Of a stretch of 64,000 bases of DNA, positions 1 through 64,000 are shown piece by piece. The DNA is taken from NCBI RefSeq assembly GCF_024398015.1, contig NZ_CP073747.1, forward strand, positions 444,501-508,500. Reading direction: 5' to 3'. Positions within the stretch are counted from its first letter, which is position 1. Each line of letters starts with the position of its first letter. A program made the position numbers and the translations under genes. The notes beneath the pieces are model-generated. The model worked only from the letters and a program-made list of their open reading frames with translations, was not told where the DNA came from and made no database searches. Source of the DNA: Kordiimonas sp. SCSIO 12610. GTDB lineage: Bacteria > Pseudomonadota > Alphaproteobacteria > Sphingomonadales > Kordiimonadaceae.

Positions 1-233
1 GCAATCACAGGAAACAGGATATAACTAAACCCGAACTTCAAAAGTGCTACCACAAATGCGATTGAGACGAGGAAGACTGCGAAACCATATGCCAGGCTAC
101 TGATGGGTGACGTGAATGTGTCTTGTACCCCGCGCCTTAACCAATCAAAGGGTGCGGTTATTGGTAGGTCCATGGCAAAGTCCTTTGCCATTGTAGGACG
201 TTTGTTTTCTTGGTTAACGGTTATATCTGACAT
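1..233 (-). CDS. DUF2189-like integral membrane protein, N-terminal part
   Basis: The gene reads off the left edge, so only the first 77 codons are present. The ATG at 233 is preceded by a strong GGAGGGG Shine-Dalgarno sequence. The protein begins MSDITVNQENKRP, then an amphipathic stretch with DWLRRGVQDTF and a hydrophobic segment (about residues 52-77) running to the edge. This pattern, a 'WLRKGWxD' helix before the first membrane span, is what I remember of the DUF2189 family of alphaproteobacterial inner-membrane proteins. Function unknown. Because most of the gene lies outside the window, the family call is an inference. Confidence 0.65.
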   Translation of the reverse strand, partial: MSDITVNQENKRPTMAKDFAMDLPITAPFDWLRRGVQDTFTSPISSLAYGFAVFLVSIAFVVALLKFGFSYILFPVI

Positions 234-449
234 TGTACCCCTCCATTGATCAGACTGAATATACCATAAAATAGAAAACTATTGCTGTAAGTTTTATCAT
301 ATCTAAATCATGCTTTTAATTGATTTCTGGCTAGAAAACATGTCCCACAAGGATATTAGTTTCTATGAAAATATTTAAAATCATGCGAGGGTGTTTTGGA
401 TGTAATGCCCTTATATAAGTGGTTAATTTGAATGATTTTGAGGCTTTAG

Positions 450-1598
450 ATGAAACTAAGCAACTGTCATAATTTCAATGATTTCCGAGAGCTGGCACGA
501 AAGCAATTGCCGTCGCCGATCTTCCATTATATCGACGGCGCTGCTGATGATGAGGTTACCTATCGCCGCAACACGGAAGCATATGAAAGCGTTGATCTGG
601 TGCCTAATGTCCTTTGTGGTGTTGACCATGTGGATATGTCAGTGGAAGTCATGGGTCAAAAACTTGATATGCCATTTTACTGTGCCCCAACGGCCTTACA
701 AAGGCTTTTTCATCATGAAGGCGAACGGGCTGTTGCGAAGGCCGCAACGCAATTTGGAACGATGTTTGGGGTATCTTCGCTAGCGACTGTTACAGTTGAA
801 GAAATTGAGCAACTGGCACCTGGCCCCAAGATGTTTCAGTTTTACTTCCATAAGGATAGGGGGCTGAACGACGCGCTTCTGGAGCGAGCAAGAGCTGCCA
901 ATTTCAATGTCATGGCGTTGACAGTTGATACAATTACGGGCGGAAACCGTGAGCGCGATCTTCGTACAGGGTTTACCTCGCCGCCGCGGCTGACATGGTC
1001 GTCGCTTCTTAGTTTCGCACGACATCCCGCATGGGCATGGAACTTTTTGACTAAGGATAAGTTCGACATGCCCCATTTGTCGGGGCATGTGGATGAAGGA
1101 ACGGACTTGGCTGTATCGGTCGGTGAGTATTTCTCCAACATGCTTGACCAATCGATGAACTGGCGAGACGCTGAAAAGCTCTGCGCGAAATGGGGAGGAC
1201 ATTTTGCCTTAAAGGGTATCATGAGCGTTGAAGACGCGAAAAGAGCAGTTGATATTGGTTGCACTGGCATCATGGTTTCAAATCATGGTGGCCGTCAGCT
1301 TGATGGGTCCAGAGCACCATTTGATCAACTTGCGGAAATCTGTGACGCAGTTGGCGATAAAGTCGATGTCATTTGTGAGGGCGGCATTCAAAGAGGCACT
1401 CATGTTCTCAAAGCCCTTTCGGTTGGGGCTAAGGCCGTTTCAGGTGGACGGTATTATTTGTATGCCCTCGCGGGTGCAGGGCAAGGCGGTGTTGAAAGAG
1501 CTTTGGGCAATCTAAGAACTGAAATCGAGCGTGATATGAAACTGATGGGTGTCACAAGTTTGGATCAGTTAAATCGAGATAACCTTCGTTGGCGTTAA
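450..1598 (+). CDS. lldD: FMN-dependent alpha-hydroxy-acid dehydrogenase (L-lactate dehydrogenase type)
   Basis: A 382-residue TIM-barrel flavoenzyme that oxidises L-lactate or a related 2-hydroxy acid to the 2-oxo acid, passing electrons to quinone or oxygen. Visible family marks: N-terminal FHYIDGAADDE with the substrate-site tyrosine (Y27), flavin-binding K255 in FALKGI, and the signature SNHGGRQLD with catalytic base H279 and R282. Length is normal for the family. It stands alone: no permease or LldR-type regulator lies beside it, so lactate specificity is inferred only from family resemblance; glycolate, mandelate or another hydroxy acid remain possible. The weak upstream region (234-449) holds no gene. 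Confidence 0.88.
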   Translation: MKLSNCHNFNDFRELARKQLPSPIFHYIDGAADDEVTYRRNTEAYESVDLVPNVLCGVDHVDMSVEVMGQKLDMPFYCAPTALQRLFHHEGERAVAKAATQFGTMFGVSSLATVTVEEIEQLAPGPKMFQFYFHKDRGLNDALLERARAANFNVMALTVDTITGGNRERDLRTGFTSPPRLTWSSLLSFARHPAWAWNFLTKDKFDMPHLSGHVDEGTDLAVSVGEYFSNMLDQSMNWRDAEKLCAKWGGHFALKGIMSVEDAKRAVDIGCTGIMVSNHGGRQLDGSRAPFDQLAEICDAVGDKVDVICEGGIQRGTHVLKALSVGAKAVSGGRYYLYALAGAGQGGVERALGNLRTEIERDMKLMGVTSLDQLNRDNLRWR

Positions 1599-1691
1599 AT
1601 ATTATCGAGCGTTCTATGTACTCGAGGTTTCCCCTAAGATTATGGTAATGTTTCAGAATTGTAAGTGTGCTTTATACTGTTCCATTCAATG

Positions 1692-1729
1692 ATAGCAGCA
1701 AACGACGAACTGTAGACGTTTGCTGCTAT
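1692..1729. terminator. Perfect 13-bp hairpin between convergent genes
   Basis: Bases 1692-1704 (ATAGCAGCAAACG) are exactly complementary to 1717-1729 with a 12-base loop. It sits between the stop of lldD and the stop of the convergent ABC permease, the right place for a bidirectional terminator. Neither side has a clear T-run, so an intrinsic terminator is likely but not certain. Confidence 0.55.
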
Positions 1730-1736
1730 GTGACCT

Positions 1737-4208
1737 TTATGATTGTAACAGGTCTCTTACTGATATTTGCAGGCTTTGACGGCATGCCATATACCCAACC
1801 AGGCAAACAATTGAAACCATCGCGATTACCGTACCCAGTACCCACAATATATCAGGATTATAAGGTAAGCTAAACTGCTCTTCATAGATCAAGATACCAG
1901 CGATCCATGTCCCTGAAATGGCACCTACTGCCGCTATGATGGCAGTGATTGCCCAATCATAGAAATTTAATTTTAAGCAGTCTTTTTTCTTTAGTCCCAT
2001 GCTCAGAAGCAAACCATTTTTTAAGGCGTCATCTGCCCGGTATCCGCTAACGGATGCGGCCAGTACAAAAAGCGCCAACAAGAGTATCATGACTGCATAA
2101 CCATTCGTGACTTTTGAAACGATGCCTAGTGTGTCGTCAAATCGGTCAGTTAGCTCTTTTAAGGGTACAAGCGAGAGTGTTGGGAATCGTTGCCACAATG
2201 CTGAGAGACTGCCCCACGCATCGTCAGGCAACTCCATACTCCCCATATACCGAGTTGGTGCATCAATATGAGTAATCGCAGCAAACGGAACTTGAAACCA
2301 GAAGGTAATGGAGCCGCCACCTGATTTATACGCATGGCTTGCAACAAGCGTAAATGTATAACGACGCCCGTTAATCATGTAGGTGAGTTCATCGCCGTAG
2401 TTAAACCCCATGTCCGTCATGACCTCAGGTTCTGTTGATATTTGCTGCCAACGGGGTGTGTCTTGTTCCCACCAAGTGCCCCCCATAAGTTGATTGTTAC
2501 GAGGGGTTTCATCTGTCCAACTCAGTCGAATAGGGTCCTGGAGTACGGCAAGGGTATCACTCGGCTTTTGCATATAGTCGTTTAAGGCACTTCCGTTGAC
2601 CTCAATCAATTGAGCAGAGACAAAAGGGCGGAGCGCACGTATCTGGCTATCTGTGTTTTTCGCCCAGTTTTTGATTGCCGGTAACTGATTTTCTTGCGCC
2701 TCTGAAATAATCAAATTGCCGTCATGTGTGCGGCTATAGTTTTCAAGCATACCGCCCAGGTCACGCATTAACATCAAGGTAAAAAGCACCAGAAGCCCAC
2801 ATAAGCCAAGCCCCATAATTTGTGAAGACTTTGCAAAAAGGCGTCGTCGCATAATAAAAAACACGAACGGCAATAGACCAGAGCGGCTTTGCCCAAACTT
2901 GTCGCCCAGGCGGATGATGCACCATGTTAGCATTGTCATAAGAACAAGCGCAGCGAATATAGCAATGAGTGTCATTGCAGTTAGTAACCAATTATCAGAA
3001 TATGCCGCAGCGAGTGTTGTCACAGAAATTAACCCCCATAAAAGGCGCTGCCAAACGAAGCTATTTTCTGCGCTATTGCGAATAAGTGAAAGAAGGGAAG
3101 TATGCCTTAGTTGGATAAAACTTGGTGTTTTTAAGGCGAGTAATAGTAAAAAAACCAGAGCGATTGTTTGCGTTACCCCTCGATTAGACCAAACAGCAGT
3201 GATGTTAGGAAAATAAGCCTGTAATTCTGCAATGATCATAAGGTGGGCAAGCCATGCAAATACTGTCCCTGCGATACTGGCGAGCAGAAAGTTGAAAAAC
3301 CATGAACTCAATATAATAGAAATGCCTGTATGAAGGTGCGTGCCAAAACTATTATAGAGGGCGAGACGGTAACGCATCTTGGCGAGCCAGCGTCGGTTTG
3401 TCATATCGAGTGCCACAGCCCCCATAAAAAACAAGATGACCGAAGCGAGGCCAAGAAAGTTTTCAGTTCGTTTCCAGAAGCCGGCTAGTGGATGTACACC
3501 ACCATATTTTTTAATTAGCTTTGCGCCAGCGATATTATCTGACACCCATGTTTCAATGTATTCTTGTTCGCTTGCATCTGCTGAAATTAGATATCTAAGC
3601 CGCAAATTGCTGGTGTCTAGTTCATGTCCACTGTTTGAATGGATCATGGCCCGCATAGCAACACTATGCCCTTCCATCAAGCGGTCTGGCTCATGAAGGA
3701 GGATAGCAGAAATGGTCAAGTCGGTCCCGCCAAGAATGAGTGTGTCACCAACCTGCGCAGATAATTTTGCTGCCAATCGCGGGCCAAGCCAGATTTCATC
3801 TGCTTTTGGTCCTTGTGTTACGCTTTGAGCGAGTGCAGTAGGTGCCGTCGCTATTTGAAGACTACCCTGGACAGGATAGAAATCGTCAACCTGCTTCAAT
3901 TGTACGCGGGCCCAATTATTTTCATGAGTTAGGGTGACATCCGAAAGTGCGGTTTTTGAAACGACATCAGCTATATTACCTAAAGCTGTTTCATGGTAGT
4001 GCGCTAGCGTGCCGTGATTTTCCAAAACCATATCCGAGCCTAACATTTGGTCCAGATTAGTTTTAAGATATTCCTGTATCGAATGGCTCGACAACGACAG
4101 GGTTATCAGGAAAAACAAGAGTGCAGCTTGGGTAGCAAAGCTAATACGACCATCACTATTTTTAAGGTCACGCCAGCTGTTTTCAATCGCAAGACTATAT
4201 TTACTCAT
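1737..4208 (-). CDS. ABC exporter permease, FtsX/YbbP type (10 TM)
   Basis: An 823-residue inner-membrane permease with two FtsX/MacB-like halves. I count about ten membrane spans: one near residues 24-42, then a roughly 200-residue periplasmic domain, six spans between about 250 and 480, a second roughly 200-residue periplasmic domain, and three C-terminal spans. That layout matches YbbP-like permeases that pair with LolD/YbbA-type ATPases; such systems act on lipids, lipoproteins, peptides or envelope stress rather than importing nutrients. It overlaps its ATPase partner by four bases (ATGA), so they are translationally coupled. The divergent two-component system and the shared upstream motif suggest induction by an envelope signal. 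The substrate cannot be read from the sequence. Confidence 0.88.
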   Translation of the reverse strand: MSKYSLAIENSWRDLKNSDGRISFATQAALLFFLITLSLSSHSIQEYLKTNLDQMLGSDMVLENHGTLAHYHETALGNIADVVSKTALSDVTLTHENNWARVQLKQVDDFYPVQGSLQIATAPTALAQSVTQGPKADEIWLGPRLAAKLSAQVGDTLILGGTDLTISAILLHEPDRLMEGHSVAMRAMIHSNSGHELDTSNLRLRYLISADASEQEYIETWVSDNIAGAKLIKKYGGVHPLAGFWKRTENFLGLASVILFFMGAVALDMTNRRWLAKMRYRLALYNSFGTHLHTGISIILSSWFFNFLLASIAGTVFAWLAHLMIIAELQAYFPNITAVWSNRGVTQTIALVFLLLLALKTPSFIQLRHTSLLSLIRNSAENSFVWQRLLWGLISVTTLAAAYSDNWLLTAMTLIAIFAALVLMTMLTWCIIRLGDKFGQSRSGLLPFVFFIMRRRLFAKSSQIMGLGLCGLLVLFTLMLMRDLGGMLENYSRTHDGNLIISEAQENQLPAIKNWAKNTDSQIRALRPFVSAQLIEVNGSALNDYMQKPSDTLAVLQDPIRLSWTDETPRNNQLMGGTWWEQDTPRWQQISTEPEVMTDMGFNYGDELTYMINGRRYTFTLVASHAYKSGGGSITFWFQVPFAAITHIDAPTRYMGSMELPDDAWGSLSALWQRFPTLSLVPLKELTDRFDDTLGIVSKVTNGYAVMILLLALFVLAASVSGYRADDALKNGLLLSMGLKKKDCLKLNFYDWAITAIIAAVGAISGTWIAGILIYEEQFSLPYNPDILWVLGTVIAMVSIVCLVGYMACRQSLQISVRDLLQS

Positions 4209-4864
4209 TTTGCTAACTCCAAACGACCCTCTGATAAGTGTAGGGTTTTGTCTGCTTTCTCAGCTAACTGAGCGCTATGGGTTACAATAATTAGCCCGGC
4301 ACCAGTTTCCCGCGTAAAATCAAACATAAGCTGAGCAACGCTCTCGGATGTGCGGGCATCAAGGTTTCCGGTTGGCTCGTCCGCAAAGATAAACTTGGGA
4401 TTTCCGACAAAGGCCCGGGCGACTGCAATTCGTTGTTGCTCCCCTCCACTTAGCTGATGTGGGTAATGCTTGGCCCGGTCTTCAAGTCCAACCTTCTTGA
4501 GCCATTTTTGCGCGATGTTAAAAGCCTGATTATTGCCTTTTAATCTTAGTGGTAAAGCGAGGTTACTGATCGCGTCAAGCTCTGGCATAAGGTGAAACTG
4601 CTGGAATATAAAGCCTGTGGCTGCGCGGATATCATCCAGGTCTACGCGCTTGCCATCAAGAATAAACTCGACCTCCCCTTCAGTGGGAGTTTCTATGCCT
4701 GCTGCAATAGAGAGTAAGCTGGATTTCCCAGCACCCGAAGGGCCAACGATTGCTATAGTTTGGCCGAAATTAAAGGTTTCACACAGCCCTTTAAATAACT
4801 CAATTCGCTCATTATCTGTTTCAAAATGGTGGCTGATGTTTTTAAGGTTTATTTGATGTTTCAT
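4205..4864 (-). CDS. ABC transporter ATPase, LolD/YbbA type
   Basis: A 219-residue nucleotide-binding subunit, the usual length for ATPases serving MacB/FtsX permeases. It has Walker [10 protein letters not shown]-loop [12 protein letters not shown], signature LSGGEQQR, Walker [13 protein letters not shown] and the switch histidine in IIVTHS. It is the first gene of a two-gene operon with the large permease; an AGGA sequence lies just before the ATG at 4864. The 145-base gap to the divergent response-regulator gene carries two copies of the proposed regulator box, one oriented to this operon. LolD is excluded because no LolC/LolE-sized partner is present; the permease is a single 823-residue chain. 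Confidence 0.93.
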
Positions 4865-4900
4865 TTTATCCTCCTGTCGTTTGCGTACGCTAACAAGGGG

Positions 4901-4920
4901 AATGTCAAATGAAGGTGAAA
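4901..4920 (-). promoter_or_regulatory. Direct-repeat operator in front of the ABC operon
   Basis: Read on the minus strand this is TTTCAC-N5-TTTGACATT, two half-sites starting 11 bases apart. The same arrangement recurs at 4949-4968 and 6957-6976. Tandem half-sites at 10-11 bp spacing are how OmpR/PhoB-family regulators bind, and the regulator gene is adjacent. It lies about 40 bases before the ATPase start. The right half contains a consensus TTGACA, but I find no good -10 hexamer at 16-18 bases, which fits activator dependence. Assignment to the neighbouring regulator is inference. Confidence 0.6.
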
Positions 4921-4948
4921 TGGGAATATCTATAGTGGTTCGACATCA

Positions 4949-4989
4949 TTTGACGTCTGTTTGACATTAAGCGGGCTATGCTTTCTAAT
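4949..4989 (+). promoter_or_regulatory. Direct-repeat operator and sigma-70-like promoter of the two-component operon
   Basis: The box TTTGAC-N5-TTTGACATT occupies 4949-4968 with half-sites 11 bases apart. Its right half includes TTGACA (4961-4966), followed after 17 bases by TCTAAT (4984-4989), a near-consensus -35/-10 pair. The start codon of the response regulator is 20 bases further on. Overlap of the second half-site with the -35 element is a common layout for OmpR-type autoregulation, either direction. Binding is predicted, not shown. Confidence 0.62.
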
Positions 4990-5009
4990 CATTTCGAATA
5001 GGGGCTATT

Positions 5010-5687
5010 ATGCGTGTATTAATTATTGAAGATAACCTGGATATGCAGGCGAATATCGCAGACTATCTAGAGAAAGATTTCAGCCTCGATTTTGCCTATA
5101 ATGGTGATCAGGGATTGGAGCTCGCGCTTGCTAATGAGTATGATGTGATTGTTCTTGATCTTATGCTGCCCGGCCGTGATGGGCTGAGTGTTTGCAACGA
5201 GTATAAAAAGAGAGCAACGTCGTTGGCTCCTATCATAATGCTTACGGCACGTGACACCATTGAGGACAAGGAAGCAGGTTTCAATGTTGGCGCAGATGAT
5301 TATCTGGTTAAGCCCTTTTCCCTAAGGGAACTTAAGATGCGCATCGGCGCGTTAGCGCGTAGACCAAAAGAGCGAATTCAACAAAGTATCTCATATGCAG
5401 GGTTGGTACTTGAGCCCGATTCTCTTCTGCTAACACGTGGTTTGCAAAAGGCCACGCTTTTGGAAAAAGAAGCGAAAATCCTTAGGCTTTTGATTGAGGG
5501 TGCTCCTGATATTGTTTCAACGGCTAGCATCAATTATGCCCTTTGGGGCGAAGAGCCACCTGAGTCTGGAGCTTTAAGGACGCACATTTATAACCTTAGA
5601 AAGTCATTATCTTCCCTTGATGCGTCTGATTTTCTTATTACCCATCGCGGAAAAGGGTATTCGATCAGGGAAGTGAAAGAAATATAA
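5010..5687 (+). CDS. OmpR/PhoB-family response regulator
   Basis: A 225-residue regulator: receiver domain (about 1-118) with acidic pocket IIEDN, phosphoacceptor D50 in VIVLDLMLPG, conserved threonine in MLTAR and lysine in YLVKPF; then a C-terminal winged helix (about 130-222) with the recognition-region pattern LRTHIYNLRKSL and RGKGYSI. It is two bases from the downstream kinase gene and is certainly its partner. Its probable targets are the divergent ABC operon, its own operon and the downstream hydrolase, because all three have a two-half-site direct repeat upstream. Closest named relatives by style would be PmrA/QseB-like regulators, but I would not assign a name. Confidence 0.95.
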   Translation: MRVLIIEDNLDMQANIADYLEKDFSLDFAYNGDQGLELALANEYDVIVLDLMLPGRDGLSVCNEYKKRATSLAPIIMLTARDTIEDKEAGFNVGADDYLVKPFSLRELKMRIGALARRPKERIQQSISYAGLVLEPDSLLLTRGLQKATLLEKEAKILRLLIEGAPDIVSTASINYALWGEEPPESGALRTHIYNLRKSLSSLDASDFLITHRGKGYSIREVKEI

Positions 5688-5689
5688 GC

Positions 5690-6961
5690 ATGAAGAAAAG
5701 AACACGCCGTGTCCGCGGCATGATTATGCGCACCTTCTTGAGCGCAATCATTGTCAATTTTATTATCTTCTCCCTGATTGCAGTTGTTTTTAGCTTCAGT
5801 TTAGAGGATGAGATTTTTGACCTTCAAGTTCGTGAAGCGGTAACCCAGTTGACTGCGAATGAGCAAGCGCTGAATGCTCAGTCTGGATCGTTTCAATCGC
5901 TTGCGATGGAGTATTATATTGGGCAGGAAACCCTGCCTGATTGGTTGAAGACTCATATCGATCCACGATATCAAGATCAGTCATTTGAGGTATTCGCAAA
6001 GGATCGTGGTCATTTTCATGCGTATGCCCATACTTTATCTGATGGGCAAACCTTGTATGTTATGTTCAACGCGCGCCGTTTTATCCGCTCGACACCTCAG
6101 ATAAAAACATTTCTGATGGTGATTGCTGCGCTTGCGGGAATAGCGGCTATTATCTCCTTTTTTGTCCTTAATCGAATGAGTAAGAAAGTTTCTACACCGC
6201 TCGAGCAGATGGCCAGTGCCTTTGAAACGGATAGTTCAGACAAGATAGGCAAAAAAGCAAAAGATCTGACCAGTGGTATTATAGGGGAAATGCATTTGCC
6301 CGAATATGCCCCCAGAGAGCTTCAATCCCTCTACCGGGCAATAGAAGCGCGTAACGCACATATTCAGGCCCTTCTTGAAAGAGAACGGCAATTCAATCGT
6401 GATGCAAGCCATGAACTTAGAACGCCTCTTGCTGTAGCAATAGGGGCTGTTGAGCTTATGGAAGAAAATGAAAGCGATAGCCCAACCTTCCGGCGGCTTA
6501 AGACATCCATGCTTGATATGCAGCAATTAACAGAGGGAATTCTTTGGTTAGGGCGAGCGCCCGAAGCTTTTACACCGTGTTCGCTAAAAGATATCTGGCA
6601 CGAGAATGTTGAGAGTTATCAGCATTTGGTTGGCCATCGAGATATTGAAATTTCATTCGAAGGGGTACCCGCTCATTTTCCTGTGCCGGAGCCTGTAGCA
6701 CACGTCATTGTCGGCAATCTGTTGCGAAATGCTTTGTCTTACACGGATCGTGGGTTGGTTATGTTAAGAATGCACAGTGGCAGTTTTGAAATATTGGATA
6801 CGGGTGTTGGGTATGGAAATTCTGATCCGGACCGCGAGGGGTTTGGTGTTGGCCTTTCGCTCGTAAGGCGACTGTGTGAACATTTTGATATAGCTTTTGA
6901 ACTGCTTAGTCGAGATGAGGGTGGTACGATAGCGAAGTTATCTTGGGGTTCTGATATTTGA
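5690..6961 (+). CDS. Membrane sensor histidine kinase
   Basis: A 423-residue kinase with a cytoplasmic start, one span at about residues 14-36, a periplasmic sensor region of about 100 residues, and a second span at about 140-160. Dimerisation box FNRDASHELRTPL has phosphoacceptor H241; the N-box is VGNLLRNALSYTD (N343, N347), followed by DTGVGYG and GFGVGLSLV ATP-lid glycines. The periplasmic part matches no domain I recognise. The stop codon overlaps the beginning of the third copy of the regulator box, which precedes the hydrolase gene. It forms a two-gene operon with the response regulator. Confidence 0.93.
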   Translation: MKKRTRRVRGMIMRTFLSAIIVNFIIFSLIAVVFSFSLEDEIFDLQVREAVTQLTANEQALNAQSGSFQSLAMEYYIGQETLPDWLKTHIDPRYQDQSFEVFAKDRGHFHAYAHTLSDGQTLYVMFNARRFIRSTPQIKTFLMVIAALAGIAAIISFFVLNRMSKKVSTPLEQMASAFETDSSDKIGKKAKDLTSGIIGEMHLPEYAPRELQSLYRAIEARNAHIQALLERERQFNRDASHELRTPLAVAIGAVELMEENESDSPTFRRLKTSMLDMQQLTEGILWLGRAPEAFTPCSLKDIWHENVESYQHLVGHRDIEISFEGVPAHFPVPEPVAHVIVGNLLRNALSYTDRGLVMLRMHSGSFEILDTGVGYGNSDPDREGFGVGLSLVRRLCEHFDIAFELLSRDEGGTIAKLSWGSDI

Positions 6962-6976
6962 CAATAGATTGACATT
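6957..6976 (+). promoter_or_regulatory. Direct-repeat operator in front of the hydrolase gene
   Basis: TTTGAC-N5-ATTGACATT, half-sites 11 bases apart, matching the two boxes in the ABC/regulator intergenic region. It starts inside the last codons of the kinase gene and ends 39 bases before the hydrolase ATG. No good -10 lies 16-18 bases after TTGACA, which would suit an activated promoter. Predicted from motif recurrence only. Confidence 0.58.
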
Positions 6977-7015
6977 CATCCTGTTACTCAGGGTCTCTAA
7001 AAGGAGACCTGAGAC

Positions 7016-7801
7016 ATGACGCGAAAAATCAAAAATCTTATAAATTCCCTTATCTTCTGTCTAATAGCGGCAAATGCTATCTGGGCAGATACCCATGTTC
7101 AGCAATTTGGATATGATGCGCCGGACGGTAATCGAATAACCGGGTTTATATATCAATCTACAGATACGAAAAAAGGCGCCCCAATCGCCGTATTAATGCA
7201 TGGTTTAATGGGCTCTAGCCTATATTGGCTTGCCGAAGATAATCTTATGCATGGCGACGAGGTTACGGCTAATCTTATTAAGCGTGGATATAGGGTAGTT
7301 GCACTTGATGCACGGGCACACGGCGCAAGAATTATCGATAAAAAGCCGATTGAGTATGTGAAAGCAGCTCGTTCTGGTAATAGTGAAGCATACCAAACGA
7401 TGATTTTGAAAACGATTTCTGATTATCAGTTTCTACTCGATAAACTTACAAAAAACTTTGGAAAGGCCGACCGCATTGTGGCCGTGGGTTATAGTATGGG
7501 GGCACAAATGGCGACAATATTAGCTGCGCGGGATATACGTGTGACCCATCTTGTCACGATGGTACCTCCTGCGGTGCGCAACGTTCCGGAAGTATCACCG
7601 ATTAAGTTTGCGCCAGATGTAAACATTCCCTGGCTATTGATCACTGCAAACAAAGACCAATATTCGAGCAAACAGCAGAATGCCGAATTAATAGAAATTG
7701 CAGGGCAAACACCCGATACTAAAGCCTTTGATAGCAAGCACGTTCTTCCCGGTGCCTACGTAGAGGCTGTTGAGGACTGGATTGATCAAATTAGGGAATG
7801 A
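7016..7801 (+). CDS. Secreted alpha/beta hydrolase
   Basis: A 261-residue hydrolase with a Sec signal peptide (hydrophobic residues about 9-23, cut near AIWA-D). The mature fold shows an oxyanion-loop motif HGLMG (62-66), nucleophile elbow GYSMG with S160, an acid in NKDQY (D215) and a C-terminal histidine H243 in SKHVLPG: a complete catalytic triad. It acts in the periplasm or outside, as an esterase, lipase or peptidase-like enzyme; the substrate is unknown. It lies 54 bases behind the kinase gene and has its own copy of the regulator box, so it probably belongs to the same response as the ABC exporter. A GGAG Shine-Dalgarno sequence is present. Confidence 0.87.
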   Translation: MTRKIKNLINSLIFCLIAANAIWADTHVQQFGYDAPDGNRITGFIYQSTDTKKGAPIAVLMHGLMGSSLYWLAEDNLMHGDEVTANLIKRGYRVVALDARAHGARIIDKKPIEYVKAARSGNSEAYQTMILKTISDYQFLLDKLTKNFGKADRIVAVGYSMGAQMATILAARDIRVTHLVTMVPPAVRNVPEVSPIKFAPDVNIPWLLITANKDQYSSKQQNAELIEIAGQTPDTKAFDSKHVLPGAYVEAVEDWIDQIRE

Positions 7802-7860
7802 AGCTTTTTACTTTTTCTATATTTCAATAAAAACCCAACAATATCAGGCGCTTATAAAAA

Positions 7861-7893
7861 TAACCCTAGCCATCGTAATGGTGACTAGGGTTA
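7861..7893 (-). terminator. Intrinsic terminator of nrdA
   Basis: TAACCCTAG at 7861-7869 pairs with CTAGGGTTA at 7885-7893, with a further inner CCAT/ATGG pairing. On the minus strand the stem is followed by a T-rich run, so it terminates nrdA; it may also stop transcription from the hydrolase side. Confidence 0.8.
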
Positions 7894-7926
7894 AATCTAT
7901 CTAAATATTAGTTGGCCTTCCCTGCA

Positions 7927-9777
7927 TTACTGGCAAGCGAGACATTCCTCGTAATCGGTGGAATTACCGGCAGCGGCCGCTAACGGTAGCTGTACCTCCT
8001 CGGGTTGAGGGATGCCATTCTTGGATTTGGTGCCAGACCCTGTTGCCACAACTTCTGCCCGTTGAATGGATTTCGAGCGGCAATAGTAAAGGCTCTTGAG
8101 GCCTTTTTTCCATGCTTGATAATGAACCTGATGAAGATCACGTTTATGGACATCTGCGGGCAAGAAAATGTTCACAGATTGGGCTTGCGAAATATAGGAC
8201 GCTCTGTCTGCGGCTAATTCCACGACCCAACGTTGGTCAAGTTCAAACGCGGTTTTGAAAACATCCTTCTCATCCTGCGTAAGGAAATCAAGGTGCTGAA
8301 CCGAACCTTCGTTCACTGTAATCGATGTCCATACTTCATCAGTGTTTTGACCACGTTCTTCAAGCAAACGTGTTAGCGCGCGGTTATGAACGATGAAGTT
8401 TCCAGAAAGGGTTTTCTGATTGTAGCTGTTTGCAGCAATTGGTTCAATTCCTGGGCTTGCACCACCACAAATTGTCGAAATTGAAGCTGTTGGTGCAATC
8501 GCTGTTTTGTTTGAAAAGCGTTCCATCATTCCATAATCGGCTGCATCAGGGCATGGGCCGCGTTCACGCGCCAAAATATCTGAAGCCCGGTCAACTTCTG
8601 CCTGAACATGAGAAAAGATTTTATGGTTCCAGCTTTTTGCAAGTGCAGATTCAAAAGGAACCATATTGTCCTGAAGAAAACTATGGAAACCCATCACTCC
8701 CAAGCCTACAGAGCGCTCACGCATTGCAGAATAGCGTGCCTTTGCCATTGTATCTGGTGCCCGGTCGATAAAGTCCTGAAGGACATTGTCAAGGAAGCGC
8801 ATAACATCTGGAATAAACTGTTTGTCGTCTTTCCATTCCTTGTAATGCTCTAGATTCAGTGAAGACAAGCAACAAACAGCGGTACGTTCGTTACCCAAAT
8901 GGTCAAGGCCAGTTGGAAGCGTAATCTCTGCACACAGGTTTGACGTTTTAACTGTAAGGCCAGCAAGTTTGTGGTGCTCTGGCATTTGGCGGTTCACCGT
9001 ATCAGAATAGATGATATAGGGCTCGCCTGTTTCAACACGAGCCGTTAATATTCTGATCCAAAGGCCGCGTGCTGATACGGTGCGGACCACATGACCATCT
9101 TTGGGGCTGGTTAGTGCCCATTCTTCGTCATTTTCAACAGCGCGCATAAAGGCGTCTGTCACCAAAATACCATGATGCAGATTAGGTGTCTTACGGTTTG
9201 GGTCGCCACCTGTTGGGCGTCTTAGTTCTGTAAACTCTTCAATTTCAGGGTGTGAAACTGGTAGGTAAATCGCAGCTGAGCCACGGCGGAGTGATCCTTG
9301 TGAAATGGCAAGCGTGAGGCTGTCCATAACGCGGACAAAGGGAACGATGCCACTTGTTTTGCCAACGCCGCCAACGGTTTCACCGATCGAGCGAAGATTG
9401 CCCCAATAACTTCCAATGCCGCCGCCGCGTGATGCAAGCCAGACATTCTCTGTCCATAAATCAACAATCGAGTCCAATTTATCCTGTGCTTCATTCAGGA
9501 AGCAGGAAATTGGCAACCCTCGGCTGGTACCGCCATTGGAGAGAACAGGAGTGGCAGGCATGAACCATAGGTTTGAAATATAATCATAAAGACGCTGTGA
9601 ATGATGTTTGTCGTCGCCGTAATAGCTTGCTACTCGTGCAAAAAGGTCTTGATAGCTTTCGCCCGGCATCAAATATCGATCGGTTAAAGTTGCTTTACCA
9701 AACTCTGTTAATAAATCATCCCTTGTCCGATCAATCTCGACTGCACCACCATGTTCAAAATGAGTAACTTCAAACAT
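7927..9777 (-). CDS. nrdA: Class I ribonucleotide reductase, catalytic alpha subunit
   Basis: The 616-residue catalytic subunit that reduces ribonucleoside diphosphates. Key residues: C92 in PISCFL and C302 in VCCLSSLNL (redox pair), active-site N280, C282 and E284 in SNLCAEI, paired radical-transfer tyrosines in SLYYC, and the C-terminal relay cysteines C612 and C615 in ECLAC. It is about 140 residues shorter than the E. coli enzyme because it begins directly at the ten-stranded barrel and lacks an N-terminal ATP-cone. The beta subunit is not adjacent; it is encoded about 19 kb away on the other strand. A GGAG-type ribosome site precedes the ATG. Confidence 0.96.
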   Translation of the reverse strand: MFEVTHFEHGGAVEIDRTRDDLLTEFGKATLTDRYLMPGESYQDLFARVASYYGDDKHHSQRLYDYISNLWFMPATPVLSNGGTSRGLPISCFLNEAQDKLDSIVDLWTENVWLASRGGGIGSYWGNLRSIGETVGGVGKTSGIVPFVRVMDSLTLAISQGSLRRGSAAIYLPVSHPEIEEFTELRRPTGGDPNRKTPNLHHGILVTDAFMRAVENDEEWALTSPKDGHVVRTVSARGLWIRILTARVETGEPYIIYSDTVNRQMPEHHKLAGLTVKTSNLCAEITLPTGLDHLGNERTAVCCLSSLNLEHYKEWKDDKQFIPDVMRFLDNVLQDFIDRAPDTMAKARYSAMRERSVGLGVMGFHSFLQDNMVPFESALAKSWNHKIFSHVQAEVDRASDILARERGPCPDAADYGMMERFSNKTAIAPTASISTICGGASPGIEPIAANSYNQKTLSGNFIVHNRALTRLLEERGQNTDEVWTSITVNEGSVQHLDFLTQDEKDVFKTAFELDQRWVVELAADRASYISQAQSVNIFLPADVHKRDLHQVHYQAWKKGLKSLYYCRSKSIQRAEVVATGSGTKSKNGIPQPEEVQLPLAAAAGNSTDYEECLACQ

Positions 9778-10141
9778 TATTTTGGTCTCTCCCTACCCGT
9801 GTCTTTATGTCAGAATCCAACTGTGTTTCGAGAAACGTTATTAGCGTAACCGAAATTAGAACAAAAGTCGAACAATCGACTTTCATATGCAAATTTTTAA
9901 TTAGCTTACAGCGAAATAAAATTAGCCCCACGAGAGATTCTGCGTATTCCGAAGCAAGCAAAAACAGAATAAGCTTAGCTTAAGGCTCTAGTCAAGATAA
10001 AGTAGCAAGCCTTTGGGTTTCCTACCATATCTTGTGGGCGAAATAGAATAAGCGAACCATCAGTTTTGTTGAAGCCTTTTGGAAAGCTAACAAAATCAAT
10101 GATTCGCATTCGGTATCAGATGATTGGCTACTGCGGTTATT
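9778..10141 (-). other. nrdA leader and intergenic region with a hairpin
   Basis: A 364-base region without a gene, between accA and nrdA on the same strand. The clear structure is a perfect 8-bp hairpin with a 4-base loop (9864-9871 with 9876-9883), followed on the minus strand by TTTTGTTCTAATTT, which resembles an intrinsic terminator. It lies 86 bases before the nrdA start, so it either ends the accA transcript or acts as a leader attenuator. I could not identify a convincing NrdR box or a strong promoter. Confidence 0.5.
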
Positions 10142-11101
10142 TTAGGCCAGGCCAATGTTGCCGATTGCTAAAAATTTATCACGGCGTAATTCACGAAGGC
10201 GATTCCCATCAATGCCAGCCATTTCGCGCAAATTCGATTGAACAGCATCCCCAAGAGCATTTAACGCCCGCTCCGGATCTCTGTGAGCTCCGCCAAGGGG
10301 TTCGTCAACAATTCCATCGATTACGCCCAGATTTAACAGGTCTTGAGCCGTAATTTTAAGGGCGTTTGCGGCGTCTTCAGCTTTATCATTGGTGCGCCAT
10401 AAAATAGACGCGCACCCTTCTGGGGAAATGACAGAGTAAAGCGAGTGTTCCATCATCAATACACGGTTTGCAGCCGCAATTGCGACAGCGCCGCCTGAAC
10501 CGCCTTCACCGACAATACAAGTGACCATTGGCACCTGAATAGACAGGCAAGTATCCGTTGAGCGTGCAATTGCCTCTGCCTGACCGCGTTCTTCTGCCCC
10601 AACGCCGGGGTATGCACCGGGTGTATCCACAAATGTAATCACAGGAAGGCCGAACCGATCCGCCATCTCCATCAAACGGATGGCTTTTCTATATCCTTCT
10701 GGGCGGGCCATGCCGAAATTATGTTTAATACGGGACTGGGTGTCAGACCCTTTTTCATGGCCAATTACAACGCAGGCATCGCCGCGGAAACGAGCGAGGC
10801 CGCCACTGATAGCACTGTCTTCGCCGAACGCCCGGTCGCCTGCGAGTGGTGTAAAGTCCTGGAACAAGTGATTGATGATATCAGGGAAATGTGGTCGCTC
10901 CGGGTGCCGCGCAACCTGCATTTTCTGCCAAGGTGACAAGCCTTCGTATGTTTCCTTCAGAAGTTTACCAAGTTTGGTTTCTAATTGCCCTACCTCAAGG
11001 GAAATATCTACATCACCGCCGCTTCCAGAAAAACTACGCAGTTCACGTATTTTACCTTCAAGTTCCGCAATGGGTTTCTCAAACTCGAGGAAAGTCATCA
11101 T
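10142..11101 (-). CDS. accA: Acetyl-CoA carboxylase carboxyltransferase subunit alpha
   Basis: Transfers the carboxyl group from carboxybiotin to acetyl-CoA, with AccD, in the first step of fatty acid synthesis. The N-terminus [18 protein letters not shown] is the usual AccA beginning and gives 319 residues, the normal length. The open frame extends upstream to 11200, with another ATG at 11131; I chose 11101 because AGGA lies ten bases before it and because family members start here. Crotonase-fold motifs include [13 protein letters not shown] and the oxyanion glycines [10 protein letters not shown]. The gene follows xerD on the same strand, as in many alphaproteobacteria. Confidence 0.95.
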
Positions 11102-11272
11102 CTTAGTGGTATCCTGATTTTTGTTTTTCATCGGATCATGTCTCTTATCCGAGGTCAAAGCTAATTCGCTCGCATAGCATCTATAGATATAGGGTATCAA
11201 GCACTGATAGACAAGACAGGAGGTGTTTTCATGAAAAAACTATCGAGAAAAACTTCCGAGTTCCGTAGGGGT

Positions 11273-12184
11273 TTATTGATCGGCGAGGGGATGGTTCTCA
11301 AAAACCAATGATTTCAGCCGTTCTTCAAGAACATGCGTGTAGATTTGCGTGGTAGAAATATCAGCATGACCAAGCATTTGCTGAACCGCCCGTAGATCAG
11401 CGCCATGCGCTAATAGGTGTGTTGCAAACGCGTGACGCATTTTATGAGGACTTAAAAGGTCTGTTGGTACGCCTGCATGAACCGCCAGTTCTTTCAAGAG
11501 TTGGCCTACCCGTCTTCTCGTTAGGTGCCCTTCCTTGCCTCTTGATGGGAATAGATAGTAGGGGGCAGGCTGCCGTTTTTTGGCTATCTCCGCGTCAACC
11601 ATCATAATATATGCTTTTAAGGCCTTGCGCGCTTTCTCGCCAATTGGGACCATACGTTCACGCCCGCCCTTACCTTTAATTGTCAGAAGCACAGTATCAG
11701 GGCCGATAGATTTTCGGGGTAGTGTCAATAATTCACTGATACGAAGGCCGGTCGCGTATAAAGTTTCTAGAATTGCATGTAGTCGAACGCTGGAAAGTGA
11801 CCCATTTCTTGCCTCACTCTCCGCATAATCAAGAAGAATTTCAACATGATCTTGCTTTAAAAATCTGGGTAAACGTTTTTCTGTTCGGGGTGTTTCAATT
11901 TTTGCAGCGGGATTATCTGATCTAAAGCCATCTCTGAATAAAAATAGATAAAATTGCTTTAGGCTTGATGTCTTGCGGGCGATGGTTGAGCTTTTCAGGC
12001 CTTCTTGGTTTAGCAGCTGAATGTAGGCCTGTATGTCATCAGTTGATGCCATTTCCAGTGAAGTGGGTAGAAAGTCTGAAAATCCAGAGAGGTCACGCCG
12101 GTAGGCTGCCTGACTGTTTTCAGAGTGCCCTTTCTCTGCCGCGAGCATTTCCAAAAACAAGTCAATTTGTTGCTGATCTGTCAT
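11273..12184 (-). CDS. xerD: Site-specific tyrosine recombinase XerD
   Basis: A 303-residue recombinase that with XerC resolves chromosome dimers at dif near the division septum. N-terminal SAM-like DNA-binding domain (about 5-92) and C-terminal catalytic domain with the complete set R148 (TGLRISEL), K172 (GKGGRERM), H247 and R250 (SPHKMRHAFATH), H273 (LGHADI) and nucleophile Y282 (IYTHV). Context accA-xerD is typical of chromosomal XerD in this class, which argues against a mobile-element integrase. It lies 24 bases behind the large secreted-protein gene, so they may share a transcript. Confidence 0.95.
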   Translation of the reverse strand: MTDQQQIDLFLEMLAAEKGHSENSQAAYRRDLSGFSDFLPTSLEMASTDDIQAYIQLLNQEGLKSSTIARKTSSLKQFYLFLFRDGFRSDNPAAKIETPRTEKRLPRFLKQDHVEILLDYAESEARNGSLSSVRLHAILETLYATGLRISELLTLPRKSIGPDTVLLTIKGKGGRERMVPIGEKARKALKAYIMMVDAEIAKKRQPAPYYLFPSRGKEGHLTRRRVGQLLKELAVHAGVPTDLLSPHKMRHAFATHLLAHGADLRAVQQMLGHADISTTQIYTHVLEERLKSLVFENHPLADQ

Positions 12185-12208
12185 GAAATATAAGGACGCT
12201 ATTGATGC

Positions 12209-14275
12209 CTATAGGCCTTGTGCGATTAATATCTCAGTCGCTAATTTCTGCGTTTCCTCATTAAATCCTAGCCCTTTTAAATTGCCGAGCACGGATCCAA
12301 CCAGTGACGCAGAAAGCTGTCCGCCTTGGGTTGGTGATAATAATCGAAAGCCCAAACTCAGGGCGAGCGGTCGATCTTGGTTGTTGACAGCAATTAAGAA
12401 CGAACGCCAAAGCGCAGGTGAAGGGACTTCGCCGCTTAGGGCAGCGGGCCCTTTTTCTAAAGTTTCCCATGCGCCTTCAGGCGCAGCGATGCCAAGCGCA
12501 TCAAATGTTGATAATAAAAGATTGGCGCGTTCAAACCGATCACTGGTTTCAGATTGCGCGGCCCACCAGATGTTAAATTGTTCTGTTGTCGGTTTAATAT
12601 TCAGTCCTGTAACCATCATAGGCCACATGTTTTTAAGTGCGATATCCGCAGAAGGGTCATTATTCGCGGCACGCGTGCGAAGCGTTCGCAGCCAAGCCAA
12701 GGCTCGCTCGCTATCGCCGTCCAGTAGGGCAATGCGCGCAAACAAACTTGCTTTGTCACCAAATACTGCATTGATTTCTACATTTTTGGTTAACATCGCA
12801 AACACAGGGCCAGTTGTAGATGTGGTTTGGGATTGAAGCGCTCTAAACCATGCGTTTTCGAGCGCATTCATGCGGATAGTTTCATCCTTTTCCTGCGCAA
12901 TTAGGTTCGCGAGTGTTGCATCAACATTATCGGAGTTTTCCCCTGCTGTAGCGAAGGATATAGCAGCAGATTTCTCTGCTTCATCTGGTTCCAGGGCTCT
13001 GTAAAAGGACTGATAATCTGATGCAGTTAACCACCCTTGACGAAGTGACATCTGAATGAGTTTCGCTTTGGCTTCTGTTGAAACAGAAGGAACGGCTAAC
13101 ATCATACTAACGGCCATAGGATTGACATTTTCAAGTTTGAATTCGTTAATCTGAATACGGGCAAGTCGAGCCATTGCAGCTTCTAATACATTGATCTCCA
13201 GCGCACCCTCAAGCGCCTCAATCTGGCTATTGTCACGAAGCGTTCCCGAGGAATTTTCCTCAGCCTCGATAAGAATATGATCGATCAGGCGATAGAAGGT
13301 TGGCTCAATCTCTGCAATTTCTTCCAATATACCTAATTGGAAGTCTACAGCGCCGCGATTACCTTCTGCTGCTTCACAGAAAGCGGATAACCTGAGCCAG
13401 TATTCAGAATTATCTGATTTTCTTTGTGCTTCTGCGATCTCGCAAGCGTCAGCCAACTTGCTTGCAATTAAATGAGACTGGGCAAACTCTCGAGATAGCG
13501 AAGACCAATCTCTGTCTTTAGGAAGGTTATCAATCAGTGCCCGATAATCGCGGGCATATCCTTTTGATGCCAATAGAGACAGTCTGGTTTTGATCGTGAG
13601 GTCAATTTCACCGGCATCCTGTGTTTCAGGAATATCGGTCGGTGACAATACAACCTTTCTGGTGATCTCGTTCATCACTGGCGAGGCCGCATTCTCTTTA
13701 AATCTGTTCAGGCGATCCAGATATTGTTTTCTGTCATATCCTTGCCAGAAGGCAGCATTAAATTCAGCTTGATTATCCAATACGCCAGCTTTTGATGGGT
13801 CAAATGCACTTAAATCACCTTCTTCATAGAAATCGGTTGGTGCTTGTGCCTCTTGCACGTCAGATAGTGATTGCGGTGAATTTAAATCTTCTGAACCTTC
13901 AACAGTTTGTTCATCGGTCTGGCTTTCAGTGTCAGCAATGCTCAATTGACCGTTTTCGTTAGGAAGCCCGTCGACGGCCTTTTCTTCAATAGCAGTTGAG
14001 GTTGGTGCAGGGATCTTAATGCTGCCAGCAGGAACAAAGGGCTCAGGAATGATTGAGCGGGGGGCAGCAAGTTTTGGCCCAGTCTGTCGGGTGTTTTTTT
14101 GCTTTGTTTGTAGAAAAAAACGTTTCTGGCCTTGGGATGGCTTTACAATTTGAACAGGTGCGCCGTCAGATGGTGCTTGGTCATCGTCCTGTTGGTCTTG
14201 AGCAACAGAAGTCAACGTGATTCCCAAAATAGCCGCAAGCGACATCACTTTTGAATATCTGTTGATTTTCTGCAT
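12209..14275 (-). CDS. Large secreted or periplasmic helical protein, unknown function
   Basis: A 688-residue protein with an N-terminal export signal (hydrophobic VMSLAAILGITLTSVA then a very acidic QDQQDDDQ). Residues about 25-170 are low-complexity, rich in Pro, Glu, Asp and Ser; the rest is helical and Ala/Leu-rich, like an alpha solenoid, without a motif I recognise. Comparable proteins stand next to aroK/xerD in other alphaproteobacteria and are sometimes mislabelled 'antifreeze' polyproteins. The ATG at 14275 has AGGA ten bases before it. It follows a 46-codon membrane-peptide gene by 38 bases and precedes xerD by 24 bases, suggesting a three-gene unit. Confidence 0.75.
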   Translation of the reverse strand: MQKINRYSKVMSLAAILGITLTSVAQDQQDDDQAPSDGAPVQIVKPSQGQKRFFLQTKQKNTRQTGPKLAAPRSIIPEPFVPAGSIKIPAPTSTAIEEKAVDGLPNENGQLSIADTESQTDEQTVEGSEDLNSPQSLSDVQEAQAPTDFYEEGDLSAFDPSKAGVLDNQAEFNAAFWQGYDRKQYLDRLNRFKENAASPVMNEITRKVVLSPTDIPETQDAGEIDLTIKTRLSLLASKGYARDYRALIDNLPKDRDWSSLSREFAQSHLIASKLADACEIAEAQRKSDNSEYWLRLSAFCEAAEGNRGAVDFQLGILEEIAEIEPTFYRLIDHILIEAEENSSGTLRDNSQIEALEGALEINVLEAAMARLARIQINEFKLENVNPMAVSMMLAVPSVSTEAKAKLIQMSLRQGWLTASDYQSFYRALEPDEAEKSAAISFATAGENSDNVDATLANLIAQEKDETIRMNALENAWFRALQSQTTSTTGPVFAMLTKNVEINAVFGDKASLFARIALLDGDSERALAWLRTLRTRAANNDPSADIALKNMWPMMVTGLNIKPTTEQFNIWWAAQSETSDRFERANLLLSTFDALGIAAPEGAWETLEKGPAALSGEVPSPALWRSFLIAVNNQDRPLALSLGFRLLSPTQGGQLSASLVGSVLGNLKGLGFNEETQKLATEILIAQGL

Positions 14276-14313
14276 GGCCTGTCCTTTTTGGGGTCGTTCT
14301 ATTTTTAAACCGT

Positions 14314-14454
14314 CTATTGTGGGAAACGATCATTACTAATTGTTTTAGTGACTTCTTCCGATGGTGCTGGGATATCCCAGAACATGAGAAAAATGCCGCC
14401 ACCAATGACTAGAATAGCAATTAAGGCGATAATGAATTGTGTCACTTTAGACAT
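14314..14454 (-). CDS. 46-residue single-span membrane peptide
   Basis: A short gene, start ATG at 14454 with AAGG six bases upstream, stop at 14314. The peptide starts MSKVTQF, has one hydrophobic segment (about residues 7-25), then the motif FWDIPAPSEEV and ends NDRFPQ. I recall the same pattern, a span followed by WDIPAP and a C-terminal NDRFP, in small alphaproteobacterial proteins from this same genomic place, so it is probably real and conserved. The C-terminus should face the periplasm. It lies 38 bases before the large secreted protein gene and probably shares its operon and perhaps its function. Confidence 0.75.
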   Translation of the reverse strand: MSKVTQFIIALIAILVIGGGIFLMFWDIPAPSEEVTKTISNDRFPQ

Positions 14455-14711
14455 AAAAGACCTTTTGTTTTAAATTCTTTCCAATCTTATAAGACGAGCT
14501 TTGCATCAAGTCCAGAAACAGCTCACTTTCATACATTGAATTTGTATTTCTCACAGGCATTGGAAATGAATTCGTTATTTTTTACGTTATCAATGCTCTA
14601 AATTTACGGCTGAATTATGGTGTAACTGGTTGAAAACAGTTGGCAGACTATATCTTTGGCGTATAAATATTTTTAAATGTGATGAATTGAATCTTTGGTC
14701 AGACGAGTTAA

Positions 14712-15281
14712 ATGAGTTTGTTGAAAAAAATCAAAATAGACCGTTCGATTGTACTTGTAGGGTTGATGGGTGCAGGAAAAACAACGGTTGGGCGACGATT
14801 GGCAAAAAAATTAGCCCTTGAATTCGTGGACTCTGACCATGAAATTGAAAAAGCTGCTTGCATGTCTGTTGCGGAAATTTTCGAAAATTTTGGCGAGGAA
14901 GAATTCAGATCCGGTGAGCGCCGGGTTATCAGCCGCCTCATTGATGGCCCGCCTAAGATAATTGCAACAGGTGGGGGGGCCTTCATTAATGATGAGACAC
15001 GTAATTTGATTTTACGCGATGCGTTATCGATATGGCTGGACGCTGATATTGATGTTTTGGTGGAGCGTACAGCACGCCGGGATACGCGCCCGCTTCTTAA
15101 AAATGGTGATCCGAGGGCGATTTTAACTGAGCTAGCAGAAAAGCGTTCCCCCTTTTATGCAGAAGCAGATTTGAAAGTGTATTCTGGTGATGGTCCACAT
15201 GAAGATGTGGTCGGTGATATTTTGAAAGCGCTACAATCAAAAAAACGCAGTGCCTCCCCTTTAAAACAGGGAACCCTATGA
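14712..15281 (+). CDS. aroK: Shikimate kinase
   Basis: Phosphorylates shikimate at the 3-hydroxyl in the chorismate pathway. The 189-residue protein has Walker A GLMGAGKTT (17-25), shikimate-binding D42 in VDSDHEIE, the FRSGER arginine, the GGG loop in ATGGGAF and the lid arginines in RRDTRPLL. It is translated in an ATGA overlap with aroB, the standard pairing. The 257-base gap upstream is shared with the divergent small membrane-peptide gene and must hold both promoters. The last 15 or so residues are basic and probably disordered. Confidence 0.96.
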   Translation: MSLLKKIKIDRSIVLVGLMGAGKTTVGRRLAKKLALEFVDSDHEIEKAACMSVAEIFENFGEEEFRSGERRVISRLIDGPPKIIATGGGAFINDETRNLILRDALSIWLDADIDVLVERTARRDTRPLLKNGDPRAILTELAEKRSPFYAEADLKVYSGDGPHEDVVGDILKALQSKKRSASPLKQGTL

Positions 15282-16405
15282 TGGCCGATATTATGGAAAC
15301 TATTCATTTGCCACTCGGTGAACGATCTTATGATATTGTTATCGGTGCTGGGCTTGTTGGAACGCTGTATGATCTCACCAAGGATGTCTTAAAACGTCCA
15401 CGTGCTGTTATTATCACAGATGAAAATGTTGCTGCCCTGCATTTAAATACGGCTGTTGAGGCCCTGAAAAATAACGATATTAAGGTTGATACAATCACAG
15501 TACCTGCGGGTGAGGGTAGTAAATCATTTGCAAATTTTGAAAAGGTTATCAACAGGCTTTTAGAGCTGGAGGTCGAGCGCAAGGATGTCGTTATCGCCCT
15601 TGGCGGCGGCGTTGTTGGTGACTTGACGGGCTTTGCGGCGGCTACGCTAAGGCGTGGGATAGAGTTTATTCAGGTGCCGACCAGTTTGTTGGCGCAGGTG
15701 GACAGTTCCGTTGGTGGTAAAACGGGTATCAATACCAAGTTTGGTAAAAACCTCTTGGGGGCGTTTCATCAACCTAAAAAAGTGATTATTGACCTTGAAA
15801 TGCTCGATACGCTGCCTGCCCGAGAACTAAGGGCAGGGTACGCGGAAGTTATCAAATATGGTCTGATCGATGACCTTGAGTTTTTTGAGTGGCTCGAGAA
15901 AAAGGGTCATTTAATGGTCTCAAATGATGCTGACAGAGAAATACAAGCCTACGCAATTGGCCATAGTTGCCGCTCGAAAGCTAGGATTGTCGCTGAAGAT
16001 GAGCGCGAAGGTGGGAAACGGGCCCTTTTAAACCTTGGGCATACATTTGGTCATGCCCTGGAGGCTGAGTGTGCATATGATGGTACTTTATTGCACGGTG
16101 AGGCTGTTGCTATTGGTATGGTGATGGCGCTTGATCTGGCGTGTAAACTGGGCCTTGCGGACACGCGCGAGCAATCAAGATTAATCAACCATCTGCGCTC
16201 GGTGGATATGTATGCAACGGGTTCTGAACTGACCAAGACCTTCACTGTGGATGCGTTAATGAAACATATGGCGCAAGATAAAAAGGTTGAAGACGGTAAA
16301 ATGGTATTTATTACCGGAGCGATGGGTAAAGCTGAGGTACGCCGCGACATTGATGCGAGTATTATCAGGAAAGTGCTGCAGAATTCGCTTGAAGCTGTTG
16401 TTTAA
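15278..16405 (+). CDS. aroB: 3-dehydroquinate synthase
   Basis: Makes 3-dehydroquinate from DAHP, using NAD and a divalent metal. The 375-residue chain has the NAD-binding loop ALGGGVVGDLTGF, the PTSLLAQVDSSVGGKTGIN substrate loop and metal histidines in NLGHTFGHALE and LLHGEAVAIGM. The first four bases overlap the end of aroK. The start is one of two adjacent ATG codons (15278 or 15281); the protein could begin at MADIMETIHL. Confidence 0.97.
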   Translation: MMADIMETIHLPLGERSYDIVIGAGLVGTLYDLTKDVLKRPRAVIITDENVAALHLNTAVEALKNNDIKVDTITVPAGEGSKSFANFEKVINRLLELEVERKDVVIALGGGVVGDLTGFAAATLRRGIEFIQVPTSLLAQVDSSVGGKTGINTKFGKNLLGAFHQPKKVIIDLEMLDTLPARELRAGYAEVIKYGLIDDLEFFEWLEKKGHLMVSNDADREIQAYAIGHSCRSKARIVAEDEREGGKRALLNLGHTFGHALEAECAYDGTLLHGEAVAIGMVMALDLACKLGLADTREQSRLINHLRSVDMYATGSELTKTFTVDALMKHMAQDKKVEDGKMVFITGAMGKAEVRRDIDASIIRKVLQNSLEAVV

Positions 16406-16455
16406 GCTACGATAAGTTCTATATAATTACTGTTCTCTCATTCAAAGGGCCGTGA

Positions 16456-17751
16456 ATGGACACGCTTACTGATAGTGCATTTTGGACGTCTAGTGAATTC
16501 TGGATAACATCAGCAATTATTTTTATCCTTCTTTTTCTCTCTGGTGTGTTTTCAGGGTCTGAAACGGCGCTTACTGCTGCCTCGAAGGCTCGTATTCACA
16601 AGCTTCAAAAAGATGGCAGTAAACGCGCTGCAAAGGTTTCTAAGCTGATAGAAGATAAAGAGCGCTTGATCGGTGCGATTCTGCTTGGGAATAATTTGAT
16701 CAATATTTTAGCGACGTCGCTGGCAACAGGATTGTTCTTATCACTATTCGGCGATGAAGGTATTGTTTATGCGACCTTGGTGATGACGGCCTTGGTACTG
16801 ATTTTTGCCGAAGTTCTTCCGAAATCCTATGCAATCGCTAACCCCGACCGGATGGCCTTAAGCGTATCAGGTTTTATTGCGCTTATCGTTGCTGTGTTTG
16901 CACCTGTGATTGCGGTGGTGCAGGCGATTGTTAGGTTCACCTTGAAGCTGTTTGGTCGGGATATTTCCAATATCGATAACGCCCTAACACCGCATGAGGA
17001 AATTCGTGGTGCTATTGACCTTCAGCGTGCGGAAGGTGGGTTGATCAAGGCAGATAAAGATATGCTTGGGTCCATATTGGACCTTGATGAAGTAACGATC
17101 GAAGATGTGATGATTCACCGTAAAAGTATGGAGGCGCTCGATCTTTCGATGACATCGGATCAAATTATCTCTGCGGTTGTTAAAAGCCCTTACACACGCT
17201 TGCCGGTTTTTGAAGGTGATATTGAGAATATCGTTGGTATTCTTCATTCCAAGGACGTATTGCGGGCTATGAAGCGTGCAGGCGGGCAGATGCACCGATT
17301 TAATGTGCGGCGCATTATGAACAAGCCATGGTTTGTTCCGGAAACGACAACACTGCGGGAACAATTGAACGCATTCCTTGAGCGCAAGGCGCATATTGCG
17401 CTTGTGGTTGATGAATATGGCGCAATTCAAGGACTCGTGACCTTAGAGGATATTCTTGAAGAAATCGTCGGCGATATTGCGGATGAGCATGACTTTGATA
17501 TCCCGGGTGTTCGCAAAGGCGCTGACGGTGTTATCGATGTTGAAGGTACGGTGACAATCCGTGATTTAAATAGAAAGTTTGATTGGCACCTGCCTGATGA
17601 TGAAGCAACGACAGTTGCGGGGCTTGTCATCCATGAAGCAGAAACTATTCCAATTGCGGGGCAGAAATTTACTTTTCATGGGTACCAGTTCGAAGTGTGT
17701 AGCCGTAAACGTAATCAGGTCACCGCATTGAAGATCAAAAAACTGACCTGA
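16456..17751 (+). CDS. CNNM/CorC/HlyC-type membrane protein with CBS pair
   Basis: A 431-residue inner-membrane protein: DUF21 (CNNM) transmembrane domain with about four spans (residues 15-175), two CBS domains (about 205-330) with VVDEYGAIQGLVTLED, and a CorC_HlyC C-terminal domain (about 345-428). Family members are implicated in magnesium or cobalt handling, and the CBS pair probably binds an adenine nucleotide. It sits 50 bases after aroB, a neighbourhood common in alphaproteobacteria. The annotation 'hemolysin' sometimes given to this family is historical and not supported here. Confidence 0.92.
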   Translation: MDTLTDSAFWTSSEFWITSAIIFILLFLSGVFSGSETALTAASKARIHKLQKDGSKRAAKVSKLIEDKERLIGAILLGNNLINILATSLATGLFLSLFGDEGIVYATLVMTALVLIFAEVLPKSYAIANPDRMALSVSGFIALIVAVFAPVIAVVQAIVRFTLKLFGRDISNIDNALTPHEEIRGAIDLQRAEGGLIKADKDMLGSILDLDEVTIEDVMIHRKSMEALDLSMTSDQIISAVVKSPYTRLPVFEGDIENIVGILHSKDVLRAMKRAGGQMHRFNVRRIMNKPWFVPETTTLREQLNAFLERKAHIALVVDEYGAIQGLVTLEDILEEIVGDIADEHDFDIPGVRKGADGVIDVEGTVTIRDLNRKFDWHLPDDEATTVAGLVIHEAETIPIAGQKFTFHGYQFEVCSRKRNQVTALKIKKLT

Positions 17752-17775
17752 GTCTATTTATCTCCACCTAACAAA

Positions 17776-17797
17776 AAAGGGCCATAAAAGGCCCTTT
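17776..17797. terminator. Bidirectional intrinsic terminator
   Basis: AAAGGGCC (17776-17783) pairs with GGCCCTTT (17790-17797) across a 6-base loop. It separates the convergent CorC-like gene and htpG, and both flanks have short A/T runs. Confidence 0.85.
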
Positions 17798-17826
17798 CTA
17801 ATGTTCTGTGATAACCCTTTAATTTC

Positions 17827-19716
17827 TTAGCTTAAGCCTTGTTCCATAACACTGGTTACGCGGCTTGAGAATGCTATTGGATCCTCAAGTGTTTCACCCT
17901 CCAGAATACGCGCTTGGTCAAGGATCAGTAGAACAGCATCCTTGAGCGTATCTACCGCGCCAGAATCAGAAGCTTTTTCAGCGAGCTTGCGAACCAGAGA
18001 ATGTTCGGGGTTAATCTCAAGAACCTTTGCTTGAACGCTATCCAATTGGTTATGCGCTTTAAGAATGCGTTCCAAATGCATATCCATCGCGTCATCCGCT
18101 GCAACAAGGCAGGCAACCGTTGATGTTAAACGATCAGATGATCGTACATCCTGAACTTTTTCACCCAACACCTCTTTCATCAAGGTTGTCAGGGTTGTCA
18201 TTGCCCCTTCGCTTGCGCGTTCTTTAGGTTCTGATGTTTCTTCCTTGTCAGCAATATCAGCAAGCTCGGAAGCGCCGCGAGTAATGGATTTGAAACCCTT
18301 ACCTTCAAAATCTGTCACTGTTTGCAGCCAAAATTCATCAACCGGGTCAGAAAGAAGAAGAACCTCAATGCCGCGTGATTTAAAACCTTCCAACTGAGGA
18401 CTGCGTGCGGCCGCATTCTCGTCCGCACCAATAACATAATAGATGGATGATTGCTTGTCTTTCATGCGCTCTACGTAGTCCGTGAGCGTTGTCCAGCCAT
18501 CTGTGCCAGTTGATTTAAAGCGCGCGAGTTTTAACAGATCATCACGGCGCTCAAAGTCTTCATAGATGCCTTCCTTGATAACGGGACCAAACTCTTTCCA
18601 GATCGTTTCGAAAGTTTCTGTTTGTTTGGTTGCAAGTTTGCCGAGCTCGTTCACCACTTTTTTCGTGATGGCTTTTGACATGCGCTCTAGTGTTGGGTTG
18701 TTTTGTAGCATTTCCCGGCTAATGTTGAGCGGGAGGTCCTGACTATCAACAACACCGCGCATGAAACGCAACCAGCCTGGCAAGATATCGGCGTTATCAT
18801 CGCTGATAAATACGCGCTTAACGTATAATTTTACTCGGTTCTTGCGTGCAGGATCAAATAGGTCCATCGGTCGTGACGTTGGAATGAACAGAAGGACTGT
18901 ATATTCCTGCATGCCTTCTGCACGGTAATGGAGGGTATGGCTCGGTTCATCAAAAACGTGCCCAACGTGGCGATAGAATTCGGTATATTGCTCTTCGGTA
19001 ATTTCTGATTTCTGCCGTGTCCAGATCGCAGAGCCTTCATTGATAATTTTTGGGTCAGCTGCTTCCTCATCACCGCCCTTGATTGCAAGCATAATCGGAA
19101 CGGCGATATGATCGCTATATTTATTGATGATAGTTTGCAGGCGGTGCTGTTCCAGATATTCGGCTGCATCATCCTTGATGTGAAGTGTGATGTCAGTACC
19201 AACAGAAGCTTTTTCTGTGTCAGTGATCGTATATTTACCCAGCCCGTCACTTGCCCATAAATATCCTGCATCCTCACCAGCCTTTCGGGTCAATACAGTT
19301 ACAGTGTCGGCAACCATAAATGTTGAGTAAAAACCGACACCAAACTGTCCGATCAACTGTACGTCTTTTTTGTCGTCACCGGTAAGCTGATCCATGAAGC
19401 CCGCAGTACCGGACTTGGCGATTGTGCCAAGGTTTGCTTTTAGGTCATCCCGGTTCATGCCAATGCCGTTATCCGAAATAACAAGCGTTTTAGCATCAGG
19501 GTCTACGGTGATAGAAATACCAAACTGCTCGTCGCCTGCCATTAGGCTTGCGTCCGTTAGGGTAGCATAGCGGCGTTTGTCACAAGCATCTGAAGCGTTA
19601 GATATCAATTCGCGCAGGAAAATCTCACGTTCGGAATAAACGGAATGTACCATCATATGCAGAAGGCGGGAAACTTCTGCTTCAAAACCAAGTTCTTCGC
19701 TTATGGTCTCAGACAT
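17827..19716 (-). CDS. htpG: Molecular chaperone HtpG (Hsp90)
   Basis: A 629-residue cytoplasmic Hsp90. The N-terminal GHKL ATPase has EIFLRELISNASDA (catalytic glutamate and Mg-binding asparagine), DNGIGM, and the GQFGVGFYS lid; a middle domain with the catalytic-loop arginine (NISREMLQ) and a C-terminal dimerisation domain follow. Length is normal. A sigma-32-like promoter lies about 70-100 bases upstream, and a stable hairpin lies within the predicted leader, consistent with heat-shock control. Confidence 0.97.
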   Translation of the reverse strand: MSETISEELGFEAEVSRLLHMMVHSVYSEREIFLRELISNASDACDKRRYATLTDASLMAGDEQFGISITVDPDAKTLVISDNGIGMNRDDLKANLGTIAKSGTAGFMDQLTGDDKKDVQLIGQFGVGFYSTFMVADTVTVLTRKAGEDAGYLWASDGLGKYTITDTEKASVGTDITLHIKDDAAEYLEQHRLQTIINKYSDHIAVPIMLAIKGGDEEAADPKIINEGSAIWTRQKSEITEEQYTEFYRHVGHVFDEPSHTLHYRAEGMQEYTVLLFIPTSRPMDLFDPARKNRVKLYVKRVFISDDNADILPGWLRFMRGVVDSQDLPLNISREMLQNNPTLERMSKAITKKVVNELGKLATKQTETFETIWKEFGPVIKEGIYEDFERRDDLLKLARFKSTGTDGWTTLTDYVERMKDKQSSIYYVIGADENAAARSPQLEGFKSRGIEVLLLSDPVDEFWLQTVTDFEGKGFKSITRGASELADIADKEETSEPKERASEGAMTTLTTLMKEVLGEKVQDVRSSDRLTSTVACLVAADDAMDMHLERILKAHNQLDSVQAKVLEINPEHSLVRKLAEKASDSGAVDTLKDAVLLILDQARILEGETLEDPIAFSSRVTSVMEQGLS

Positions 19717-19749
19717 AATCTCTCATCTTTTTTGGTGATTACAGATTGC

Positions 19750-19767
19750 GGCACGGAATACCGTGCC
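19750..19767 (-). promoter_or_regulatory. Hairpin in the htpG leader
   Basis: GGCACGG (19750-19756) pairs perfectly with CCGTGCC (19761-19767) with a 4-base loop. It falls between the predicted transcription start (about 19780) and the htpG start codon, 33 bases before the ATG. It could stabilise the leader or modulate translation; it has no T-run after it on the minus strand, so termination is unlikely. Confidence 0.5.
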
Positions 19768-19786
19768 AGTATTTTTATGTTACGTC

Positions 19787-19815
19787 ATTTAGGGAATATG
19801 AACTTAAGTATCAAG
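19787..19815 (-). promoter_or_regulatory. Sigma-32 (RpoH)-like promoter of htpG
   Basis: Minus-strand CTTG (19815-19812), 18 bases, then CCTAAATGAC. This fits the alphaproteobacterial RpoH consensus as I remember it, CTTG-N17/18-CYTATNTNNG, with two mismatches in the -10 part. The position just after the previous gene's stop and before a known heat-shock gene supports the call. Confidence 0.62.
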
Positions 19816-19824
19816 GCTGTGCGC

Positions 19825-20868
19825 CTAATTTTCTGATGTTTCTGCGCTGTTTTTTATATAGTCGTCAGTGCTGCGTAAAAGCATCTCGGCATCTTTATCG
19901 GAAACGGCGAAAAGCCATCCGCTCGTCTTTTTATTAATGTCAGCCGCTTCCTGCTCCCCGTTTTCGGGCGAGCCCTCTAAAATACCTTCTTCGCCAGCGT
20001 CTCTGGCATCTGGATTGAACGAGGCGGAAAGGTTTAACCAGAAGGAATTATCAATCTTATATATGGAATAAGCAAGTGATAGGCCGTCGTAGGTTTTTAG
20101 ATAGCCAGTGCTTAAGGCTTTATTGGTTTCGTTTGAGCGTTTCTGAATATCAGTGAAGGTAACGTCGCTTAAGAAATTAACGACATCAGAGGGTGTTATT
20201 GCAGGAATGACGTTTGCTGATGTTTCTGGTTTAGCAATTGTATAGCGATTTGTCTCAGGCTCGCGGATGAATACGGTTCCTCCGGCCTTTAGTTCCAGGG
20301 TGCGCTTTGCATCAATAAGAAAAAGATCATCGTCCAACCACCAGGAAGCATCTGCATTTGCTGCGGAAAGTCCGCTGACGAGCCAGCTTCTTGTGTCGCC
20401 ATCTTTGTAAATATACGTCAAGGATCGACCGCTTGCGCTGTTTTCGCGTCTAGACCCCATTTTGAATTCAGCAAGACTGTTTTGTTCTTGATCATACACG
20501 GTGATATTTAATGACTTATCGCCCAGTCCTATTTGGTCGAAGCGATCATTGCTTGCCGTTTTGGGTTCGCGGCGTTCAGAAAGCGCAATACCGCGCAAGA
20601 AATCGCGCACTTTATCCCCTTTTGCACGGTAGCTTTGTCTTTCCTGAATAGTCCATAGGCCATTGTCGCGTTTTAAAGTTACTTTTTGGCCGTTTTGCGC
20701 GAAATGAATTTCATCTGCTTGATTGATCGTTTTCTCAAGGTCCGGGAATGTTTTTTCTCCGCGCGCACCTTGGTTAAGAGAAGGGTCTTCGCCAAACAAA
20801 ACCCATATTGCGCCTAAAATAGCAAACAAGGTTAAGTACCCAAGGATATTTGTCATGCGCTGCGACAT
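19825..20868 (-). CDS. DUF4340 domain protein of a Gld-type ABC operon
   Basis: A 347-residue protein anchored by one N-terminal span (about residues 6-26), the rest periplasmic. DUF4340 proteins regularly follow a GldG-like gene in ABC operons related to the gliding-motility transporter GldAFG; their role is unknown. Residues about 40-300 form repeated units with 'IxFxxxGxxVTLKRxNGLWTI' type strands; the last 45 residues are acidic. It is the last gene of a four-gene operon and lies 33 bases after the GldG-like gene. Confidence 0.82.
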   Translation of the reverse strand: MSQRMTNILGYLTLFAILGAIWVLFGEDPSLNQGARGEKTFPDLEKTINQADEIHFAQNGQKVTLKRDNGLWTIQERQSYRAKGDKVRDFLRGIALSERREPKTASNDRFDQIGLGDKSLNITVYDQEQNSLAEFKMGSRRENSASGRSLTYIYKDGDTRSWLVSGLSAANADASWWLDDDLFLIDAKRTLELKAGGTVFIREPETNRYTIAKPETSANVIPAITPSDVVNFLSDVTFTDIQKRSNETNKALSTGYLKTYDGLSLAYSIYKIDNSFWLNLSASFNPDARDAGEEGILEGSPENGEQEAADINKKTSGWLFAVSDKDAEMLLRSTDDYIKNSAETSEN

Positions 20869-20901
20869 AAATCGGCTTTCTGGTCGATAGAAACGAAGTT
20901 G

Positions 20902-22743
20902 TTATTCAACAGACTGTTTACGGCGCAAATATGTACGCAACCCGATCAATATAATCAAGGCTATAGGTACACCTGCAATATTTAGAAACGCGAGGATACT
21001 TCCAAGTTGCTCAATGTCGCCTTGTAAATTTCGTTTCACAGCCCTGAGTGCTTTGCGGGTTTCCAGTAATTCATTTCTGAAAACGCTGATTTCCTGTTCC
21101 TGTTCATTTGAAATAACTGTCGCACCCTCAGGTTTTTGGCTTTCAAGTTCTGCAAGGCGGGCTTCAACCGTCGCCATACGATTTTGAAGCCGCTGCTCTT
21201 CGTTCAGGAATTTTGCTTCTGCTTCACGGCGCAATCTATCGACGACATTGAAGGGGCGTCTTGAAATGCCCCTACCTCTCAGTTCAAGCAGAGCTTCAGA
21301 GCCTGTAAGATGGTCGGCCAGATTAAGAATAAAGCTGCCATTACCGGCAATGGGAACAACAATGCGTTGGCCGAGTAGGTCCTGCAACTGCACCCAAAAT
21401 CTATTGTCAAACAAATCAGAGTCGCTGGCGAGCACCAAGTTTATAGAGCCCTCAGCCACATGATCTGAACCGGATTTCGCTGGGAAAGCAGAGGCTGCAG
21501 TCCCATGAATTCGGGCTACAAGTGTGTAGGCTTCGCTTGTGGGTTCCAAGTCTCTAAGCAAGCTATCTGTGTCGGGTGTACCAACGGCGCGGCTTGCATC
21601 AAAAAGCATCGATACTGTGCTCGATTGAACCAATGGTGTGATTTCAGTGGTGTGACCTTCAAGTGGAAGAATAGCGCCCGCAGAGGCAATATTTAAAGTA
21701 TCGACAGAGCCCGCTACGATGTCCTCTTTTGACAGGAACCCATCACGCATGCCCAGCCAGAACACAAAATCCTGAATAGAATCAGCGCCAAAGCCGCCAA
21801 CTTGAACCCGCTGTGCTAGTGATGCGTCCCCAACAACTTTATCGCTTGGTATTTCCACGCCCCAATTTCTAAGAAGCGGGGCTAGGTTCGAACCGTTTGG
21901 TGCGAACGCTCCCGGGTCAAGCGATTCCGAATGTGGATCCAGAAAAATAAGGGCTCTGCCACCCTTTAGGACAAATTGGTCAAGTTTATATAGTTGATCA
22001 TCATTTAACTGTGGTGGATGAACCAACATCAGGATATCCGTTTCTACAGGAATGTCTGTGAAGTCTTGATCAAGGTCCGTAATGTCGAACCGTTCCTGAA
22101 GTTGTTCATAAATTACATAAGGTTGGGACTGGCCTTGTAAAGCAGCCTGCGGTCCCCCTGGCCCAAACTGAAGAGGCAGCTGGCTCAGAAGTGCCAGTTT
22201 TGGTTTATCCAAAGCGTCCAGATCAATGATCATTTTGATCAGATCATATTCGAGGAATGTCTCTCTTTCCTCCGAAATGAAAGGGATATTTCCAGCACCG
22301 TTTGTTGAATTTGTCGCGGACACACCAAAATACAATACGGAGCCGTCACCAAGCGGTGCACCCGTTAATCCTGCCTCTACCGCTTCATCTTCGGCCTCTG
22401 AAAAAGGTTCAGGGTCAACGAAAGAAAGCTCAATGACACCTGGTGCAACAGCTTGAAAGGCTTTAAGTGTGTCCTCTATTCGTTTCCCATAGCTTAGCAA
22501 GCTGGGGTAAGGCGCTGCCAGGCTTCTTGAAAAATAAAAGGTTACCTGAACAGGTTCCTCGATTGCCTTTAGAGTTTCCTTTGTGCCCGATGACAAGGTG
22601 TACAGATTATCTTCTGTCAGATCGAATGATATTCCCCTGAGAAACCGATCAGACAAGACGGATAGAGATAAAAACAAAAGGCAGGCCAATACCATAAGGT
22701 AAATCGGCTTAAGGGGGTGAAGAGGCGCTAATCGCTTAAGCAT
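20902..22743 (-). CDS. GldG-like auxiliary protein of an ABC transporter
   Basis: A membrane-anchored protein of 613 residues with an N-terminal span (about 15-35), a large periplasmic region of the ABC_transp_aux/GldG type (substrate-binding-like fold, with 'LMLVHPPQLNDDQLYKLDQF' and 'ALIFLDPHSE' strands), a coiled coil (about 490-575) and a C-terminal span. The open frame reaches 22794, but the ATG at 22743 is preceded by GGAGGAAGG and overlaps the upstream stop by one base (TAATG), so it is the real start. It works with the ATPase and permease encoded just before it. No other gliding-motility genes are present. Confidence 0.85.
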   Translation of the reverse strand: MLKRLAPLHPLKPIYLMVLACLLFLSLSVLSDRFLRGISFDLTEDNLYTLSSGTKETLKAIEEPVQVTFYFSRSLAAPYPSLLSYGKRIEDTLKAFQAVAPGVIELSFVDPEPFSEAEDEAVEAGLTGAPLGDGSVLYFGVSATNSTNGAGNIPFISEERETFLEYDLIKMIIDLDALDKPKLALLSQLPLQFGPGGPQAALQGQSQPYVIYEQLQERFDITDLDQDFTDIPVETDILMLVHPPQLNDDQLYKLDQFVLKGGRALIFLDPHSESLDPGAFAPNGSNLAPLLRNWGVEIPSDKVVGDASLAQRVQVGGFGADSIQDFVFWLGMRDGFLSKEDIVAGSVDTLNIASAGAILPLEGHTTEITPLVQSSTVSMLFDASRAVGTPDTDSLLRDLEPTSEAYTLVARIHGTAASAFPAKSGSDHVAEGSINLVLASDSDLFDNRFWVQLQDLLGQRIVVPIAGNGSFILNLADHLTGSEALLELRGRGISRRPFNVVDRLRREAEAKFLNEEQRLQNRMATVEARLAELESQKPEGATVISNEQEQEISVFRNELLETRKALRAVKRNLQGDIEQLGSILAFLNIAGVPIALIILIGLRTYLRRKQSVE

Positions 22744-23480
22744 TATCCTTCCTCCCTTTTTAATTCGATCATCGATCTGTTTATAAAAAGCCAAAGTGTT
22801 ATTACGCTTACGAAATAAAATACATCAGCGAGGCTTATAACGCCCTTTTGAAGGTTATCAAAATGGGTAAGAAATGACAGGTTGGCAATAGCAACCAAGA
22901 TGGCGTCTGAAACCCATCCCTCAAAGAAGTTCAAAACTATAGGGAGCCCTGACGCCAAAAAGAAAAAACAAACTGTAACGGTTAATACGAATGCTATTAC
23001 TTGATTTCGGGTCATAGAAGAAATAGCCGCTCCAATGGCCAGATAACTTGCTGCCATCAACAAAGACCCGATATACCCAGTGATAATAGGTCCATTATCA
23101 GGCGTGCCCAGCCAATTTACGGTGATCCAGATCGGAAATGTCAGAATGAGTGCAACCCCTGCAAAGGCGAGAGCAGCGAGATATTTCCCAATAACAACCA
23201 TACCTGTAGAAAGTGGTAATGTTAGCAGGAGTTCTTGGGTTCCGCTTTTGCGTTCCTCAGACCATAGGCGCATCGCGATTGCCGGCATGAAGAATAAATA
23301 GAGCCATGGATGATAGGTGAAAAAAGACAGTAAATCTGCTTGTTCGCGCTCAAAGAATTGCCCCATATAGAAGGTGAACAAACCCTGCATGACGAGAAAA
23401 AGCACCAGAAATACGTAGGCGAGCGGCGTCTTGAAATAACTGGAAAATTCACGCCTAAAAACTGTCATCATATCGTTCAT
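22743..23480 (-). CDS. ABC-2 type permease (GldF-like)
   Basis: A 245-residue permease with six predicted spans and the opening FRREFSSYFKTPLAYVFLVLF, typical of GldF/NosY-like ABC-2 permeases. It overlaps the ATPase gene by four bases and the GldG-like gene by one base, so the operon is tightly coupled. The partner proteins indicate an exporter or membrane machine of unknown substrate rather than copper-processing NosFY, because no nos genes are nearby. Confidence 0.88.
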   Translation of the reverse strand: MNDMMTVFRREFSSYFKTPLAYVFLVLFLVMQGLFTFYMGQFFEREQADLLSFFTYHPWLYLFFMPAIAMRLWSEERKSGTQELLLTLPLSTGMVVIGKYLAALAFAGVALILTFPIWITVNWLGTPDNGPIITGYIGSLLMAASYLAIGAAISSMTRNQVIAFVLTVTVCFFFLASGLPIVLNFFEGWVSDAILVAIANLSFLTHFDNLQKGVISLADVFYFVSVITLWLFINRSMIELKREEG

Positions 23481-24439
23481 GATACACTCCCTTGGGTAAG
23501 AGAGCGAAAAACATCGTCTAATCGACCGGCTTCGATAGCATATTGTTCAACGGTCCAGCCTTCCTCTTTGATGAGCCCGTCAATGGTGGCTGCAATAGGT
23601 TTATGTTTGTAATTGAGAGCTGTAATGCGAACCGATTTGTCTTCTTGGGTGTATTCGGTCTTATCGATATCGGTATTTGCATTCATTGTTGCAATAACAT
23701 CAGCACTGATTTCCTTTGGAACTGTAATGGTCACCGCATTATGATAGCGTGATTTTGCGCGTAAGCCCGAAGGTGTATCGTCGGCAACAATCTGACCCTT
23801 GTTGATCACAACAACACGTGAGCAAAGAGCATCTACTTCCTCCAGGATATGCGTGGATATAATGATTGCTCGTTTTGCAGACATGGTTTCGATCAGGCTG
23901 CGAACTTCGTGTTTTTGATTGGGGTCAAGGCCGTCCGTTGGCTCGTCCAAAATCAAAACATCAGGTTCGTGAATTATTGCTGCGGCTAGACCAACGCGTC
24001 GTTTGAAGCCTTTTGAAAGCGTATCAATCGTTTGACCTTGCACTGTTTCAAGTTGCACTGCGGTTGAGGCTTTTGAAACAGCTTCGTTGATTTTGTCTTT
24101 AGGAATTCTATGTGCTTGAGCAATGAAGGTAAGAAAAGCCTCTACGGTCATTTCCCCGTACAAGGGGGCACCTTCTGCCAAGTATCCAATGGACCGTCTT
24201 GCGTCTGGGTTTCCTGTTGTAATCAGTTGATCACATATCCGAGCAGACCCTGAGCTAGGGTTCAGAAACCCTGTTAGCATTTTCATTGTTGTGGTTTTGC
24301 CAGCGCCATTTGGGCCTAAAAATCCAAGAACTTCTCCCTTTTTAACGCTGAGAGATATTCCGTCCACTGCCTTGAATGTTCCAAAGTTCTTTCTCAGGTC
24401 TTTGGCTTCAATATACACATCCACTGATATATGCCCCAT
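23477..24439 (-). CDS. ABC transporter ATPase (GldA/CcmA type)
   Basis: A 320-residue ATPase with Walker A GPNGAGKTT, a degenerate signature loop in DTLSKGFKRRVGLA, Walker B DVLILDEPTDGLDPNQ and the H-loop IISTHIL; the last 90 residues are the extra C-terminal domain common in GldA/drug-exporter ATPases. First gene of the operon ATPase-permease-GldG-like-DUF4340. The start is uncertain: ATG at 24439 or a GTG at about 24424 that has GGGG before it. The 10-bp inverted repeat at 24472-24501 lies just upstream. Confidence 0.92.
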   Translation of the reverse strand: MGHISVDVYIEAKDLRKNFGTFKAVDGISLSVKKGEVLGFLGPNGAGKTTTMKMLTGFLNPSSGSARICDQLITTGNPDARRSIGYLAEGAPLYGEMTVEAFLTFIAQAHRIPKDKINEAVSKASTAVQLETVQGQTIDTLSKGFKRRVGLAAAIIHEPDVLILDEPTDGLDPNQKHEVRSLIETMSAKRAIIISTHILEEVDALCSRVVVINKGQIVADDTPSGLRAKSRYHNAVTITVPKEISADVIATMNANTDIDKTEYTQEDKSVRITALNYKHKPIAATIDGLIKEEGWTVEQYAIEAGRLDDVFRSLTQGSVS

Positions 24440-24471
24440 ATTTTGTGCCTATACCCGTAGTGATATAATGC

Positions 24472-24501
24472 TCTCTTGAGAGACGCAAGCCTCTCAAGAG
24501 A
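24472..24501. terminator. 10-bp inverted repeat between GST and ABC operon
   Basis: CTCTTGAGAG (24473-24482) is exactly complementary to 24491-24500, extended by one T-A pair, with an 8-base loop. It lies after the stop of the glutathione transferase gene and 33 bases before the ABC ATPase start. It could terminate the GST transcript, or act in the leader of the ABC operon; no T-run follows on the minus strand. Confidence 0.45.
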
Positions 24502-24519
24502 AATCATCATGATTCTAAA

Positions 24520-25206
24520 TTAAACCGTTTTGGCAGAACGGCCAAGGCCATCAAACAGATCAAGCATACGTTCGCGCCATGCATTGATAGGATCATCATT
24601 CGCGATCGGGTCAAATTTACTAACGACCTTCGCCCACATGAAACCACCCATTGCAGCATAATCTGCCCATGCTGGAGCGTCACCGCAAAGGAAATTCTGT
24701 GAACCAAGGGTAGCACGTATAGGGTTTAATGACGCCCGGTACGCATCAACCATAGAATCGCGTTTGTCGCGCATTTGTTCAAGTGTTGCACCGCCAAAAT
24801 TTGGTTCGCGTGTTTTTCGGAAATAGGCACCATTGTCATCGCTAAGCAGGTCAAAAACATCAGCGGCTAGCATTGGAAACAGGCCACCAACGACAACCTG
24901 GTTGAAAAAGTTGTTCAGGAATTGCGCCTGCCCAAGGGCAACATCTGAACCGAACAGAGGATTATCTTGATATGTAGCTTCAAGGTATTTGGCGATATCG
25001 AGGCTGTCTGTAACCCAGGTTTCGCCGTCTTTCAAAACAGGTAAAGCTGTTGAGCCAGATGCCTCATAAGGGTCTTTTTCAAGGAACATCAGGGGTGTTC
25101 TCTCAAACTCCAGGCCTTTATGAGCAAGGCAAAATAATGCCCGCCATGCGAAAGGGCTAAAGCGAATATCTCTGTCATTTCCACATAATTCAAATAGTTG
25201 GCGCAT
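24520..25206 (-). CDS. Glutathione S-transferase family protein
   Basis: A cytoplasmic protein of 228 residues. The N-terminus MRQLFELCGNDRDIRFSPFAWRALFCLAHKGL is a thioredoxin-like GST domain (about 1-85) resembling LigE-type beta-etherases and related GSTs; 'STALPVLKDGETWVTDSLDIAKYLE' holds the glutathione gamma-glutamyl-binding region (cis-Pro and Asp-Ser). A helical C-terminal domain follows. The open frame reaches 25362, but GGAG stands six bases before the ATG at 25206 and relatives start there. The substrate cannot be assigned. Confidence 0.87.
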   Translation of the reverse strand: MRQLFELCGNDRDIRFSPFAWRALFCLAHKGLEFERTPLMFLEKDPYEASGSTALPVLKDGETWVTDSLDIAKYLEATYQDNPLFGSDVALGQAQFLNNFFNQVVVGGLFPMLAADVFDLLSDDNGAYFRKTREPNFGGATLEQMRDKRDSMVDAYRASLNPIRATLGSQNFLCGDAPAWADYAAMGGFMWAKVVSKFDPIANDDPINAWRERMLDLFDGLGRSAKTV

Positions 25207-25353
25207 TTTCATCTCCGTTGACGGCTTTGGTTGCGGGGTCATTACCCTATATTTAAAGAAGCACACCTTTGAATGCCAATTTGTATTTGACTTGTCGAGA
25301 TGTGCTCTACTCACAAAGCCGTGTGCACTTGAGTGTTTTGGGAGAGAAAATAA

Positions 25354-25425
25354 CTGGCCCAATCCGGGGACACAGTGAAGATGAGGGGGCTAGGGGTTCA
25401 GTGCTTCACTATCGGACTGGGCCAG
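25354..25425 (-). ncRNA. Candidate structured small RNA
   Basis: The ends CTGGCCCA (25354-25361) and TGGGCCAG (25418-25425) pair perfectly; a single mismatch and then TCCG/CGGA add four pairs; after an asymmetric internal loop AGTGAAG (25374-25380) pairs with CTTCACT (25404-25410), leaving a 23-base loop. On the minus strand the loop is C-rich (CCCCTAGCCCCCTC) and the base of the stem is followed by TTATTTTCTC, as in an intrinsic terminator. I cannot match it to 6S, SRP, tmRNA or RNase P RNA. Strand is inferred from the T-rich tract and could be wrong. Confidence 0.45.
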
Positions 25426-25523
25426 TCGAGGCCAACAATTGAATAGTCCGGTGTCATTAAGGCTGAGGGTTGACGCAAAAAAGGCAATTATAAGGCAAAA
25501 CTCAACTTTGGTTCAGAATGGAA

Positions 25524-25550
25524 AAATGCCAGTCGAATTGACTGGCATTT
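25524..25550 (-). terminator. Intrinsic terminator of the first GIN-domain gene
   Basis: AAATGCCAGTC (25524-25534) pairs with GACTGGCATTT (25540-25550) with a 5-base loop. On the minus strand the hairpin runs into TTTTTCC, a good terminator 45 bases after the stop codon. Confidence 0.82.
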
Positions 25551-25594
25551 ATAAAACATAGATGTCGATAAATGATGTTTGATTATGCTTTTAA

Positions 25595-26299
25595 TTAGCG
25601 ACGATTGACATCACCTGATCCGCGAACATTAGAATCGAGAGTATCCGGGTCACCAAATACATCCACATCACCTGATCCTCTTACATTCACCTCAGCAGTT
25701 TTTTCAGCAAAAACATTCACATCACCAGAACCTCTCAGGTTAACTTCAACATTTTCGCATTTTATATCCCGTGCAGCTATGTCGCCAGAACCCCTGAGGT
25801 CTATTTCCAGATTGTCACACGAGCCATCACCTTCGATATCGCCTGAACCGGCCAGATCAATATCCAGTTTTTTAACGGAAAAATCTCTCAAAACAGCATC
25901 ACCGGAGCCGCGTAATTCAAAGTCAAATTTATTGGACTTAACGTCTTTGATGTCCATGTCACCAGAGCCATAGAGGCTCGCCCCTTCCAAGGAAGGTGTT
26001 GTGACAATGACCTGCATTTTTTTAATATTTCTGTATGAACGCCCATCTTCCAGATCGATAATCAGTCGGTCACCTTTCACTTCCGTTTCCAGATAATCGA
26101 TAATGTCGCTATCAGCGATAACCTTTACCGACTTTTCTTTGCCAACGGTGACAATAACATCCATTGAGCCTTGTAAGGCGATATTTGTGAAGTCGGCGAC
26201 ATCCCGCATTTCTTCACTAACATCTTTGCTTGAATTTGTTGCGAGCGCAGCGGTTGTTACAAGGCCGGCTGCAGCTATAATATAAGCGCCTTTTTGCAT
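25595..26299 (-). CDS. GIN-domain (DUF2807) secreted protein with seven GSGD turns
   Basis: A 234-residue exported protein (signal peptide MQKGAYIIAAAGLVTTAALA). The body is a DUF2807 head-GIN domain: 'RDVADFTNIALQGSMDVIVTVGKEKSVKVIADSDIIDYLETEVKGDRLIIDL' then about seven turns of a beta helix, each 16-20 residues and each carrying GSGD, ending GSGDVNRR. Location is periplasm or outer surface; function is unknown, though such domains are thought to mediate adhesion or assembly. A paralogue lies 78 bases upstream on the same strand. AT-rich Shine-Dalgarno region with GGGAG before the ATG. Confidence 0.85.
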   Translation of the reverse strand: MQKGAYIIAAAGLVTTAALATNSSKDVSEEMRDVADFTNIALQGSMDVIVTVGKEKSVKVIADSDIIDYLETEVKGDRLIIDLEDGRSYRNIKKMQVIVTTPSLEGASLYGSGDMDIKDVKSNKFDFELRGSGDAVLRDFSVKKLDIDLAGSGDIEGDGSCDNLEIDLRGSGDIAARDIKCENVEVNLRGSGDVNVFAEKTAEVNVRGSGDVDVFGDPDTLDSNVRGSGDVNRR

Positions 26300-26377
26300 T
26301 TTAATTCTCCCATATGCTGTAGCGTGTGGTGTTGGCAGCCTTTTGCAGGCTGCTACTGTTTTCAGTTTCCCTGAATA

Positions 26378-27118
26378 TTATTTAATCTGGATCGTGCCAA
26401 TGCCGCCAGTGCGTTTGTTAACGTCTTTCGGATCGCCGTATACATTGATACTTCCGACCCCTGCGAGCAAGGCGTCAACAGATTGACTTGCATAAACGCT
26501 AGCTGCGCCAGCGCCTTTTAAATCAACGTCAACGCTTTCACACTCAAGTTTGTCTGCATCAATATCGCCAGCGCCACGCATGTCCAAAACAAGTGTTTTA
26601 CAATTACCTTCAAGTTTCAGGTCTGCTGCGCCCCGGATGTCAATTTCAAAGCGGTCTGAGTTAATGTTGGTCAAGTCGCCGTCTACAGCGCCGAGGATTT
26701 CAATCCCGTCAAAGTTCGCAACAGAAATTTTCACATCAACATCAACATTATTCCAAAATCGTTTTCTCTTGCGTTCGCTCAGGTCGATAACGAGCGTATC
26801 ATTTTCGACGTAAGTTTCTACCAAGTTAATACGGTTGCTGTCTGTTGAAACGGTAACTGATTGTTCCCCGCCTGCCGTTAGGTCTAGTTCAATACCGCCT
26901 TTAACTTGAATTTGATTGAAAGCCGCAAGGTCCCGGGTTTCAGTAACACGGTCACCATTGGCGCTTTCATAATCGTCGTCCAGGTCAATTGAAACGGAAT
27001 AACTATTATCATCATCGCCGTTGTCAGATGAATTGCCCGATATGGCAGCCGCACTTATAAGTGCTACTATTGCAACGCCAAAAACGCCGTGTTTGAAAAA
27101 GCTATCTTTATCCATCAT
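26378..27118 (-). CDS. Second GIN-domain (DUF2807) secreted protein
   Basis: A 246-residue exported protein with signal segment FFKHGVFGVAIVALISAAAISG, an Asp-rich linker (SSDNGDDDNS, DLDDDYES) and a DUF2807 domain: RDLAAFNQIQVKGGIELDLTAG and then turns with GAVDGDL, GAADLKL, GAGDIDA, GAGAASV, GVGSINV and GIGTIQI. It is a paralogue of the downstream gene but lost the GSGD periodicity. The open frame starts at 27196, but GAGG stands five bases before the ATG at 27118 (an adjacent ATG at 27115 is also possible). The two genes probably form one operon. Confidence 0.85.
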   Translation of the reverse strand: MMDKDSFFKHGVFGVAIVALISAAAISGNSSDNGDDDNSYSVSIDLDDDYESANGDRVTETRDLAAFNQIQVKGGIELDLTAGGEQSVTVSTDSNRINLVETYVENDTLVIDLSERKRKRFWNNVDVDVKISVANFDGIEILGAVDGDLTNINSDRFEIDIRGAADLKLEGNCKTLVLDMRGAGDIDADKLECESVDVDLKGAGAASVYASQSVDALLAGVGSINVYGDPKDVNKRTGGIGTIQIK

Positions 27119-27336
27119 TGTTTCCTCACTGTATTGTTGCTGTTCTTTTTTTATATCAGCTTGATATATTCTCTCACTATTTTGTGATTGGGTCAATGAA
27201 TTTCAAGGCCTGCCAGGACCGCACGATAATTCATGTCTATCAGTGTATGTCTTGCATTTTAAAATGATTGGCCTCACTATCTATTTGAGAAGATAACTAC
27301 ATGGTTTGATTTTAGCGGACAGGTGATAGAACGAGC

Positions 27337-27705
27337 ATGACCAACAACACAGGTTTTCACGACTTAAAACAGTCAAAATCTTCGTTCCAACGTCATGGTC
27401 AAAAGCCGATTGTTTATTTACTGCGCACGGAATTATCCCAGATCCTGAATGTATATGGTCGGATGGTTTCTGGTGGTAAATGGTTTGATTATGCGATCGA
27501 TACTCAACCTAATTATGCGGTCTTCTCGGTTTACCGCAGGGCAAGCGAAATGCCATTATATCAGATCATCAAAGAACCTTCTTTGGCTTCAAGGCAAGGG
27601 GCTTGGCGGATACTTTCAATGAATGGGCAAATCGTAAAGCGGGGTAAGGAACTTCCTGCGGTGTTGCGATACTTTGACAATAAGCTTTTGAAACTTATTG
27701 ATTAA
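27337..27705 (+). CDS. DUF2794 family protein
   Basis: A 122-residue cytoplasmic protein with the DUF2794 pattern: LRTELSQILNVYGRMVSGGKWFDYAID, then FSVYRRASEMPLYQIIKEP and QGAWRILSMNGQIVKRGKELPAVLRYF. The family is restricted mainly to alphaproteobacteria and has no known function. It is followed directly by an intrinsic terminator and is monocistronic. Confidence 0.9.
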   Translation: MTNNTGFHDLKQSKSSFQRHGQKPIVYLLRTELSQILNVYGRMVSGGKWFDYAIDTQPNYAVFSVYRRASEMPLYQIIKEPSLASRQGAWRILSMNGQIVKRGKELPAVLRYFDNKLLKLID

Positions 27706-27708
27706 AAA

Positions 27709-27730
27709 AAGCCGCATGAAAATGCGGCTT
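27709..27730. terminator. Intrinsic terminator after the DUF2794 gene
   Basis: AAGCCGCAT (27709-27717) pairs with ATGCGGCTT (27722-27730), loop GAAA. Poly-A before and T-rich after make it work in both directions, for the DUF2794 gene and the convergent PEP-CTERM gene. Confidence 0.88.
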
Positions 27731-27760
27731 CTTATCAATAATTAGATATCGTTATGTTGC

Positions 27761-28414
27761 TTATGCGAATAGAGCTTTTCTGCGGCGTTGGACGGCAATT
27801 CCAACAACAGAAAACCCAATGATCATCATCAACCATGTTGCGGGCTCTGGTATTGCTCCAACGGTCACAAGGAAGTCATTACAGCATGGGCGGTCTTTAT
27901 CCACGACCCAGCCACGGAAAACACCTGTTGAGCTGTCGTTTGGCAGTCTATGGCCATCAAACGCGAGGAGGCCAAAGTAGCTACCGTTGCTTTTGCCTTC
28001 AAAGGTGAAATCTCCTCCGCCATCAAGGACACCAAACAGCGTGCCAGATGATGTGCCGTCTACGGCTTTGAAACCATTGAATGGATCGCCAGGTAAGCCA
28101 AGACGGTTTGCTTCAAACGTATAGTTTAAGCGGAATGAGTTATTGTCTGAATTGCGAACAACAGTACCGTCGATTTCTACAACACCAGTAGTGTCTGTGA
28201 CATCAGTGTAAGTAAGCGTTACAAATGCGCCATCAAGGTTGCTAACGCTAAACAGATTGTGCGCGCCAGAACCGTCAAGATAATCAAGGCGTAATCCGTA
28301 ATCTGGGCCAAGCGACCCAAAGCCATGATCAAACAATCTGAATGTTTGTGTTCCAAACGCAGCAGAGCTTATCATCAGTGATAATAAGCTAAAAGCAGCG
28401 AGTAATTTTTTCAT
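27761..28414 (-). CDS. PEP-CTERM sorting-domain secreted protein
   Basis: A 217-residue surface protein. It has an N-terminal signal peptide (MKKLLAAFSLLSLMISSAAFG), a beta-rich body with no recognised enzyme motif (Gly- and Asp-rich, 'FRLFDHGFGSLGPDYGLRLDYLDGSGAHNLFSV'), and a C-terminal PEP-CTERM signal: IPEPATW, a hydrophobic span and RRRK. Such proteins are cut by an exosortase and exported to the cell surface or matrix. The start at 28414 has GGAG seven bases before it; the longer frame to 28459 is unlikely. No exosortase or polysaccharide genes are in this window, so the sorting system must lie elsewhere. Confidence 0.85.
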   Translation of the reverse strand: MKKLLAAFSLLSLMISSAAFGTQTFRLFDHGFGSLGPDYGLRLDYLDGSGAHNLFSVSNLDGAFVTLTYTDVTDTTGVVEIDGTVVRNSDNNSFRLNYTFEANRLGLPGDPFNGFKAVDGTSSGTLFGVLDGGGDFTFEGKSNGSYFGLLAFDGHRLPNDSSTGVFRGWVVDKDRPCCNDFLVTVGAIPEPATWLMMIIGFSVVGIAVQRRRKALFA

Positions 28415-28755
28415 TTTTATACTCCGTAGTATTTCAGTCTGAACCTTCAAAAGGTACATTCAAATCCTATTCATAGGTGCCTGAAGTGTTTGTCGATTCG
28501 TTAACGGTAAACGGGCATTTTAGCCTCTATACCTACCACCAAAGTCAAAACATTGTGCCTGATCTGTTTTGTTAATAATTTGTTAACTAACATAGTTTGA
28601 CACAAATTGCTATTTAAATTCGGTGAGTTAGTTTTTTAATAAAAAAAATGATCTGATTTGACGAATAAAAGCGTATTAGCAAAGCTAAATATAGTATATG
28701 GTTCGGTACAAAATTTATCAGCACTACAATATCTTGATTACGGGGCACAATTATA
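28415..28755. other. Divergent promoter region of nrdB and the PEP-CTERM gene
   Basis: A 341-base AT-rich gap. It contains one perfect CtrA-type box (28572-28587) and runs of A/T. No NrdR box matching the usual palindrome was found, and no open frame with a ribosome site. Only weak GGGG lies before the nrdB ATG. Confidence 0.5.
28572..28587. promoter_or_regulatory. CtrA-type box
   Basis: TTAA-TAATTTG-TTAAC: TTAA, exactly seven bases, TTAAC, the full consensus bound by the cell-cycle regulator CtrA in alphaproteobacteria. It lies about 170 bases before nrdB and about 160 bases before the divergent PEP-CTERM gene. The region is AT-rich, so a chance occurrence is possible. Confidence 0.5.
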
Positions 28756-29760
28756 ATGATTGAAACGGGTAAGCTACAACCAGAAGAAACACCACAGCCA
28801 CACGGTTTGCTTGAAGAACGGCATGTTTACAAACCGTTTCGCTATCCGTGGGCCTATGAAGCTTGGTTGATGCAGCAACGTATTCATTGGCTACCTGAAG
28901 AAGTGCCGCTTGCTGAAGATGTTCGGGATTGGACGAACAAGTTATCAGACGGTGAGAAAAACCTGCTAACGCAGATTTTTCGCTTCTTCACTCAAAGCGA
29001 TATCGAAGTCAATAACTGCTATATGAAGCATTATAGTCAGGTGTTCAAACCGACCGAAGTACAGATGATGTTGGCTGCCTTTTCCAATATGGAGACTGTC
29101 CATGTTGCAGCCTATAGCCATCTTTTAGATACTATTGGCATGCCCGAAACAGAATATTCTGCCTTCCTTCGTTTCAAAGAAATGAAGGATAAGTATGACT
29201 ATATGCAGCAGTTCGATACAAAAGATCTGCGGTCCACTGCCATCACACTTGCTGTTTTCGGTGCTTTCACCGAAGGGCTTCAGCTTTTCGCGAGCTTTGC
29301 AATGCTTCTCAATTTCCCGCGGTTCAACAAAATGAAGGGAATGGGTCAGATTATCAGTTGGTCAGTGCGGGACGAATCCTTGCACTGCGATTCTATCGTA
29401 AAACTATTCAGAACACTGGTGTCTGAAAACCCTGAACTTTGGGATGACAGCCTGCGCGCGGACTTATTGCAGGCCTGCAAAACAATTGTTGAGCACGAAG
29501 ATGCTTTTATTGACCTTGCTTTTGCAATGGAAGGGATCGAAGGCCTGACCGCAGCTGAGGTTAAAGAATATATTCGCTATATTGCGGATCGCAGGTTGCA
29601 ACAATTGGGGCTTGATGCCGAGTATCACATTGAAGCCAACCCGCTACCTTGGTTGGACGCTATGCTGAATGCGGTTGAACATACCAATTTCTTTGAAAAT
29701 CGTGCGACTGAATATTCGAAAGCCGCTACGCAAGGGTCTTGGGACGACGCATTCGCCTAA
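28756..29760 (+). CDS. nrdB: Class I ribonucleotide reductase, radical-generating beta subunit
   Basis: A 334-residue dimetal subunit that generates the radical used by NrdA. Metal ligands are present: D82, E113, H116, E173, E207 and H210 (SDIEV, METVH, TEG, RDESLH). Y120, four residues after H116, corresponds to the E. coli Y122 radical tyrosine, so a stable tyrosyl radical is expected. There is no N-terminal ATP-cone. Thus neither subunit encoded here has the overall-activity regulatory domain. It is monocistronic with a terminator 30 bases behind. Confidence 0.96.
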   Translation: MIETGKLQPEETPQPHGLLEERHVYKPFRYPWAYEAWLMQQRIHWLPEEVPLAEDVRDWTNKLSDGEKNLLTQIFRFFTQSDIEVNNCYMKHYSQVFKPTEVQMMLAAFSNMETVHVAAYSHLLDTIGMPETEYSAFLRFKEMKDKYDYMQQFDTKDLRSTAITLAVFGAFTEGLQLFASFAMLLNFPRFNKMKGMGQIISWSVRDESLHCDSIVKLFRTLVSENPELWDDSLRADLLQACKTIVEHEDAFIDLAFAMEGIEGLTAAEVKEYIRYIADRRLQQLGLDAEYHIEANPLPWLDAMLNAVEHTNFFENRATEYSKAATQGSWDDAFA

Positions 29761-29790
29761 GCCTATTTTCATATCCCCATAAACAAATAA

Positions 29791-29833
29791 GGTACCCAGC
29801 GCGGGATGCTCAGGACTAAATGCGCTGGATACC
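29791..29833. terminator. Intrinsic terminator of nrdB
   Basis: GGTACCCAGCGC (29791-29802) pairs with GCGCTGGATACC (29822-29833) with one G-U pair; TATTTG and a T-rich tract follow. Located 31 bases after the nrdB stop. Confidence 0.78.
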
Positions 29834-29920
29834 TATTTGAATGGTTTACCAAAGTTTGAATGATGGACAGCGAGGATACCCAAAGGGAATCATTCAAACC
29901 GTTGGCAATCCACTTAGGCG

Positions 29921-30811
29921 CTATTGACGCCCATTATGATGACCTTTTCTATTGCCATAGCGACGGCCATCATATCCTTCGTAATTGCCGTATTCCTGTG
30001 CTTGACGCGCTAGGTTTTCGGCAAGATCTTCATAGTAATAATTAGCTTTATCTTTGATGATATAAGCGATTTTCAAACCCAGATCGCAAGCCGCTTCACG
30101 CCTCAGTTCGCGCCTTACTTCCTTTCGATAGCTTGGGTGTGAACGTTCAAATAAGCGCGCAACTTTGCCTGACGGGAAAACGTTGGTTGGTCTTAAGCCA
30201 CAATTTGTTTGCGCTTTCAGGTCAGTACCATAGCTATATTTTTCGCGCACACGGCCACTGATGCGGGTACGATCCCGCCCATATCCTTTCATGCGGATAC
30301 GTACACCGTAGTCATAATAACCGGTTCCGCGCTCTTCTACTTTTTTATAATGGGCTTTATATAATCCACCACATTCGCCGTAACCTGCATTATAGCGGAG
30401 GCGTTTTTTATATTTCTTGTCTTTATGATCAACATCTACAACGCGGAAATTTGCGTCATAATTACGTTCGTTCGCGCGGATCACAAGGTCTGCATAGTGG
30501 GGATCGCGCACTAACTGAACACCGTATGGCAGGCGCTGTGCAATTGTTTCAAGCGTTAGATATTCCAGCTTGTCTGCACGTCCTTTTTTTCCTGATTGAA
30601 CATCTACGTAAACCTTAAATACATATTCAGAACGAAATTCGCGGCTATGGGGATCATAAGCATAGGCCTGCGTGTTATGATTTTGTTGATACCCAGAGTT
30701 ATATGTGACCGGGCCGTTATAACGATCATTTGCAACAGCGATGCCGCCCGCAAGTGTTGTAGTGAGTAGTGTAGTAGCAAAAAGTTTGTAAACTGTACTT
30801 AACTGTTTCAT
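29921..30811 (-). CDS. Secreted basic, Tyr/Arg/Gly-rich protein, unknown function
   Basis: A 296-residue exported protein: signal peptide MKQLSTVYKLFATTLLTTTLAGGIAVA, then a Tyr- and Arg-rich domain with 'VYVDVQSGKKGRADKLEYLTLETIAQRLPYGVQLVRDPHYADLVIRANER', where a strand-helix-strand unit resembles proteins that sit in the periplasm. The C-terminus ends with a low-complexity GRRYGNRKGHHNGRQ tail. It has cysteines at four places (C143, C201, C238 approx.), perhaps disulphide-bonded. No known family was recognised. Start moved to 30811 because GGAGG lies five bases before it. Confidence 0.72.
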   Translation of the reverse strand: MKQLSTVYKLFATTLLTTTLAGGIAVANDRYNGPVTYNSGYQQNHNTQAYAYDPHSREFRSEYVFKVYVDVQSGKKGRADKLEYLTLETIAQRLPYGVQLVRDPHYADLVIRANERNYDANFRVVDVDHKDKKYKKRLRYNAGYGECGGLYKAHYKKVEERGTGYYDYGVRIRMKGYGRDRTRISGRVREKYSYGTDLKAQTNCGLRPTNVFPSGKVARLFERSHPSYRKEVRRELRREAACDLGLKIAYIIKDKANYYYEDLAENLARQAQEYGNYEGYDGRRYGNRKGHHNGRQ

Positions 30812-30927
30812 GACTTCCTCCATCGTTATAGTTGGAGGTTATCAAAGCCAGACTTAAGTGATGCTGAGGTAGATGTTCAGAGAGGGTTCAGCAACAAGGC
30901 GAAAATGTGTCATGTGCCGAGAATAGG

Positions 30928-30957
30928 AAAAGGCCCATACTACAGTATAGGCCTTTT
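30928..30957. terminator. Terminator of secA
   Basis: AAAAGGCC (30928-30935) and GGCCTTTT (30950-30957) form eight pairs, with an inner ATAC/GTAT extension. On the minus strand it follows the secA stop by 27 bases. Confidence 0.8.
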
Positions 30958-30983
30958 TGTTTGTTCAGATTTATAATGCCGTT

Positions 30984-33800
30984 TTACAGTGCGCCGTGGC
31001 AATGTTTGTATTTTTTACCCGAACCACAAGGGCATGGATCATTTCGACCTACATCGCCAAAGGGATTTTGCACGGGTCTGTTGCCGGACGCAGACCTTTG
31101 CAGGGACGGGGCTTGCGAATTTGCCATATCACCATGACAGTGTTTGAACTTTTTACCTGATCCGCATGGGCATGGTGCGTTTCGTGGAACGTCACCCCAT
31201 GTACTCGGGTCGTTTGGACTAACGCCGCCGGACATTTCGTTTTCGCCCGTAATAGGATCGAGATGCTGTTCTTCAAAAATTGAAGGGCTTTCCGGCATCA
31301 ATTGAGCGGGATCTACTTGCGGTGCCAGCTCTGCGTTTGAGAGTAATTGTGTGACGCTTTCACGGGTATGATAAAGCATGCTCTCAAAGAGCGAGAATGC
31401 TTCGGTTTTATATTCGTTAAGCGGGTCGCGTTGCCCATATGCACGAAGTCCAACACCTTGGCGAAGGTGGTCCAGATTAGCCAGATGATCTTTCCATTCC
31501 TGGTCAACGACCTGAAGAAGCAAACTTTTCTCAACATGATTCCAGAAACCAGCGCCGTATTTCTCTGATTTGCTTTCCATGTGTTCATCAAGCGTTTTTT
31601 CGAGGCGCTCAATGATAACTGCGTCATCTACGCCTTCTTCTTTTGCCCAGTCAGTCACCGGAATTTCCAAGCCAGTGATACGGGTAAGGTCGTCATTAAG
31701 GCCATCCATGTCCCATTGATCAGCATAGGACTTTGGTGGAATACGTGTTTCAACAAGATTGTGAATCACATCAAGGCGCATATCCTTGATTGTTTCGCCA
31801 ACCTCGTCAGCATCCATAATATCGCGGCGCTGATCGTAAACAACGCGGCGTTGGTCATTCATTACGTCATCGTATTTTACGACATTCTTACGGATATCGT
31901 AGTTACGAGCTTCAACCTTTTGCTGCGCTTTCTCGATCGCCTTGTTGATCCAGGGGTGAATAATGGCTTCCCCTTCTTCGATACCGAGGCGCACAAGCAT
32001 GCTATCCATGCGTTCAGGGCCAAAGATGCGCATCAGATCATCCTGTAACGACAGGAAGAATTTAGAGCGTCCAGGGTCACCCTGACGGCCAGAACGACCG
32101 CGAAGCTGGTTATCGATTCGGCGGCTTTCGTGGCGCTCGGTTGCCATAACATAAAGGCCCCCCGCCGCAAGAACCTTTTCTTTCTCGGCTTCAACTTCTG
32201 CGTTGATTTTGGCTGTGATATCCGCAATTTGTTTTTCGTCAGTAATGCCGAGGGTTTTTTCCTCGATCAGCATTTCCGCGTTCCCACCGAGCTTAATGTC
32301 TGTACCGCGGCCCGCCATGTTGGTGGCAATTGTAACGGCGCCCGCACGGCCTGCCTGAGCAACAATTGATGCTTCTTGCTCGTGGTATCTGGCGTTTAGA
32401 ACCTGGTGTTTAACCTTACGTTTCTTAAGGAACGCAGATAAAATTTCTGACTTATCGATTGAAACGGTACCAACAAGTACGGGTTGGCCCTTTGCCTGAG
32501 CTTCCTCAATATCTTTCAAAATGGCTTCGTATTTTTCATCAGCAGTTCTGTAGAACTCGTCATGTTCGTCGATTCTGGCTACAGGAATGTTTGTAGGAAT
32601 TTCAATGACACCGAGGCCATAAATTTCCGCAAATTCCTCAGCTTCTGTGGCTGCTGTTCCTGTCATGCCGGCAAGTTTTGGGTACATGCGGAAGTAATTT
32701 TGGAAAGTGATTGACGCAAGCGTTTGGTTTTCAGGTTGAATTTGAACGTTTTCTTTTGCTTCTAACGCTTGATGAAGTCCGCCTGAATAACGGCGTCCAT
32801 CCATCATACGACCAGTGAATTCGTCAATTATGACAACCTTGCCACCTTGAACAATGTAATCAGTGTCGCGCTCGAACATGGTTCGCGCCCGAAGTGCCTG
32901 ATCAACATGGTGAACAATCGCTGTGTTCTCGTAATCATAAAGATCGTCAGATTTCAGAAGATCACGATCACGAAGCAATCCTTCGACCTTTTCGGTACCT
33001 TCCTCTGTAAGAGAAACCGAGCGACCTTTCTCGTCTTTTTCGTAATCACCTTCTTCAAGACCAGAGATGACTTCGTCAATCGTTACATAAAGCTCGGATT
33101 TATCTTCTGTCGGGCCTGATATGATCAATGGTGTCCGTGCTTCGTCAACTAGGATCGAATCCACTTCGTCAACAATCGCGTAAGCGAATGGGCGTTGGAC
33201 CATCTCTTCGCGGTGGAATTTCATATTATCGCGCAGATAATCGAATCCGAACTCATTGTTGGTGCCATATGTGATATCAGCAGCATAGGATGCACGCCGT
33301 TCTTCGTCGCCGACACCCGGAACAACAACACCTGTTGTCATGCCAAGGAAACCATATACGGCAGACATCCATTCAGCATCACGCTGAGCGAGATAATCGT
33401 TTACGGTAACAACATGCACACCATTTCCCGGGAGTGCGTTCAGATAAACAGCGAGGGTTGCAACCAATGTTTTACCTTCGCCTGTCTTCATTTCGGCGAT
33501 AGAGCTGTCATTTAGAACCATACCGCCGACAAGCTGCACATCATAATGTCTCAAGCCAAGGGTACGCTTCGACGCCTCCCGGACAGTTGCAAAGGCTTCT
33601 ACTAGAAGATTATCGAGTGATTCACCGTTTTCCAGTCGGCTACGGAATTCCTGAGTTTTCCCTTTTAGGTCATCATCAGAGAGTTTTTCATACTCGTTTT
33701 CTAGCGCATTGATTGCATCTATTTTAGGCTGCAACTTAGCGAGATAGCGATCATTAGCAGTCCCAAAAATTTTCTTCGCAATTTTACCCAGTCCGAGCAT
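30984..33800 (-). CDS. secA: Preprotein translocase ATPase SecA with two C-terminal SEC-C motifs
   Basis: The 938-residue motor of Sec protein export. DEAD-type motor with Walker [12 protein letters not shown], Walker [19 protein letters not shown], and second-domain [15 protein letters not shown] and [11 protein letters not shown]. The C-terminus carries two SEC-C zinc motifs [14 protein letters not shown], at 31131-31184 and 30993-31046, separated by a 28-residue linker. Most SecA proteins have one such motif. The ATG at 33800 was chosen over 33806 because AAGGA is seven bases before it. Confidence 0.97.
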
Positions 33801-34076
33801 GAACATATCCTTGGCGGTTTTGATAGATATTTAAAACGACACCCAAAGCGCGGCATGACATATATCTATATTACAATTTAAGTTGTGCAGAGATAAGTAG
33901 TGCTAGCCCTTGTGTCAACTGGCACATTACCCTGATCCAATTAAAAAAATCTTGATTGGATGGTTATTAAAAGAAAAATATACTAAAACTACCTAAGCCT
34001 AGATTACCTCGATATGTAATTTCACGGCTTGTATGACCATATCTGTTTTATACGAAACACACACAAAGAAACCCAT

Positions 34077-35315
34077 ATGACACCTTTACCCAGATCACCG
34101 CTTGCCCCTAAAAATTCACCTCATATTTTTCCGGTAAAAGGCGCGAAAGTAGCGGCTTTGGAAGCGAACTTGCGGTACAAAGATCGACCTGATTTGTTGC
34201 TGGCAACATTCGCTGATTCTACCGTGTGTGTAGGGGTTTTCACCCGATCTAAAACAGCTGCTGCACCTGTTATTTGGTGTCAGGACGCACTCTCCGCCGG
34301 GGCTGATGTGCGGGCATTAGTTGTCAATGCTGGTAATGCCAATGCGTTCACTGGCCGTGAAGGCGAGCGAACATGCAGGGAAACAGGGGAACATGTAGCG
34401 CACTTATTAAACTGCAAACCAGAGCAAACTCTTTTGGCCTCCACTGGTGTTATTGGCGAACCATTAGACCCTGAGCCCATCAAAACCGGACTTTCTGCAT
34501 TGGCTTCAAAAGTTACCGAACAAAGTTGGGGAATTGCCGCAGAAGCAATTATGACGACCGATACCTTTCCCAAGGCAGCGTCAAAGCAATTTGACCTGGA
34601 CGGGCAACCGGTAACGATTACGGGCATTGCCAAGGGCTCAGGTATGATTGCGCCTGATATGGCAACCATGCTTGGTTTTGTCATGGCTGACGCCGCCATA
34701 AGCCAAGAATGCCTGCAAGCAATTCTGAGGGATACAACAAACAAAAGTTTCAATGCGATAACGGTTGATGGTGATACCTCCACAAATGATTGTGTGCTGG
34801 CATTTGCTACAGGCCAATCGAATGCGAACAAGATCGAAAATATTGATGATCCAAGGTTTGCAATATTTAAATCAGAATTTCAGGCTGTCATGACGGACCT
34901 TGCCCATCAAATTGTTCGCGACGGCGAAGGCGCGCAAAAATTTGTTGAAGTGCAAGTGGAAGGTGCAGAAAACGACATAGCAGCACAAAACATTGGTAAG
35001 ACGATTGCCAATAGCCCTTTGGTGAAAACAGCAATAGCGGGTGAAGATCCGAATTGGGGCCGTATTGTTATGGCGATTGGCAAATCCGGTGAGGCGGCTG
35101 ACCGCGATAAATTACGTATTTGGATCGGTGATCAATTGATCGCCTGCGAAGGAAAAGTTCACGAAGATTACAGCGAAACAGATGCTGCAAATCATATGAA
35201 AGGTCAGGAAATTAGCATAAGGGTTGATGTCGGTATTGCAGGCGGCGTAGCAACAGTTTGGACCTGTGATTTAACACACCAGTATATAGAAATAAATGCC
35301 GACTATAGGAGCTGA
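34077..35315 (+). CDS. argJ: Bifunctional ornithine acetyltransferase / N-acetylglutamate synthase
   Basis: A 412-residue Ntn-type enzyme of arginine synthesis that transfers acetyl from N-acetylornithine to glutamate. It cleaves itself before the nucleophilic threonine in the motif GMIAPDMATMLGF. Other conserved pieces are TKSxxxAP-like 'RSKTAAAPVIW', VVNAGNANAFTG, STGVIG and NDxV ('TNDCVLAFATGQ'). The frame begins at 34029, but the ATG at 34077 gives the expected N-terminus. It is divergent from secA, with 276 bases shared between them. Confidence 0.94.
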   Translation: MTPLPRSPLAPKNSPHIFPVKGAKVAALEANLRYKDRPDLLLATFADSTVCVGVFTRSKTAAAPVIWCQDALSAGADVRALVVNAGNANAFTGREGERTCRETGEHVAHLLNCKPEQTLLASTGVIGEPLDPEPIKTGLSALASKVTEQSWGIAAEAIMTTDTFPKAASKQFDLDGQPVTITGIAKGSGMIAPDMATMLGFVMADAAISQECLQAILRDTTNKSFNAITVDGDTSTNDCVLAFATGQSNANKIENIDDPRFAIFKSEFQAVMTDLAHQIVRDGEGAQKFVEVQVEGAENDIAAQNIGKTIANSPLVKTAIAGEDPNWGRIVMAIGKSGEAADRDKLRIWIGDQLIACEGKVHEDYSETDAANHMKGQEISIRVDVGIAGGVATVWTCDLTHQYIEINADYRS

Positions 35316-35393
35316 TAGTCTGTTTAAAGTCGGTAAATATGACAGTTTTCGACTTGGTTATATGTAAGTTATTGTAAATAAATAATAAAATTC

Positions 35394-35409
35394 TGGCACG
35401 GAACTTGAT
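35394..35409 (+). promoter_or_regulatory. Sigma-54-like promoter
   Basis: TGGCACG-GAAC-TTGAT. Compared with the RpoN consensus TGGCACG-N4-TTGCW, only the C of the GC at -12 is changed. It lies 40 bases before an 89-codon gene with a good ribosome site, which is suitable spacing. The -12 GC step is important, so activity is uncertain. Confidence 0.42.
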
Positions 35410-35448
35410 TGTTCTACTCGAGCTATTGAGTTTGTGTTGGAGAATTTT

Positions 35449-35718
35449 ATGCCGAGCATAGATTATACTATTCAATTAAAATTTCTAAATGAATTGAACA
35501 ATGCCTTGACCGATGCCCTAAATCAGCAAGGTAATCAGACGACCGATAAGTTAAAAGAACTTAAATATATGCAGTCTGAGGTTAACCGCGCGCAAAGGGT
35601 GGTTAATGCGCGAATTGGCGGTGCTGAAATTGTTAATTCGAAATCGGTAGTGCATGAAACGCAAAATACCGCTAAATATTACGATAGTGAAGTTGAAGCG
35701 GTCAGCGCGGCCTATTGA
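35449..35718 (+). CDS. 89-residue hypothetical helical protein
   Basis: Start ATG at 35449 with GGAG six bases before it; the longer GTG frame at 35434 has no such site. The peptide MPSIDYTIQLKFLNELNNAL... is hydrophilic and strongly helical (heptad-like Leu/Ile spacing up to residue 60), with no signal or membrane span. I recognise no family. It converges on an Flp pilin gene just 10 bases beyond its stop, and has a sigma-54-like promoter upstream. A role with the pilin is possible but not shown. Confidence 0.6.
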   Translation: MPSIDYTIQLKFLNELNNALTDALNQQGNQTTDKLKELKYMQSEVNRAQRVVNARIGGAEIVNSKSVVHETQNTAKYYDSEVEAVSAAY

Positions 35719-35727
35719 AATAGACCG

Positions 35728-35901
35728 TTATATACTGGCTACAATTAAATTAAGAATAGCGAATAGCTCATCAGCCATAGTGCTAATACTGGTCACTAAA
35801 ACTAAAGCAAGTATTGCAGCAAGCAGTGCATATTCAATGGCTGTCGCACCTGTTTCATCGGTCATTACCGAATGTGGCAGTGTAGCTATCTTGTTCAACA
35901 T
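35728..35901 (-). CDS. Flp/Fap family type IVb pilin
   Basis: A 57-residue prepilin, too short for usual frame lists. ATG at 35901 has AGGA seven bases upstream; stop at 35728. The sequence begins MLNKIATLPHSVMTDETG and continues ATAIEYALLAAILALVLV: the prepilin-peptidase site G-ATAIEY has glutamate at +5 and tyrosine at +6, and a hydrophobic helix follows, exactly the Flp pattern. The Tad secretion genes (cpa/tad) are not in this window, so this is an orphan pilin, or its assembly locus lies elsewhere. Confidence 0.85.
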   Translation of the reverse strand: MLNKIATLPHSVMTDETGATAIEYALLAAILALVLVTSISTMADELFAILNLIVASI

Positions 35902-36024
35902 TTTATCGTCCTTAAAATAGGTTCGACTTTGTAATTTTATTAATCAGTCTCTTCAAAATCCCCTCAAAAGATAAATAAACAGTTAAAGCTTGAGTTTGTG
36001 TAAAATTGCTCCTAAACCAGCCTA

Positions 36025-36468
36025 ATGATTGATGATTGTCCAGAACCAAATGTGCGAATAGATGCTGGCTTGCCAACTGTATTGGTTGCCGCAATTGCCC
36101 TGATCGATGTCGATGGTCGTGTATTGATTGCCCAGCGACCAGAAGGTAAATCGATGGCGGGCCTTTGGGAATTTCCAGGCGGCAAGGTTGAAGCTGGTGA
36201 AATTCCAGAAGCTGCGCTCATTCGAGAATGCAAAGAAGAATTGGATATTGATATCACGGCGGCATGCCTTGCTCCGTTTGCATTTGCATCTCATTCCTAT
36301 GAAAAATTTCACCTGTTGATGCCGCTTTATTTATGCCGAAAATGGGAAGGCCTTGTTAACCCTCAGGAGGGGCAGGCGACTAAGTGGGTGCGAATTCGTG
36401 ATTTGAATGAATATCCAATGCCCGAAGCGGATATTCCGCTTGTCGCGATGTTGCGTGATTTTCTTTAA
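36025..36468 (+). CDS. mutT: 8-oxo-dGTP diphosphatase, NUDIX family
   Basis: A 147-residue NUDIX hydrolase that removes oxidised guanine nucleotides. The full box GGKVEAGEIPEAALIRECKEELDI is present and the surrounding 'RPEGKSMAGLWEFPGGK' is MutT-like. The next gene begins directly after its stop (TAA then GTG). The pair is a common alphaproteobacterial arrangement near ubiG and argJ. No ribosome-site sequence is obvious before the ATG. Confidence 0.9.
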   Translation: MIDDCPEPNVRIDAGLPTVLVAAIALIDVDGRVLIAQRPEGKSMAGLWEFPGGKVEAGEIPEAALIRECKEELDIDITAACLAPFAFASHSYEKFHLLMPLYLCRKWEGLVNPQEGQATKWVRIRDLNEYPMPEADIPLVAMLRDFL

Positions 36469-37032
36469 GTGCAGGATGAACGCCTCTATTTTGATGGTCT
36501 GCTGAAGCTTCTTCATGACGATAATTACGCAATTGATATTTTAAAATGTGTTCACAGCCAAATACCTCATGCCTTTGTCGCCGCGGGGTTTATCCGTAAT
36601 CGTATTTGGGACCATTTGTATGGAAATAATGGCTTATATCCCGACACTGATATTGATGTTATCTACTTCGATAAATCTAATAAAAACCCGGAAATAGATT
36701 ACGCACTGGAAGCCTCGCTTGAAGCCAAAATTTCGGCCCCCTGGCAAGTTCGAAATCAGGCGCGGATGCATGAATATAGCGGCCTAAAGCCTTTTAGAAG
36801 TCTTGAGCACGCCATGGCCCATTGGCCTGAAACAGCGACAGCCATTGGTGTGAGGTTGAGCGCTGAACAAAAGCTCGAATTCATTGCACCGTTTGGATTT
36901 GATGATTTATTAAATCATACACTGCGGATTACCCCAAATATGAAAAAGCATAACCTACCCGGCTTTCAAAGGCGATTTGCGGAAAAAGGTTGGCTTGAAC
37001 GGTGGCCACGTTTGAAGGTGTTGGATCAATAG
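36469..37032 (+). CDS. Nucleotidyltransferase family protein (NTP_transf_6)
   Basis: A 187-residue protein of the DUF925/NTP_transf_6 family: VAAGFIRNRIWDHLYG, DTDIDVIYFD (metal-binding aspartates), and WQVRNQARMHEYSGLKPF. The fold is a minimal nucleotidyltransferase; its substrate is unknown. GTG start directly after the mutT stop, so it is translationally coupled and the two are an operon. Confidence 0.85.
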   Translation: MQDERLYFDGLLKLLHDDNYAIDILKCVHSQIPHAFVAAGFIRNRIWDHLYGNNGLYPDTDIDVIYFDKSNKNPEIDYALEASLEAKISAPWQVRNQARMHEYSGLKPFRSLEHAMAHWPETATAIGVRLSAEQKLEFIAPFGFDDLLNHTLRITPNMKKHNLPGFQRRFAEKGWLERWPRLKVLDQ

Positions 37033-37052
37033 ATTTTGATCACGCGTATTCC

Positions 37053-37898
37053 CTATTCATTTGGCTTTTTACCGAGCGCATCCCTTAGGTTAATCTTACC
37101 GCTGCCTGGTTTTAACGGCTTTTGTTGGCTTTCATGGGGGTGCCAGCCTGTCATGTAAATAATTTGAAAGGTTGCGGGTATGCGTCCATCACTGCCGGCA
37201 AAATCGCGTAAATAAATTTCGCTGGCCCGCATTAATACGTCTTTGCGCATGAAATTTTTAGATCGATTGATAAGCGCATTGGTTTCGCCCATACCGCGCA
37301 GGTCCTGCATTAGTTTTAAAGGATGCTCATAGGTTACAGTTATTGTATCCATATCGGTAACCGGTAAGGCAAACCCAGCGCGCTGAAGAATGCTGCCAAT
37401 GTCCCTGACGTCGGCAAATGGCGAAATTCGTGAGTGTGCACCACTTGTTATTTCCGATTCCGCAGTGATGAGGGCATGCCTAAGCTCAAAAAGCGTATCC
37501 CCACCAAAAATGGAAGCCATAAAGAGACCGTCGGGCTTTAGCGCTCTGTTCGTTTGAATTAGAAGGCCTGGTAAATCATTTATCCAGTGCATGCGAAGAT
37601 TAGAAACAATCAGGTCAAAATGATTAGGTTCAATATCCAGAAATTCACATGGGAATTCACGAATATTTGTAACACCTGAGGCTGCGGATAATGCGGCTAT
37701 GTTGGACAAGCCGCCCAAATCACAAATGGTTTGGAACTTGCGGTTGATATCCAGCAGTCTGTCATTCATACGATCAGCGATTTCACGGTGCAAGAAGTTA
37801 TGGTCATCGGGAAGCCGCTGACTGCGGATTGCATTTTTCAAGACTTGCTCTTGATCAAAGAGGGTAATGTTATCTGAATTCTGAGTATTCTGTGTCAT
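37053..37898 (-). CDS. SAM-dependent methyltransferase, NDUFAF5/BioC-like
   Basis: A 281-residue class I methyltransferase-like protein: LFDQEQVLKNAIRS near the N-terminus and 'FDLIVSNLRMHWINDLPGLLIQTNRALKPDGLFMASIFGGDTLFELR' are characteristic of the alphaproteobacterial and mitochondrial NDUFAF5 family, whose human member hydroxylates an arginine of complex I. Motif I (ICDLGGLSN) is degenerate relative to a typical GxGxG. The protein ends in a Lys/Pro-rich tail. It converges on the nucleotidyltransferase gene, with 20 bases between. Confidence 0.85.
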   Translation of the reverse strand: MTQNTQNSDNITLFDQEQVLKNAIRSQRLPDDHNFLHREIADRMNDRLLDINRKFQTICDLGGLSNIAALSAASGVTNIREFPCEFLDIEPNHFDLIVSNLRMHWINDLPGLLIQTNRALKPDGLFMASIFGGDTLFELRHALITAESEITSGAHSRISPFADVRDIGSILQRAGFALPVTDMDTITVTYEHPLKLMQDLRGMGETNALINRSKNFMRKDVLMRASEIYLRDFAGSDGRIPATFQIIYMTGWHPHESQQKPLKPGSGKINLRDALGKKPNE

Positions 37899-37985
37899 TC
37901 CTTTGCCCTAAAGCAGGATTTATTTGCGCGCAACTTGTTTTCTCATAATACTGTTATTCTAACCTAATAGATTGATATTGTTTTG

Positions 37986-38726
37986 ATGATGCGATCATAT
38001 GCCCAGAATATAATTGACTTTGTTCTGCCACCAAGGTGCCCGCTTTGTAGTGTACGTGTTCATGTTGATGGAAACTTCTGTGGGCGTTGTTGGTCTGATT
38101 TGTCTTTGATCATTGACCCATTGTGTAAATCTTGCGGCATGCCCTTTGATTATGAGATCGAAGATAATTTGATATGCGGTGAATGTATTAAGTCAACACC
38201 GTCCTTCGATCATGCCCTGTCGGTTTTCAGATACGAAGGCAAGGGAAGGTCGCTTGTTTTGGCGCTTAAGAATAATCGTTCCTTTGTTGGGTTCCAGGCT
38301 TTATCAAAATTGATGATCAATACTCTGTTTGTCCCAGAAGATATTGACCTTGTCATCCCTGTTCCCTTGCACCCTCTCAGGCTTATGAGGCGACGATTTA
38401 ATCAATCACATTTGCTAGCGGACGCATATGTAAACGGGTGTGGTCATAACCTAAAAGTTAGCTCTACGGTTTTGGTTCGCCAGAAAAATACAGTTACGCA
38501 GGGCAGTTTAAACCGCAAAGAGCGTCATAAAAATGTACGAACGGCGTTTACCGTTAAGGAACGGCAACAGGCAAAAATTGAGGGTAAAAGGGTTTTGTTG
38601 GTGGATGATGTGTATACAACAGGCGCAACGTTAAATGCTTGTGCAAAGACACTGAAAGCGCATGGTGCCGCTAGGGTTGAGGCTCTAACGCTTGCGAGGG
38701 TTGTTGGTTTGAATAGTTACATATAA
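37986..38726 (+). CDS. ComF family phosphoribosyltransferase-like protein
   Basis: A protein of about 246 residues with an N-terminal cysteine-rich zinc-binding part (CPLC, CGRC, CKSCG, CGEC) and a C-terminal PRTase fold with the PRPP loop RVLLVDDVYTTGATL. ComF relatives act in DNA uptake in naturally competent bacteria, but in most alphaproteobacteria the role is unclear. Start: ATG at 37986 or 37989; a TTG at 37983 is possible. Divergent from the methyltransferase gene. Confidence 0.88.
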   Translation: MMRSYAQNIIDFVLPPRCPLCSVRVHVDGNFCGRCWSDLSLIIDPLCKSCGMPFDYEIEDNLICGECIKSTPSFDHALSVFRYEGKGRSLVLALKNNRSFVGFQALSKLMINTLFVPEDIDLVIPVPLHPLRLMRRRFNQSHLLADAYVNGCGHNLKVSSTVLVRQKNTVTQGSLNRKERHKNVRTAFTVKERQQAKIEGKRVLLVDDVYTTGATLNACAKTLKAHGAARVEALTLARVVGLNSYI

Positions 38727-38849
38727 CTGTAAAGATCGGTTGAATTGCTTTCAGTTATCGAAATATTCACACATTTATGATGAGTTTACCCTCTTTTATT
38801 CATAGAGATGTTGGCCTAAGTATAAGCGCAAATATCAAAGGAAACAAAA

Positions 38850-39107
38850 ATGGCTAATGTAGTAATTTACAGTTCTAACTTCTGTCCTTTCTGCCATCGT
38901 GCAAAAGCGCTTTTGAAGCAAAAGGGCGTGAATTTTAAGGAAATCAGTGTTGATATGAAGCCTTCGGTTCGGAAGGAAATGCGTCAAAAAGCTGGCGGTG
39001 TTAATTCTGTTCCACAAATTTGGATCGGCAACGAACATGTTGGCGGGTGTGATGACCTTTATGCACTTGAAGCCAAGGGTGGCCTCGACACGCTGTTAGC
39101 GTCATAG
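38850..39107 (+). CDS. grxC: Glutaredoxin 3
   Basis: An 85-residue thiol oxidoreductase with active site CPFC (SNFCPFCHRA), the TVP-like loop NSVPQIWIG and GG in EHVGGCDDL. It reduces disulphides with glutathione in the cytoplasm. AAGG six to nine bases before the ATG. Followed after nine bases by the amidase gene, so they form one operon. Confidence 0.94.
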   Translation: MANVVIYSSNFCPFCHRAKALLKQKGVNFKEISVDMKPSVRKEMRQKAGGVNSVPQIWIGNEHVGGCDDLYALEAKGGLDTLLAS

Positions 39108-39116
39108 GCAATTAGG

Positions 39117-39941
39117 ATGAAGGTTGCTCTTGTTCAATTGACAACGGGGCGTGATCCCGCGCGTTCCGTTGACGTTGCCTTAGAGCAAATTCGCCTCGCA
39201 GCGGCCACTGGTGCTCAGCTTATTAGCACACCAGAAACAACTCATATGATGGAAATGGACCGGAAACTGGTTCTATCCAAAGCATATGCAGAAGAAAATG
39301 ATCCCGGTTTGAAAGCGTTCCAAATGATCGCGAAAGAGCTTCAGGTTTGGCTGCATATTGGATCACTGATCATAAAAGTTGCTGATGATAAGTTGGCTAA
39401 TCGTTCCTTTTTGATTGGCGATGACGGCTCAATCAAAGCCCGTTATGATAAGCTACATCTTTTTGATGTTGATCTGGGAAGCGGCGAAATTTACCGCGAG
39501 TCTGCACTCTACAGAGCTGGCAAGGACGCAATTGTTGCTGAGACCCCTTGGGGTGAAATGGGGCTTTCAATCTGTTATGACCTCCGTTTTCCTGAATTAT
39601 ACAGGCACTATGGGGAAGCAGGTGCTACTCTGATTATGGTCCCGGCAGCATTCACTGTGCCAACGGGTAAGGCGCACTGGCATACGCTTCTTAAGGCGCG
39701 TGCTATTGAAACGGGCGCGTATATTTTGGCGGCGGCTCAAACAGGGCTTCATGAAACAGGCAGAGAAACCTTTGGGCATAGTTTAGTCATAGATCCATGG
39801 GGGCAGATCATTGCGGATGCAGGTGCAGAGGCTGGTTATATTACCGCTGATCTTTCGCTTGAAAAAGTCGCTGAAACCCGTAAAAAGATGCCCTCATTGC
39901 AACATTCAAGGCCTTTTGATATGACCGTGTTGCAGAATTAG
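39117..39941 (+). CDS. Carbon-nitrogen hydrolase (deaminated glutathione amidase-like)
   Basis: A 274-residue nitrilase-superfamily enzyme. The catalytic triad is visible: Glu in STPETTHM, Lys in RYDKLHLFDVDL, Cys in LSICYDLRFPELYR. The 'NIT1/NIT2' branch repairs deaminated glutathione or omega-amidates, a fit with the upstream glutaredoxin. Start ATG nine bases after grxC. The precise substrate is inferred. Confidence 0.88.
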   Translation: MKVALVQLTTGRDPARSVDVALEQIRLAAATGAQLISTPETTHMMEMDRKLVLSKAYAEENDPGLKAFQMIAKELQVWLHIGSLIIKVADDKLANRSFLIGDDGSIKARYDKLHLFDVDLGSGEIYRESALYRAGKDAIVAETPWGEMGLSICYDLRFPELYRHYGEAGATLIMVPAAFTVPTGKAHWHTLLKARAIETGAYILAAAQTGLHETGRETFGHSLVIDPWGQIIADAGAEAGYITADLSLEKVAETRKKMPSLQHSRPFDMTVLQN

Positions 39942-39965
39942 TGCACGGAAACTGTTGTAAGTTAC

Positions 39966-40475
39966 ATGATTGTCTTTGATTTAAAATGTAATAATGACCA
40001 TAAGTTTGAGGCATGGTTTCAATCCTCGAACGCTTTTATGGAGCAACAACAGAAGGGTATTGTTGAATGCCCCTTTTGTGGTTCAAGTGATGTTCAAAAG
40101 GCGATTATGGCTCCTAATGTTGCCGCTAAATCTAATCAAAAGCCTGAAGCATCGCCCAAGCCCTCTTCTGAAGTTTCGCAGTCAACATATAAAGGCTCTT
40201 CCAAATCCGTAGCAGCAACCACCAGCCCTAAAGTTGAAATCCCTAAGGAACTTGCGGAAGCAGCACAGGAATTCGCCAAAACTGTGAAAAAGCACGTTGA
40301 AGACAATTGCGATTATGTCGGTAAGGAATTTGCTGAGGAAGCGCGAAAAATTCATTACGGTGAAACCACGGAACGCGGTATATACGGTGAAGCGAGTGCC
40401 GATGAAACGGCAGAACTTATCGAGGAAGGTATCGATATCTTGCCGATACCCATTGCCCCGAAAACAGACGCCTGA
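39966..40475 (+). CDS. DUF1178 family protein
   Basis: A 169-residue protein with an N-terminal zinc-ribbon-like part (IVFDLKCNNDHKFEAWFQSSNAF... VECPFCGSSDVQKAIMAPNV), a low-complexity linker and a C-terminal helical part (EDNCDYVGKEFAEEARKIHYGE). DUF1178 proteins are found next to this amidase in many alphaproteobacteria; function unknown. Last gene of the grxC operon, convergent with ubiG. Confidence 0.92.
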   Translation: MIVFDLKCNNDHKFEAWFQSSNAFMEQQQKGIVECPFCGSSDVQKAIMAPNVAAKSNQKPEASPKPSSEVSQSTYKGSSKSVAATTSPKVEIPKELAEAAQEFAKTVKKHVEDNCDYVGKEFAEEARKIHYGETTERGIYGEASADETAELIEEGIDILPIPIAPKTDA

Positions 40476-40493
40476 AAATACTGCTAATTTTGT

Positions 40494-41261
40494 TTAGATA
40501 TTAGGGCTTGTCGCAACCATTGCGTAATTCACATCAGTATCACTGCCAGATAATGACCATTTTTGACTAAACGGCGAAAAAATAAAGCCAGTAGGCTCTG
40601 ATGCTTCGAAACCTGCTTTTCTGCATGCATTTTGAAGTTCAGCGGGTGTGATAAATTTATTCCAGTCGTGAGCCCCTTTGGGGAGCCACCTCAATACATA
40701 TTCAGCACCAACGATAGCAAAAAGAAAGGCCTTGGCTGTTCGGTTAATTGTAGACAGAAGCATAATGCCACCGGGCTTCAACAGTGACCGACATGCAGAA
40801 AGATACGCATCAACGTCTGCAACATGCTCTATCACTTCCATATTAATGATCACATCAAATGTTTCACCTGCCTCGGCGAGCGCTTCTGCCGTTGTATGAC
40901 GATAGTTAACGCTTGCCCCTGTCTCGCTCGCATGATGACTGGCGATATGAATATTCTTCTCGGAGGCGTCAACACCGTGCATGTCTGCACCCAGGCGCGA
41001 CATTGGCTCGGAAATTAGCCCGCCCCCGCAGCCAATATCTAAAAACCTCAAACCTTCGAATGGCTTTTTGGCTGAAGCATCTAAATTAAAATGATCGGTA
41101 ACAGCGTCACGAATAAACTTAAGGCGAGTAGGGTTTAACTGATGCAGGGGTTTGAAGGGGCCCTTAGGGTCCCACCATGTGTCAGAAATAGCTGCGAAAA
41201 ACTCTACTTCACTCTCGTCAACGGTTGACCCGGAAGCAATTTTACTATTCATTTCTGACAC
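40494..41261 (-). CDS. ubiG: Ubiquinone O-methyltransferase UbiG
   Basis: Carries out both O-methylations in ubiquinone synthesis. The chain of 255 residues has SAM motif LDIGCGGGLISEPM, FDVIINMEVIEHV and LSTINRT, and FFAAISDTWWDPKGPFKPLHQLNPTRL at the N-terminus. Frame opens at 41294 with TTG; GTG at 41261 has AAGGAG ten bases before it and was chosen; ATG at 41252 is the alternative. The gene is divergent from lysC. Confidence 0.94.
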   Translation of the reverse strand: MSEMNSKIASGSTVDESEVEFFAAISDTWWDPKGPFKPLHQLNPTRLKFIRDAVTDHFNLDASAKKPFEGLRFLDIGCGGGLISEPMSRLGADMHGVDASEKNIHIASHHASETGASVNYRHTTAEALAEAGETFDVIINMEVIEHVADVDAYLSACRSLLKPGGIMLLSTINRTAKAFLFAIVGAEYVLRWLPKGAHDWNKFITPAELQNACRKAGFEASEPTGFIFSPFSQKWSLSGSDTDVNYAMVATSPNI

Positions 41262-41444
41262 AACAAAGGCTCTCCTTGAAATATTATTACGCAAAATCTT
41301 TGTAAATCGGGCTTTTCTGGTCTTGCGAATATGCTAACCAACCTGTAGACAGGTCGCGCTGCATTTATACGCACCATTCTGACGTTTGGGTCAAGCGTAA
41401 TGCGGCATAATAGCATGATGTTTATTTTCTGTCTGGATCGATAG

Positions 41445-42668
41445 ATGGCAAGAATAGTAAAAAAGTTTGGCGGTACATCCGTAGGTGACCTTGATCGTAT
41501 CAGGAATGTCGCCACGCGTGTTGCTAAAGCTGTGGAAGAAGGCCATGAGGTTGTGGTTGTGGTTTCCGCGATGTCTGGCGTGACTAATCAATTGGTCGAT
41601 TATTGCCGCACGGCTGCAATGATGCATGATGCCCGAGAGTATGACACAGTTGTCGCTGCAGGTGAGCAGATCACAAGTGGTTTGCTTGCGATTACATTGC
41701 AGGATATGGGAGTACCCGCGCGGTCATTCCTCGGTTGGCAAATACCGATGATAACAAATAATGTGCACGGTGCCGCCCGTATCGAGGAAATCAAGACAGA
41801 GAAACTTGAGGAATGCCTGAAAGGTGGCCGCGTCGCTGTTGTCGCGGGTTTTCAGGGTATCGCTGAAGATAATCGGATAACGACGCTTGGACGTGGTGGT
41901 AGCGATACAACAGCTGTTGCAATTGCTGCTGCCCTTGAGGCAGACCAGTGTGATATTTATACTGATGTGGATGGTATCTACACAACAGATCCACGCATCG
42001 TTCCTAAGGCACGTAAGCTTGATAAAATCACATATGAAGAAATGCTGGAGATGGCATCATTGGGTGCAAAGGTATTGCAAACCCGCTCGGTTGCACTTGC
42101 CATGAAATATGGTGTGAGAACACAGGTGTTGTCATCTTTTGAAGATTTACCAGGAACATTGGTTGTAGGTGAGGAAGAAATTGTGGAACAGGAAGTTGTA
42201 AGCGGCATTGCATATGCCAAAAGTGAAGCAAAAGTTACAGTTGTGGGCCTTTCCGATAGTCCGGGTAAAGTCTCGAATTTGTTCGCCCCGCTTGCTGATG
42301 CAAATGTCAATGTTGATATGATTGTTCAAAGCGCATCAGATAATGGGAAAGCAACAGATGTTACTTTTACAATCCCAGAAGATGATCTGCTGCGGGCTAT
42401 CAAGGCGCTTGAAGAAAGTCAGGAGACGCTTGGCTATAAAGACCTCATTTCAACAGATAACGTTGTGAAGGTTTCTGTTGTTGGTGTTGGTATGAAGAGC
42501 CACGCAGGTGTCGCGCGTAAAATGTTTGACACACTTGCAGAAAAGGGCATCAATATTCAGGTTATTTCTACATCTGAAATTAAAACAAGCGTACTTATAG
42601 ACGCAGAATATACCGAACTTGCTGTACGAGCGCTTCATACGGCATATGGGTTGGATGCAGCCGAATAA
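41445..42668 (+). CDS. lysC: Aspartate kinase
   Basis: Phosphorylates aspartate at the head of lysine, threonine and methionine synthesis. The 407-residue chain has KFGGTSVGD, the catalytic domain to about residue 230 (LGRGGSDTTAVAIAAAL, TDVDGIYTTDPRIV) and two ACT domains (about 265-400) for feedback inhibition. Length is that of the monofunctional class. NMO-like gene follows after 12 bases. Confidence 0.96.
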   Translation: MARIVKKFGGTSVGDLDRIRNVATRVAKAVEEGHEVVVVVSAMSGVTNQLVDYCRTAAMMHDAREYDTVVAAGEQITSGLLAITLQDMGVPARSFLGWQIPMITNNVHGAARIEEIKTEKLEECLKGGRVAVVAGFQGIAEDNRITTLGRGGSDTTAVAIAAALEADQCDIYTDVDGIYTTDPRIVPKARKLDKITYEEMLEMASLGAKVLQTRSVALAMKYGVRTQVLSSFEDLPGTLVVGEEEIVEQEVVSGIAYAKSEAKVTVVGLSDSPGKVSNLFAPLADANVNVDMIVQSASDNGKATDVTFTIPEDDLLRAIKALEESQETLGYKDLISTDNVVKVSVVGVGMKSHAGVARKMFDTLAEKGINIQVISTSEIKTSVLIDAEYTELAVRALHTAYGLDAAE

Positions 42669-42680
42669 AAGGCGGAAAAC

Positions 42681-43703
42681 GTGACAAATAATAATTCAAT
42701 GACTGGATCTCAGCGTCTTGACGCCCTTTGGAAAAAGGGTACGGACTTTCTGGGTAGCGAATATGCGATTTTGGGCGGGGCGATGACATGGGTTTCCGAA
42801 CGAAATCTTGTTTCTGCAATTTCCAATGCCGGAGGGTTTGGAGTGATCGCCTGCGGTGGCATGACACCTGAACTGTTGTCACAGGAGATCGCAGCGACAC
42901 GCGAAATGACGGATAAACCTTTTGGTGTCAATTTGATTACGCTGCATCCGGACATCGATAATTTAATTGCGGTTTGCCGCGAACACAATGTTAGCCATGT
43001 AGTATTGGCAGGCGGGTTGCCCGCTGTTTCATCCATTAAGGCGATCAAGGACTTTGGTGCGAAACTGATGTGTTTTGCGCCTGCTGTTTCGCTGGCAAAA
43101 AAACTAATCCGTGTTGGTGCGGATGCATTGGTTATTGAAGGTATGGAAGCAGGGGGGCATATTGGCCCTGTGTCGACCAGCGTTCTCGCTCAGGAAATTT
43201 TGCCTGTTGTTGCAGATCAAGTGCCGGTTTTTGTAGCGGGTGGTATCGGCAGAGGCGAAGCCATCGCAGGATACCTTGAAATGGGTGCTGCCGGTGCCCA
43301 GCTTGGAACGCGCTTTGTTGTCGCGCATGAGTGCATTGCCCACGAGCGTTTTAAACGCGCATTTATCCGCGGTAACGCGCGTGATGCGATTGCAAGCGTT
43401 CAAATCGATTCTAAATTCCCTGTTATTCCCGTTCGTGCGCTTCGAAATGAAGGTACCGAACAGTTCATGCGAACACAGCAGGAAGTTTTAACGAAATATC
43501 AAAATGCTGAATTGACGCAAGACGAAGCTCAGATGCAGATCGAACATTTCTGGGGTGGGGCGCTACGCCGTGCTGTTGTTGACGGTGATATCGAGACAGG
43601 TTCTGTTATGGCAGGCCAAAGTGTTGGTATGGTCAAAACTGAAATGCCAACAGCGGATATCATTAACGAGCTTGTAGAGCAGGCGATCACATATTTGAGC
43701 TAA
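42681..43703 (+). CDS. Nitronate monooxygenase-like flavoprotein
   Basis: A 340-residue FMN TIM-barrel protein of the COG2070 family. AGGFGVIACGGM near the N-terminus, EGMEAGGHIG with the catalytic histidine, and VFVAGGIGRGEAIAGYLEMGAAGAQLGTRF (FMN phosphate binding) are typical. Family members oxidise nitronates or act as enoyl reductases; substrate not determined. GTG start at 42681, twelve bases behind lysC; a downstream ATG could be used instead. Confidence 0.87.
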   Translation: MTNNNSMTGSQRLDALWKKGTDFLGSEYAILGGAMTWVSERNLVSAISNAGGFGVIACGGMTPELLSQEIAATREMTDKPFGVNLITLHPDIDNLIAVCREHNVSHVVLAGGLPAVSSIKAIKDFGAKLMCFAPAVSLAKKLIRVGADALVIEGMEAGGHIGPVSTSVLAQEILPVVADQVPVFVAGGIGRGEAIAGYLEMGAAGAQLGTRFVVAHECIAHERFKRAFIRGNARDAIASVQIDSKFPVIPVRALRNEGTEQFMRTQQEVLTKYQNAELTQDEAQMQIEHFWGGALRRAVVDGDIETGSVMAGQSVGMVKTEMPTADIINELVEQAITYLS

Positions 43704-43794
43704 AAATTTTGATGCAAGCCTCTAGTATTTAGCTATAGTCGCATCAATATTATGCACGACATATTTTGGGATTAACAATATCGAGGTGTAACCT

Positions 43795-46062
43795 GTGCCT
43801 GACAGTGTCAGTCAACCACGCTTGCTTTTAAGGCGCCTTCACAGTGTGATGGCCGCTGGCGGTAGCGCACAGGATCGTTTGGACCGTGTTGCTCAGTTAA
43901 TCGCACAAAATATGGTTGCCGAGGTTTGTTCTATTTACCTTTCCCGCGCAGGCGGTGTTCTGGAATTGTTTGCGACAGAAGGCTTGAAGGCAAGCGCTGT
44001 TCACCAAACACGTTTGAATACCGGTGAAGGATTGGTGGGATTGGTCGCCGAGCGCGGTATCCCTTTGAATATTTCCGAAGCTCCTAATCATCCCAGGTTC
44101 GCGTATCGACCTGAAACAGGCGAGGATATTTACCATAGTTTCCTCGGCGTGCCTGTTCTGCGGACAGGTAAGGTTGCCGGTGTTCTGGTTGTACAAAACG
44201 TTACGCCGCGCACTTATAAAGTTGAAGAAGTTGAAGCCCTTCAAACCATTGCGATGGTAATTTCAGAATTGCTGGCGTCCGGTGATCTTATCGCCGCTGA
44301 TGAACTCAGCGAAGATGCTGCATCGCTTGGGACCTCGGTAACATTAAACGGGACTAAGCTTGCTGACGGAGTTGGTTCTGGAATCGCGGTTTTCCATCGA
44401 CCACAAATTAAAATACTACGCACAGTCGCAGAGGATACAGAGCTTGAGGTTGGCAGGCTTGAGCAAGCAATTACAACACTGCGCGAACATTTGGAAGATA
44501 TGCTCAAGCACCCAGATCTCTCCCATATGGGTGAACACCGTGAAGTGCTTGAGACATATCGGATGTTTGCCTATGACCAGGGTTGGCAGGCAAAAATGCG
44601 GGAAGCTGCGCTTTCAGGCCTTACAGCAGAAGCAGCGGTTGATAGGGTTCAGCAGGATAATCGTATCCGCATGCAACAAATTCGTGATCCGTATCTTCGG
44701 GAACGTATCGCTGATTTTGAGGATTTAGCGTCCAGGTTAATTCGTATCCTGCAAGGTGATGAGAGCGTTCAGCGGGAAGCCCTCGGCGAACCGACGGTAT
44801 TGGTTGCTCGTAATATTGGCCCTGCCGAACTGATGGATTATGACCGGACGTTTCTTCAGGCAATCGTCTTGGAAGAGGGATCAGCGACCGCGCATGTAAC
44901 GATTATTGCACGCGCTATGGGGCTTCCTGTAGTTGGTCGCGTGGCTGGGCTATTGTCACATGTAGAAGCGGGCGAACATATCATTGTCGATACGGACAGT
45001 GAGCATGTGTATGTGCGCCCCTCTGACGATATTATTCAGAGCTACCGCGAAACAGCCCGGTTACTTAAAGACCAGTTAGCCGCATATGAAGCAGAACGAT
45101 CTCTGCCATCGCGCACACTTGATGGACGCGATGTAAATTTATTGATGAATGCTGGCTTACTTGTTGACCTGCCAAATTTAGAGAATACGGGCGCAGAGGG
45201 TATTGGCCTATTCAGAACTGAATTCCAATTCATGATTTCGTCTGCGCTTCCAAAGGTCGATGAACAGTTCAAGATTTATAGTGCGGCGCTTGATAGCGCA
45301 GGCGATAAACCCATTGTGTTTCGAACACTTGATATCGGCGGCGATAAACAAGTTCCCTTTCTTCCAAGAGATGAGGAAGAAGAAAACCCCGCAATGGGCT
45401 GGAGAGCAATTCGGATTGCGTTGGAGCGACCAGCGCTGCTGCGGTTCCAGTTGCGAGCCATGCTTTATGCCGCAGCCGGGCGTGAACTGAATGTTATGTT
45501 CCCAATGATTGCAGAAGTCGCTGAATTGAGGCGGTGTAAATCGATTTTCCAAAAGGAAATAGACCGACTGAAACTGCATGGGCGAACACCACCGTCATCA
45601 ATTAAGATTGGTTGTATGCTCGAGGTGCCATCACTTGTCTGGCAGATGGACCTTTTGCTTAAAGAAGTCGATTTTCTCTCGGTTGGGACGAATGATCTGA
45701 TGCAGTTCTTCTTTGCCTGCGATAGGTCTAATCCGCGATTAACTGATAGATACGATTTGCTAGCCCCTCCTGTACTTTCGTTCCTTCATAGTGTCATTTC
45801 GGCCTGTAATGATAAAGATGTTCCTATTACTGTCTGCGGGGAGATGGGGAGTAAACCGATTGAAGCCATGGCATTGATTGGCCTTGGGCTTAGACGGTTG
45901 TCAGTATCCCCGAGTGCAATCGGCCCCGTTAAGCGTATGATTCGCTCTATGCATGTTGATAGACTTGAAGAATTTATGCTTTCCAAGCTTGCAGCGGGTG
46001 ATCACTCGATTCGCGATTCGTTATTGTATTTTGCCCGTGATCATGATGTTAAATTGGGTTAA
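43795..46062 (+). CDS. ptsP: PTS-Ntr enzyme I (phosphoenolpyruvate phosphotransferase)
   Basis: A 755-residue enzyme I of the nitrogen-type phosphotransferase system, with an N-terminal GAF domain (about 15-165) absent from sugar EI. The phosphohistidine is H367 in GSATAHVTIIARAMGLPVV; the PEP-binding C-terminal domain has GIGLFRTEFQFM, PMIAEVAELRR and the catalytic-cysteine region TVCGEMGS. It phosphorylates NPr and thereby IIA-Ntr, coordinating nitrogen and potassium status. No npr gene is in the window. GTG start with GAGG ten bases before it. Confidence 0.96.
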   Translation: MPDSVSQPRLLLRRLHSVMAAGGSAQDRLDRVAQLIAQNMVAEVCSIYLSRAGGVLELFATEGLKASAVHQTRLNTGEGLVGLVAERGIPLNISEAPNHPRFAYRPETGEDIYHSFLGVPVLRTGKVAGVLVVQNVTPRTYKVEEVEALQTIAMVISELLASGDLIAADELSEDAASLGTSVTLNGTKLADGVGSGIAVFHRPQIKILRTVAEDTELEVGRLEQAITTLREHLEDMLKHPDLSHMGEHREVLETYRMFAYDQGWQAKMREAALSGLTAEAAVDRVQQDNRIRMQQIRDPYLRERIADFEDLASRLIRILQGDESVQREALGEPTVLVARNIGPAELMDYDRTFLQAIVLEEGSATAHVTIIARAMGLPVVGRVAGLLSHVEAGEHIIVDTDSEHVYVRPSDDIIQSYRETARLLKDQLAAYEAERSLPSRTLDGRDVNLLMNAGLLVDLPNLENTGAEGIGLFRTEFQFMISSALPKVDEQFKIYSAALDSAGDKPIVFRTLDIGGDKQVPFLPRDEEEENPAMGWRAIRIALERPALLRFQLRAMLYAAAGRELNVMFPMIAEVAELRRCKSIFQKEIDRLKLHGRTPPSSIKIGCMLEVPSLVWQMDLLLKEVDFLSVGTNDLMQFFFACDRSNPRLTDRYDLLAPPVLSFLHSVISACNDKDVPITVCGEMGSKPIEAMALIGLGLRRLSVSPSAIGPVKRMIRSMHVDRLEEFMLSKLAAGDHSIRDSLLYFARDHDVKLG

Positions 46063-46281
46063 ATTCCAATCAGTTACCAGATTATCCCACTCATAATAGA
46101 TATTGGTCAATAATATGCACTCATAAGGTGTATACAATTGACTCTATGCGTTAAATGTTTTTTGACTCTTGCGTGGCTATATTCAAAATAAAATATAATC
46201 CTATAGCCATCGCTACAACATGCTTTGGGGACTAGGACAGCATGATAGTGAAAATTGGCTTTAGTGTCGCCACAAGGGACA

Positions 46282-46331
46282 TTAGCTGGAATTTGAACTA
46301 ACAGCTAATTGGCTGCCGAAATAATCGGCAG
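46282..46331 (+). promoter_or_regulatory. Two hairpins in the rodZ leader
   Basis: TTAGCT (46282-46287) with AGCTAA (46303-46308), and CTGCCGA (46313-46319) with TCGGCAG (46325-46331); the second stem ends at the first G of the GGGGACGG ribosome site of the rodZ-like gene. Sequestering of the ribosome site is conceivable. Confidence 0.4.
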
Positions 46332-46343
46332 GGGACGGTTAAA

Positions 46344-47300
46344 ATGAAGAAGTCAGATCGTTCGGTTGCCGAACGTTTGAAGGCTGTACGCCAGGAAAAA
46401 GACCTTAGTTTATCTGAGGTTGCGAAGGAAACATGCATAAGTATCTGCTATCTGAAAGCGATAGAAGCAGAGAATTATGATGAACTTCCTGCGCAAACGT
46501 TCACAATTGGGTTTATTAAATCGTATGCGCAGATTTTGGGTCTGGATTGCGATGAAATGGTTCGCAGTTATAAAGAGGAAGCAAATCTTCTTGATCCTCC
46601 TAAGCCCGTTGAAATAGAGCGGCAAAACTCTAAACCATCCTTTTCAATCAAACCTGAAAAGAAAAAAAGCTGGTTCGCTCCTGCTATCGCGGCGCTTGGT
46701 ATTGCCGGGGTATGGAGTTTCACAAGCGCAAATGTGACCATGCAGACGATGGTTGCTGATGTTCCGGCACAGGGCGCTGATATTCAGCTTGCTCGATTGG
46801 ATACATCATCAAGCATTGAAGCAACGAATTATAGTTCTACGAATATTGACGTAGAACAACCTCAAGCACCATCTATCGAAGATAGTGCGACAGGCGGTGA
46901 AACTAATAACCCCACATTGGAAACCGCAGCACAAATCGAACAATTTGAAGCCTCAAATGATGCAAGAGTTCAGCGCGGCGATAGTTCATTATTCACGTCT
47001 CCTGTTTATGCGGATACAATTGCTACGGATGCTGTCTCACATGATGTGACTATTGTAGCTAGTGAAGAAAGTTGGGTTCGATTTGCCAGAGTAGACGGCA
47101 GTGAGGTTTGGTCAGGTATTTTGCATGCGGGTGAACAGTTCAAACCAAAATTAGAGCAAAATATCTTGTTCAGTACGAGCAACGCAGGCGCTGTCCAATT
47201 AATGATTGGTGGCCGACAATCCTCACCTCTTGGAAGTGCTGGAGAAGTCATTTCTGCAATGCCTTTAGACTCGTTAGAGCAAACAAATCATTCTGAATAA
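46344..47300 (+). CDS. rodZ: RodZ-like helix-turn-helix membrane protein
   Basis: A 318-residue protein with an N-terminal HTH_25 domain (about 8-70, AERLKAVRQEKDLSLSEVAKET), a membrane span (about 109-127), a variable periplasmic linker and a C-terminal DUF4115 beta domain (about 230-300, ESWVRFARVDGSEVWSGILHAGEQF). RodZ links MreB to the membrane and sets rod shape. The gene lies between ptsP and ispG, the position typical of alphaproteobacteria. GGGG lies before its ATG. Confidence 0.88.
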   Translation: MKKSDRSVAERLKAVRQEKDLSLSEVAKETCISICYLKAIEAENYDELPAQTFTIGFIKSYAQILGLDCDEMVRSYKEEANLLDPPKPVEIERQNSKPSFSIKPEKKKSWFAPAIAALGIAGVWSFTSANVTMQTMVADVPAQGADIQLARLDTSSSIEATNYSSTNIDVEQPQAPSIEDSATGGETNNPTLETAAQIEQFEASNDARVQRGDSSLFTSPVYADTIATDAVSHDVTIVASEESWVRFARVDGSEVWSGILHAGEQFKPKLEQNILFSTSNAGAVQLMIGGRQSSPLGSAGEVISAMPLDSLEQTNHSE

Positions 47301-47358
47301 GTATAATTTAGTCAATTTCGCTATTTTTACTTGCGTTAACGGGCAGTCTTGCTCATGT

Positions 47359-47380
47359 ATAGCCGATATTCATCGGCTAT
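47359..47380 (+). terminator. Hairpin before ispG, possible partial terminator
   Basis: ATAGCCGAT (47359-47367) pairs with ATCGGCTAT (47372-47380) with a 4-base loop, followed by TTTGC. Located between the rodZ-like stop and the ispG start, so it may attenuate read-through. Confidence 0.6.
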
Positions 47381-47414
47381 TTTGCTATTCAGTGACTGGC
47401 ATAAGGTAAAAGAC

Positions 47415-48527
47415 ATGAGCATTCGTCCATGGAGAGATGTAATTCGGCGTAAATCCCGTCAGATAATGGTGGGAAATGTTCCGGTTGGCGGCGATGCACC
47501 AATCACTGTTCAGACCATGACAAACACACTCACATCGGATGCAGCGGCTACAATTAACCAAATTAGGCAGGCTGAAGAAGCGGGCGTTGATATTGTTCGC
47601 GTTTCATGCCCTGATGAGGCGTCAACAGCTGCAATGCCAGAGATTTGCCGTGAGGCCAATGTCCCTGTGGTCGCAGATATTCATTTTCACTATAAACGCG
47701 CGCTTGAGGCTGCGGATGCAGGTGCTGCGTGCCTGCGCATCAATCCTGGCAATATTGGCTCCAGCGAACGCGTGAAAGAGGTTGTGCGCGCCGCGAAAGC
47801 GAATGGTTGCGCAATGCGGATTGGCGTAAATGCAGGGTCACTTGAAAAGCATTTACTTGAAAAATACGCAGAGCCATGCCCTGAGGCGCTTGTCGAAAGT
47901 GCGCTGGAACACGCGCGTATTTTAGAAGACAATGATTTCTTTGATTTTAAAATCAGTGTGAAAGCGTCTGACGTATTTTTAGCTGTTGCTGCCTATCAGG
48001 GGCTTGCGGATGCATGTGATTACCCGCTCCACCTTGGTATTACAGAAGCTGGTGCGCTCCGGGGGGGGACCGTAAAGTCTTCCATCGGGCTTGGCTCGCT
48101 TCTTTGGGCAGGTATTGGCGATACGATCCGCGTTTCACTGTCTGCTGACCCGGCTGAAGAAGTGAAGGTTGGTTTTGAAATTCTGAAATCACTTGGCCTT
48201 CGCCATCGCGGGGTTCAGATCATTTCCTGCCCATCGTGTGCCAGACAGGCGTTTCCTGTTATCAAGACAGTGGAAATTCTTGAAGAGCGCCTTAGTCATA
48301 TTCATACACCGCTTAGCCTGTCGATTATCGGTTGTGTGGTCAACGGCCCTGGCGAAGCACGCGAGACCGATATTGGCCTAACTGGTGGTGGTCAGGGTAA
48401 CCATATGGTCTATCTTTCTGGCGTGACCGATCATAAAATTACTGACGATAAACTCGTTGATCATATTGTTGAGCTTGTAGAAGAAAAAGCTGCTCAGATA
48501 GATGAAGCAGCCAAAGCCAACGCTTAG
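47415..48527 (+). CDS. ispG: 4-hydroxy-3-methylbut-2-enyl diphosphate synthase
   Basis: Fe4S4 enzyme of the MEP isoprenoid pathway. The chain of 370 residues has a TIM barrel N-terminal ([22 protein letters not shown]) and a C-terminal Fe-S domain with ISCPSC and [10 protein letters not shown] (cysteine ligands and catalytic Glu). The frame opens at 47349, but AAGG eight bases before ATG 47415 and the family N-terminus decide the start. Confidence 0.96.
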
Positions 48528-48548
48528 CTATTATTGAAGGAATATACT

Positions 48549-49790
48549 GTGTCCAAGCTGCAACCAGCGCGGGGGACCCGTGACATCTATGGAAATGACG
48601 CCAGAAACATGACTGCGGTGGTGGATACATTCCGCCGTGTTGCCGGCACCTATGGATTTGAAGAGTTAGCGACACCAATTTTTGAATTCACCGAAGTGTA
48701 TAAGCGCCCACTTGGCGAGGCTTCTGATATTGTATCAAAGGAAATGTATACGTTTGAGGACCGCGGCGGCGACGAACTAACACTGCGCCCTGAATTTACA
48801 GCAGGTGTTTGCCGTGCCTTCATTTCAAATGGTATGCAGCAAAATCTTCCTTGCCGATTGATGAGTTATGGCCCTGCATTCCGTTACGAGCGGCCGCAGA
48901 AGGGAAGGTATCGTCAGTTCCATCAGGTTAATGCCGAGCTTTTGGGGCAAGATAGCCCAGAAGCTGATATCGACATGATTGCAATGGCTTGGCGCCTATT
49001 GAAAGAACTCGGGCTTGGTGACAAAGTTGTTCTTCATCTGAACACGCTCGGCGATAAGGAGAGCCGTACAGCATACCGGGAAGCACTTGTCGCTTATTTG
49101 AGCAAGTTTAAGGATCAGTTATCTGAAGATAGCCAGCGCCGCCTTGAGAGCAACCCGCTTAGAATTCTGGACAGTAAGAACGAGGGCGATAAAGCAATTG
49201 TCGCGGATGCGCCCAAATTATCTGATCATCTTAATGAAGTGTCACAGACTTTCTTTGAAACAGTGAAAAAGGGTCTGGATGTTGTTGGCGTGCCCTATAT
49301 TCATGATGAGCGCCTGGTGCGCGGTATGGACTATTATTGCCACACGGCGTTTGAGTTTGTAACGACGGAACTTGGTGCACAGGGGACGGTCCTTGGTGGT
49401 GGTCGGTATGACGGCCTTATCGAACAGCTTGGTGGTCCTGCAACTTCGGGTGTAGGTTGGGCTGGTGGTATCGAACGCCTTGCAATGTTATCAGAAGCGG
49501 GGGAGGGCCCTGCACGCCCTGTTGTGATTATGCCAATGGGTGAGGCGGCAACTTTAAAGGCTTTTGAGGTCGCAGAAACGCTTAGGACTGAAGGTTTTAC
49601 TGTAACCGCTGATCGGTCGGGTAACTTGAAGAAACGTATGAACAGGGCTGATAAAGCAAGCGCTGCATTTGCAGTAATAATTGGCGATAATGAATTGGAA
49701 CGAGGCGTTGCAACACTTAAACGTCTTGAGAATGGTGAACAATCTGAAATCGCGTTTGCCGATATTGTTTCAGCCATAAATGAGAAATAA
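48549..49790 (+). CDS. hisS: Histidine-tRNA ligase
   Basis: Class II aminoacyl-tRNA synthetase. LQPARGTRDIYG is the start; motif 2 is AFRYERPQKGRYRQFHQVNAEL, and motif 3 GVGWAGGIERLAM; a C-terminal anticodon-binding domain follows. The open frame begins at a TTG (48534), but the GTG at 48549 has AAGGA seven bases before it. 413 residues. 21 bases from ispG and in the same operon. Confidence 0.96.
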   Translation: MSKLQPARGTRDIYGNDARNMTAVVDTFRRVAGTYGFEELATPIFEFTEVYKRPLGEASDIVSKEMYTFEDRGGDELTLRPEFTAGVCRAFISNGMQQNLPCRLMSYGPAFRYERPQKGRYRQFHQVNAELLGQDSPEADIDMIAMAWRLLKELGLGDKVVLHLNTLGDKESRTAYREALVAYLSKFKDQLSEDSQRRLESNPLRILDSKNEGDKAIVADAPKLSDHLNEVSQTFFETVKKGLDVVGVPYIHDERLVRGMDYYCHTAFEFVTTELGAQGTVLGGGRYDGLIEQLGGPATSGVGWAGGIERLAMLSEAGEGPARPVVIMPMGEAATLKAFEVAETLRTEGFTVTADRSGNLKKRMNRADKASAAFAVIIGDNELERGVATLKRLENGEQSEIAFADIVSAINEK

Positions 49791-49805
49791 AGGAGCGTTC
49801 TTGCC

Positions 49806-50885
49806 GTGATTACTGATGAACGTATTGAACAGCTTTTGGATCGGTATAGCTACCTGGAACATTCGCTTGGTACGCCCGACGAGTTTTCTAACGAAGAGTT
49901 CGTAAAACTTAGTAAGGAATATTCTGACCTCGGGCCAATCGTTGAAGCCGCTAATGCGCTTCGTGATGGCCGCCAGGAAATGATTGATCTTGCAGAAATG
50001 ATCGAATCTGGCGACGACCCTGAAATGAAAGAGCTCGCGCAGGAAGAGTTTCACGAGCTTAAGGAACGCTTGCCGGAAATGGACCGCGAGCTTTCAATAG
50101 CCCTTTTGCCTAAGGACGCAGCGGACGAGCGTTCTGCAATCGTGGAAATTCGGGCAGGAACAGGTGGTGATGAGGCCGCGCTTTTCGCCGGTGATTTATT
50201 CCGCATGTATGAAGGTTTCGCTGCAAGCAACGGCTGGAAAGTTGAGGTGATTTCTGCGTCTTCGTCAGACGTTGGCGGGTTTAAGGAAATTGTTGCCAAC
50301 GTAAGCGGCCAAGGGGTTTTTGCGAAACTTAAATTTGAGTCAGGCGTTCACCGGGTACAACGGGTGCCAACAACCGAATCTGGAGGCCGTATCCACACAA
50401 GTGCAGCGACAGTAGCAGTTCTTCCGGAAGCGGAAGAGGTGGACCTGAATATCAAACAAGAGGATTTCAGAATTGATACCATGCGGGCCTCTGGTTCTGG
50501 CGGTCAGCACGTAAATACAACTGATTCTGCTGTTCGGATCACCCATATTCCAACAGGGATTATGGTGGTGCAAAGTGACAAGTCACAGCATAAAAACCGT
50601 GATCAGGCGATGAAGATTATGATGGCCCGCCTTTATGAGGTAGAGCGTGAGAAACTTCATGCGGAGCGTTCGGAAGACCGGAAAGCACAAGTTGGTTCTG
50701 GTGACCGTTCTGAGCGGATTCGTACCTATAATTTCCCGCAAGGCCGTGTGACCGATCACCGTATTGGATTGACGCTTCATAAACTTGATCAAGTGCTTGC
50801 GGGGGACGGTTTGAGTGAAGTCGTTAGTGCCTTGATCGCTGAAGATCAGGCAGCGAAGCTGTCCGCTATGGAAAATGGTTTTTAA
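49806..50885 (+). CDS. prfA: Peptide chain release factor 1
   Basis: Recognises UAA and UAG. 359 residues; catalytic GGQ loop in [16 protein letters not shown] and the codon-recognition PxT region ([17 protein letters not shown]-type C-terminus). GTG start with AAAGGAG ten bases before it. Followed in a TAATG overlap by prmC, whose product methylates the GGQ glutamine. Confidence 0.97.
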
Positions 50886-51769
50886 TGACCGGGCAATCTG
50901 TACCCTTGGGCATATGTCTTGAGAATGCGGTGACCAAAGTTGCAAATGCAGGATCTTCAAGTCCACAGTTTGATGTAGAATTGTTGTGTGAACATGTGTT
51001 CGGTCTGGATCGGACACAGCAGATTATGAAGCGGCACGAGACGGTATCAAAGCATCAAGAAACTATTTTCCAGGCCTTGGTTGATCGCCGCTGTAATGCG
51101 GAGCCGGTTGCTTATATTATCGGCGAACAAGAGTTCTGGAGCCTTCCCTTCCGGGTGAATGAACATACTCTTATCCCGCGACCTGACACGGAAACCTTGG
51201 TTGAGGTGGCGCTTAAGCGAATCCCAGTTAGTGCCTGGAAGCCACGCTTGCTCGATATTGGTGTTGGAAGTGGGTGTGTTCTCCTATCAATTCTGACGGA
51301 ATTAACAGAAGCAATTGGTATTGGCTGTGATATTTCAACAGGTGCGCTAGAGGTTGCGCGGGGTAACGCTGATCGATTAGGATTGTCAAAGCGTGTTGAG
51401 TTTTTCGAACTTGATATTTTAAATGAACAGATGATTGATGACCTTAAGGCACTGGGGCCGTTCGATGTGATTGTTTCCAATCCACCTTATATTCCTGATG
51501 CTGATATCAAGGACCTGATGCCAGACGTAAAGGACTATGAGCCATTATCTGCTTTAGAAGGCGGGGATGATGGGTTGCTTTTCTACCGTAAAATAACACA
51601 GTTAGCCCCTCTGTTATTGAATGACGGTGGTTTGTTGGCATTTGAAGTTGGTATCAAACAATCAGAGGATGTTGCGAGCCTGATGCGAGAACAGGGCCTG
51701 ACGTCCATAGAGGTAAAAAATGATTTGGGCGGTGTACCACGTGTCGTCAGTGGATATTTTACCGAGTAA
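50885..51769 (+). CDS. prmC: Release factor glutamine methyltransferase
   Basis: Methylates the GGQ glutamine of release factors. 294 residues: N-terminal helical domain, SAM motif LLDIGVGSGCVLLSIL and catalytic NPPYIP. The ATG overlaps the prfA stop by one base. Confidence 0.96.
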   Translation: MTGQSVPLGICLENAVTKVANAGSSSPQFDVELLCEHVFGLDRTQQIMKRHETVSKHQETIFQALVDRRCNAEPVAYIIGEQEFWSLPFRVNEHTLIPRPDTETLVEVALKRIPVSAWKPRLLDIGVGSGCVLLSILTELTEAIGIGCDISTGALEVARGNADRLGLSKRVEFFELDILNEQMIDDLKALGPFDVIVSNPPYIPDADIKDLMPDVKDYEPLSALEGGDDGLLFYRKITQLAPLLLNDGGLLAFEVGIKQSEDVASLMREQGLTSIEVKNDLGGVPRVVSGYFTE

Positions 51770-51949
51770 CGAAAATTTTCCTTGGAATAATCAGAAGATG
51801 CCGCTAGGGTGATTTTACTTAATAGAGAGTGAAAACAGTGTAGAGCTCTTATTAAGACTTTCCGAATATAATGAATTTGCGATCGGAAAAACGGCAAAAT
51901 GATTTTGCCAAGAAAACCTATTTCTGAACATTGTTGGTAATAAGTTCGT

Positions 51950-52645
51950 ATGAAACAAGCTCAAAACGCTCGTAATTCGCGTAATCGAAATACACAAAGA
52001 AAATCTAACGGCAAAAGTAATGCTGGTAACAACCGGAATGACAATAAAGTTCGCGGTAATCCAAAGCAGCTTTTAGAAAAATATAAAACCCAAGCGCGTG
52101 AAGCAACTCAGGCAGGGGATAGAATAGCTGCCGAGAATTTTTTGCAGTTTGCAGATCATTATCAGCGTGTTTTAAACGACATGCGTGGGTCACAGCAAAA
52201 CAACCAAAAGCGCAGTGACAATAACGATAATACTGACCGTGATGAAAACGCCAGTAATGACCCACGTGCGGAGCGCGGTGACAAGGAAGGTCGTGACCAA
52301 AGGCGCGGACGGCGCGGGCGCAATAATCGTTCAGACTCAGATCAAAACAAACAGGTAACTACAGAGGTTGCGGACGCTGCAGCAGTATCCGAAGAGGATA
52401 CTTCTTCTCAAGAGCCTGTTGTTGAACAGGCGACACTTGACCTGGAAACGGCAGCACCTGGTGATGAAGTTGTCGCAGAGAACAAGGCTGAAGTTGCAGA
52501 AGAAGAGCCAGCTAAAAAACGCAAAGCGCCAGTACGCAGAAAAAGAACCCCAAAAGCAAAAGACGGCGAAGAGATAAGTGAAGATAAACCTAAGCCGCGG
52601 CGCAGGAAAAAAGCCGAGCCTTCTGATGATGAAGAAGCTGCTTAA
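51950..52645 (+). CDS. DUF4167 family protein
   Basis: A 231-residue basic, low-complexity protein. The family-defining part is NDNKVRGNPKQLLEKYKTQAREATQAGDRIAAENFLQFADHYQRVLND (about residues 23-70), followed by a disordered acidic/basic tail ending in repeated Lys/Arg-rich patches (RRKRTPKAK, RRRKKAEPSDDEEAA). Alphaproteobacterial gene of unknown function, normally next to prmC/clpB as here. Terminator follows. ATG site has only a weak ribosome sequence. Confidence 0.9.
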   Translation: MKQAQNARNSRNRNTQRKSNGKSNAGNNRNDNKVRGNPKQLLEKYKTQAREATQAGDRIAAENFLQFADHYQRVLNDMRGSQQNNQKRSDNNDNTDRDENASNDPRAERGDKEGRDQRRGRRGRNNRSDSDQNKQVTTEVADAAAVSEEDTSSQEPVVEQATLDLETAAPGDEVVAENKAEVAEEEPAKKRKAPVRRKRTPKAKDGEEISEDKPKPRRRKKAEPSDDEEAA

Positions 52646-52673
52646 TATTTGAAAATACTTATACTAATTAAAG

Positions 52674-52697
52674 AATGGCCCGTTTGGGCCATTTTTG
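52674..52697 (+). terminator. Intrinsic terminator
   Basis: AATGGCCC (52674-52681) pairs with GGGCCATT (52686-52693), loop GTTT, followed by TTTT. It ends the prmC/DUF4167 unit. Confidence 0.88.
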
Positions 52698-52716
52698 ATT
52701 TTAGGCGAATACCCGA

Positions 52717-52747
52717 CTTGTCATCAGCAATTTGATGCTTACATATG
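52717..52747 (+). promoter_or_regulatory. Sigma-32 (RpoH)-like promoter of clpB
   Basis: CTTG (52717-52720), exactly 17 bases, then CTTACATATG (52738-52747). It matches the alphaproteobacterial RpoH consensus as remembered, CTTG-N17-CYTATNTNNG, with one mismatch. It lies about 84 bases before clpB, a classic heat-shock gene. Confidence 0.7.
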
Positions 52748-52830
52748 AATGGAAAGGCACGCCCATTTGGGGTGCTTAGTGATGAATAGGCTGCTCATTG
52801 AGGGCCAGAAATCCATGGGGTTATAAACAC

Positions 52831-55431
52831 ATGAATATTGATACATATACCGAAAGGTCAAAGGGTTTTATCCAGTCAGCGCAGTCCCTTGCGCTTCGTG
52901 AAAATCATCAGCGGTTTACACCAGAGCATATTTTAAAAGTTTTGCTTGATGATAAGGAAGGTCTTGCGTCCAACCTTATTAATGCAGCTGGCGGTCAGGC
53001 AAAGCAAGCTCAGACAAGCATTAATGATCATATTGCTAAAATGCCTAAGGTAGAAGGCAGCGGTGCTGGTCAGCTTCATCTTGACCCGAGCACAGCACGT
53101 GTTTTCGCCAAAGCGGAAGAGATTGCTGACAAGGCTGGTGATAAATTTGTTACGGTTGAGCGTTTGTTGCTTGCGCTTGTCCTCTCGTCAGATAGTGAAG
53201 CAGGTAAAATTCTAAAGAGTGCCAATGTTGATGCCGCAAAATTGAATAAAGCTATCAACGACCTCCGTAAAGGTCGGGCTGCAAATTCCAGTTCTGCGGA
53301 AGATGCGTATGATGCCCTTAACAGATATGCGCAGGATTTAACTGAGCGCGCAAAAGCCGGGAAGTTGGACCCTGTAATTGGACGTGATGAAGAAATAAGG
53401 CGGACAGTCCAGGTTTTGTCACGGCGCACGAAAAATAATCCGGTTCTGATAGGCGAACCCGGCGTGGGTAAAACTGCAATTGCGGAAGGCCTTGCGCTGC
53501 GTATCGCGAACAGGGACGTTCCTGATAGCCTTCAGGACAAGCGTATCATGTCGCTTGATATGGGGGCGTTAATTGCTGGTGCTAAATACCGCGGCGAATT
53601 TGAGGAACGCCTAAAGGCTGTGCTGCAAGAAGTAGCGCACGGTGACGGCGATATAATCTTGTTTATCGATGAAATGCACACGCTTGTCGGTGCAGGCAAA
53701 ACTGACGGCGCTATGGATGCCTCGAACTTGTTGAAACCAGCGTTGGCACGCGGTGAACTTCACTGTATTGGTGCGACAACACTGAATGAATATAAGAAAT
53801 ATGTTGAGAAAGATGCTGCACTGGAGCGTCGTTTCCAACCTGTTGTTGTCGATGAACCAGGCGTAGAGGACACGATCTCCATCCTGCGGGGTTTGAAGGA
53901 AAAATACGAAGTGCATCATGGTATTCGTATTACGGACAATGCGATTGTTGCAAGTGCCACCCTTTCCAATCGATATATAACCGACCGATTTTTGCCCGAT
54001 AAGGCGATCGATTTGATGGATGAAGCCGCAAGTCGACTGCGGATGGAAACCGAATCAAAGCCCGAGGAAATAGACGAGCTTGATCGTAAAATTGTCCAAT
54101 TAAAGATTGAGCGCGAAGCGTTAAAGAAAGAAAAAGATGATGGTTCCAAGGCGCGTTTGAGCGACCTTGAAAAAGAGCTTAAAGACCTGGAAGAGCGCTC
54201 TAATGAATTAACAGCGCGCTGGAAAAATGAGAAAGACCGCCTTGCAGGTGGTCAACAAATTACCGAGCAGTTGGATGCGGCGCGTCAAAAACTTGCTGAG
54301 GCGCAGAGACGCGGTGATTTCGCGAAAGCAGGTGAGCTTCAACATAGCATTATCCCTGACCTGGAAAACAGGATTGCGCTGCAATCTAATGCGGCGCAGG
54401 ACGAAGGTGCTGAGGATGGTGTATCGAACCTGTTACGTGAAGAAGTAACCGATAGCGATATCGCGGCCGTTGTATCCCGATGGACAGGAATACCTGTTGA
54501 TCGAATGTTGGAAGGCGAGCGTGAGAAACTTCTTAAAATGGAGGCAGAATTAGGGAAAAGAGTTATTGGCCAAACCGAAGCCTTGTCTGCTGTTTCCAAT
54601 TCCGTAAGGCGTGCACGCGCTGGGTTGCAGGACCCACGAAGGCCGCTTGGTAGCTTTCTATTCCTTGGACCAACAGGGGTTGGTAAAACCGAGCTTACTA
54701 AAGCGCTTGCTGTTTTTTTGTTTGACGATGAACATGCGATGGTTCGTATCGATATGTCCGAATTTATGGAAAAGCATTCGGTTGCAAGGTTGATCGGGGC
54801 TCCTCCTGGATATGTTGGATACGAGGAAGGCGGTGTTTTAACAGAAACCGTGCGAAGGCGCCCTTATCAGGTTGTTTTGTTTGATGAGGTAGAGAAGGCT
54901 CATCCTGATGTGTTTAATGTTTTGTTGCAGGTGCTGGATGATGGCCGTTTAACCGATGGTCAAGGCCGTACGGTCGACTTTTCAAATACGATCATCATCT
55001 TAACCTCCAATTTAGGGTCGCCATTGATTGCTGATCTTAAAGATGGTGAAGATGTTGAAAGCGTGCGTGATCAGGTCATGGATGTGGTGAAAGGCGCATT
55101 CCGCCCAGAATTTATCAACCGCCTCGATGAAATTATTCTTTTCCACAGACTGGGTAGAGAGCATATGGCAGGCATTGTCGATATTCAGATCGATTATCTA
55201 AAGCATTTGCTTGAAGACCGGAATATAGACCTTGAATTAGAGGACGGTGCGATCAAATGGCTTGGTGATGCCGGATATGATCCGGTTTATGGTGCGCGTC
55301 CTTTAAAACGTGTCATTCAGAAAAATGTTCAGGACCCGCTTGCGGAAATGATTTTGAAGGGTGATGTGAAATCAGGTGGCAAGGTTAGTGTAGGATCATC
55401 TGAAATTGGCCTAAGCCTGAAAGTTACATAG
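52831..55431 (+). CDS. clpB: ATP-dependent disaggregase ClpB
   Basis: 866 residues: N-terminal domain, two AAA+ modules ([25 protein letters not shown]), and the coiled-coil middle domain with repeated Lys/Glu (about residues 415-520) that distinguishes ClpB from ClpA. Works with DnaK to dissolve aggregates. The open frame starts at TTG 52798, but [18 protein letters not shown] is the conventional N-terminus. Confidence 0.97.
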
Positions 55432-55459
55432 AAATTCAAGTTTCCACCCTTGAAAAGAA

Positions 55460-55483
55460 AAAGCCGGGGAAAACCCCGGCTTT
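55460..55483. terminator. Bidirectional intrinsic terminator
   Basis: AAAGCCGGGG (55460-55469) pairs with CCCCGGCTTT (55474-55483), loop AAAA. Placed between convergent clpB and the first TonB receptor gene; both sides have T-rich or A-rich tracts. Confidence 0.92.
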
Positions 55484-55489
55484 CGTTGT

Positions 55490-58400
55490 TTAGTAGAGTA
55501 CGTTGACCCCAAGGAAGAATACTCTTCCACGTGGACTAACCGGGAACGCATTCTCAGTAATGAATGGCGACTTGTTGGTTAAGTTATTCACACCACCATA
55601 TACGCGCACATTATCAGTTAACTGATAGCTTGCGTTGATATCATGAATGAATACCTCGTTAGTAATCGCATTACCTTCGCCGAACAATTCGGTGGCGGTT
55701 TCAATTTCTACACCGCGCAGGGCTTGGCTATCCATATATTGTGTCTGCCAACCAACGGTTATGCGATCATATGACCAATTCAAGAAACCGTTCCCTGCCC
55801 ATTCAGGCCTTTGCAATTCGCCCAATTCTGGGTCAACTGCTGTTAGGTCTGTTGGGTCAAAGAAGTTATCCAGTTTATCAAAATATGTTCCGTTGAAACC
55901 GATAGAGAATGCATGCTCATCAATATCAAAATCATATTTCGCCTGGAAATCTACACCAGCAGCTTCCAAAGCAGCAAAGTTCACCTGTTGTTGTCTCAGG
56001 AATGTAAAACCACCAAACTGAGGCGATGTTGTATCAGTGTTTCTTGTAAATAGATCACAGAACTGATTCGGGAATTGGCTAGAGTCGAAACATGCATCAA
56101 CAATGTCCTGTGCACTTGGCGCCTGAATTGCGTCGCTGATCTCAATATTCCAATAGTCGACAGAAATTGTCAGGCCGTCAAGGAAACTTGGTTGTAGGAC
56201 TACACCAACAGTGAAAGTATCAGCTGTTTCTTCCTGAAGGTCCGGGTTACCAACAGTTTCACCAACAAATCGTGCCGAAAGCGGATCTTGGAAACCAGCA
56301 GGCAAGCCTGCTGCAGCACAGTTTGCAACGCGGTTATTTCCGCGAGGGTCGCCTGTTGCAAGGAGGGCATCAATTTGACCCTGATCACATGGATCATTTG
56401 GACGGAAGAATGCTGCTTGTGCTGGGCTAAAGAGCTCGTCAATATTTGGTGCACGCACCGAACGTGAGTAACTCGCACGAATGCCAATGTCTTTATGCGG
56501 TGAATAATTTACGCCCGCATTCCAAGTGAATGTACTTCCAATTGTTGAATACTCAGAGTATCTCGCAGCAAGATCTAGTCTTAGTTCTTCTGCAAGGAAT
56601 TCACCTTCTAGAATTGGTAGGGAAAGCTCACCAAACAATTCGAATACATCAAAACCACCGCCTGAATTTTGAACGAGAGCACCAGAATCGAATGTTAGAG
56701 CATTCTGGTCTAAACCTAATTCGGAAACGGCCTGACCAGCGTTAATATCCGGTGTAGTTACTGGTGCAATACCACGAACCAGTGGATCGAAAACGGACTG
56801 GCTTCTTTCATCACGGTACTCAGCACCAAGAACGAAGGCAATTGGACCGCCTGGCAACTCAAGGAATTCTTCTGTTGTGCCAGAAACGTAGCCATTCAGC
56901 ACAAACTGCTCTAATTGGAAATCATTACGGACAGTTGTTGTAATAAAGTCGATTGCATCCTGACTAATATTGCCGGAACCGAAAATATTTGCTGGACGAC
57001 AAGACCCATCACCAGGATTAAAGGTAAAGAAGCCTGGATTGAAGGCTGGAATACCAAAAATAGTTGTAGCAGGCGCCGTTGGGTCGATATCAGAGCGACA
57101 AATAGCATTGCCACTTGCATCGGTGGTTGCATCGATAGCAGCAAAGAAACGATCAACGATTACGCGGTTACGGTCAATCACCTCTCGGTCAAAGCGGCCG
57201 TAGTTTGCGCTTAATTCATAGTTCCAACCATTGTCAAACTCGCCTTCAATACCACCAACAATACGATAGGTTTCACTGATAAAGGTATCAATATTTGGCC
57301 CAAGGTCTGATGGGTCACGAGTTACGAATAATCCGCCTGCTCGGTCAGCAACGGGCTGCAATGCGTCTGGGATGAACGGGTTATCAGGTCGTATTGTCAA
57401 AAGATCGTAGAAAGTATTGTTTGGTCCACCGGACTCGACTTCTTGACGGACAAATTTTGCTTCAATGAAAGCCGTAATATTGTCATTAAGCTCATAGTTT
57501 GCGGTTACATTGACGCTAAAACGTTCGTCATCAGGTGTTAGGAAACCAGCGTCGTTTCCGTCCAGGACACCAGAACCGCCAAATGCGTTAAAGTTACCAA
57601 CAATGAGACCGTCAGTTACAGGGCTGATGCTACCATCAGGGTTAGCAACGTGACACCCACCAGCGAGACCAAAAGCATTTGAGAAATCAAACAAGCCATT
57701 GAAGCCCACAAAGCTGTCGAGACAGTCTTCAACACCGTTTCCATCAACATCAAGACCAGATACCGAGAAGTCAGCAGGAATGATCGTACCGCCAGATGAG
57801 GTAATCGAGAATGTGGGTTGTGGCAGGATGACACGAGCAGGCGCGTTTGCGGCCCTGTCTATAAGGGCTTGCTCAGCAGCTGTTAGATTTGGTGCAGTGC
57901 CAAAGGTGTCAGTAAAGTCCTGGATGAAATTTGCGGCTGTGGGAATGTTAAATCCACGAGAAAAGCGGCCGTTTGCAGGACTAAAGAACTGTGCGAAGTT
58001 TGGTGTGTTTGTTGGATCAATATCGCCTAGCTGGAACCTAAGCGCTGGATTTGGGAAATCATCAGACTGTTGACCATTTCTGGTGAACTCGCGGTCGCCA
58101 AAGAGGATATTATCGCGGCGCGAATAATCGAAGGCTACGGTGAAATTACCGCGATCATCATCAAAGTTCTTACCGTATAAGATATTTGCCCGAAGGGTTT
58201 CACCGTCACCTTCATCAGAAATACTCCCTTGAACGTCAGCAGTGACACCCTCAAAGTCATCTTTCAAAATAAAGTTGATTACACCGGTTACAGCATCAGC
58301 ACCATAAATCGAAGATGCGCCACCAGTTAGGGTTTCTACACGTTCAATCAATGCAGGAGGAATAGTGTTAATATCTACAGCCTGTGTGCCCGCTACGCCA

Positions 58401-58819
58401 GATACGTGGCGGCGACCATCTACAAGAACCAAGGTTCTTTCGTTACCGAGGCCGCGTAATTGTAAAACGGCTTGACCTGTTCCAGCAGCAAAAATTCCAT
58501 CAATAGACCCTTCAGAACTGGAAGACGTCAACAAAGCAGGTTGGTCATTCAACACATCTGTTATATCTATCTCACCAGACAGGCGAAATTGTTCAGAGTC
58601 AAGAGTGGTTACAGGTGCAGGCGACGTTAAATTAGAGTCGCGCTTGATACGCGAGCCTGTAACAACAACTTCTTCAAATTCTTCATCATCATTTGCTGAG
58701 CTGTCTTGCGCAGATGCGCCAGTTAATCCTGCGCCGGTTGCGAATAGGGCAATCGCAGCAGTGCTAAGAAGATATTTTGAGCGCTTTCGTTTGTTTCGCT
58801 CAAGGCTGGTCAAAGTCAT
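55490..58819 (-). CDS. TonB-dependent outer-membrane receptor (first)
   Basis: A 1109-residue outer-membrane receptor. Signal peptide to about residue 38 (KYLLSTAAIALFATGAGLTGASAQ), TonB box FEEVVVTGSRI, plug domain (ALLTSSSSEGS, LVDGRRHVSG, YGADAVTGVINFILKDDF), and a 22-strand barrel ending with FFLGVNVLY and the terminal tyrosine. It probably imports a large substrate such as a polysaccharide fragment, siderophore or peptide; none can be inferred, as no transporter or enzyme genes flank it. Start ATG at 58819 has AAGGA six bases before it. A paralogue follows upstream on the strand. Confidence 0.92.
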   Translation of the reverse strand: MTLTSLERNKRKRSKYLLSTAAIALFATGAGLTGASAQDSSANDDEEFEEVVVTGSRIKRDSNLTSPAPVTTLDSEQFRLSGEIDITDVLNDQPALLTSSSSEGSIDGIFAAGTGQAVLQLRGLGNERTLVLVDGRRHVSGVAGTQAVDINTIPPALIERVETLTGGASSIYGADAVTGVINFILKDDFEGVTADVQGSISDEGDGETLRANILYGKNFDDDRGNFTVAFDYSRRDNILFGDREFTRNGQQSDDFPNPALRFQLGDIDPTNTPNFAQFFSPANGRFSRGFNIPTAANFIQDFTDTFGTAPNLTAAEQALIDRAANAPARVILPQPTFSITSSGGTIIPADFSVSGLDVDGNGVEDCLDSFVGFNGLFDFSNAFGLAGGCHVANPDGSISPVTDGLIVGNFNAFGGSGVLDGNDAGFLTPDDERFSVNVTANYELNDNITAFIEAKFVRQEVESGGPNNTFYDLLTIRPDNPFIPDALQPVADRAGGLFVTRDPSDLGPNIDTFISETYRIVGGIEGEFDNGWNYELSANYGRFDREVIDRNRVIVDRFFAAIDATTDASGNAICRSDIDPTAPATTIFGIPAFNPGFFTFNPGDGSCRPANIFGSGNISQDAIDFITTTVRNDFQLEQFVLNGYVSGTTEEFLELPGGPIAFVLGAEYRDERSQSVFDPLVRGIAPVTTPDINAGQAVSELGLDQNALTFDSGALVQNSGGGFDVFELFGELSLPILEGEFLAEELRLDLAARYSEYSTIGSTFTWNAGVNYSPHKDIGIRASYSRSVRAPNIDELFSPAQAAFFRPNDPCDQGQIDALLATGDPRGNNRVANCAAAGLPAGFQDPLSARFVGETVGNPDLQEETADTFTVGVVLQPSFLDGLTISVDYWNIEISDAIQAPSAQDIVDACFDSSQFPNQFCDLFTRNTDTTSPQFGGFTFLRQQQVNFAALEAAGVDFQAKYDFDIDEHAFSIGFNGTYFDKLDNFFDPTDLTAVDPELGELQRPEWAGNGFLNWSYDRITVGWQTQYMDSQALRGVEIETATELFGEGNAITNEVFIHDINASYQLTDNVRVYGGVNNLTNKSPFITENAFPVSPRGRVFFLGVNVLY

Positions 58820-59165
58820 GAATATTCCTTCCCCATACTTTGTAATATTGTTACGCAATTATAAGTTTCTGCGCATTAAAGATGTGTCAGAATAGACATA
58901 AACTATCGATCGTGTGTATTAATTTATTAATAGACGGCAGTTATAGCACCATAAATCATAGGTATATGTTACCAGAAAAGCACAGGGTTAGCGCTTGATT
59001 GGATAAGGATAGCGGCGTCTGTTGGGATTACGTCTGTGATTGACCATCAAGACATCAATATTATTTACACCCATATGGTCGATATCGAGCACTAATTTGA
59101 CATGAATAAGCTAAGAAAAAAGCCGGGAAAATTCCCCGGCTTTCATGATTTTAATTCAACAAATC
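58820..59165 (-). other. Intergenic region between the two TonB receptor genes
   Basis: 346 bases holding the terminator of the second receptor (59119-59143) and, presumably, the promoter of the first receptor. An AT-rich tract is present around 58918-58930. No open frame with a ribosome site was seen. Confidence 0.5.
59119..59143 (-). terminator. Intrinsic terminator of the second TonB receptor
   Basis: AAAGCCGGG (59119-59127) pairs with CCCGGCTTT (59135-59143); on the minus strand a T-run (TTTTTT) follows. Very similar in sequence to the terminator at 55460-55483. Confidence 0.92.
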
Positions 59166-62100
59166 TTAGAAGTTTGCACGTAGTGTGAAGAAGAACTCAC
59201 GACCACGGATTTCAGCATTGCCGAAATCATTTGAAACTTGTTGTAGTAGATTTGGTCTACGATCAGTCAAGTTGTTGATTGTAACTTGCGCAGTCAACTC
59301 GTCGAAGAACTGATAGCTAAGTGTTAAACTATGGATAGCACGTTGACCAGTTCTGGTTGGTGTGCTGCCATCAGGCAATTCAATTGTGTTATCGCCTACA
59401 ACACTAAATAGTGCTGAGTTCTGCCATGCAATTCTGTGGAATAGACGGAACTTCTCGTATGTGTAAGTTGTATCGAATGTAGCAGACCACTCAGGCTGGC
59501 CGAAGCTACCGATCACTGGATCAGCTGGCGCTGCAGCGTTAACCTGTGTGCGGTTTTCGATACGACGTACACCATTCAAGCGCCAAGAAAGGTTACCGTA
59601 GTCACCGTCTTGGAATGAACTGTCGAACAATGCGAGGATTGAATCAACTGGTGTGCTGTAGCGTGCATCAAACGTTACCAAACGAGTATCAGAGTTCGCA
59701 GCATTAAACTGACCTGTTGCGAAGTCGATAATCTGACCGTCCGCGTCACGAGTGAACGCGTTACAAACCGGGTTAGGATTGGTTTGGAAATCAGGGTCAT
59801 CGAAACACTGCTGCAAGATTGTAGTCAGTGTAAGTGACTGAATACGATCACGAAGCTGAATGCTTAGGTAATCAGCGCGTAGACGTAGACCTGGGATCCA
59901 ACGAGGTGAATATGCAAGGCCAATTGTCCAAGAATCCGCTACTTCAGGAAGAAGATTTGGATTACCAGATGTGGTACCAAGAACAGAAGCATTCACGATG
60001 TTAGATGTGAAGTCGCCGTTTACACCACCAAGTCCAATACTTTCACAGTTCGCTAGGCGAGTTGCTGGAACCTGACCGTTGTTGATGTTACGAGAATCAC
60101 ATGGGTCAGCAGCAAATGAGAAAGTGTTTGATACAGGTGTGAAAAGTTCAGCAAGTGCAGGTGTACGGATTGAACGTGTGTAGTTACCGTTGAATTGGAA
60201 GTCATTCAATACCTGTACACGACCTAGTAGAGTGTAGGTTGTGTTAGTATCAGATGTACCACCGATGTCAGTTGTAACAAGACGTACAGCCGGTTCGAAT
60301 GATGCACTGTTAATTAGTGTTTCACCAAACAGGCTCTCACCGATTTCCCAATCAGGGTCTACAATTGGAACGACTAGCTCGCCGTAGAATTCACTTGTAG
60401 TGAATGTTCCGCCTGAATCAACAGCTGGTGAGTTACGAGTAATACCAGAATTTTGTAGAGGTGATGAACCGAAGCTACCAGTTTCTCTACGTGATTCCCA
60501 ACCAACACCGAACTGGATCATACCAGTACCGAAATCAATCAAGTCACCGTTGAAGTTAGCTGCAACAACGCGCTGCTCGATATCAGTTTGTGTATTGATA
60601 AGAGCTTGAACAAACGCAAGTGCCTCTGGTGTTGCATTGCCAACACCGAACAAGTTCAACGGCACACAACCGTCTACAAATGGTTGTTCAGCATCGGTAA
60701 TACCATTACCTGAAGCGTTTTGTGGATCACCAGCACCTGGTGTACCAAGAGCTTGCTGAAGAACTACGTTACAAACGATGTCGCCAGCCTGTGCAGCTAA
60801 ACCTGCAGCAGAACTGATGAATACTGTTTCACCGTTACGTACAACAGCTGTACCATCAGCGATTACACCAGCAGTATCATCTGTTAGTGCAACAGCATCA
60901 ATTGCATTGATGAAGCGCGGATCGTTTACAGTTGTTGTGAAGTTATCAATATCAGTTGAACCGAAGTTTGTGTGTACTTCCCAGCTGAAGTCACGCTCAC
61001 CGATAGAGAAGTCGCCCTGTAAGCCGGAAACGACACGGTAAGTTGTGCTATCAATATCGATTTCGCCGTTGTTAACAAGGTCATTGTTAAAGCGGTTAAC
61101 GAAGAAGCTATCAATGCCATTATCAGATAGGAAATTAGCAGCTTGCTGAGTTAGGAACGGGTTGTCTGCTCCGAATTGAAGAGCACCAGACTCGTTCGGG
61201 AACGCAAACGTTTGGAAACCACCTTGGTTCGCAAACTCAGTACCGCGAGAGTTGTTAAGTGTAAACTCGAAGAATGCTGTGATGTTATCTGTAATGTCAT
61301 AGTGACCGATACCACCAAGAGTTACACGCTCTAAAGGTGTTTGGATTGTTCCAACATCATCGAATAAATCGAAGCCGTCACCACCAGCAGCGAAGAATGC
61401 TGAACCTGGAGGAGCTGTACCTGCTTGGAACGGAACAATGTCACCGTTATCAGCAAATTGAACAAATCCACCTACGTTAGGGAATTGACCAACGCCGAGT
61501 GATGGAATGATAGCACTACCAGGAGACAGAAGTCCGCCAGGTGTTACAATTTGTACATTCTGATCAAAGAAAACGTTAAATACGTCATTTGTTTCGCCGA
61601 TAAATGGCTCAGCATCAGAAATGAATGCACGTGCATTATTTGAAAGCAATGGTTGGCTGTTGAATTCCATAGAGAATGCAACGTTACCACGTCCGTCAGC
61701 GAAGTTACCGCCAATTACAGACTGAATCTGGTACGTAGAACCGTCACCACGCTGAGTCACACCATAACGACCAGAGACTGATAGGCCCTCAAAGTCATCA
61801 CGTAGAGTTACGTTAATTGTACCGGCAATGGCGTCAGAACCATAAACAGGTGCACCACCGATCGCGATAGTTTCAACGCGCTCAATAAGTGCGAAAGGAA
61901 TAGTGTTAAGGTCAACCTGAGAACCAGAGTTTGCACCAGAACCAAAAGTCGGAGGGTTCGATGATACGAAACGGCGACCGTTTACAACAGTAAGAGTCCG
62001 TTGTGAACCTAGTCCCAAGAAGTTAACGATGTTCTGACCGATGTTCAGACCAGCTTGGTTACCGTTTGGTGAAGCAGCTGGTGCACCGAATGCAGGTGTT

Positions 62101-62363
62101 TCGTTAAGTAGATCAGCGATGTTTACAAACGCACGATCATCAAAGTCTTGACGATCAAGTGTAATATTTGGCTGAGCGTTATCGATACCAGAACGTTTAA
62201 TACGTGAACCGGTAATAACAACTTCTTCCACTTCGGAATCGTCATCAACAGATGCGTCATCCTGTGCAACCGCGCCAGTGGTACCTAGGTAGCCCATCGC
62301 CGCGATAAGAGCTGAAGCTGTACCGTAGCTAAGACGATTCTTCAGCAAATCAAAATTACTCAT
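59166..62363 (-). CDS. TonB-dependent outer-membrane receptor (second)
   Basis: A 1065-residue receptor: signal peptide (LIAAMGYLGTTGAVAQ), TonB box VEEVVITGSRI, plug (VVNGRRFVSSNP, YGSDAIAGTINVTLRDDF), and a barrel ending FFFTLRANF. It shares architecture with the first receptor but has a different plug and loops. Its coding sequence favours a narrow codon set (many AAC, GGT, CGT), unlike most neighbours, which suggests strong expression. Strong ribosome site GGAGGAG eight bases before the ATG. Substrate unknown. Confidence 0.92.
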   Translation of the reverse strand: MSNFDLLKNRLSYGTASALIAAMGYLGTTGAVAQDDASVDDDSEVEEVVITGSRIKRSGIDNAQPNITLDRQDFDDRAFVNIADLLNETPAFGAPAASPNGNQAGLNIGQNIVNFLGLGSQRTLTVVNGRRFVSSNPPTFGSGANSGSQVDLNTIPFALIERVETIAIGGAPVYGSDAIAGTINVTLRDDFEGLSVSGRYGVTQRGDGSTYQIQSVIGGNFADGRGNVAFSMEFNSQPLLSNNARAFISDAEPFIGETNDVFNVFFDQNVQIVTPGGLLSPGSAIIPSLGVGQFPNVGGFVQFADNGDIVPFQAGTAPPGSAFFAAGGDGFDLFDDVGTIQTPLERVTLGGIGHYDITDNITAFFEFTLNNSRGTEFANQGGFQTFAFPNESGALQFGADNPFLTQQAANFLSDNGIDSFFVNRFNNDLVNNGEIDIDSTTYRVVSGLQGDFSIGERDFSWEVHTNFGSTDIDNFTTTVNDPRFINAIDAVALTDDTAGVIADGTAVVRNGETVFISSAAGLAAQAGDIVCNVVLQQALGTPGAGDPQNASGNGITDAEQPFVDGCVPLNLFGVGNATPEALAFVQALINTQTDIEQRVVAANFNGDLIDFGTGMIQFGVGWESRRETGSFGSSPLQNSGITRNSPAVDSGGTFTTSEFYGELVVPIVDPDWEIGESLFGETLINSASFEPAVRLVTTDIGGTSDTNTTYTLLGRVQVLNDFQFNGNYTRSIRTPALAELFTPVSNTFSFAADPCDSRNINNGQVPATRLANCESIGLGGVNGDFTSNIVNASVLGTTSGNPNLLPEVADSWTIGLAYSPRWIPGLRLRADYLSIQLRDRIQSLTLTTILQQCFDDPDFQTNPNPVCNAFTRDADGQIIDFATGQFNAANSDTRLVTFDARYSTPVDSILALFDSSFQDGDYGNLSWRLNGVRRIENRTQVNAAAPADPVIGSFGQPEWSATFDTTYTYEKFRLFHRIAWQNSALFSVVGDNTIELPDGSTPTRTGQRAIHSLTLSYQFFDELTAQVTINNLTDRRPNLLQQVSNDFGNAEIRGREFFFTLRANF

Positions 62364-62672
62364 ATTTCTCTCCTCCCAAGAAAGAAAAAATTAAAACAAA
62401 GCACTGGTCAGCCCCTACCAGTAACTTGAGACCCCACCAGGTCACAAAGTTAAACTGTATCTCTTAAGTTTATGAGTAAAGCTAAAGATTATAGTTAAGG
62501 TTATAAATCTAGATATTGTTGCAAAAATGTTACGTTTGTATGTGTGGAGCGAGATGCTATTTGCGGTTGAACGATCGTTGCGAATGACTTGTTGCAACGA
62601 TCGAAAATTATTAATCTAGAATTGAATAGGAAACTGTGTTTCTCAGGAAATGTGGAATTCAGGTAAGTTTAC
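62364..62672 (-). other. Receptor promoter region with a 10-bp inverted repeat
   Basis: 309 bases between the second receptor and the next gene on the same strand. CGATCGTTGC (62572-62581) is exactly complementary to 62594-62603 with a 12-base loop; it may end the upstream gene's transcript or be an operator. No gene was found. The remaining sequence, nearer the receptor, is AT-rich and should hold its promoter. Confidence 0.45.
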
Positions 62673-63200
62673 CTAGTCTACACGTTTTACCTTGCCACTG
62701 CGACCCGAATATTTGGTATTTTTGATCTTTATACTATAGCTGCCGAATAAGCCCTTTTTAATAATCACATTCGTTGGCTTATTTGGAATTGATAGGCTGG
62801 ACCCACTTGTTTCTTGCCATATTTGACCATTGTCGAGATAAAATGTGTAACGGCCACGAGCGTTTTTCCAATATCGTTTGAGGCCTGAAGTGATTCTATC
62901 AGGTGTTGCTTCCTGATAATATTTTGATGATCGCCCAAAAGCATCGTCGCCGCTGTATCTACGTTTGAAATCAGGCTTTTTTCCTTCGCTTTCACGGCGT
63001 TGTTCGTGAAACGAGTCTGGATCTTCTTTAAGCTTCTCTACGATTGTGTTGAAGCACGCAAGGCGATCTTCTGAATCCTTAATCTGGTCACACTGCAATA
63101 AATCTTGAACCTGACCATCCTGAGCATGTGCAGAGGAAAGTGGACTAATAAACATAAATGTCAATGAAGTCGCAGCGATTCGGATTAATGATTTTGTCAT
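62673..63200 (-). CDS. Secreted small protein, alphaproteobacterial family of unknown function
   Basis: A 175-residue exported protein: signal peptide (SLIRIAATSLTFMFISPLSSAHA), then DLLQCDQIKDSEDRLACFN, a cysteine pair pattern (C..C) seen in other short secreted alphaproteobacterial proteins, a charged middle, and RYTFYLDNGQIWQETSGSSLSIP with a basic beta C-terminus (IIKKGLFGSYSIKI...KVKRVD). I know this 'YLDNGQIWQ' domain only as an unnamed conserved family. It lies between the TonB receptor and a YbaN gene; no operon partner. Confidence 0.75.
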   Translation of the reverse strand: MTKSLIRIAATSLTFMFISPLSSAHAQDGQVQDLLQCDQIKDSEDRLACFNTIVEKLKEDPDSFHEQRRESEGKKPDFKRRYSGDDAFGRSSKYYQEATPDRITSGLKRYWKNARGRYTFYLDNGQIWQETSGSSLSIPNKPTNVIIKKGLFGSYSIKIKNTKYSGRSGKVKRVD

Positions 63201-63379
63201 GGATACACCTTGGATTAAAAACGATAGAACTATATTGATAGATTAAACGAAAAAAGCAAGCACTCACCATATCTAATACAGTTATAAAAATATATTATGT
63301 GCCCGCGGATTTCTCTATTGATACCCGAGTTTATAACTATAATTCCAAATATGCCAATTTCATGAACAGGTAACGTATT

Positions 63380-63766
63380 TTGACAAAATTAATATGGAAC
63401 ATACTCGGTGGTGTTTGTGTTTTTCTGGGAATTTTAGGGGTGATATTACCTCTTCTACCGACAACGCCCTTTGTTCTTTTGGCTGCATTTTGTTTTGCCA
63501 GAGGGTCTGATGTCTTTCATGATTGGTTATTAAACCACAAGGTATTCGGGCCGATTATAAGCGATTGGAATAATCACGGCGTTGTCTCCAGAAAAGCCAA
63601 AACAAGTGCAATTATATTTATGGCCTTTGCCGTTGGTTTGGCGGTTTATTTCAATGTTCCTGCCTTTGTTCTGATTATCCAGATTGCTATTTTATCAGGT
63701 GTTGCCATTTTCCTGTTAACACGACCTTCAAGCGCAGAAGATTTGGCCGAAGATTCGAATGAATGA
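63380..63766 (+). CDS. YbaN family (DUF454) inner-membrane protein
   Basis: A 128-residue protein with three predicted spans; the N-terminus LGGVCVFLGILGVILPLLPTTPFVLLAAFCFARGS is the DUF454 signature (VLPLLPTTPFxLLAA). Function unknown. Starts at a TTG codon (63380) aligned with the E. coli YbaN N-terminus; AGG lies nine bases before. Confidence 0.88.
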   Translation: MTKLIWNILGGVCVFLGILGVILPLLPTTPFVLLAAFCFARGSDVFHDWLLNHKVFGPIISDWNNHGVVSRKAKTSAIIFMAFAVGLAVYFNVPAFVLIIQIAILSGVAIFLLTRPSSAEDLAEDSNE

Positions 63767-63880
63767 TTCGGCTATGGTGATTAGCTTACATGATTACGGT
63801 CAAATTGACTGATTATTTAACCAGACATTAACGGTAAAAATATAATCTGACCCGACGTTAGAAAAGTATGAGGGATCGTC

Positions 63881-64000
63881 GTGCAGCCTGAGGTGCAGCC
63901 AGAGTTTAGATTATTATTAGTCAAAAAGAATCTGATCGATAAAACGGATGAACGTTTCAAGGCTTTAATGCGTTGGAAGGATGTTGATCTGTTTCGGCAG
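63881..64000 (+). CDS. N-terminal part of an unidentified protein
   Basis: A GTG start at 63881 with GAGGG six bases before it, then 40 codons to the right edge: MQPEVQPEFRLLLVKKNLIDKTDERF and so on. A TATAAT hexamer lies at 63841-63846. The fragment is soluble and charged; I recognise no family. The gene continues beyond the window. Confidence 0.5.
   Translation, partial: MQPEVQPEFRLLLVKKNLIDKTDERFKALMRWKDVDLFRQ

Follow-up and report, generated by a model that had tools for sequence, protein, structure and literature searches.

Three copies of an 11-bp direct repeat in a 64,000-nt stretch of Kordiimonas sp. SCSIO 12610 DNA (contig NZ_CP073747.1, positions 444,501 to 508,500; hereafter the window, in whose numbering all coordinates are given) are very probably the binding sites of the response regulator encoded between them, which would activate an ABC exporter, its own operon and a hydrolase gene. 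As a prediction from sequence, a local and autoregulated regulon of the OmpR/PhoB type is well supported. The box before the exporter operon (TTTCACCTTCATTTGACATT, 4901..4920, minus strand) is a hybrid of the half-sites TTTCAC and TTTGAC, the one before the response-regulator gene (TTTGACGTCTGTTTGACATT, 4949..4968, plus strand), the putative site of autoregulation, repeats TTTGAC, and the one before the hydrolase gene (TTTGACAATAGATTGACATT, 6957..6976, plus strand) pairs TTTGAC with ATTGAC and accommodates the kinase stop codon TGA (6959-6961) within its left half-site. All three 20-mers were found exactly where a preliminary description of this DNA had placed them, with the reported 11-bp spacing of half-sites in each, and they do precede the ABC ATPase, the response regulator and the alpha/beta hydrolase, whose ATG codons are at 4864 (minus strand), 5010 and 7016, respectively.

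The regulator (5010..5687, plus strand) comprises a Response_reg and a Trans_reg_C domain (PF00072 at 87.6 and PF00486 at 48.5 bits, each exceeding its cut-off), in keeping with its earlier assignment to the OmpR/PhoB family, and its recognition helix reads ...LRTHIYNLRK. Residues E7/D8, D50, T79 and K101, which we take to form the phosphorylation pocket, are invariant across 15 aligned regulators. The next gene encodes a sensor histidine kinase (5690..6961, plus strand; HisKA and HATPase_c) whose topology was judged from a structure model, in which a predicted extracytoplasmic domain of about 100 residues is folded (mean pLDDT 83.6). The best fold match of this sensor domain, the sensor of the Cellvibrio xylan-regulating kinase (2va0), was discarded as too weak (E 0.18). 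Domain and family searches identify the divergent exporter genes as a YbbA/LolD-like ABC ATPase (4205..4864, minus strand) and an FtsX-type permease (1737..4208, minus strand); YbbP is the only NCBIfam model listed for the latter and matches residues 13-805 with 149.9 bits, the curated cut-off being 999. The alpha/beta hydrolase (7016..7801, plus strand; PF12697/PF00561) has a GYSMG nucleophile motif and, judged by eye, an apparent signal peptide. A second YbbAP-like pair in the same genome adjoins a divergently oriented ORF that contains a GDSL motif and has no box nearby.

When up to two mismatches are allowed, the 20-mer pattern occurs four times in the window, against 1.23 occurrences expected from shuffles, and the perfect matches are the three boxes. 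They are also the only perfect matches anywhere in the genome, a single contig of 3,501,651 bases, so the commonness elsewhere that the preliminary description would have held against a regulon was not seen. With up to two mismatches the genome yields 46 matches (three perfect, six with one mismatch and 37 with two) versus 31 for the reversed control pattern. Adding a TA at 10-bp spacing again leaves exactly the three boxes as perfect matches, while with one mismatch the full motif gives 19 sites, which matches the control level (17 hits). On a matrix built without the sites of this genome the boxes score 36.8, 38.3 and 22.4, the hydrolase site being the weakest (22.4), while the best of 46 other loci of the genome, which were chosen by pattern searches and partly overlap, reaches 16.3. 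The pattern used to scan relatives has four further matches in this genome, three inside an ORF of at least 90 residues and one without a close downstream ORF. Additional regulon members were thus rejected, given one-mismatch sites at control level and candidate scores far below those of the boxes. Since the evidence in the genome itself spans only three transcription units, it points to a small local regulon rather than to a broad stress regulon.

Relatives with the same regulator retain the box at the equivalent places, so the second refuting observation named in the preliminary description, its absence there, was not seen either. Kordiimonas gwangyangensis DSM 19435 (locus L153) also carries the module. 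The 12 other genomes of the family with an orthologous kinase all possess the exporter and regulator genes, and a box precedes both in every one (12/12; 13/13 with the genome under study), although kinship means that orthologous sites are not independent draws. A box also precedes the hydrolase gene in all 12 genomes that have one, our own included and once at a distant locus; syntenic hydrolase genes of relatives have it in 10 cases out of 10, and the relocated hydrolase gene of genome G018 has kept it. In total, the 13 carriers contain 64 pattern matches versus 37 for the control, whereas the 16 genomes of the family that lack this type of module show no excess (34 versus 41). Among the 64, 23 lie outside the module and the CPBP protease gene discussed below, including the four of our own genome; 10 of 13 such extra matches that were examined fall within an ORF, and two represent one site common to G009 and G011. 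No box was found before 19 of 28 paralogous YbbAP copies, namely those whose upstream stretch was covered (best 16 of 18). A scan of contigs with a permease alignment provided a set of 80 loci, and a kinase-based scan of genome contigs gave no match. A strict box is missing from seven of the 80: three have a relaxed box and four (L150, L154, L181 and L186) none, even though L154 has the regulator, while L156 and L159 have a box at the regulator gene only, the exporter being without. Of the "envelope-stress regulon" proposed in the preliminary description, the regulon is therefore supported, the perfect pattern being unique in its genome and kept in relatives; the envelope-stress label does not follow from these observations and names a role that we infer.

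To judge from sequence, the layout of the boxes is that of an activator standing in for the -35 element. A -10-like element lies 10 bp downstream of TTGACA in each promoter: TAGCGT (4887..4892, minus strand) for the exporter, TATGCT (4977..4982, plus strand) for the regulator and TACTCA (6985..6990, plus strand) for the hydrolase. The A at the second position of the -10 is present in 45 of 45 aligned sites and, at 10-bp spacing, in 169 of 172 distinct boxes; at 17 bp an A is found in 29 and TA in 4 of the 172 (32 of the 176 boxes of the permease-scan set come from loci on contigs shared with another locus set). The hexamers at 17-bp spacing in our genome, TCTAAT (regulator), GGTCTC (hydrolase) and CGCAAA (exporter), confirm that two of the three boxes lack a good -10 at the normal distance. 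TTGACA is the consensus -35 of sigma-70, and the boxes might accordingly be plain promoter sequence, with the -35 elements of three ordinary promoters and an incidental left half. The TCTAAT of the regulator promoter is compatible with this, as is a T(C/T)T(G/A)AT hexamer at 17 bp in 8 of 13 N-type regulator promoters. However, the -10-like element conserved across the 172 boxes is spaced 10 bp and not 17 bp, on which ground we reject a sigma-70 origin and consider the caution expressed earlier to be answered. Moreover, the left half-site is almost as conserved as the right in the aligned sites, the right half in gammaproteobacterial relatives is mostly TTTCACA, which is no -35, and module-less genomes show no excess of the pattern. 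Ordinary sigma-70 promoters are hardly credible as the source of the boxes. An imperfect inverted repeat covers the ribosome site of the hydrolase gene; no RNA hairpin is proposed there because transcription from the start that the -10 predicts would omit most of the 5' arm.

In the mechanism that we propose, the partner kinase would phosphorylate the response regulator, and two regulator molecules would bind head to tail on the direct repeat TTTGAC-N5-TTTGACA. With the box in the -35 place and, exactly 10 bp beyond it, the start of a weak -10 (TAnnnT), the bound regulator, rather than a sigma-70 -35, would recruit RNA polymerase. This would switch on the regulator-kinase operon, the divergent YbbAP-like exporter and the secreted hydrolase and, in several relatives, an unlinked CPBP-type intramembrane protease. 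A regulator that represses these promoters, or represses its own while activating the others, is very unlikely. A box over the -35 position can indeed exclude RNA polymerase, and the 17-bp hexamer of the 8 N-type promoters could give a basal promoter, but the distance to the -10 is fixed at 10 bp in four gene families, as expected for polymerase contact and not for mere blocking. PhoB, which according to a structural model in PMC3348028 overlaps the -35 region and contacts sigma and alpha, works in this way. Activation being preferred, its agent could still be a different OmpR-type regulator, with the neighbouring pair merely adjacent; further kinase-domain hits do exist in these genomes. Such a regulator is highly improbable given that an excess of boxes is seen only in genomes that have the module, and that genes away from the module conform to this. 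Besides the moved hydrolase gene, the unlinked CPBP gene is preceded by a box in 8 of the 10 carrier copies that share at least 49% identity with the probe (it lacks one in carrier G010 and in one of two G018 copies), but in 0 of 6 copies within the same threshold from genomes with neither module type; copies below 49% identity have no box of their own, in carriers too (two copies without a locus were left out). In addition, the half-site base tracks the helix class of the neighbouring regulator, even at the CPBP gene of G007, a genome with the other regulator type, which carries the box of that type.

Across 65 loci, half-site and recognition helix differ in parallel (11 of the 17 YN loci of the permease-alignment scan are on the same contigs as loci of another set). 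Related modules, mostly gammaproteobacterial, combine TTTCAC half-sites with a different recognition helix, and the CPBP target gene has the G form with the first regulator type and, in G007, the C form with the second. Three TTGAC/TTGAC matches occur at loci with a TTTCAC-type regulator, two of them without the -10 A. The regulator tree traces the link between helix residue and half-site base to one or two events, and a long-branch warning attaches to one of these; shared descent therefore explains much of the match. A possible but somewhat doubtful reading is that, in Alpha- and Gammaproteobacteria, a second YbbAP-like machine of specialised function, equipped with its own hydrolase and in some cases with an intramembrane protease, is run by a dedicated two-component circuit whose promoter code was rewired in concert; a helix of the form HxYN would then go with TTTGAC sites, at least in the right half, and HxYQ with TTTCAC. 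If true, a transcription factor and all members of its small regulon would have switched specificity jointly in nature, perhaps via one contact residue, and the matched difference offers a compact case for studying such joint changes.

By analogy with E. coli YbbAP-TesA, the module might plausibly serve to clear the inner membrane of hydrophobic or lipid-like molecules that are not wanted there, a suggestion that we make tentatively. Detoxification of an envelope-active antibiotic or peptide, as in Gram-positive Bce systems, whose permease BceB is FtsX-like, appears rather unlikely in place of lipid housekeeping. A two-component pair beside an exporter under its control is the Bce plan, and BceS comes first among the structural matches of the complete kinase model, the remaining top matches being other kinases; against this, the kinase has a predicted extracytoplasmic domain, the YbbP model spans nearly all of the permease and a secreted hydrolase is predicted to be co-regulated. 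No description of the module was found in the literature searched, which covered few subscription journals, and the structure of E. coli YbbAP-TesA was published in 2025 (PMC12646458) in a paper that has 0 occurrences of the terms two-component system, response regulator and promoter. Lipid clearing or not, an uncharacterised two-component pair gains a defined, very small and directly testable target set, with base-pair predictions of sites and start points ready for the bench, and a YbbAP-like exporter becomes linked both to two-component signalling and to a hydrolase of another kind.

At PhoB promoters the -10 follows downstream at a short, constant distance, and the same plan is observed here, an 11-bp direct repeat occupying the -35 position and the -10 keeping a short, set spacing from it. 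PhoB binds head to tail on two such repeats, whose half-site in E. coli is given as CTGTCAT in PMC4415409, compared with TTTGAC/TTTCAC here; our regulator, at 129.9 bits, falls far short of the PhoB equivalog cut-off of 296.2 bits, and its predicted targets are exporter, hydrolase and protease genes instead of phosphate genes. It is likewise under the cut-offs of the envelope-stress regulators CpxR (99.7 of 341 bits) and BaeR (107.1 of 380 bits). Compared by sites, the closest published likeness that we found is ColR of Pseudomonas putida, five of whose seven footprinted sites in Table 1 of PMC2689224 contain paired TTSAC elements at 11-bp distance and in matching register, the spacing and half-sites of our boxes; the oprQ site, TTCAC-N6-TTGACA, resembles the exporter box. 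ColR differs by a T-tract in the core between the halves, where our spacer is variable and without one, and by its target genes, which include lipid A and membrane-lipid genes. BceRS-BceAB also joins a two-component pair to an ABC exporter, but BceS is described in PMC10314905 as intramembrane-sensing, unlike our kinase with its modelled domain of about 100 residues, and hydrolase and protease are additional predicted targets here. Finally, E. coli YbbAP-TesA, as presented in PMC12646458, unites a YbbA/YbbP-type exporter with a secreted hydrolase, as the module probably does; the hydrolase here is of the alpha/beta type and not GDSL-type like TesA, and a two-component pair is predicted to control the whole.

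The three 20-mers lie exactly where the preliminary description had placed them, at window 4901-4920 (minus strand), 4949-4968 and 6957-6976 (both plus strand), as a sequence check confirmed. They precede three transcription units. The first, on the minus strand, encodes an exporter made up of a YbbA/LolD-like ATPase and an FtsX-type permease; the second encodes a response regulator of the OmpR/PhoB family and its partner kinase; and the third encodes an alpha/beta hydrolase that appears to carry a signal peptide. The block is flanked by ordinary genes (FMN-dependent dehydrogenase and ribonucleotide reductase). A possible third half-site, TTCGAC (4939-4944), lies 10 bp upstream of the regulator box and is not evident in the alignment of relatives' sites. 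The ribosome site of the hydrolase is enclosed by an imperfect inverted repeat, CTCAGGGTCTC / GAGACCTGAG (6987-7013), whose CTCC...GGAG form is seen again upstream of the hydrolase in several relatives. In the kinase sensor domain (5789-6103) a GHFH motif is invariant among 12 sequences, and the domain bears a weak fold resemblance to the Cellvibrio sensor domain 2va0 (E 0.18).

The claim that these genes form a regulon finds strong comparative evidence, both in the uniqueness of the boxes and in the relatives. A genome-wide scan with the 20-mer pattern gave three perfect matches, all at these genes, and the extended pattern TTSAC-N6-TTGACR-N10-TA (S = G/C) likewise matched only the same three sites; at one mismatch it hit 19 sites in the whole genome against 17 for the control pattern. 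With a weight matrix derived solely from relatives' sites, the three boxes scored 36.8, 38.3 and 22.4; the best score among 46 other loci of this genome, chosen by pattern searches, was 16.3.

A clear kinase orthologue (45-56% identical) was found in 12 other family members among 98 genomes searched. Exporter, regulator and kinase have the same arrangement in all 12, and the hydrolase is next in line in 10. The box recurs at the equivalent places upstream of the exporter (12/12), the regulator (12/12) and the hydrolase (10/10), the final base of the right half-site deviating (TTGACG or TTGACT) in three of the hydrolase boxes. In one of the two remaining genomes, G018, the hydrolase is on a separate contig with TTTGACGGTGGTTTGACG 41 bp upstream of its start; in the other, G002, the family search found none. 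Across 29 family genomes the hydrolase occurs in 12, every one a carrier of the module. The pattern TTSAC-N6-TTGACA has 64 matches in the 13 carriers, against 37 for the control; in the 16 non-carriers it has 34, against 41. By our own count, the carriers' matches comprise 34 at the module, seven upstream of a CPBP gene and 23 elsewhere. One sequence, TTTGACCTGTTTTTGACA, is common to G011 (L085, near 3159) and G009 (L086, near 2950; minus strand); it falls outside ORFs of 90 residues and has CA (L085) or CG (L086) at the -10 position. From sequence comparison, the predicted small, autoregulated OmpR/PhoB-type regulon is real, with strong comparative support.

The CPBP gene, encoding a Rce1-like intramembrane protease (PF02517), would be a fourth target in carriers, unlinked to the module. 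Among the 17 copies that share 49% or more identity with the probe, the box precedes 8 of 10 in carriers (seven perfect; G022 has TTGACG), the exceptions being the G010 copy and one of two in G018, and none of six in genomes of neither module type. In G007, a genome with the second (HxYQ) regulator type, the copy is preceded by GTTCAC-N5-TTTCACA, again with the A of the -10. Of the 15 copies below 49% identity, the 13 that were scanned all lack a box of their own, and the present genome has no CPBP gene of this kind at E 1e-10.

As the right half-site contains TTGACA, the preliminary description had cautioned that the recurrence could be sigma-70 -35 sequence; the spacing to the -10 element speaks against this. 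In an alignment of 45 sites (13 from exporters, 13 from regulators, 12 from hydrolases and 7 from CPBP genes), neither half-site shows more than slight variation, an A stands 12 bp past TTGACA in all 45 and a T precedes it in 39, which are predicted to be part of a -10 element beginning 10 bp past the box. A wider set, the best 80 of 104 permease-scan loci, reaches Sphingomonadales and many Alteromonadales and has at least one strict box at 73 loci. It yielded 176 boxes (32 from contigs already in the alignment), or 172 distinct ones, selected regardless of the -10. At 10 bp, A is found in 169, TA in 118 and TAnnnT in 96, but at 17 bp in only 29, 4 and 1, respectively, and TTGACA as a -35 is therefore ruled out. 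A 17-bp hexamer is also retained in the regulator promoters of 8 of the 13 carriers, so that a weak basal start is possible there. The bound regulator would instead occupy the -35 place, as PhoB does. PhoB sites stand at a fixed short distance from the -10. PhoB binds a pair of 11-bp repeats that overlap the -35 region (PMC4415409, PMC3348028). Given this placement, activation appears more likely than repression.

The half-site form follows the recognition helix of the regulator. At 17 HxYN loci, of which 11 are contigs already fetched and only six are new, the right half is TTGAC in 49/49 boxes. The left half is TTGAC in 32 of them; in the other 17, a single box at each locus and always that of the exporter, it is TTCAC. 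At 46 HxYQ loci, 107 of 112 boxes are TTCAC/TTCAC; two of the others are hybrid (Microbulbifer exporter) and three TTGAC/TTGAC, two of these lacking the -10 A. Two Sphingopyxis-type HxHL loci have TTGAC/TTGAC upstream of the regulator gene. No regulator was found at fifteen loci of the permease-scan set (best 80 of 104). Since HxYN forms one clade in a tree of 67 regulators and HxHL is nested on the HxYQ side, a placement subject to a long-branch warning, the match depends on one or two changes, and common ancestry could account for it; the C form of the box upstream of the G007 CPBP gene is one extra point in favour of the match. The exporter box is the hybrid TTTCAC/TTTGAC in 13/13 N-type carriers, with an unusually conserved CTTCA spacer; it breaks the simple repeat and may differ in affinity.

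Seven of the best 80 permease-scan loci lack a strict box: L161, L169 and L172 hold a relaxed one, and L150, L154, L181 and L186 neither, although L154 has a regulator. At L156 and L159 a box stands before the regulator gene but not before the exporter. In gammaproteobacterial modules the box also precedes a DJ-1/PfpI-type protein that appears to carry a signal peptide and, at some loci, a PDZ-domain aspartyl protease. In Alteromonadales, a TTTCAC box repeatedly stands upstream of a protein of some 250 residues, likewise with what appears to be a signal peptide (L178:12557, L190:13738, L217:9542, others); the one scanned, from L178, had no Pfam match.

No description of the module was found in the literature searched, which covered few subscription journals. 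The nearest published sites found are those footprinted for ColR of P. putida: five of seven contain TTSAC pairs 11 bp apart in the same register, and the oprQ site combines the two half-site forms found in the exporter box; ColR sites carry a T-tract that is missing here, the comparison being one of sites and not of protein orthology (PMC2689224). Another YbbP homologue, only distantly related to the first, is present in 28 of the 29 family genomes, and no box precedes the 19 of 28 copies whose upstream stretches were scanned; in the present genome (L098, near 3.37 Mb) this YbbAP-like pair, also without a box, adjoins a divergent ORF that, like TesA, contains a GDSL motif. The exporter of the module itself resembles E. 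coli YbbAP, which has been shown to pair with TesA and is proposed to pull out hydrophobic compounds so that they can be hydrolysed (PMC12646458). The co-regulated hydrolase is, however, of another type than TesA. Because a YbbAP-like exporter is thus combined with a different hydrolase, a role of the module in clearing lipids or hydrophobic compounds is plausible, if tentatively so.
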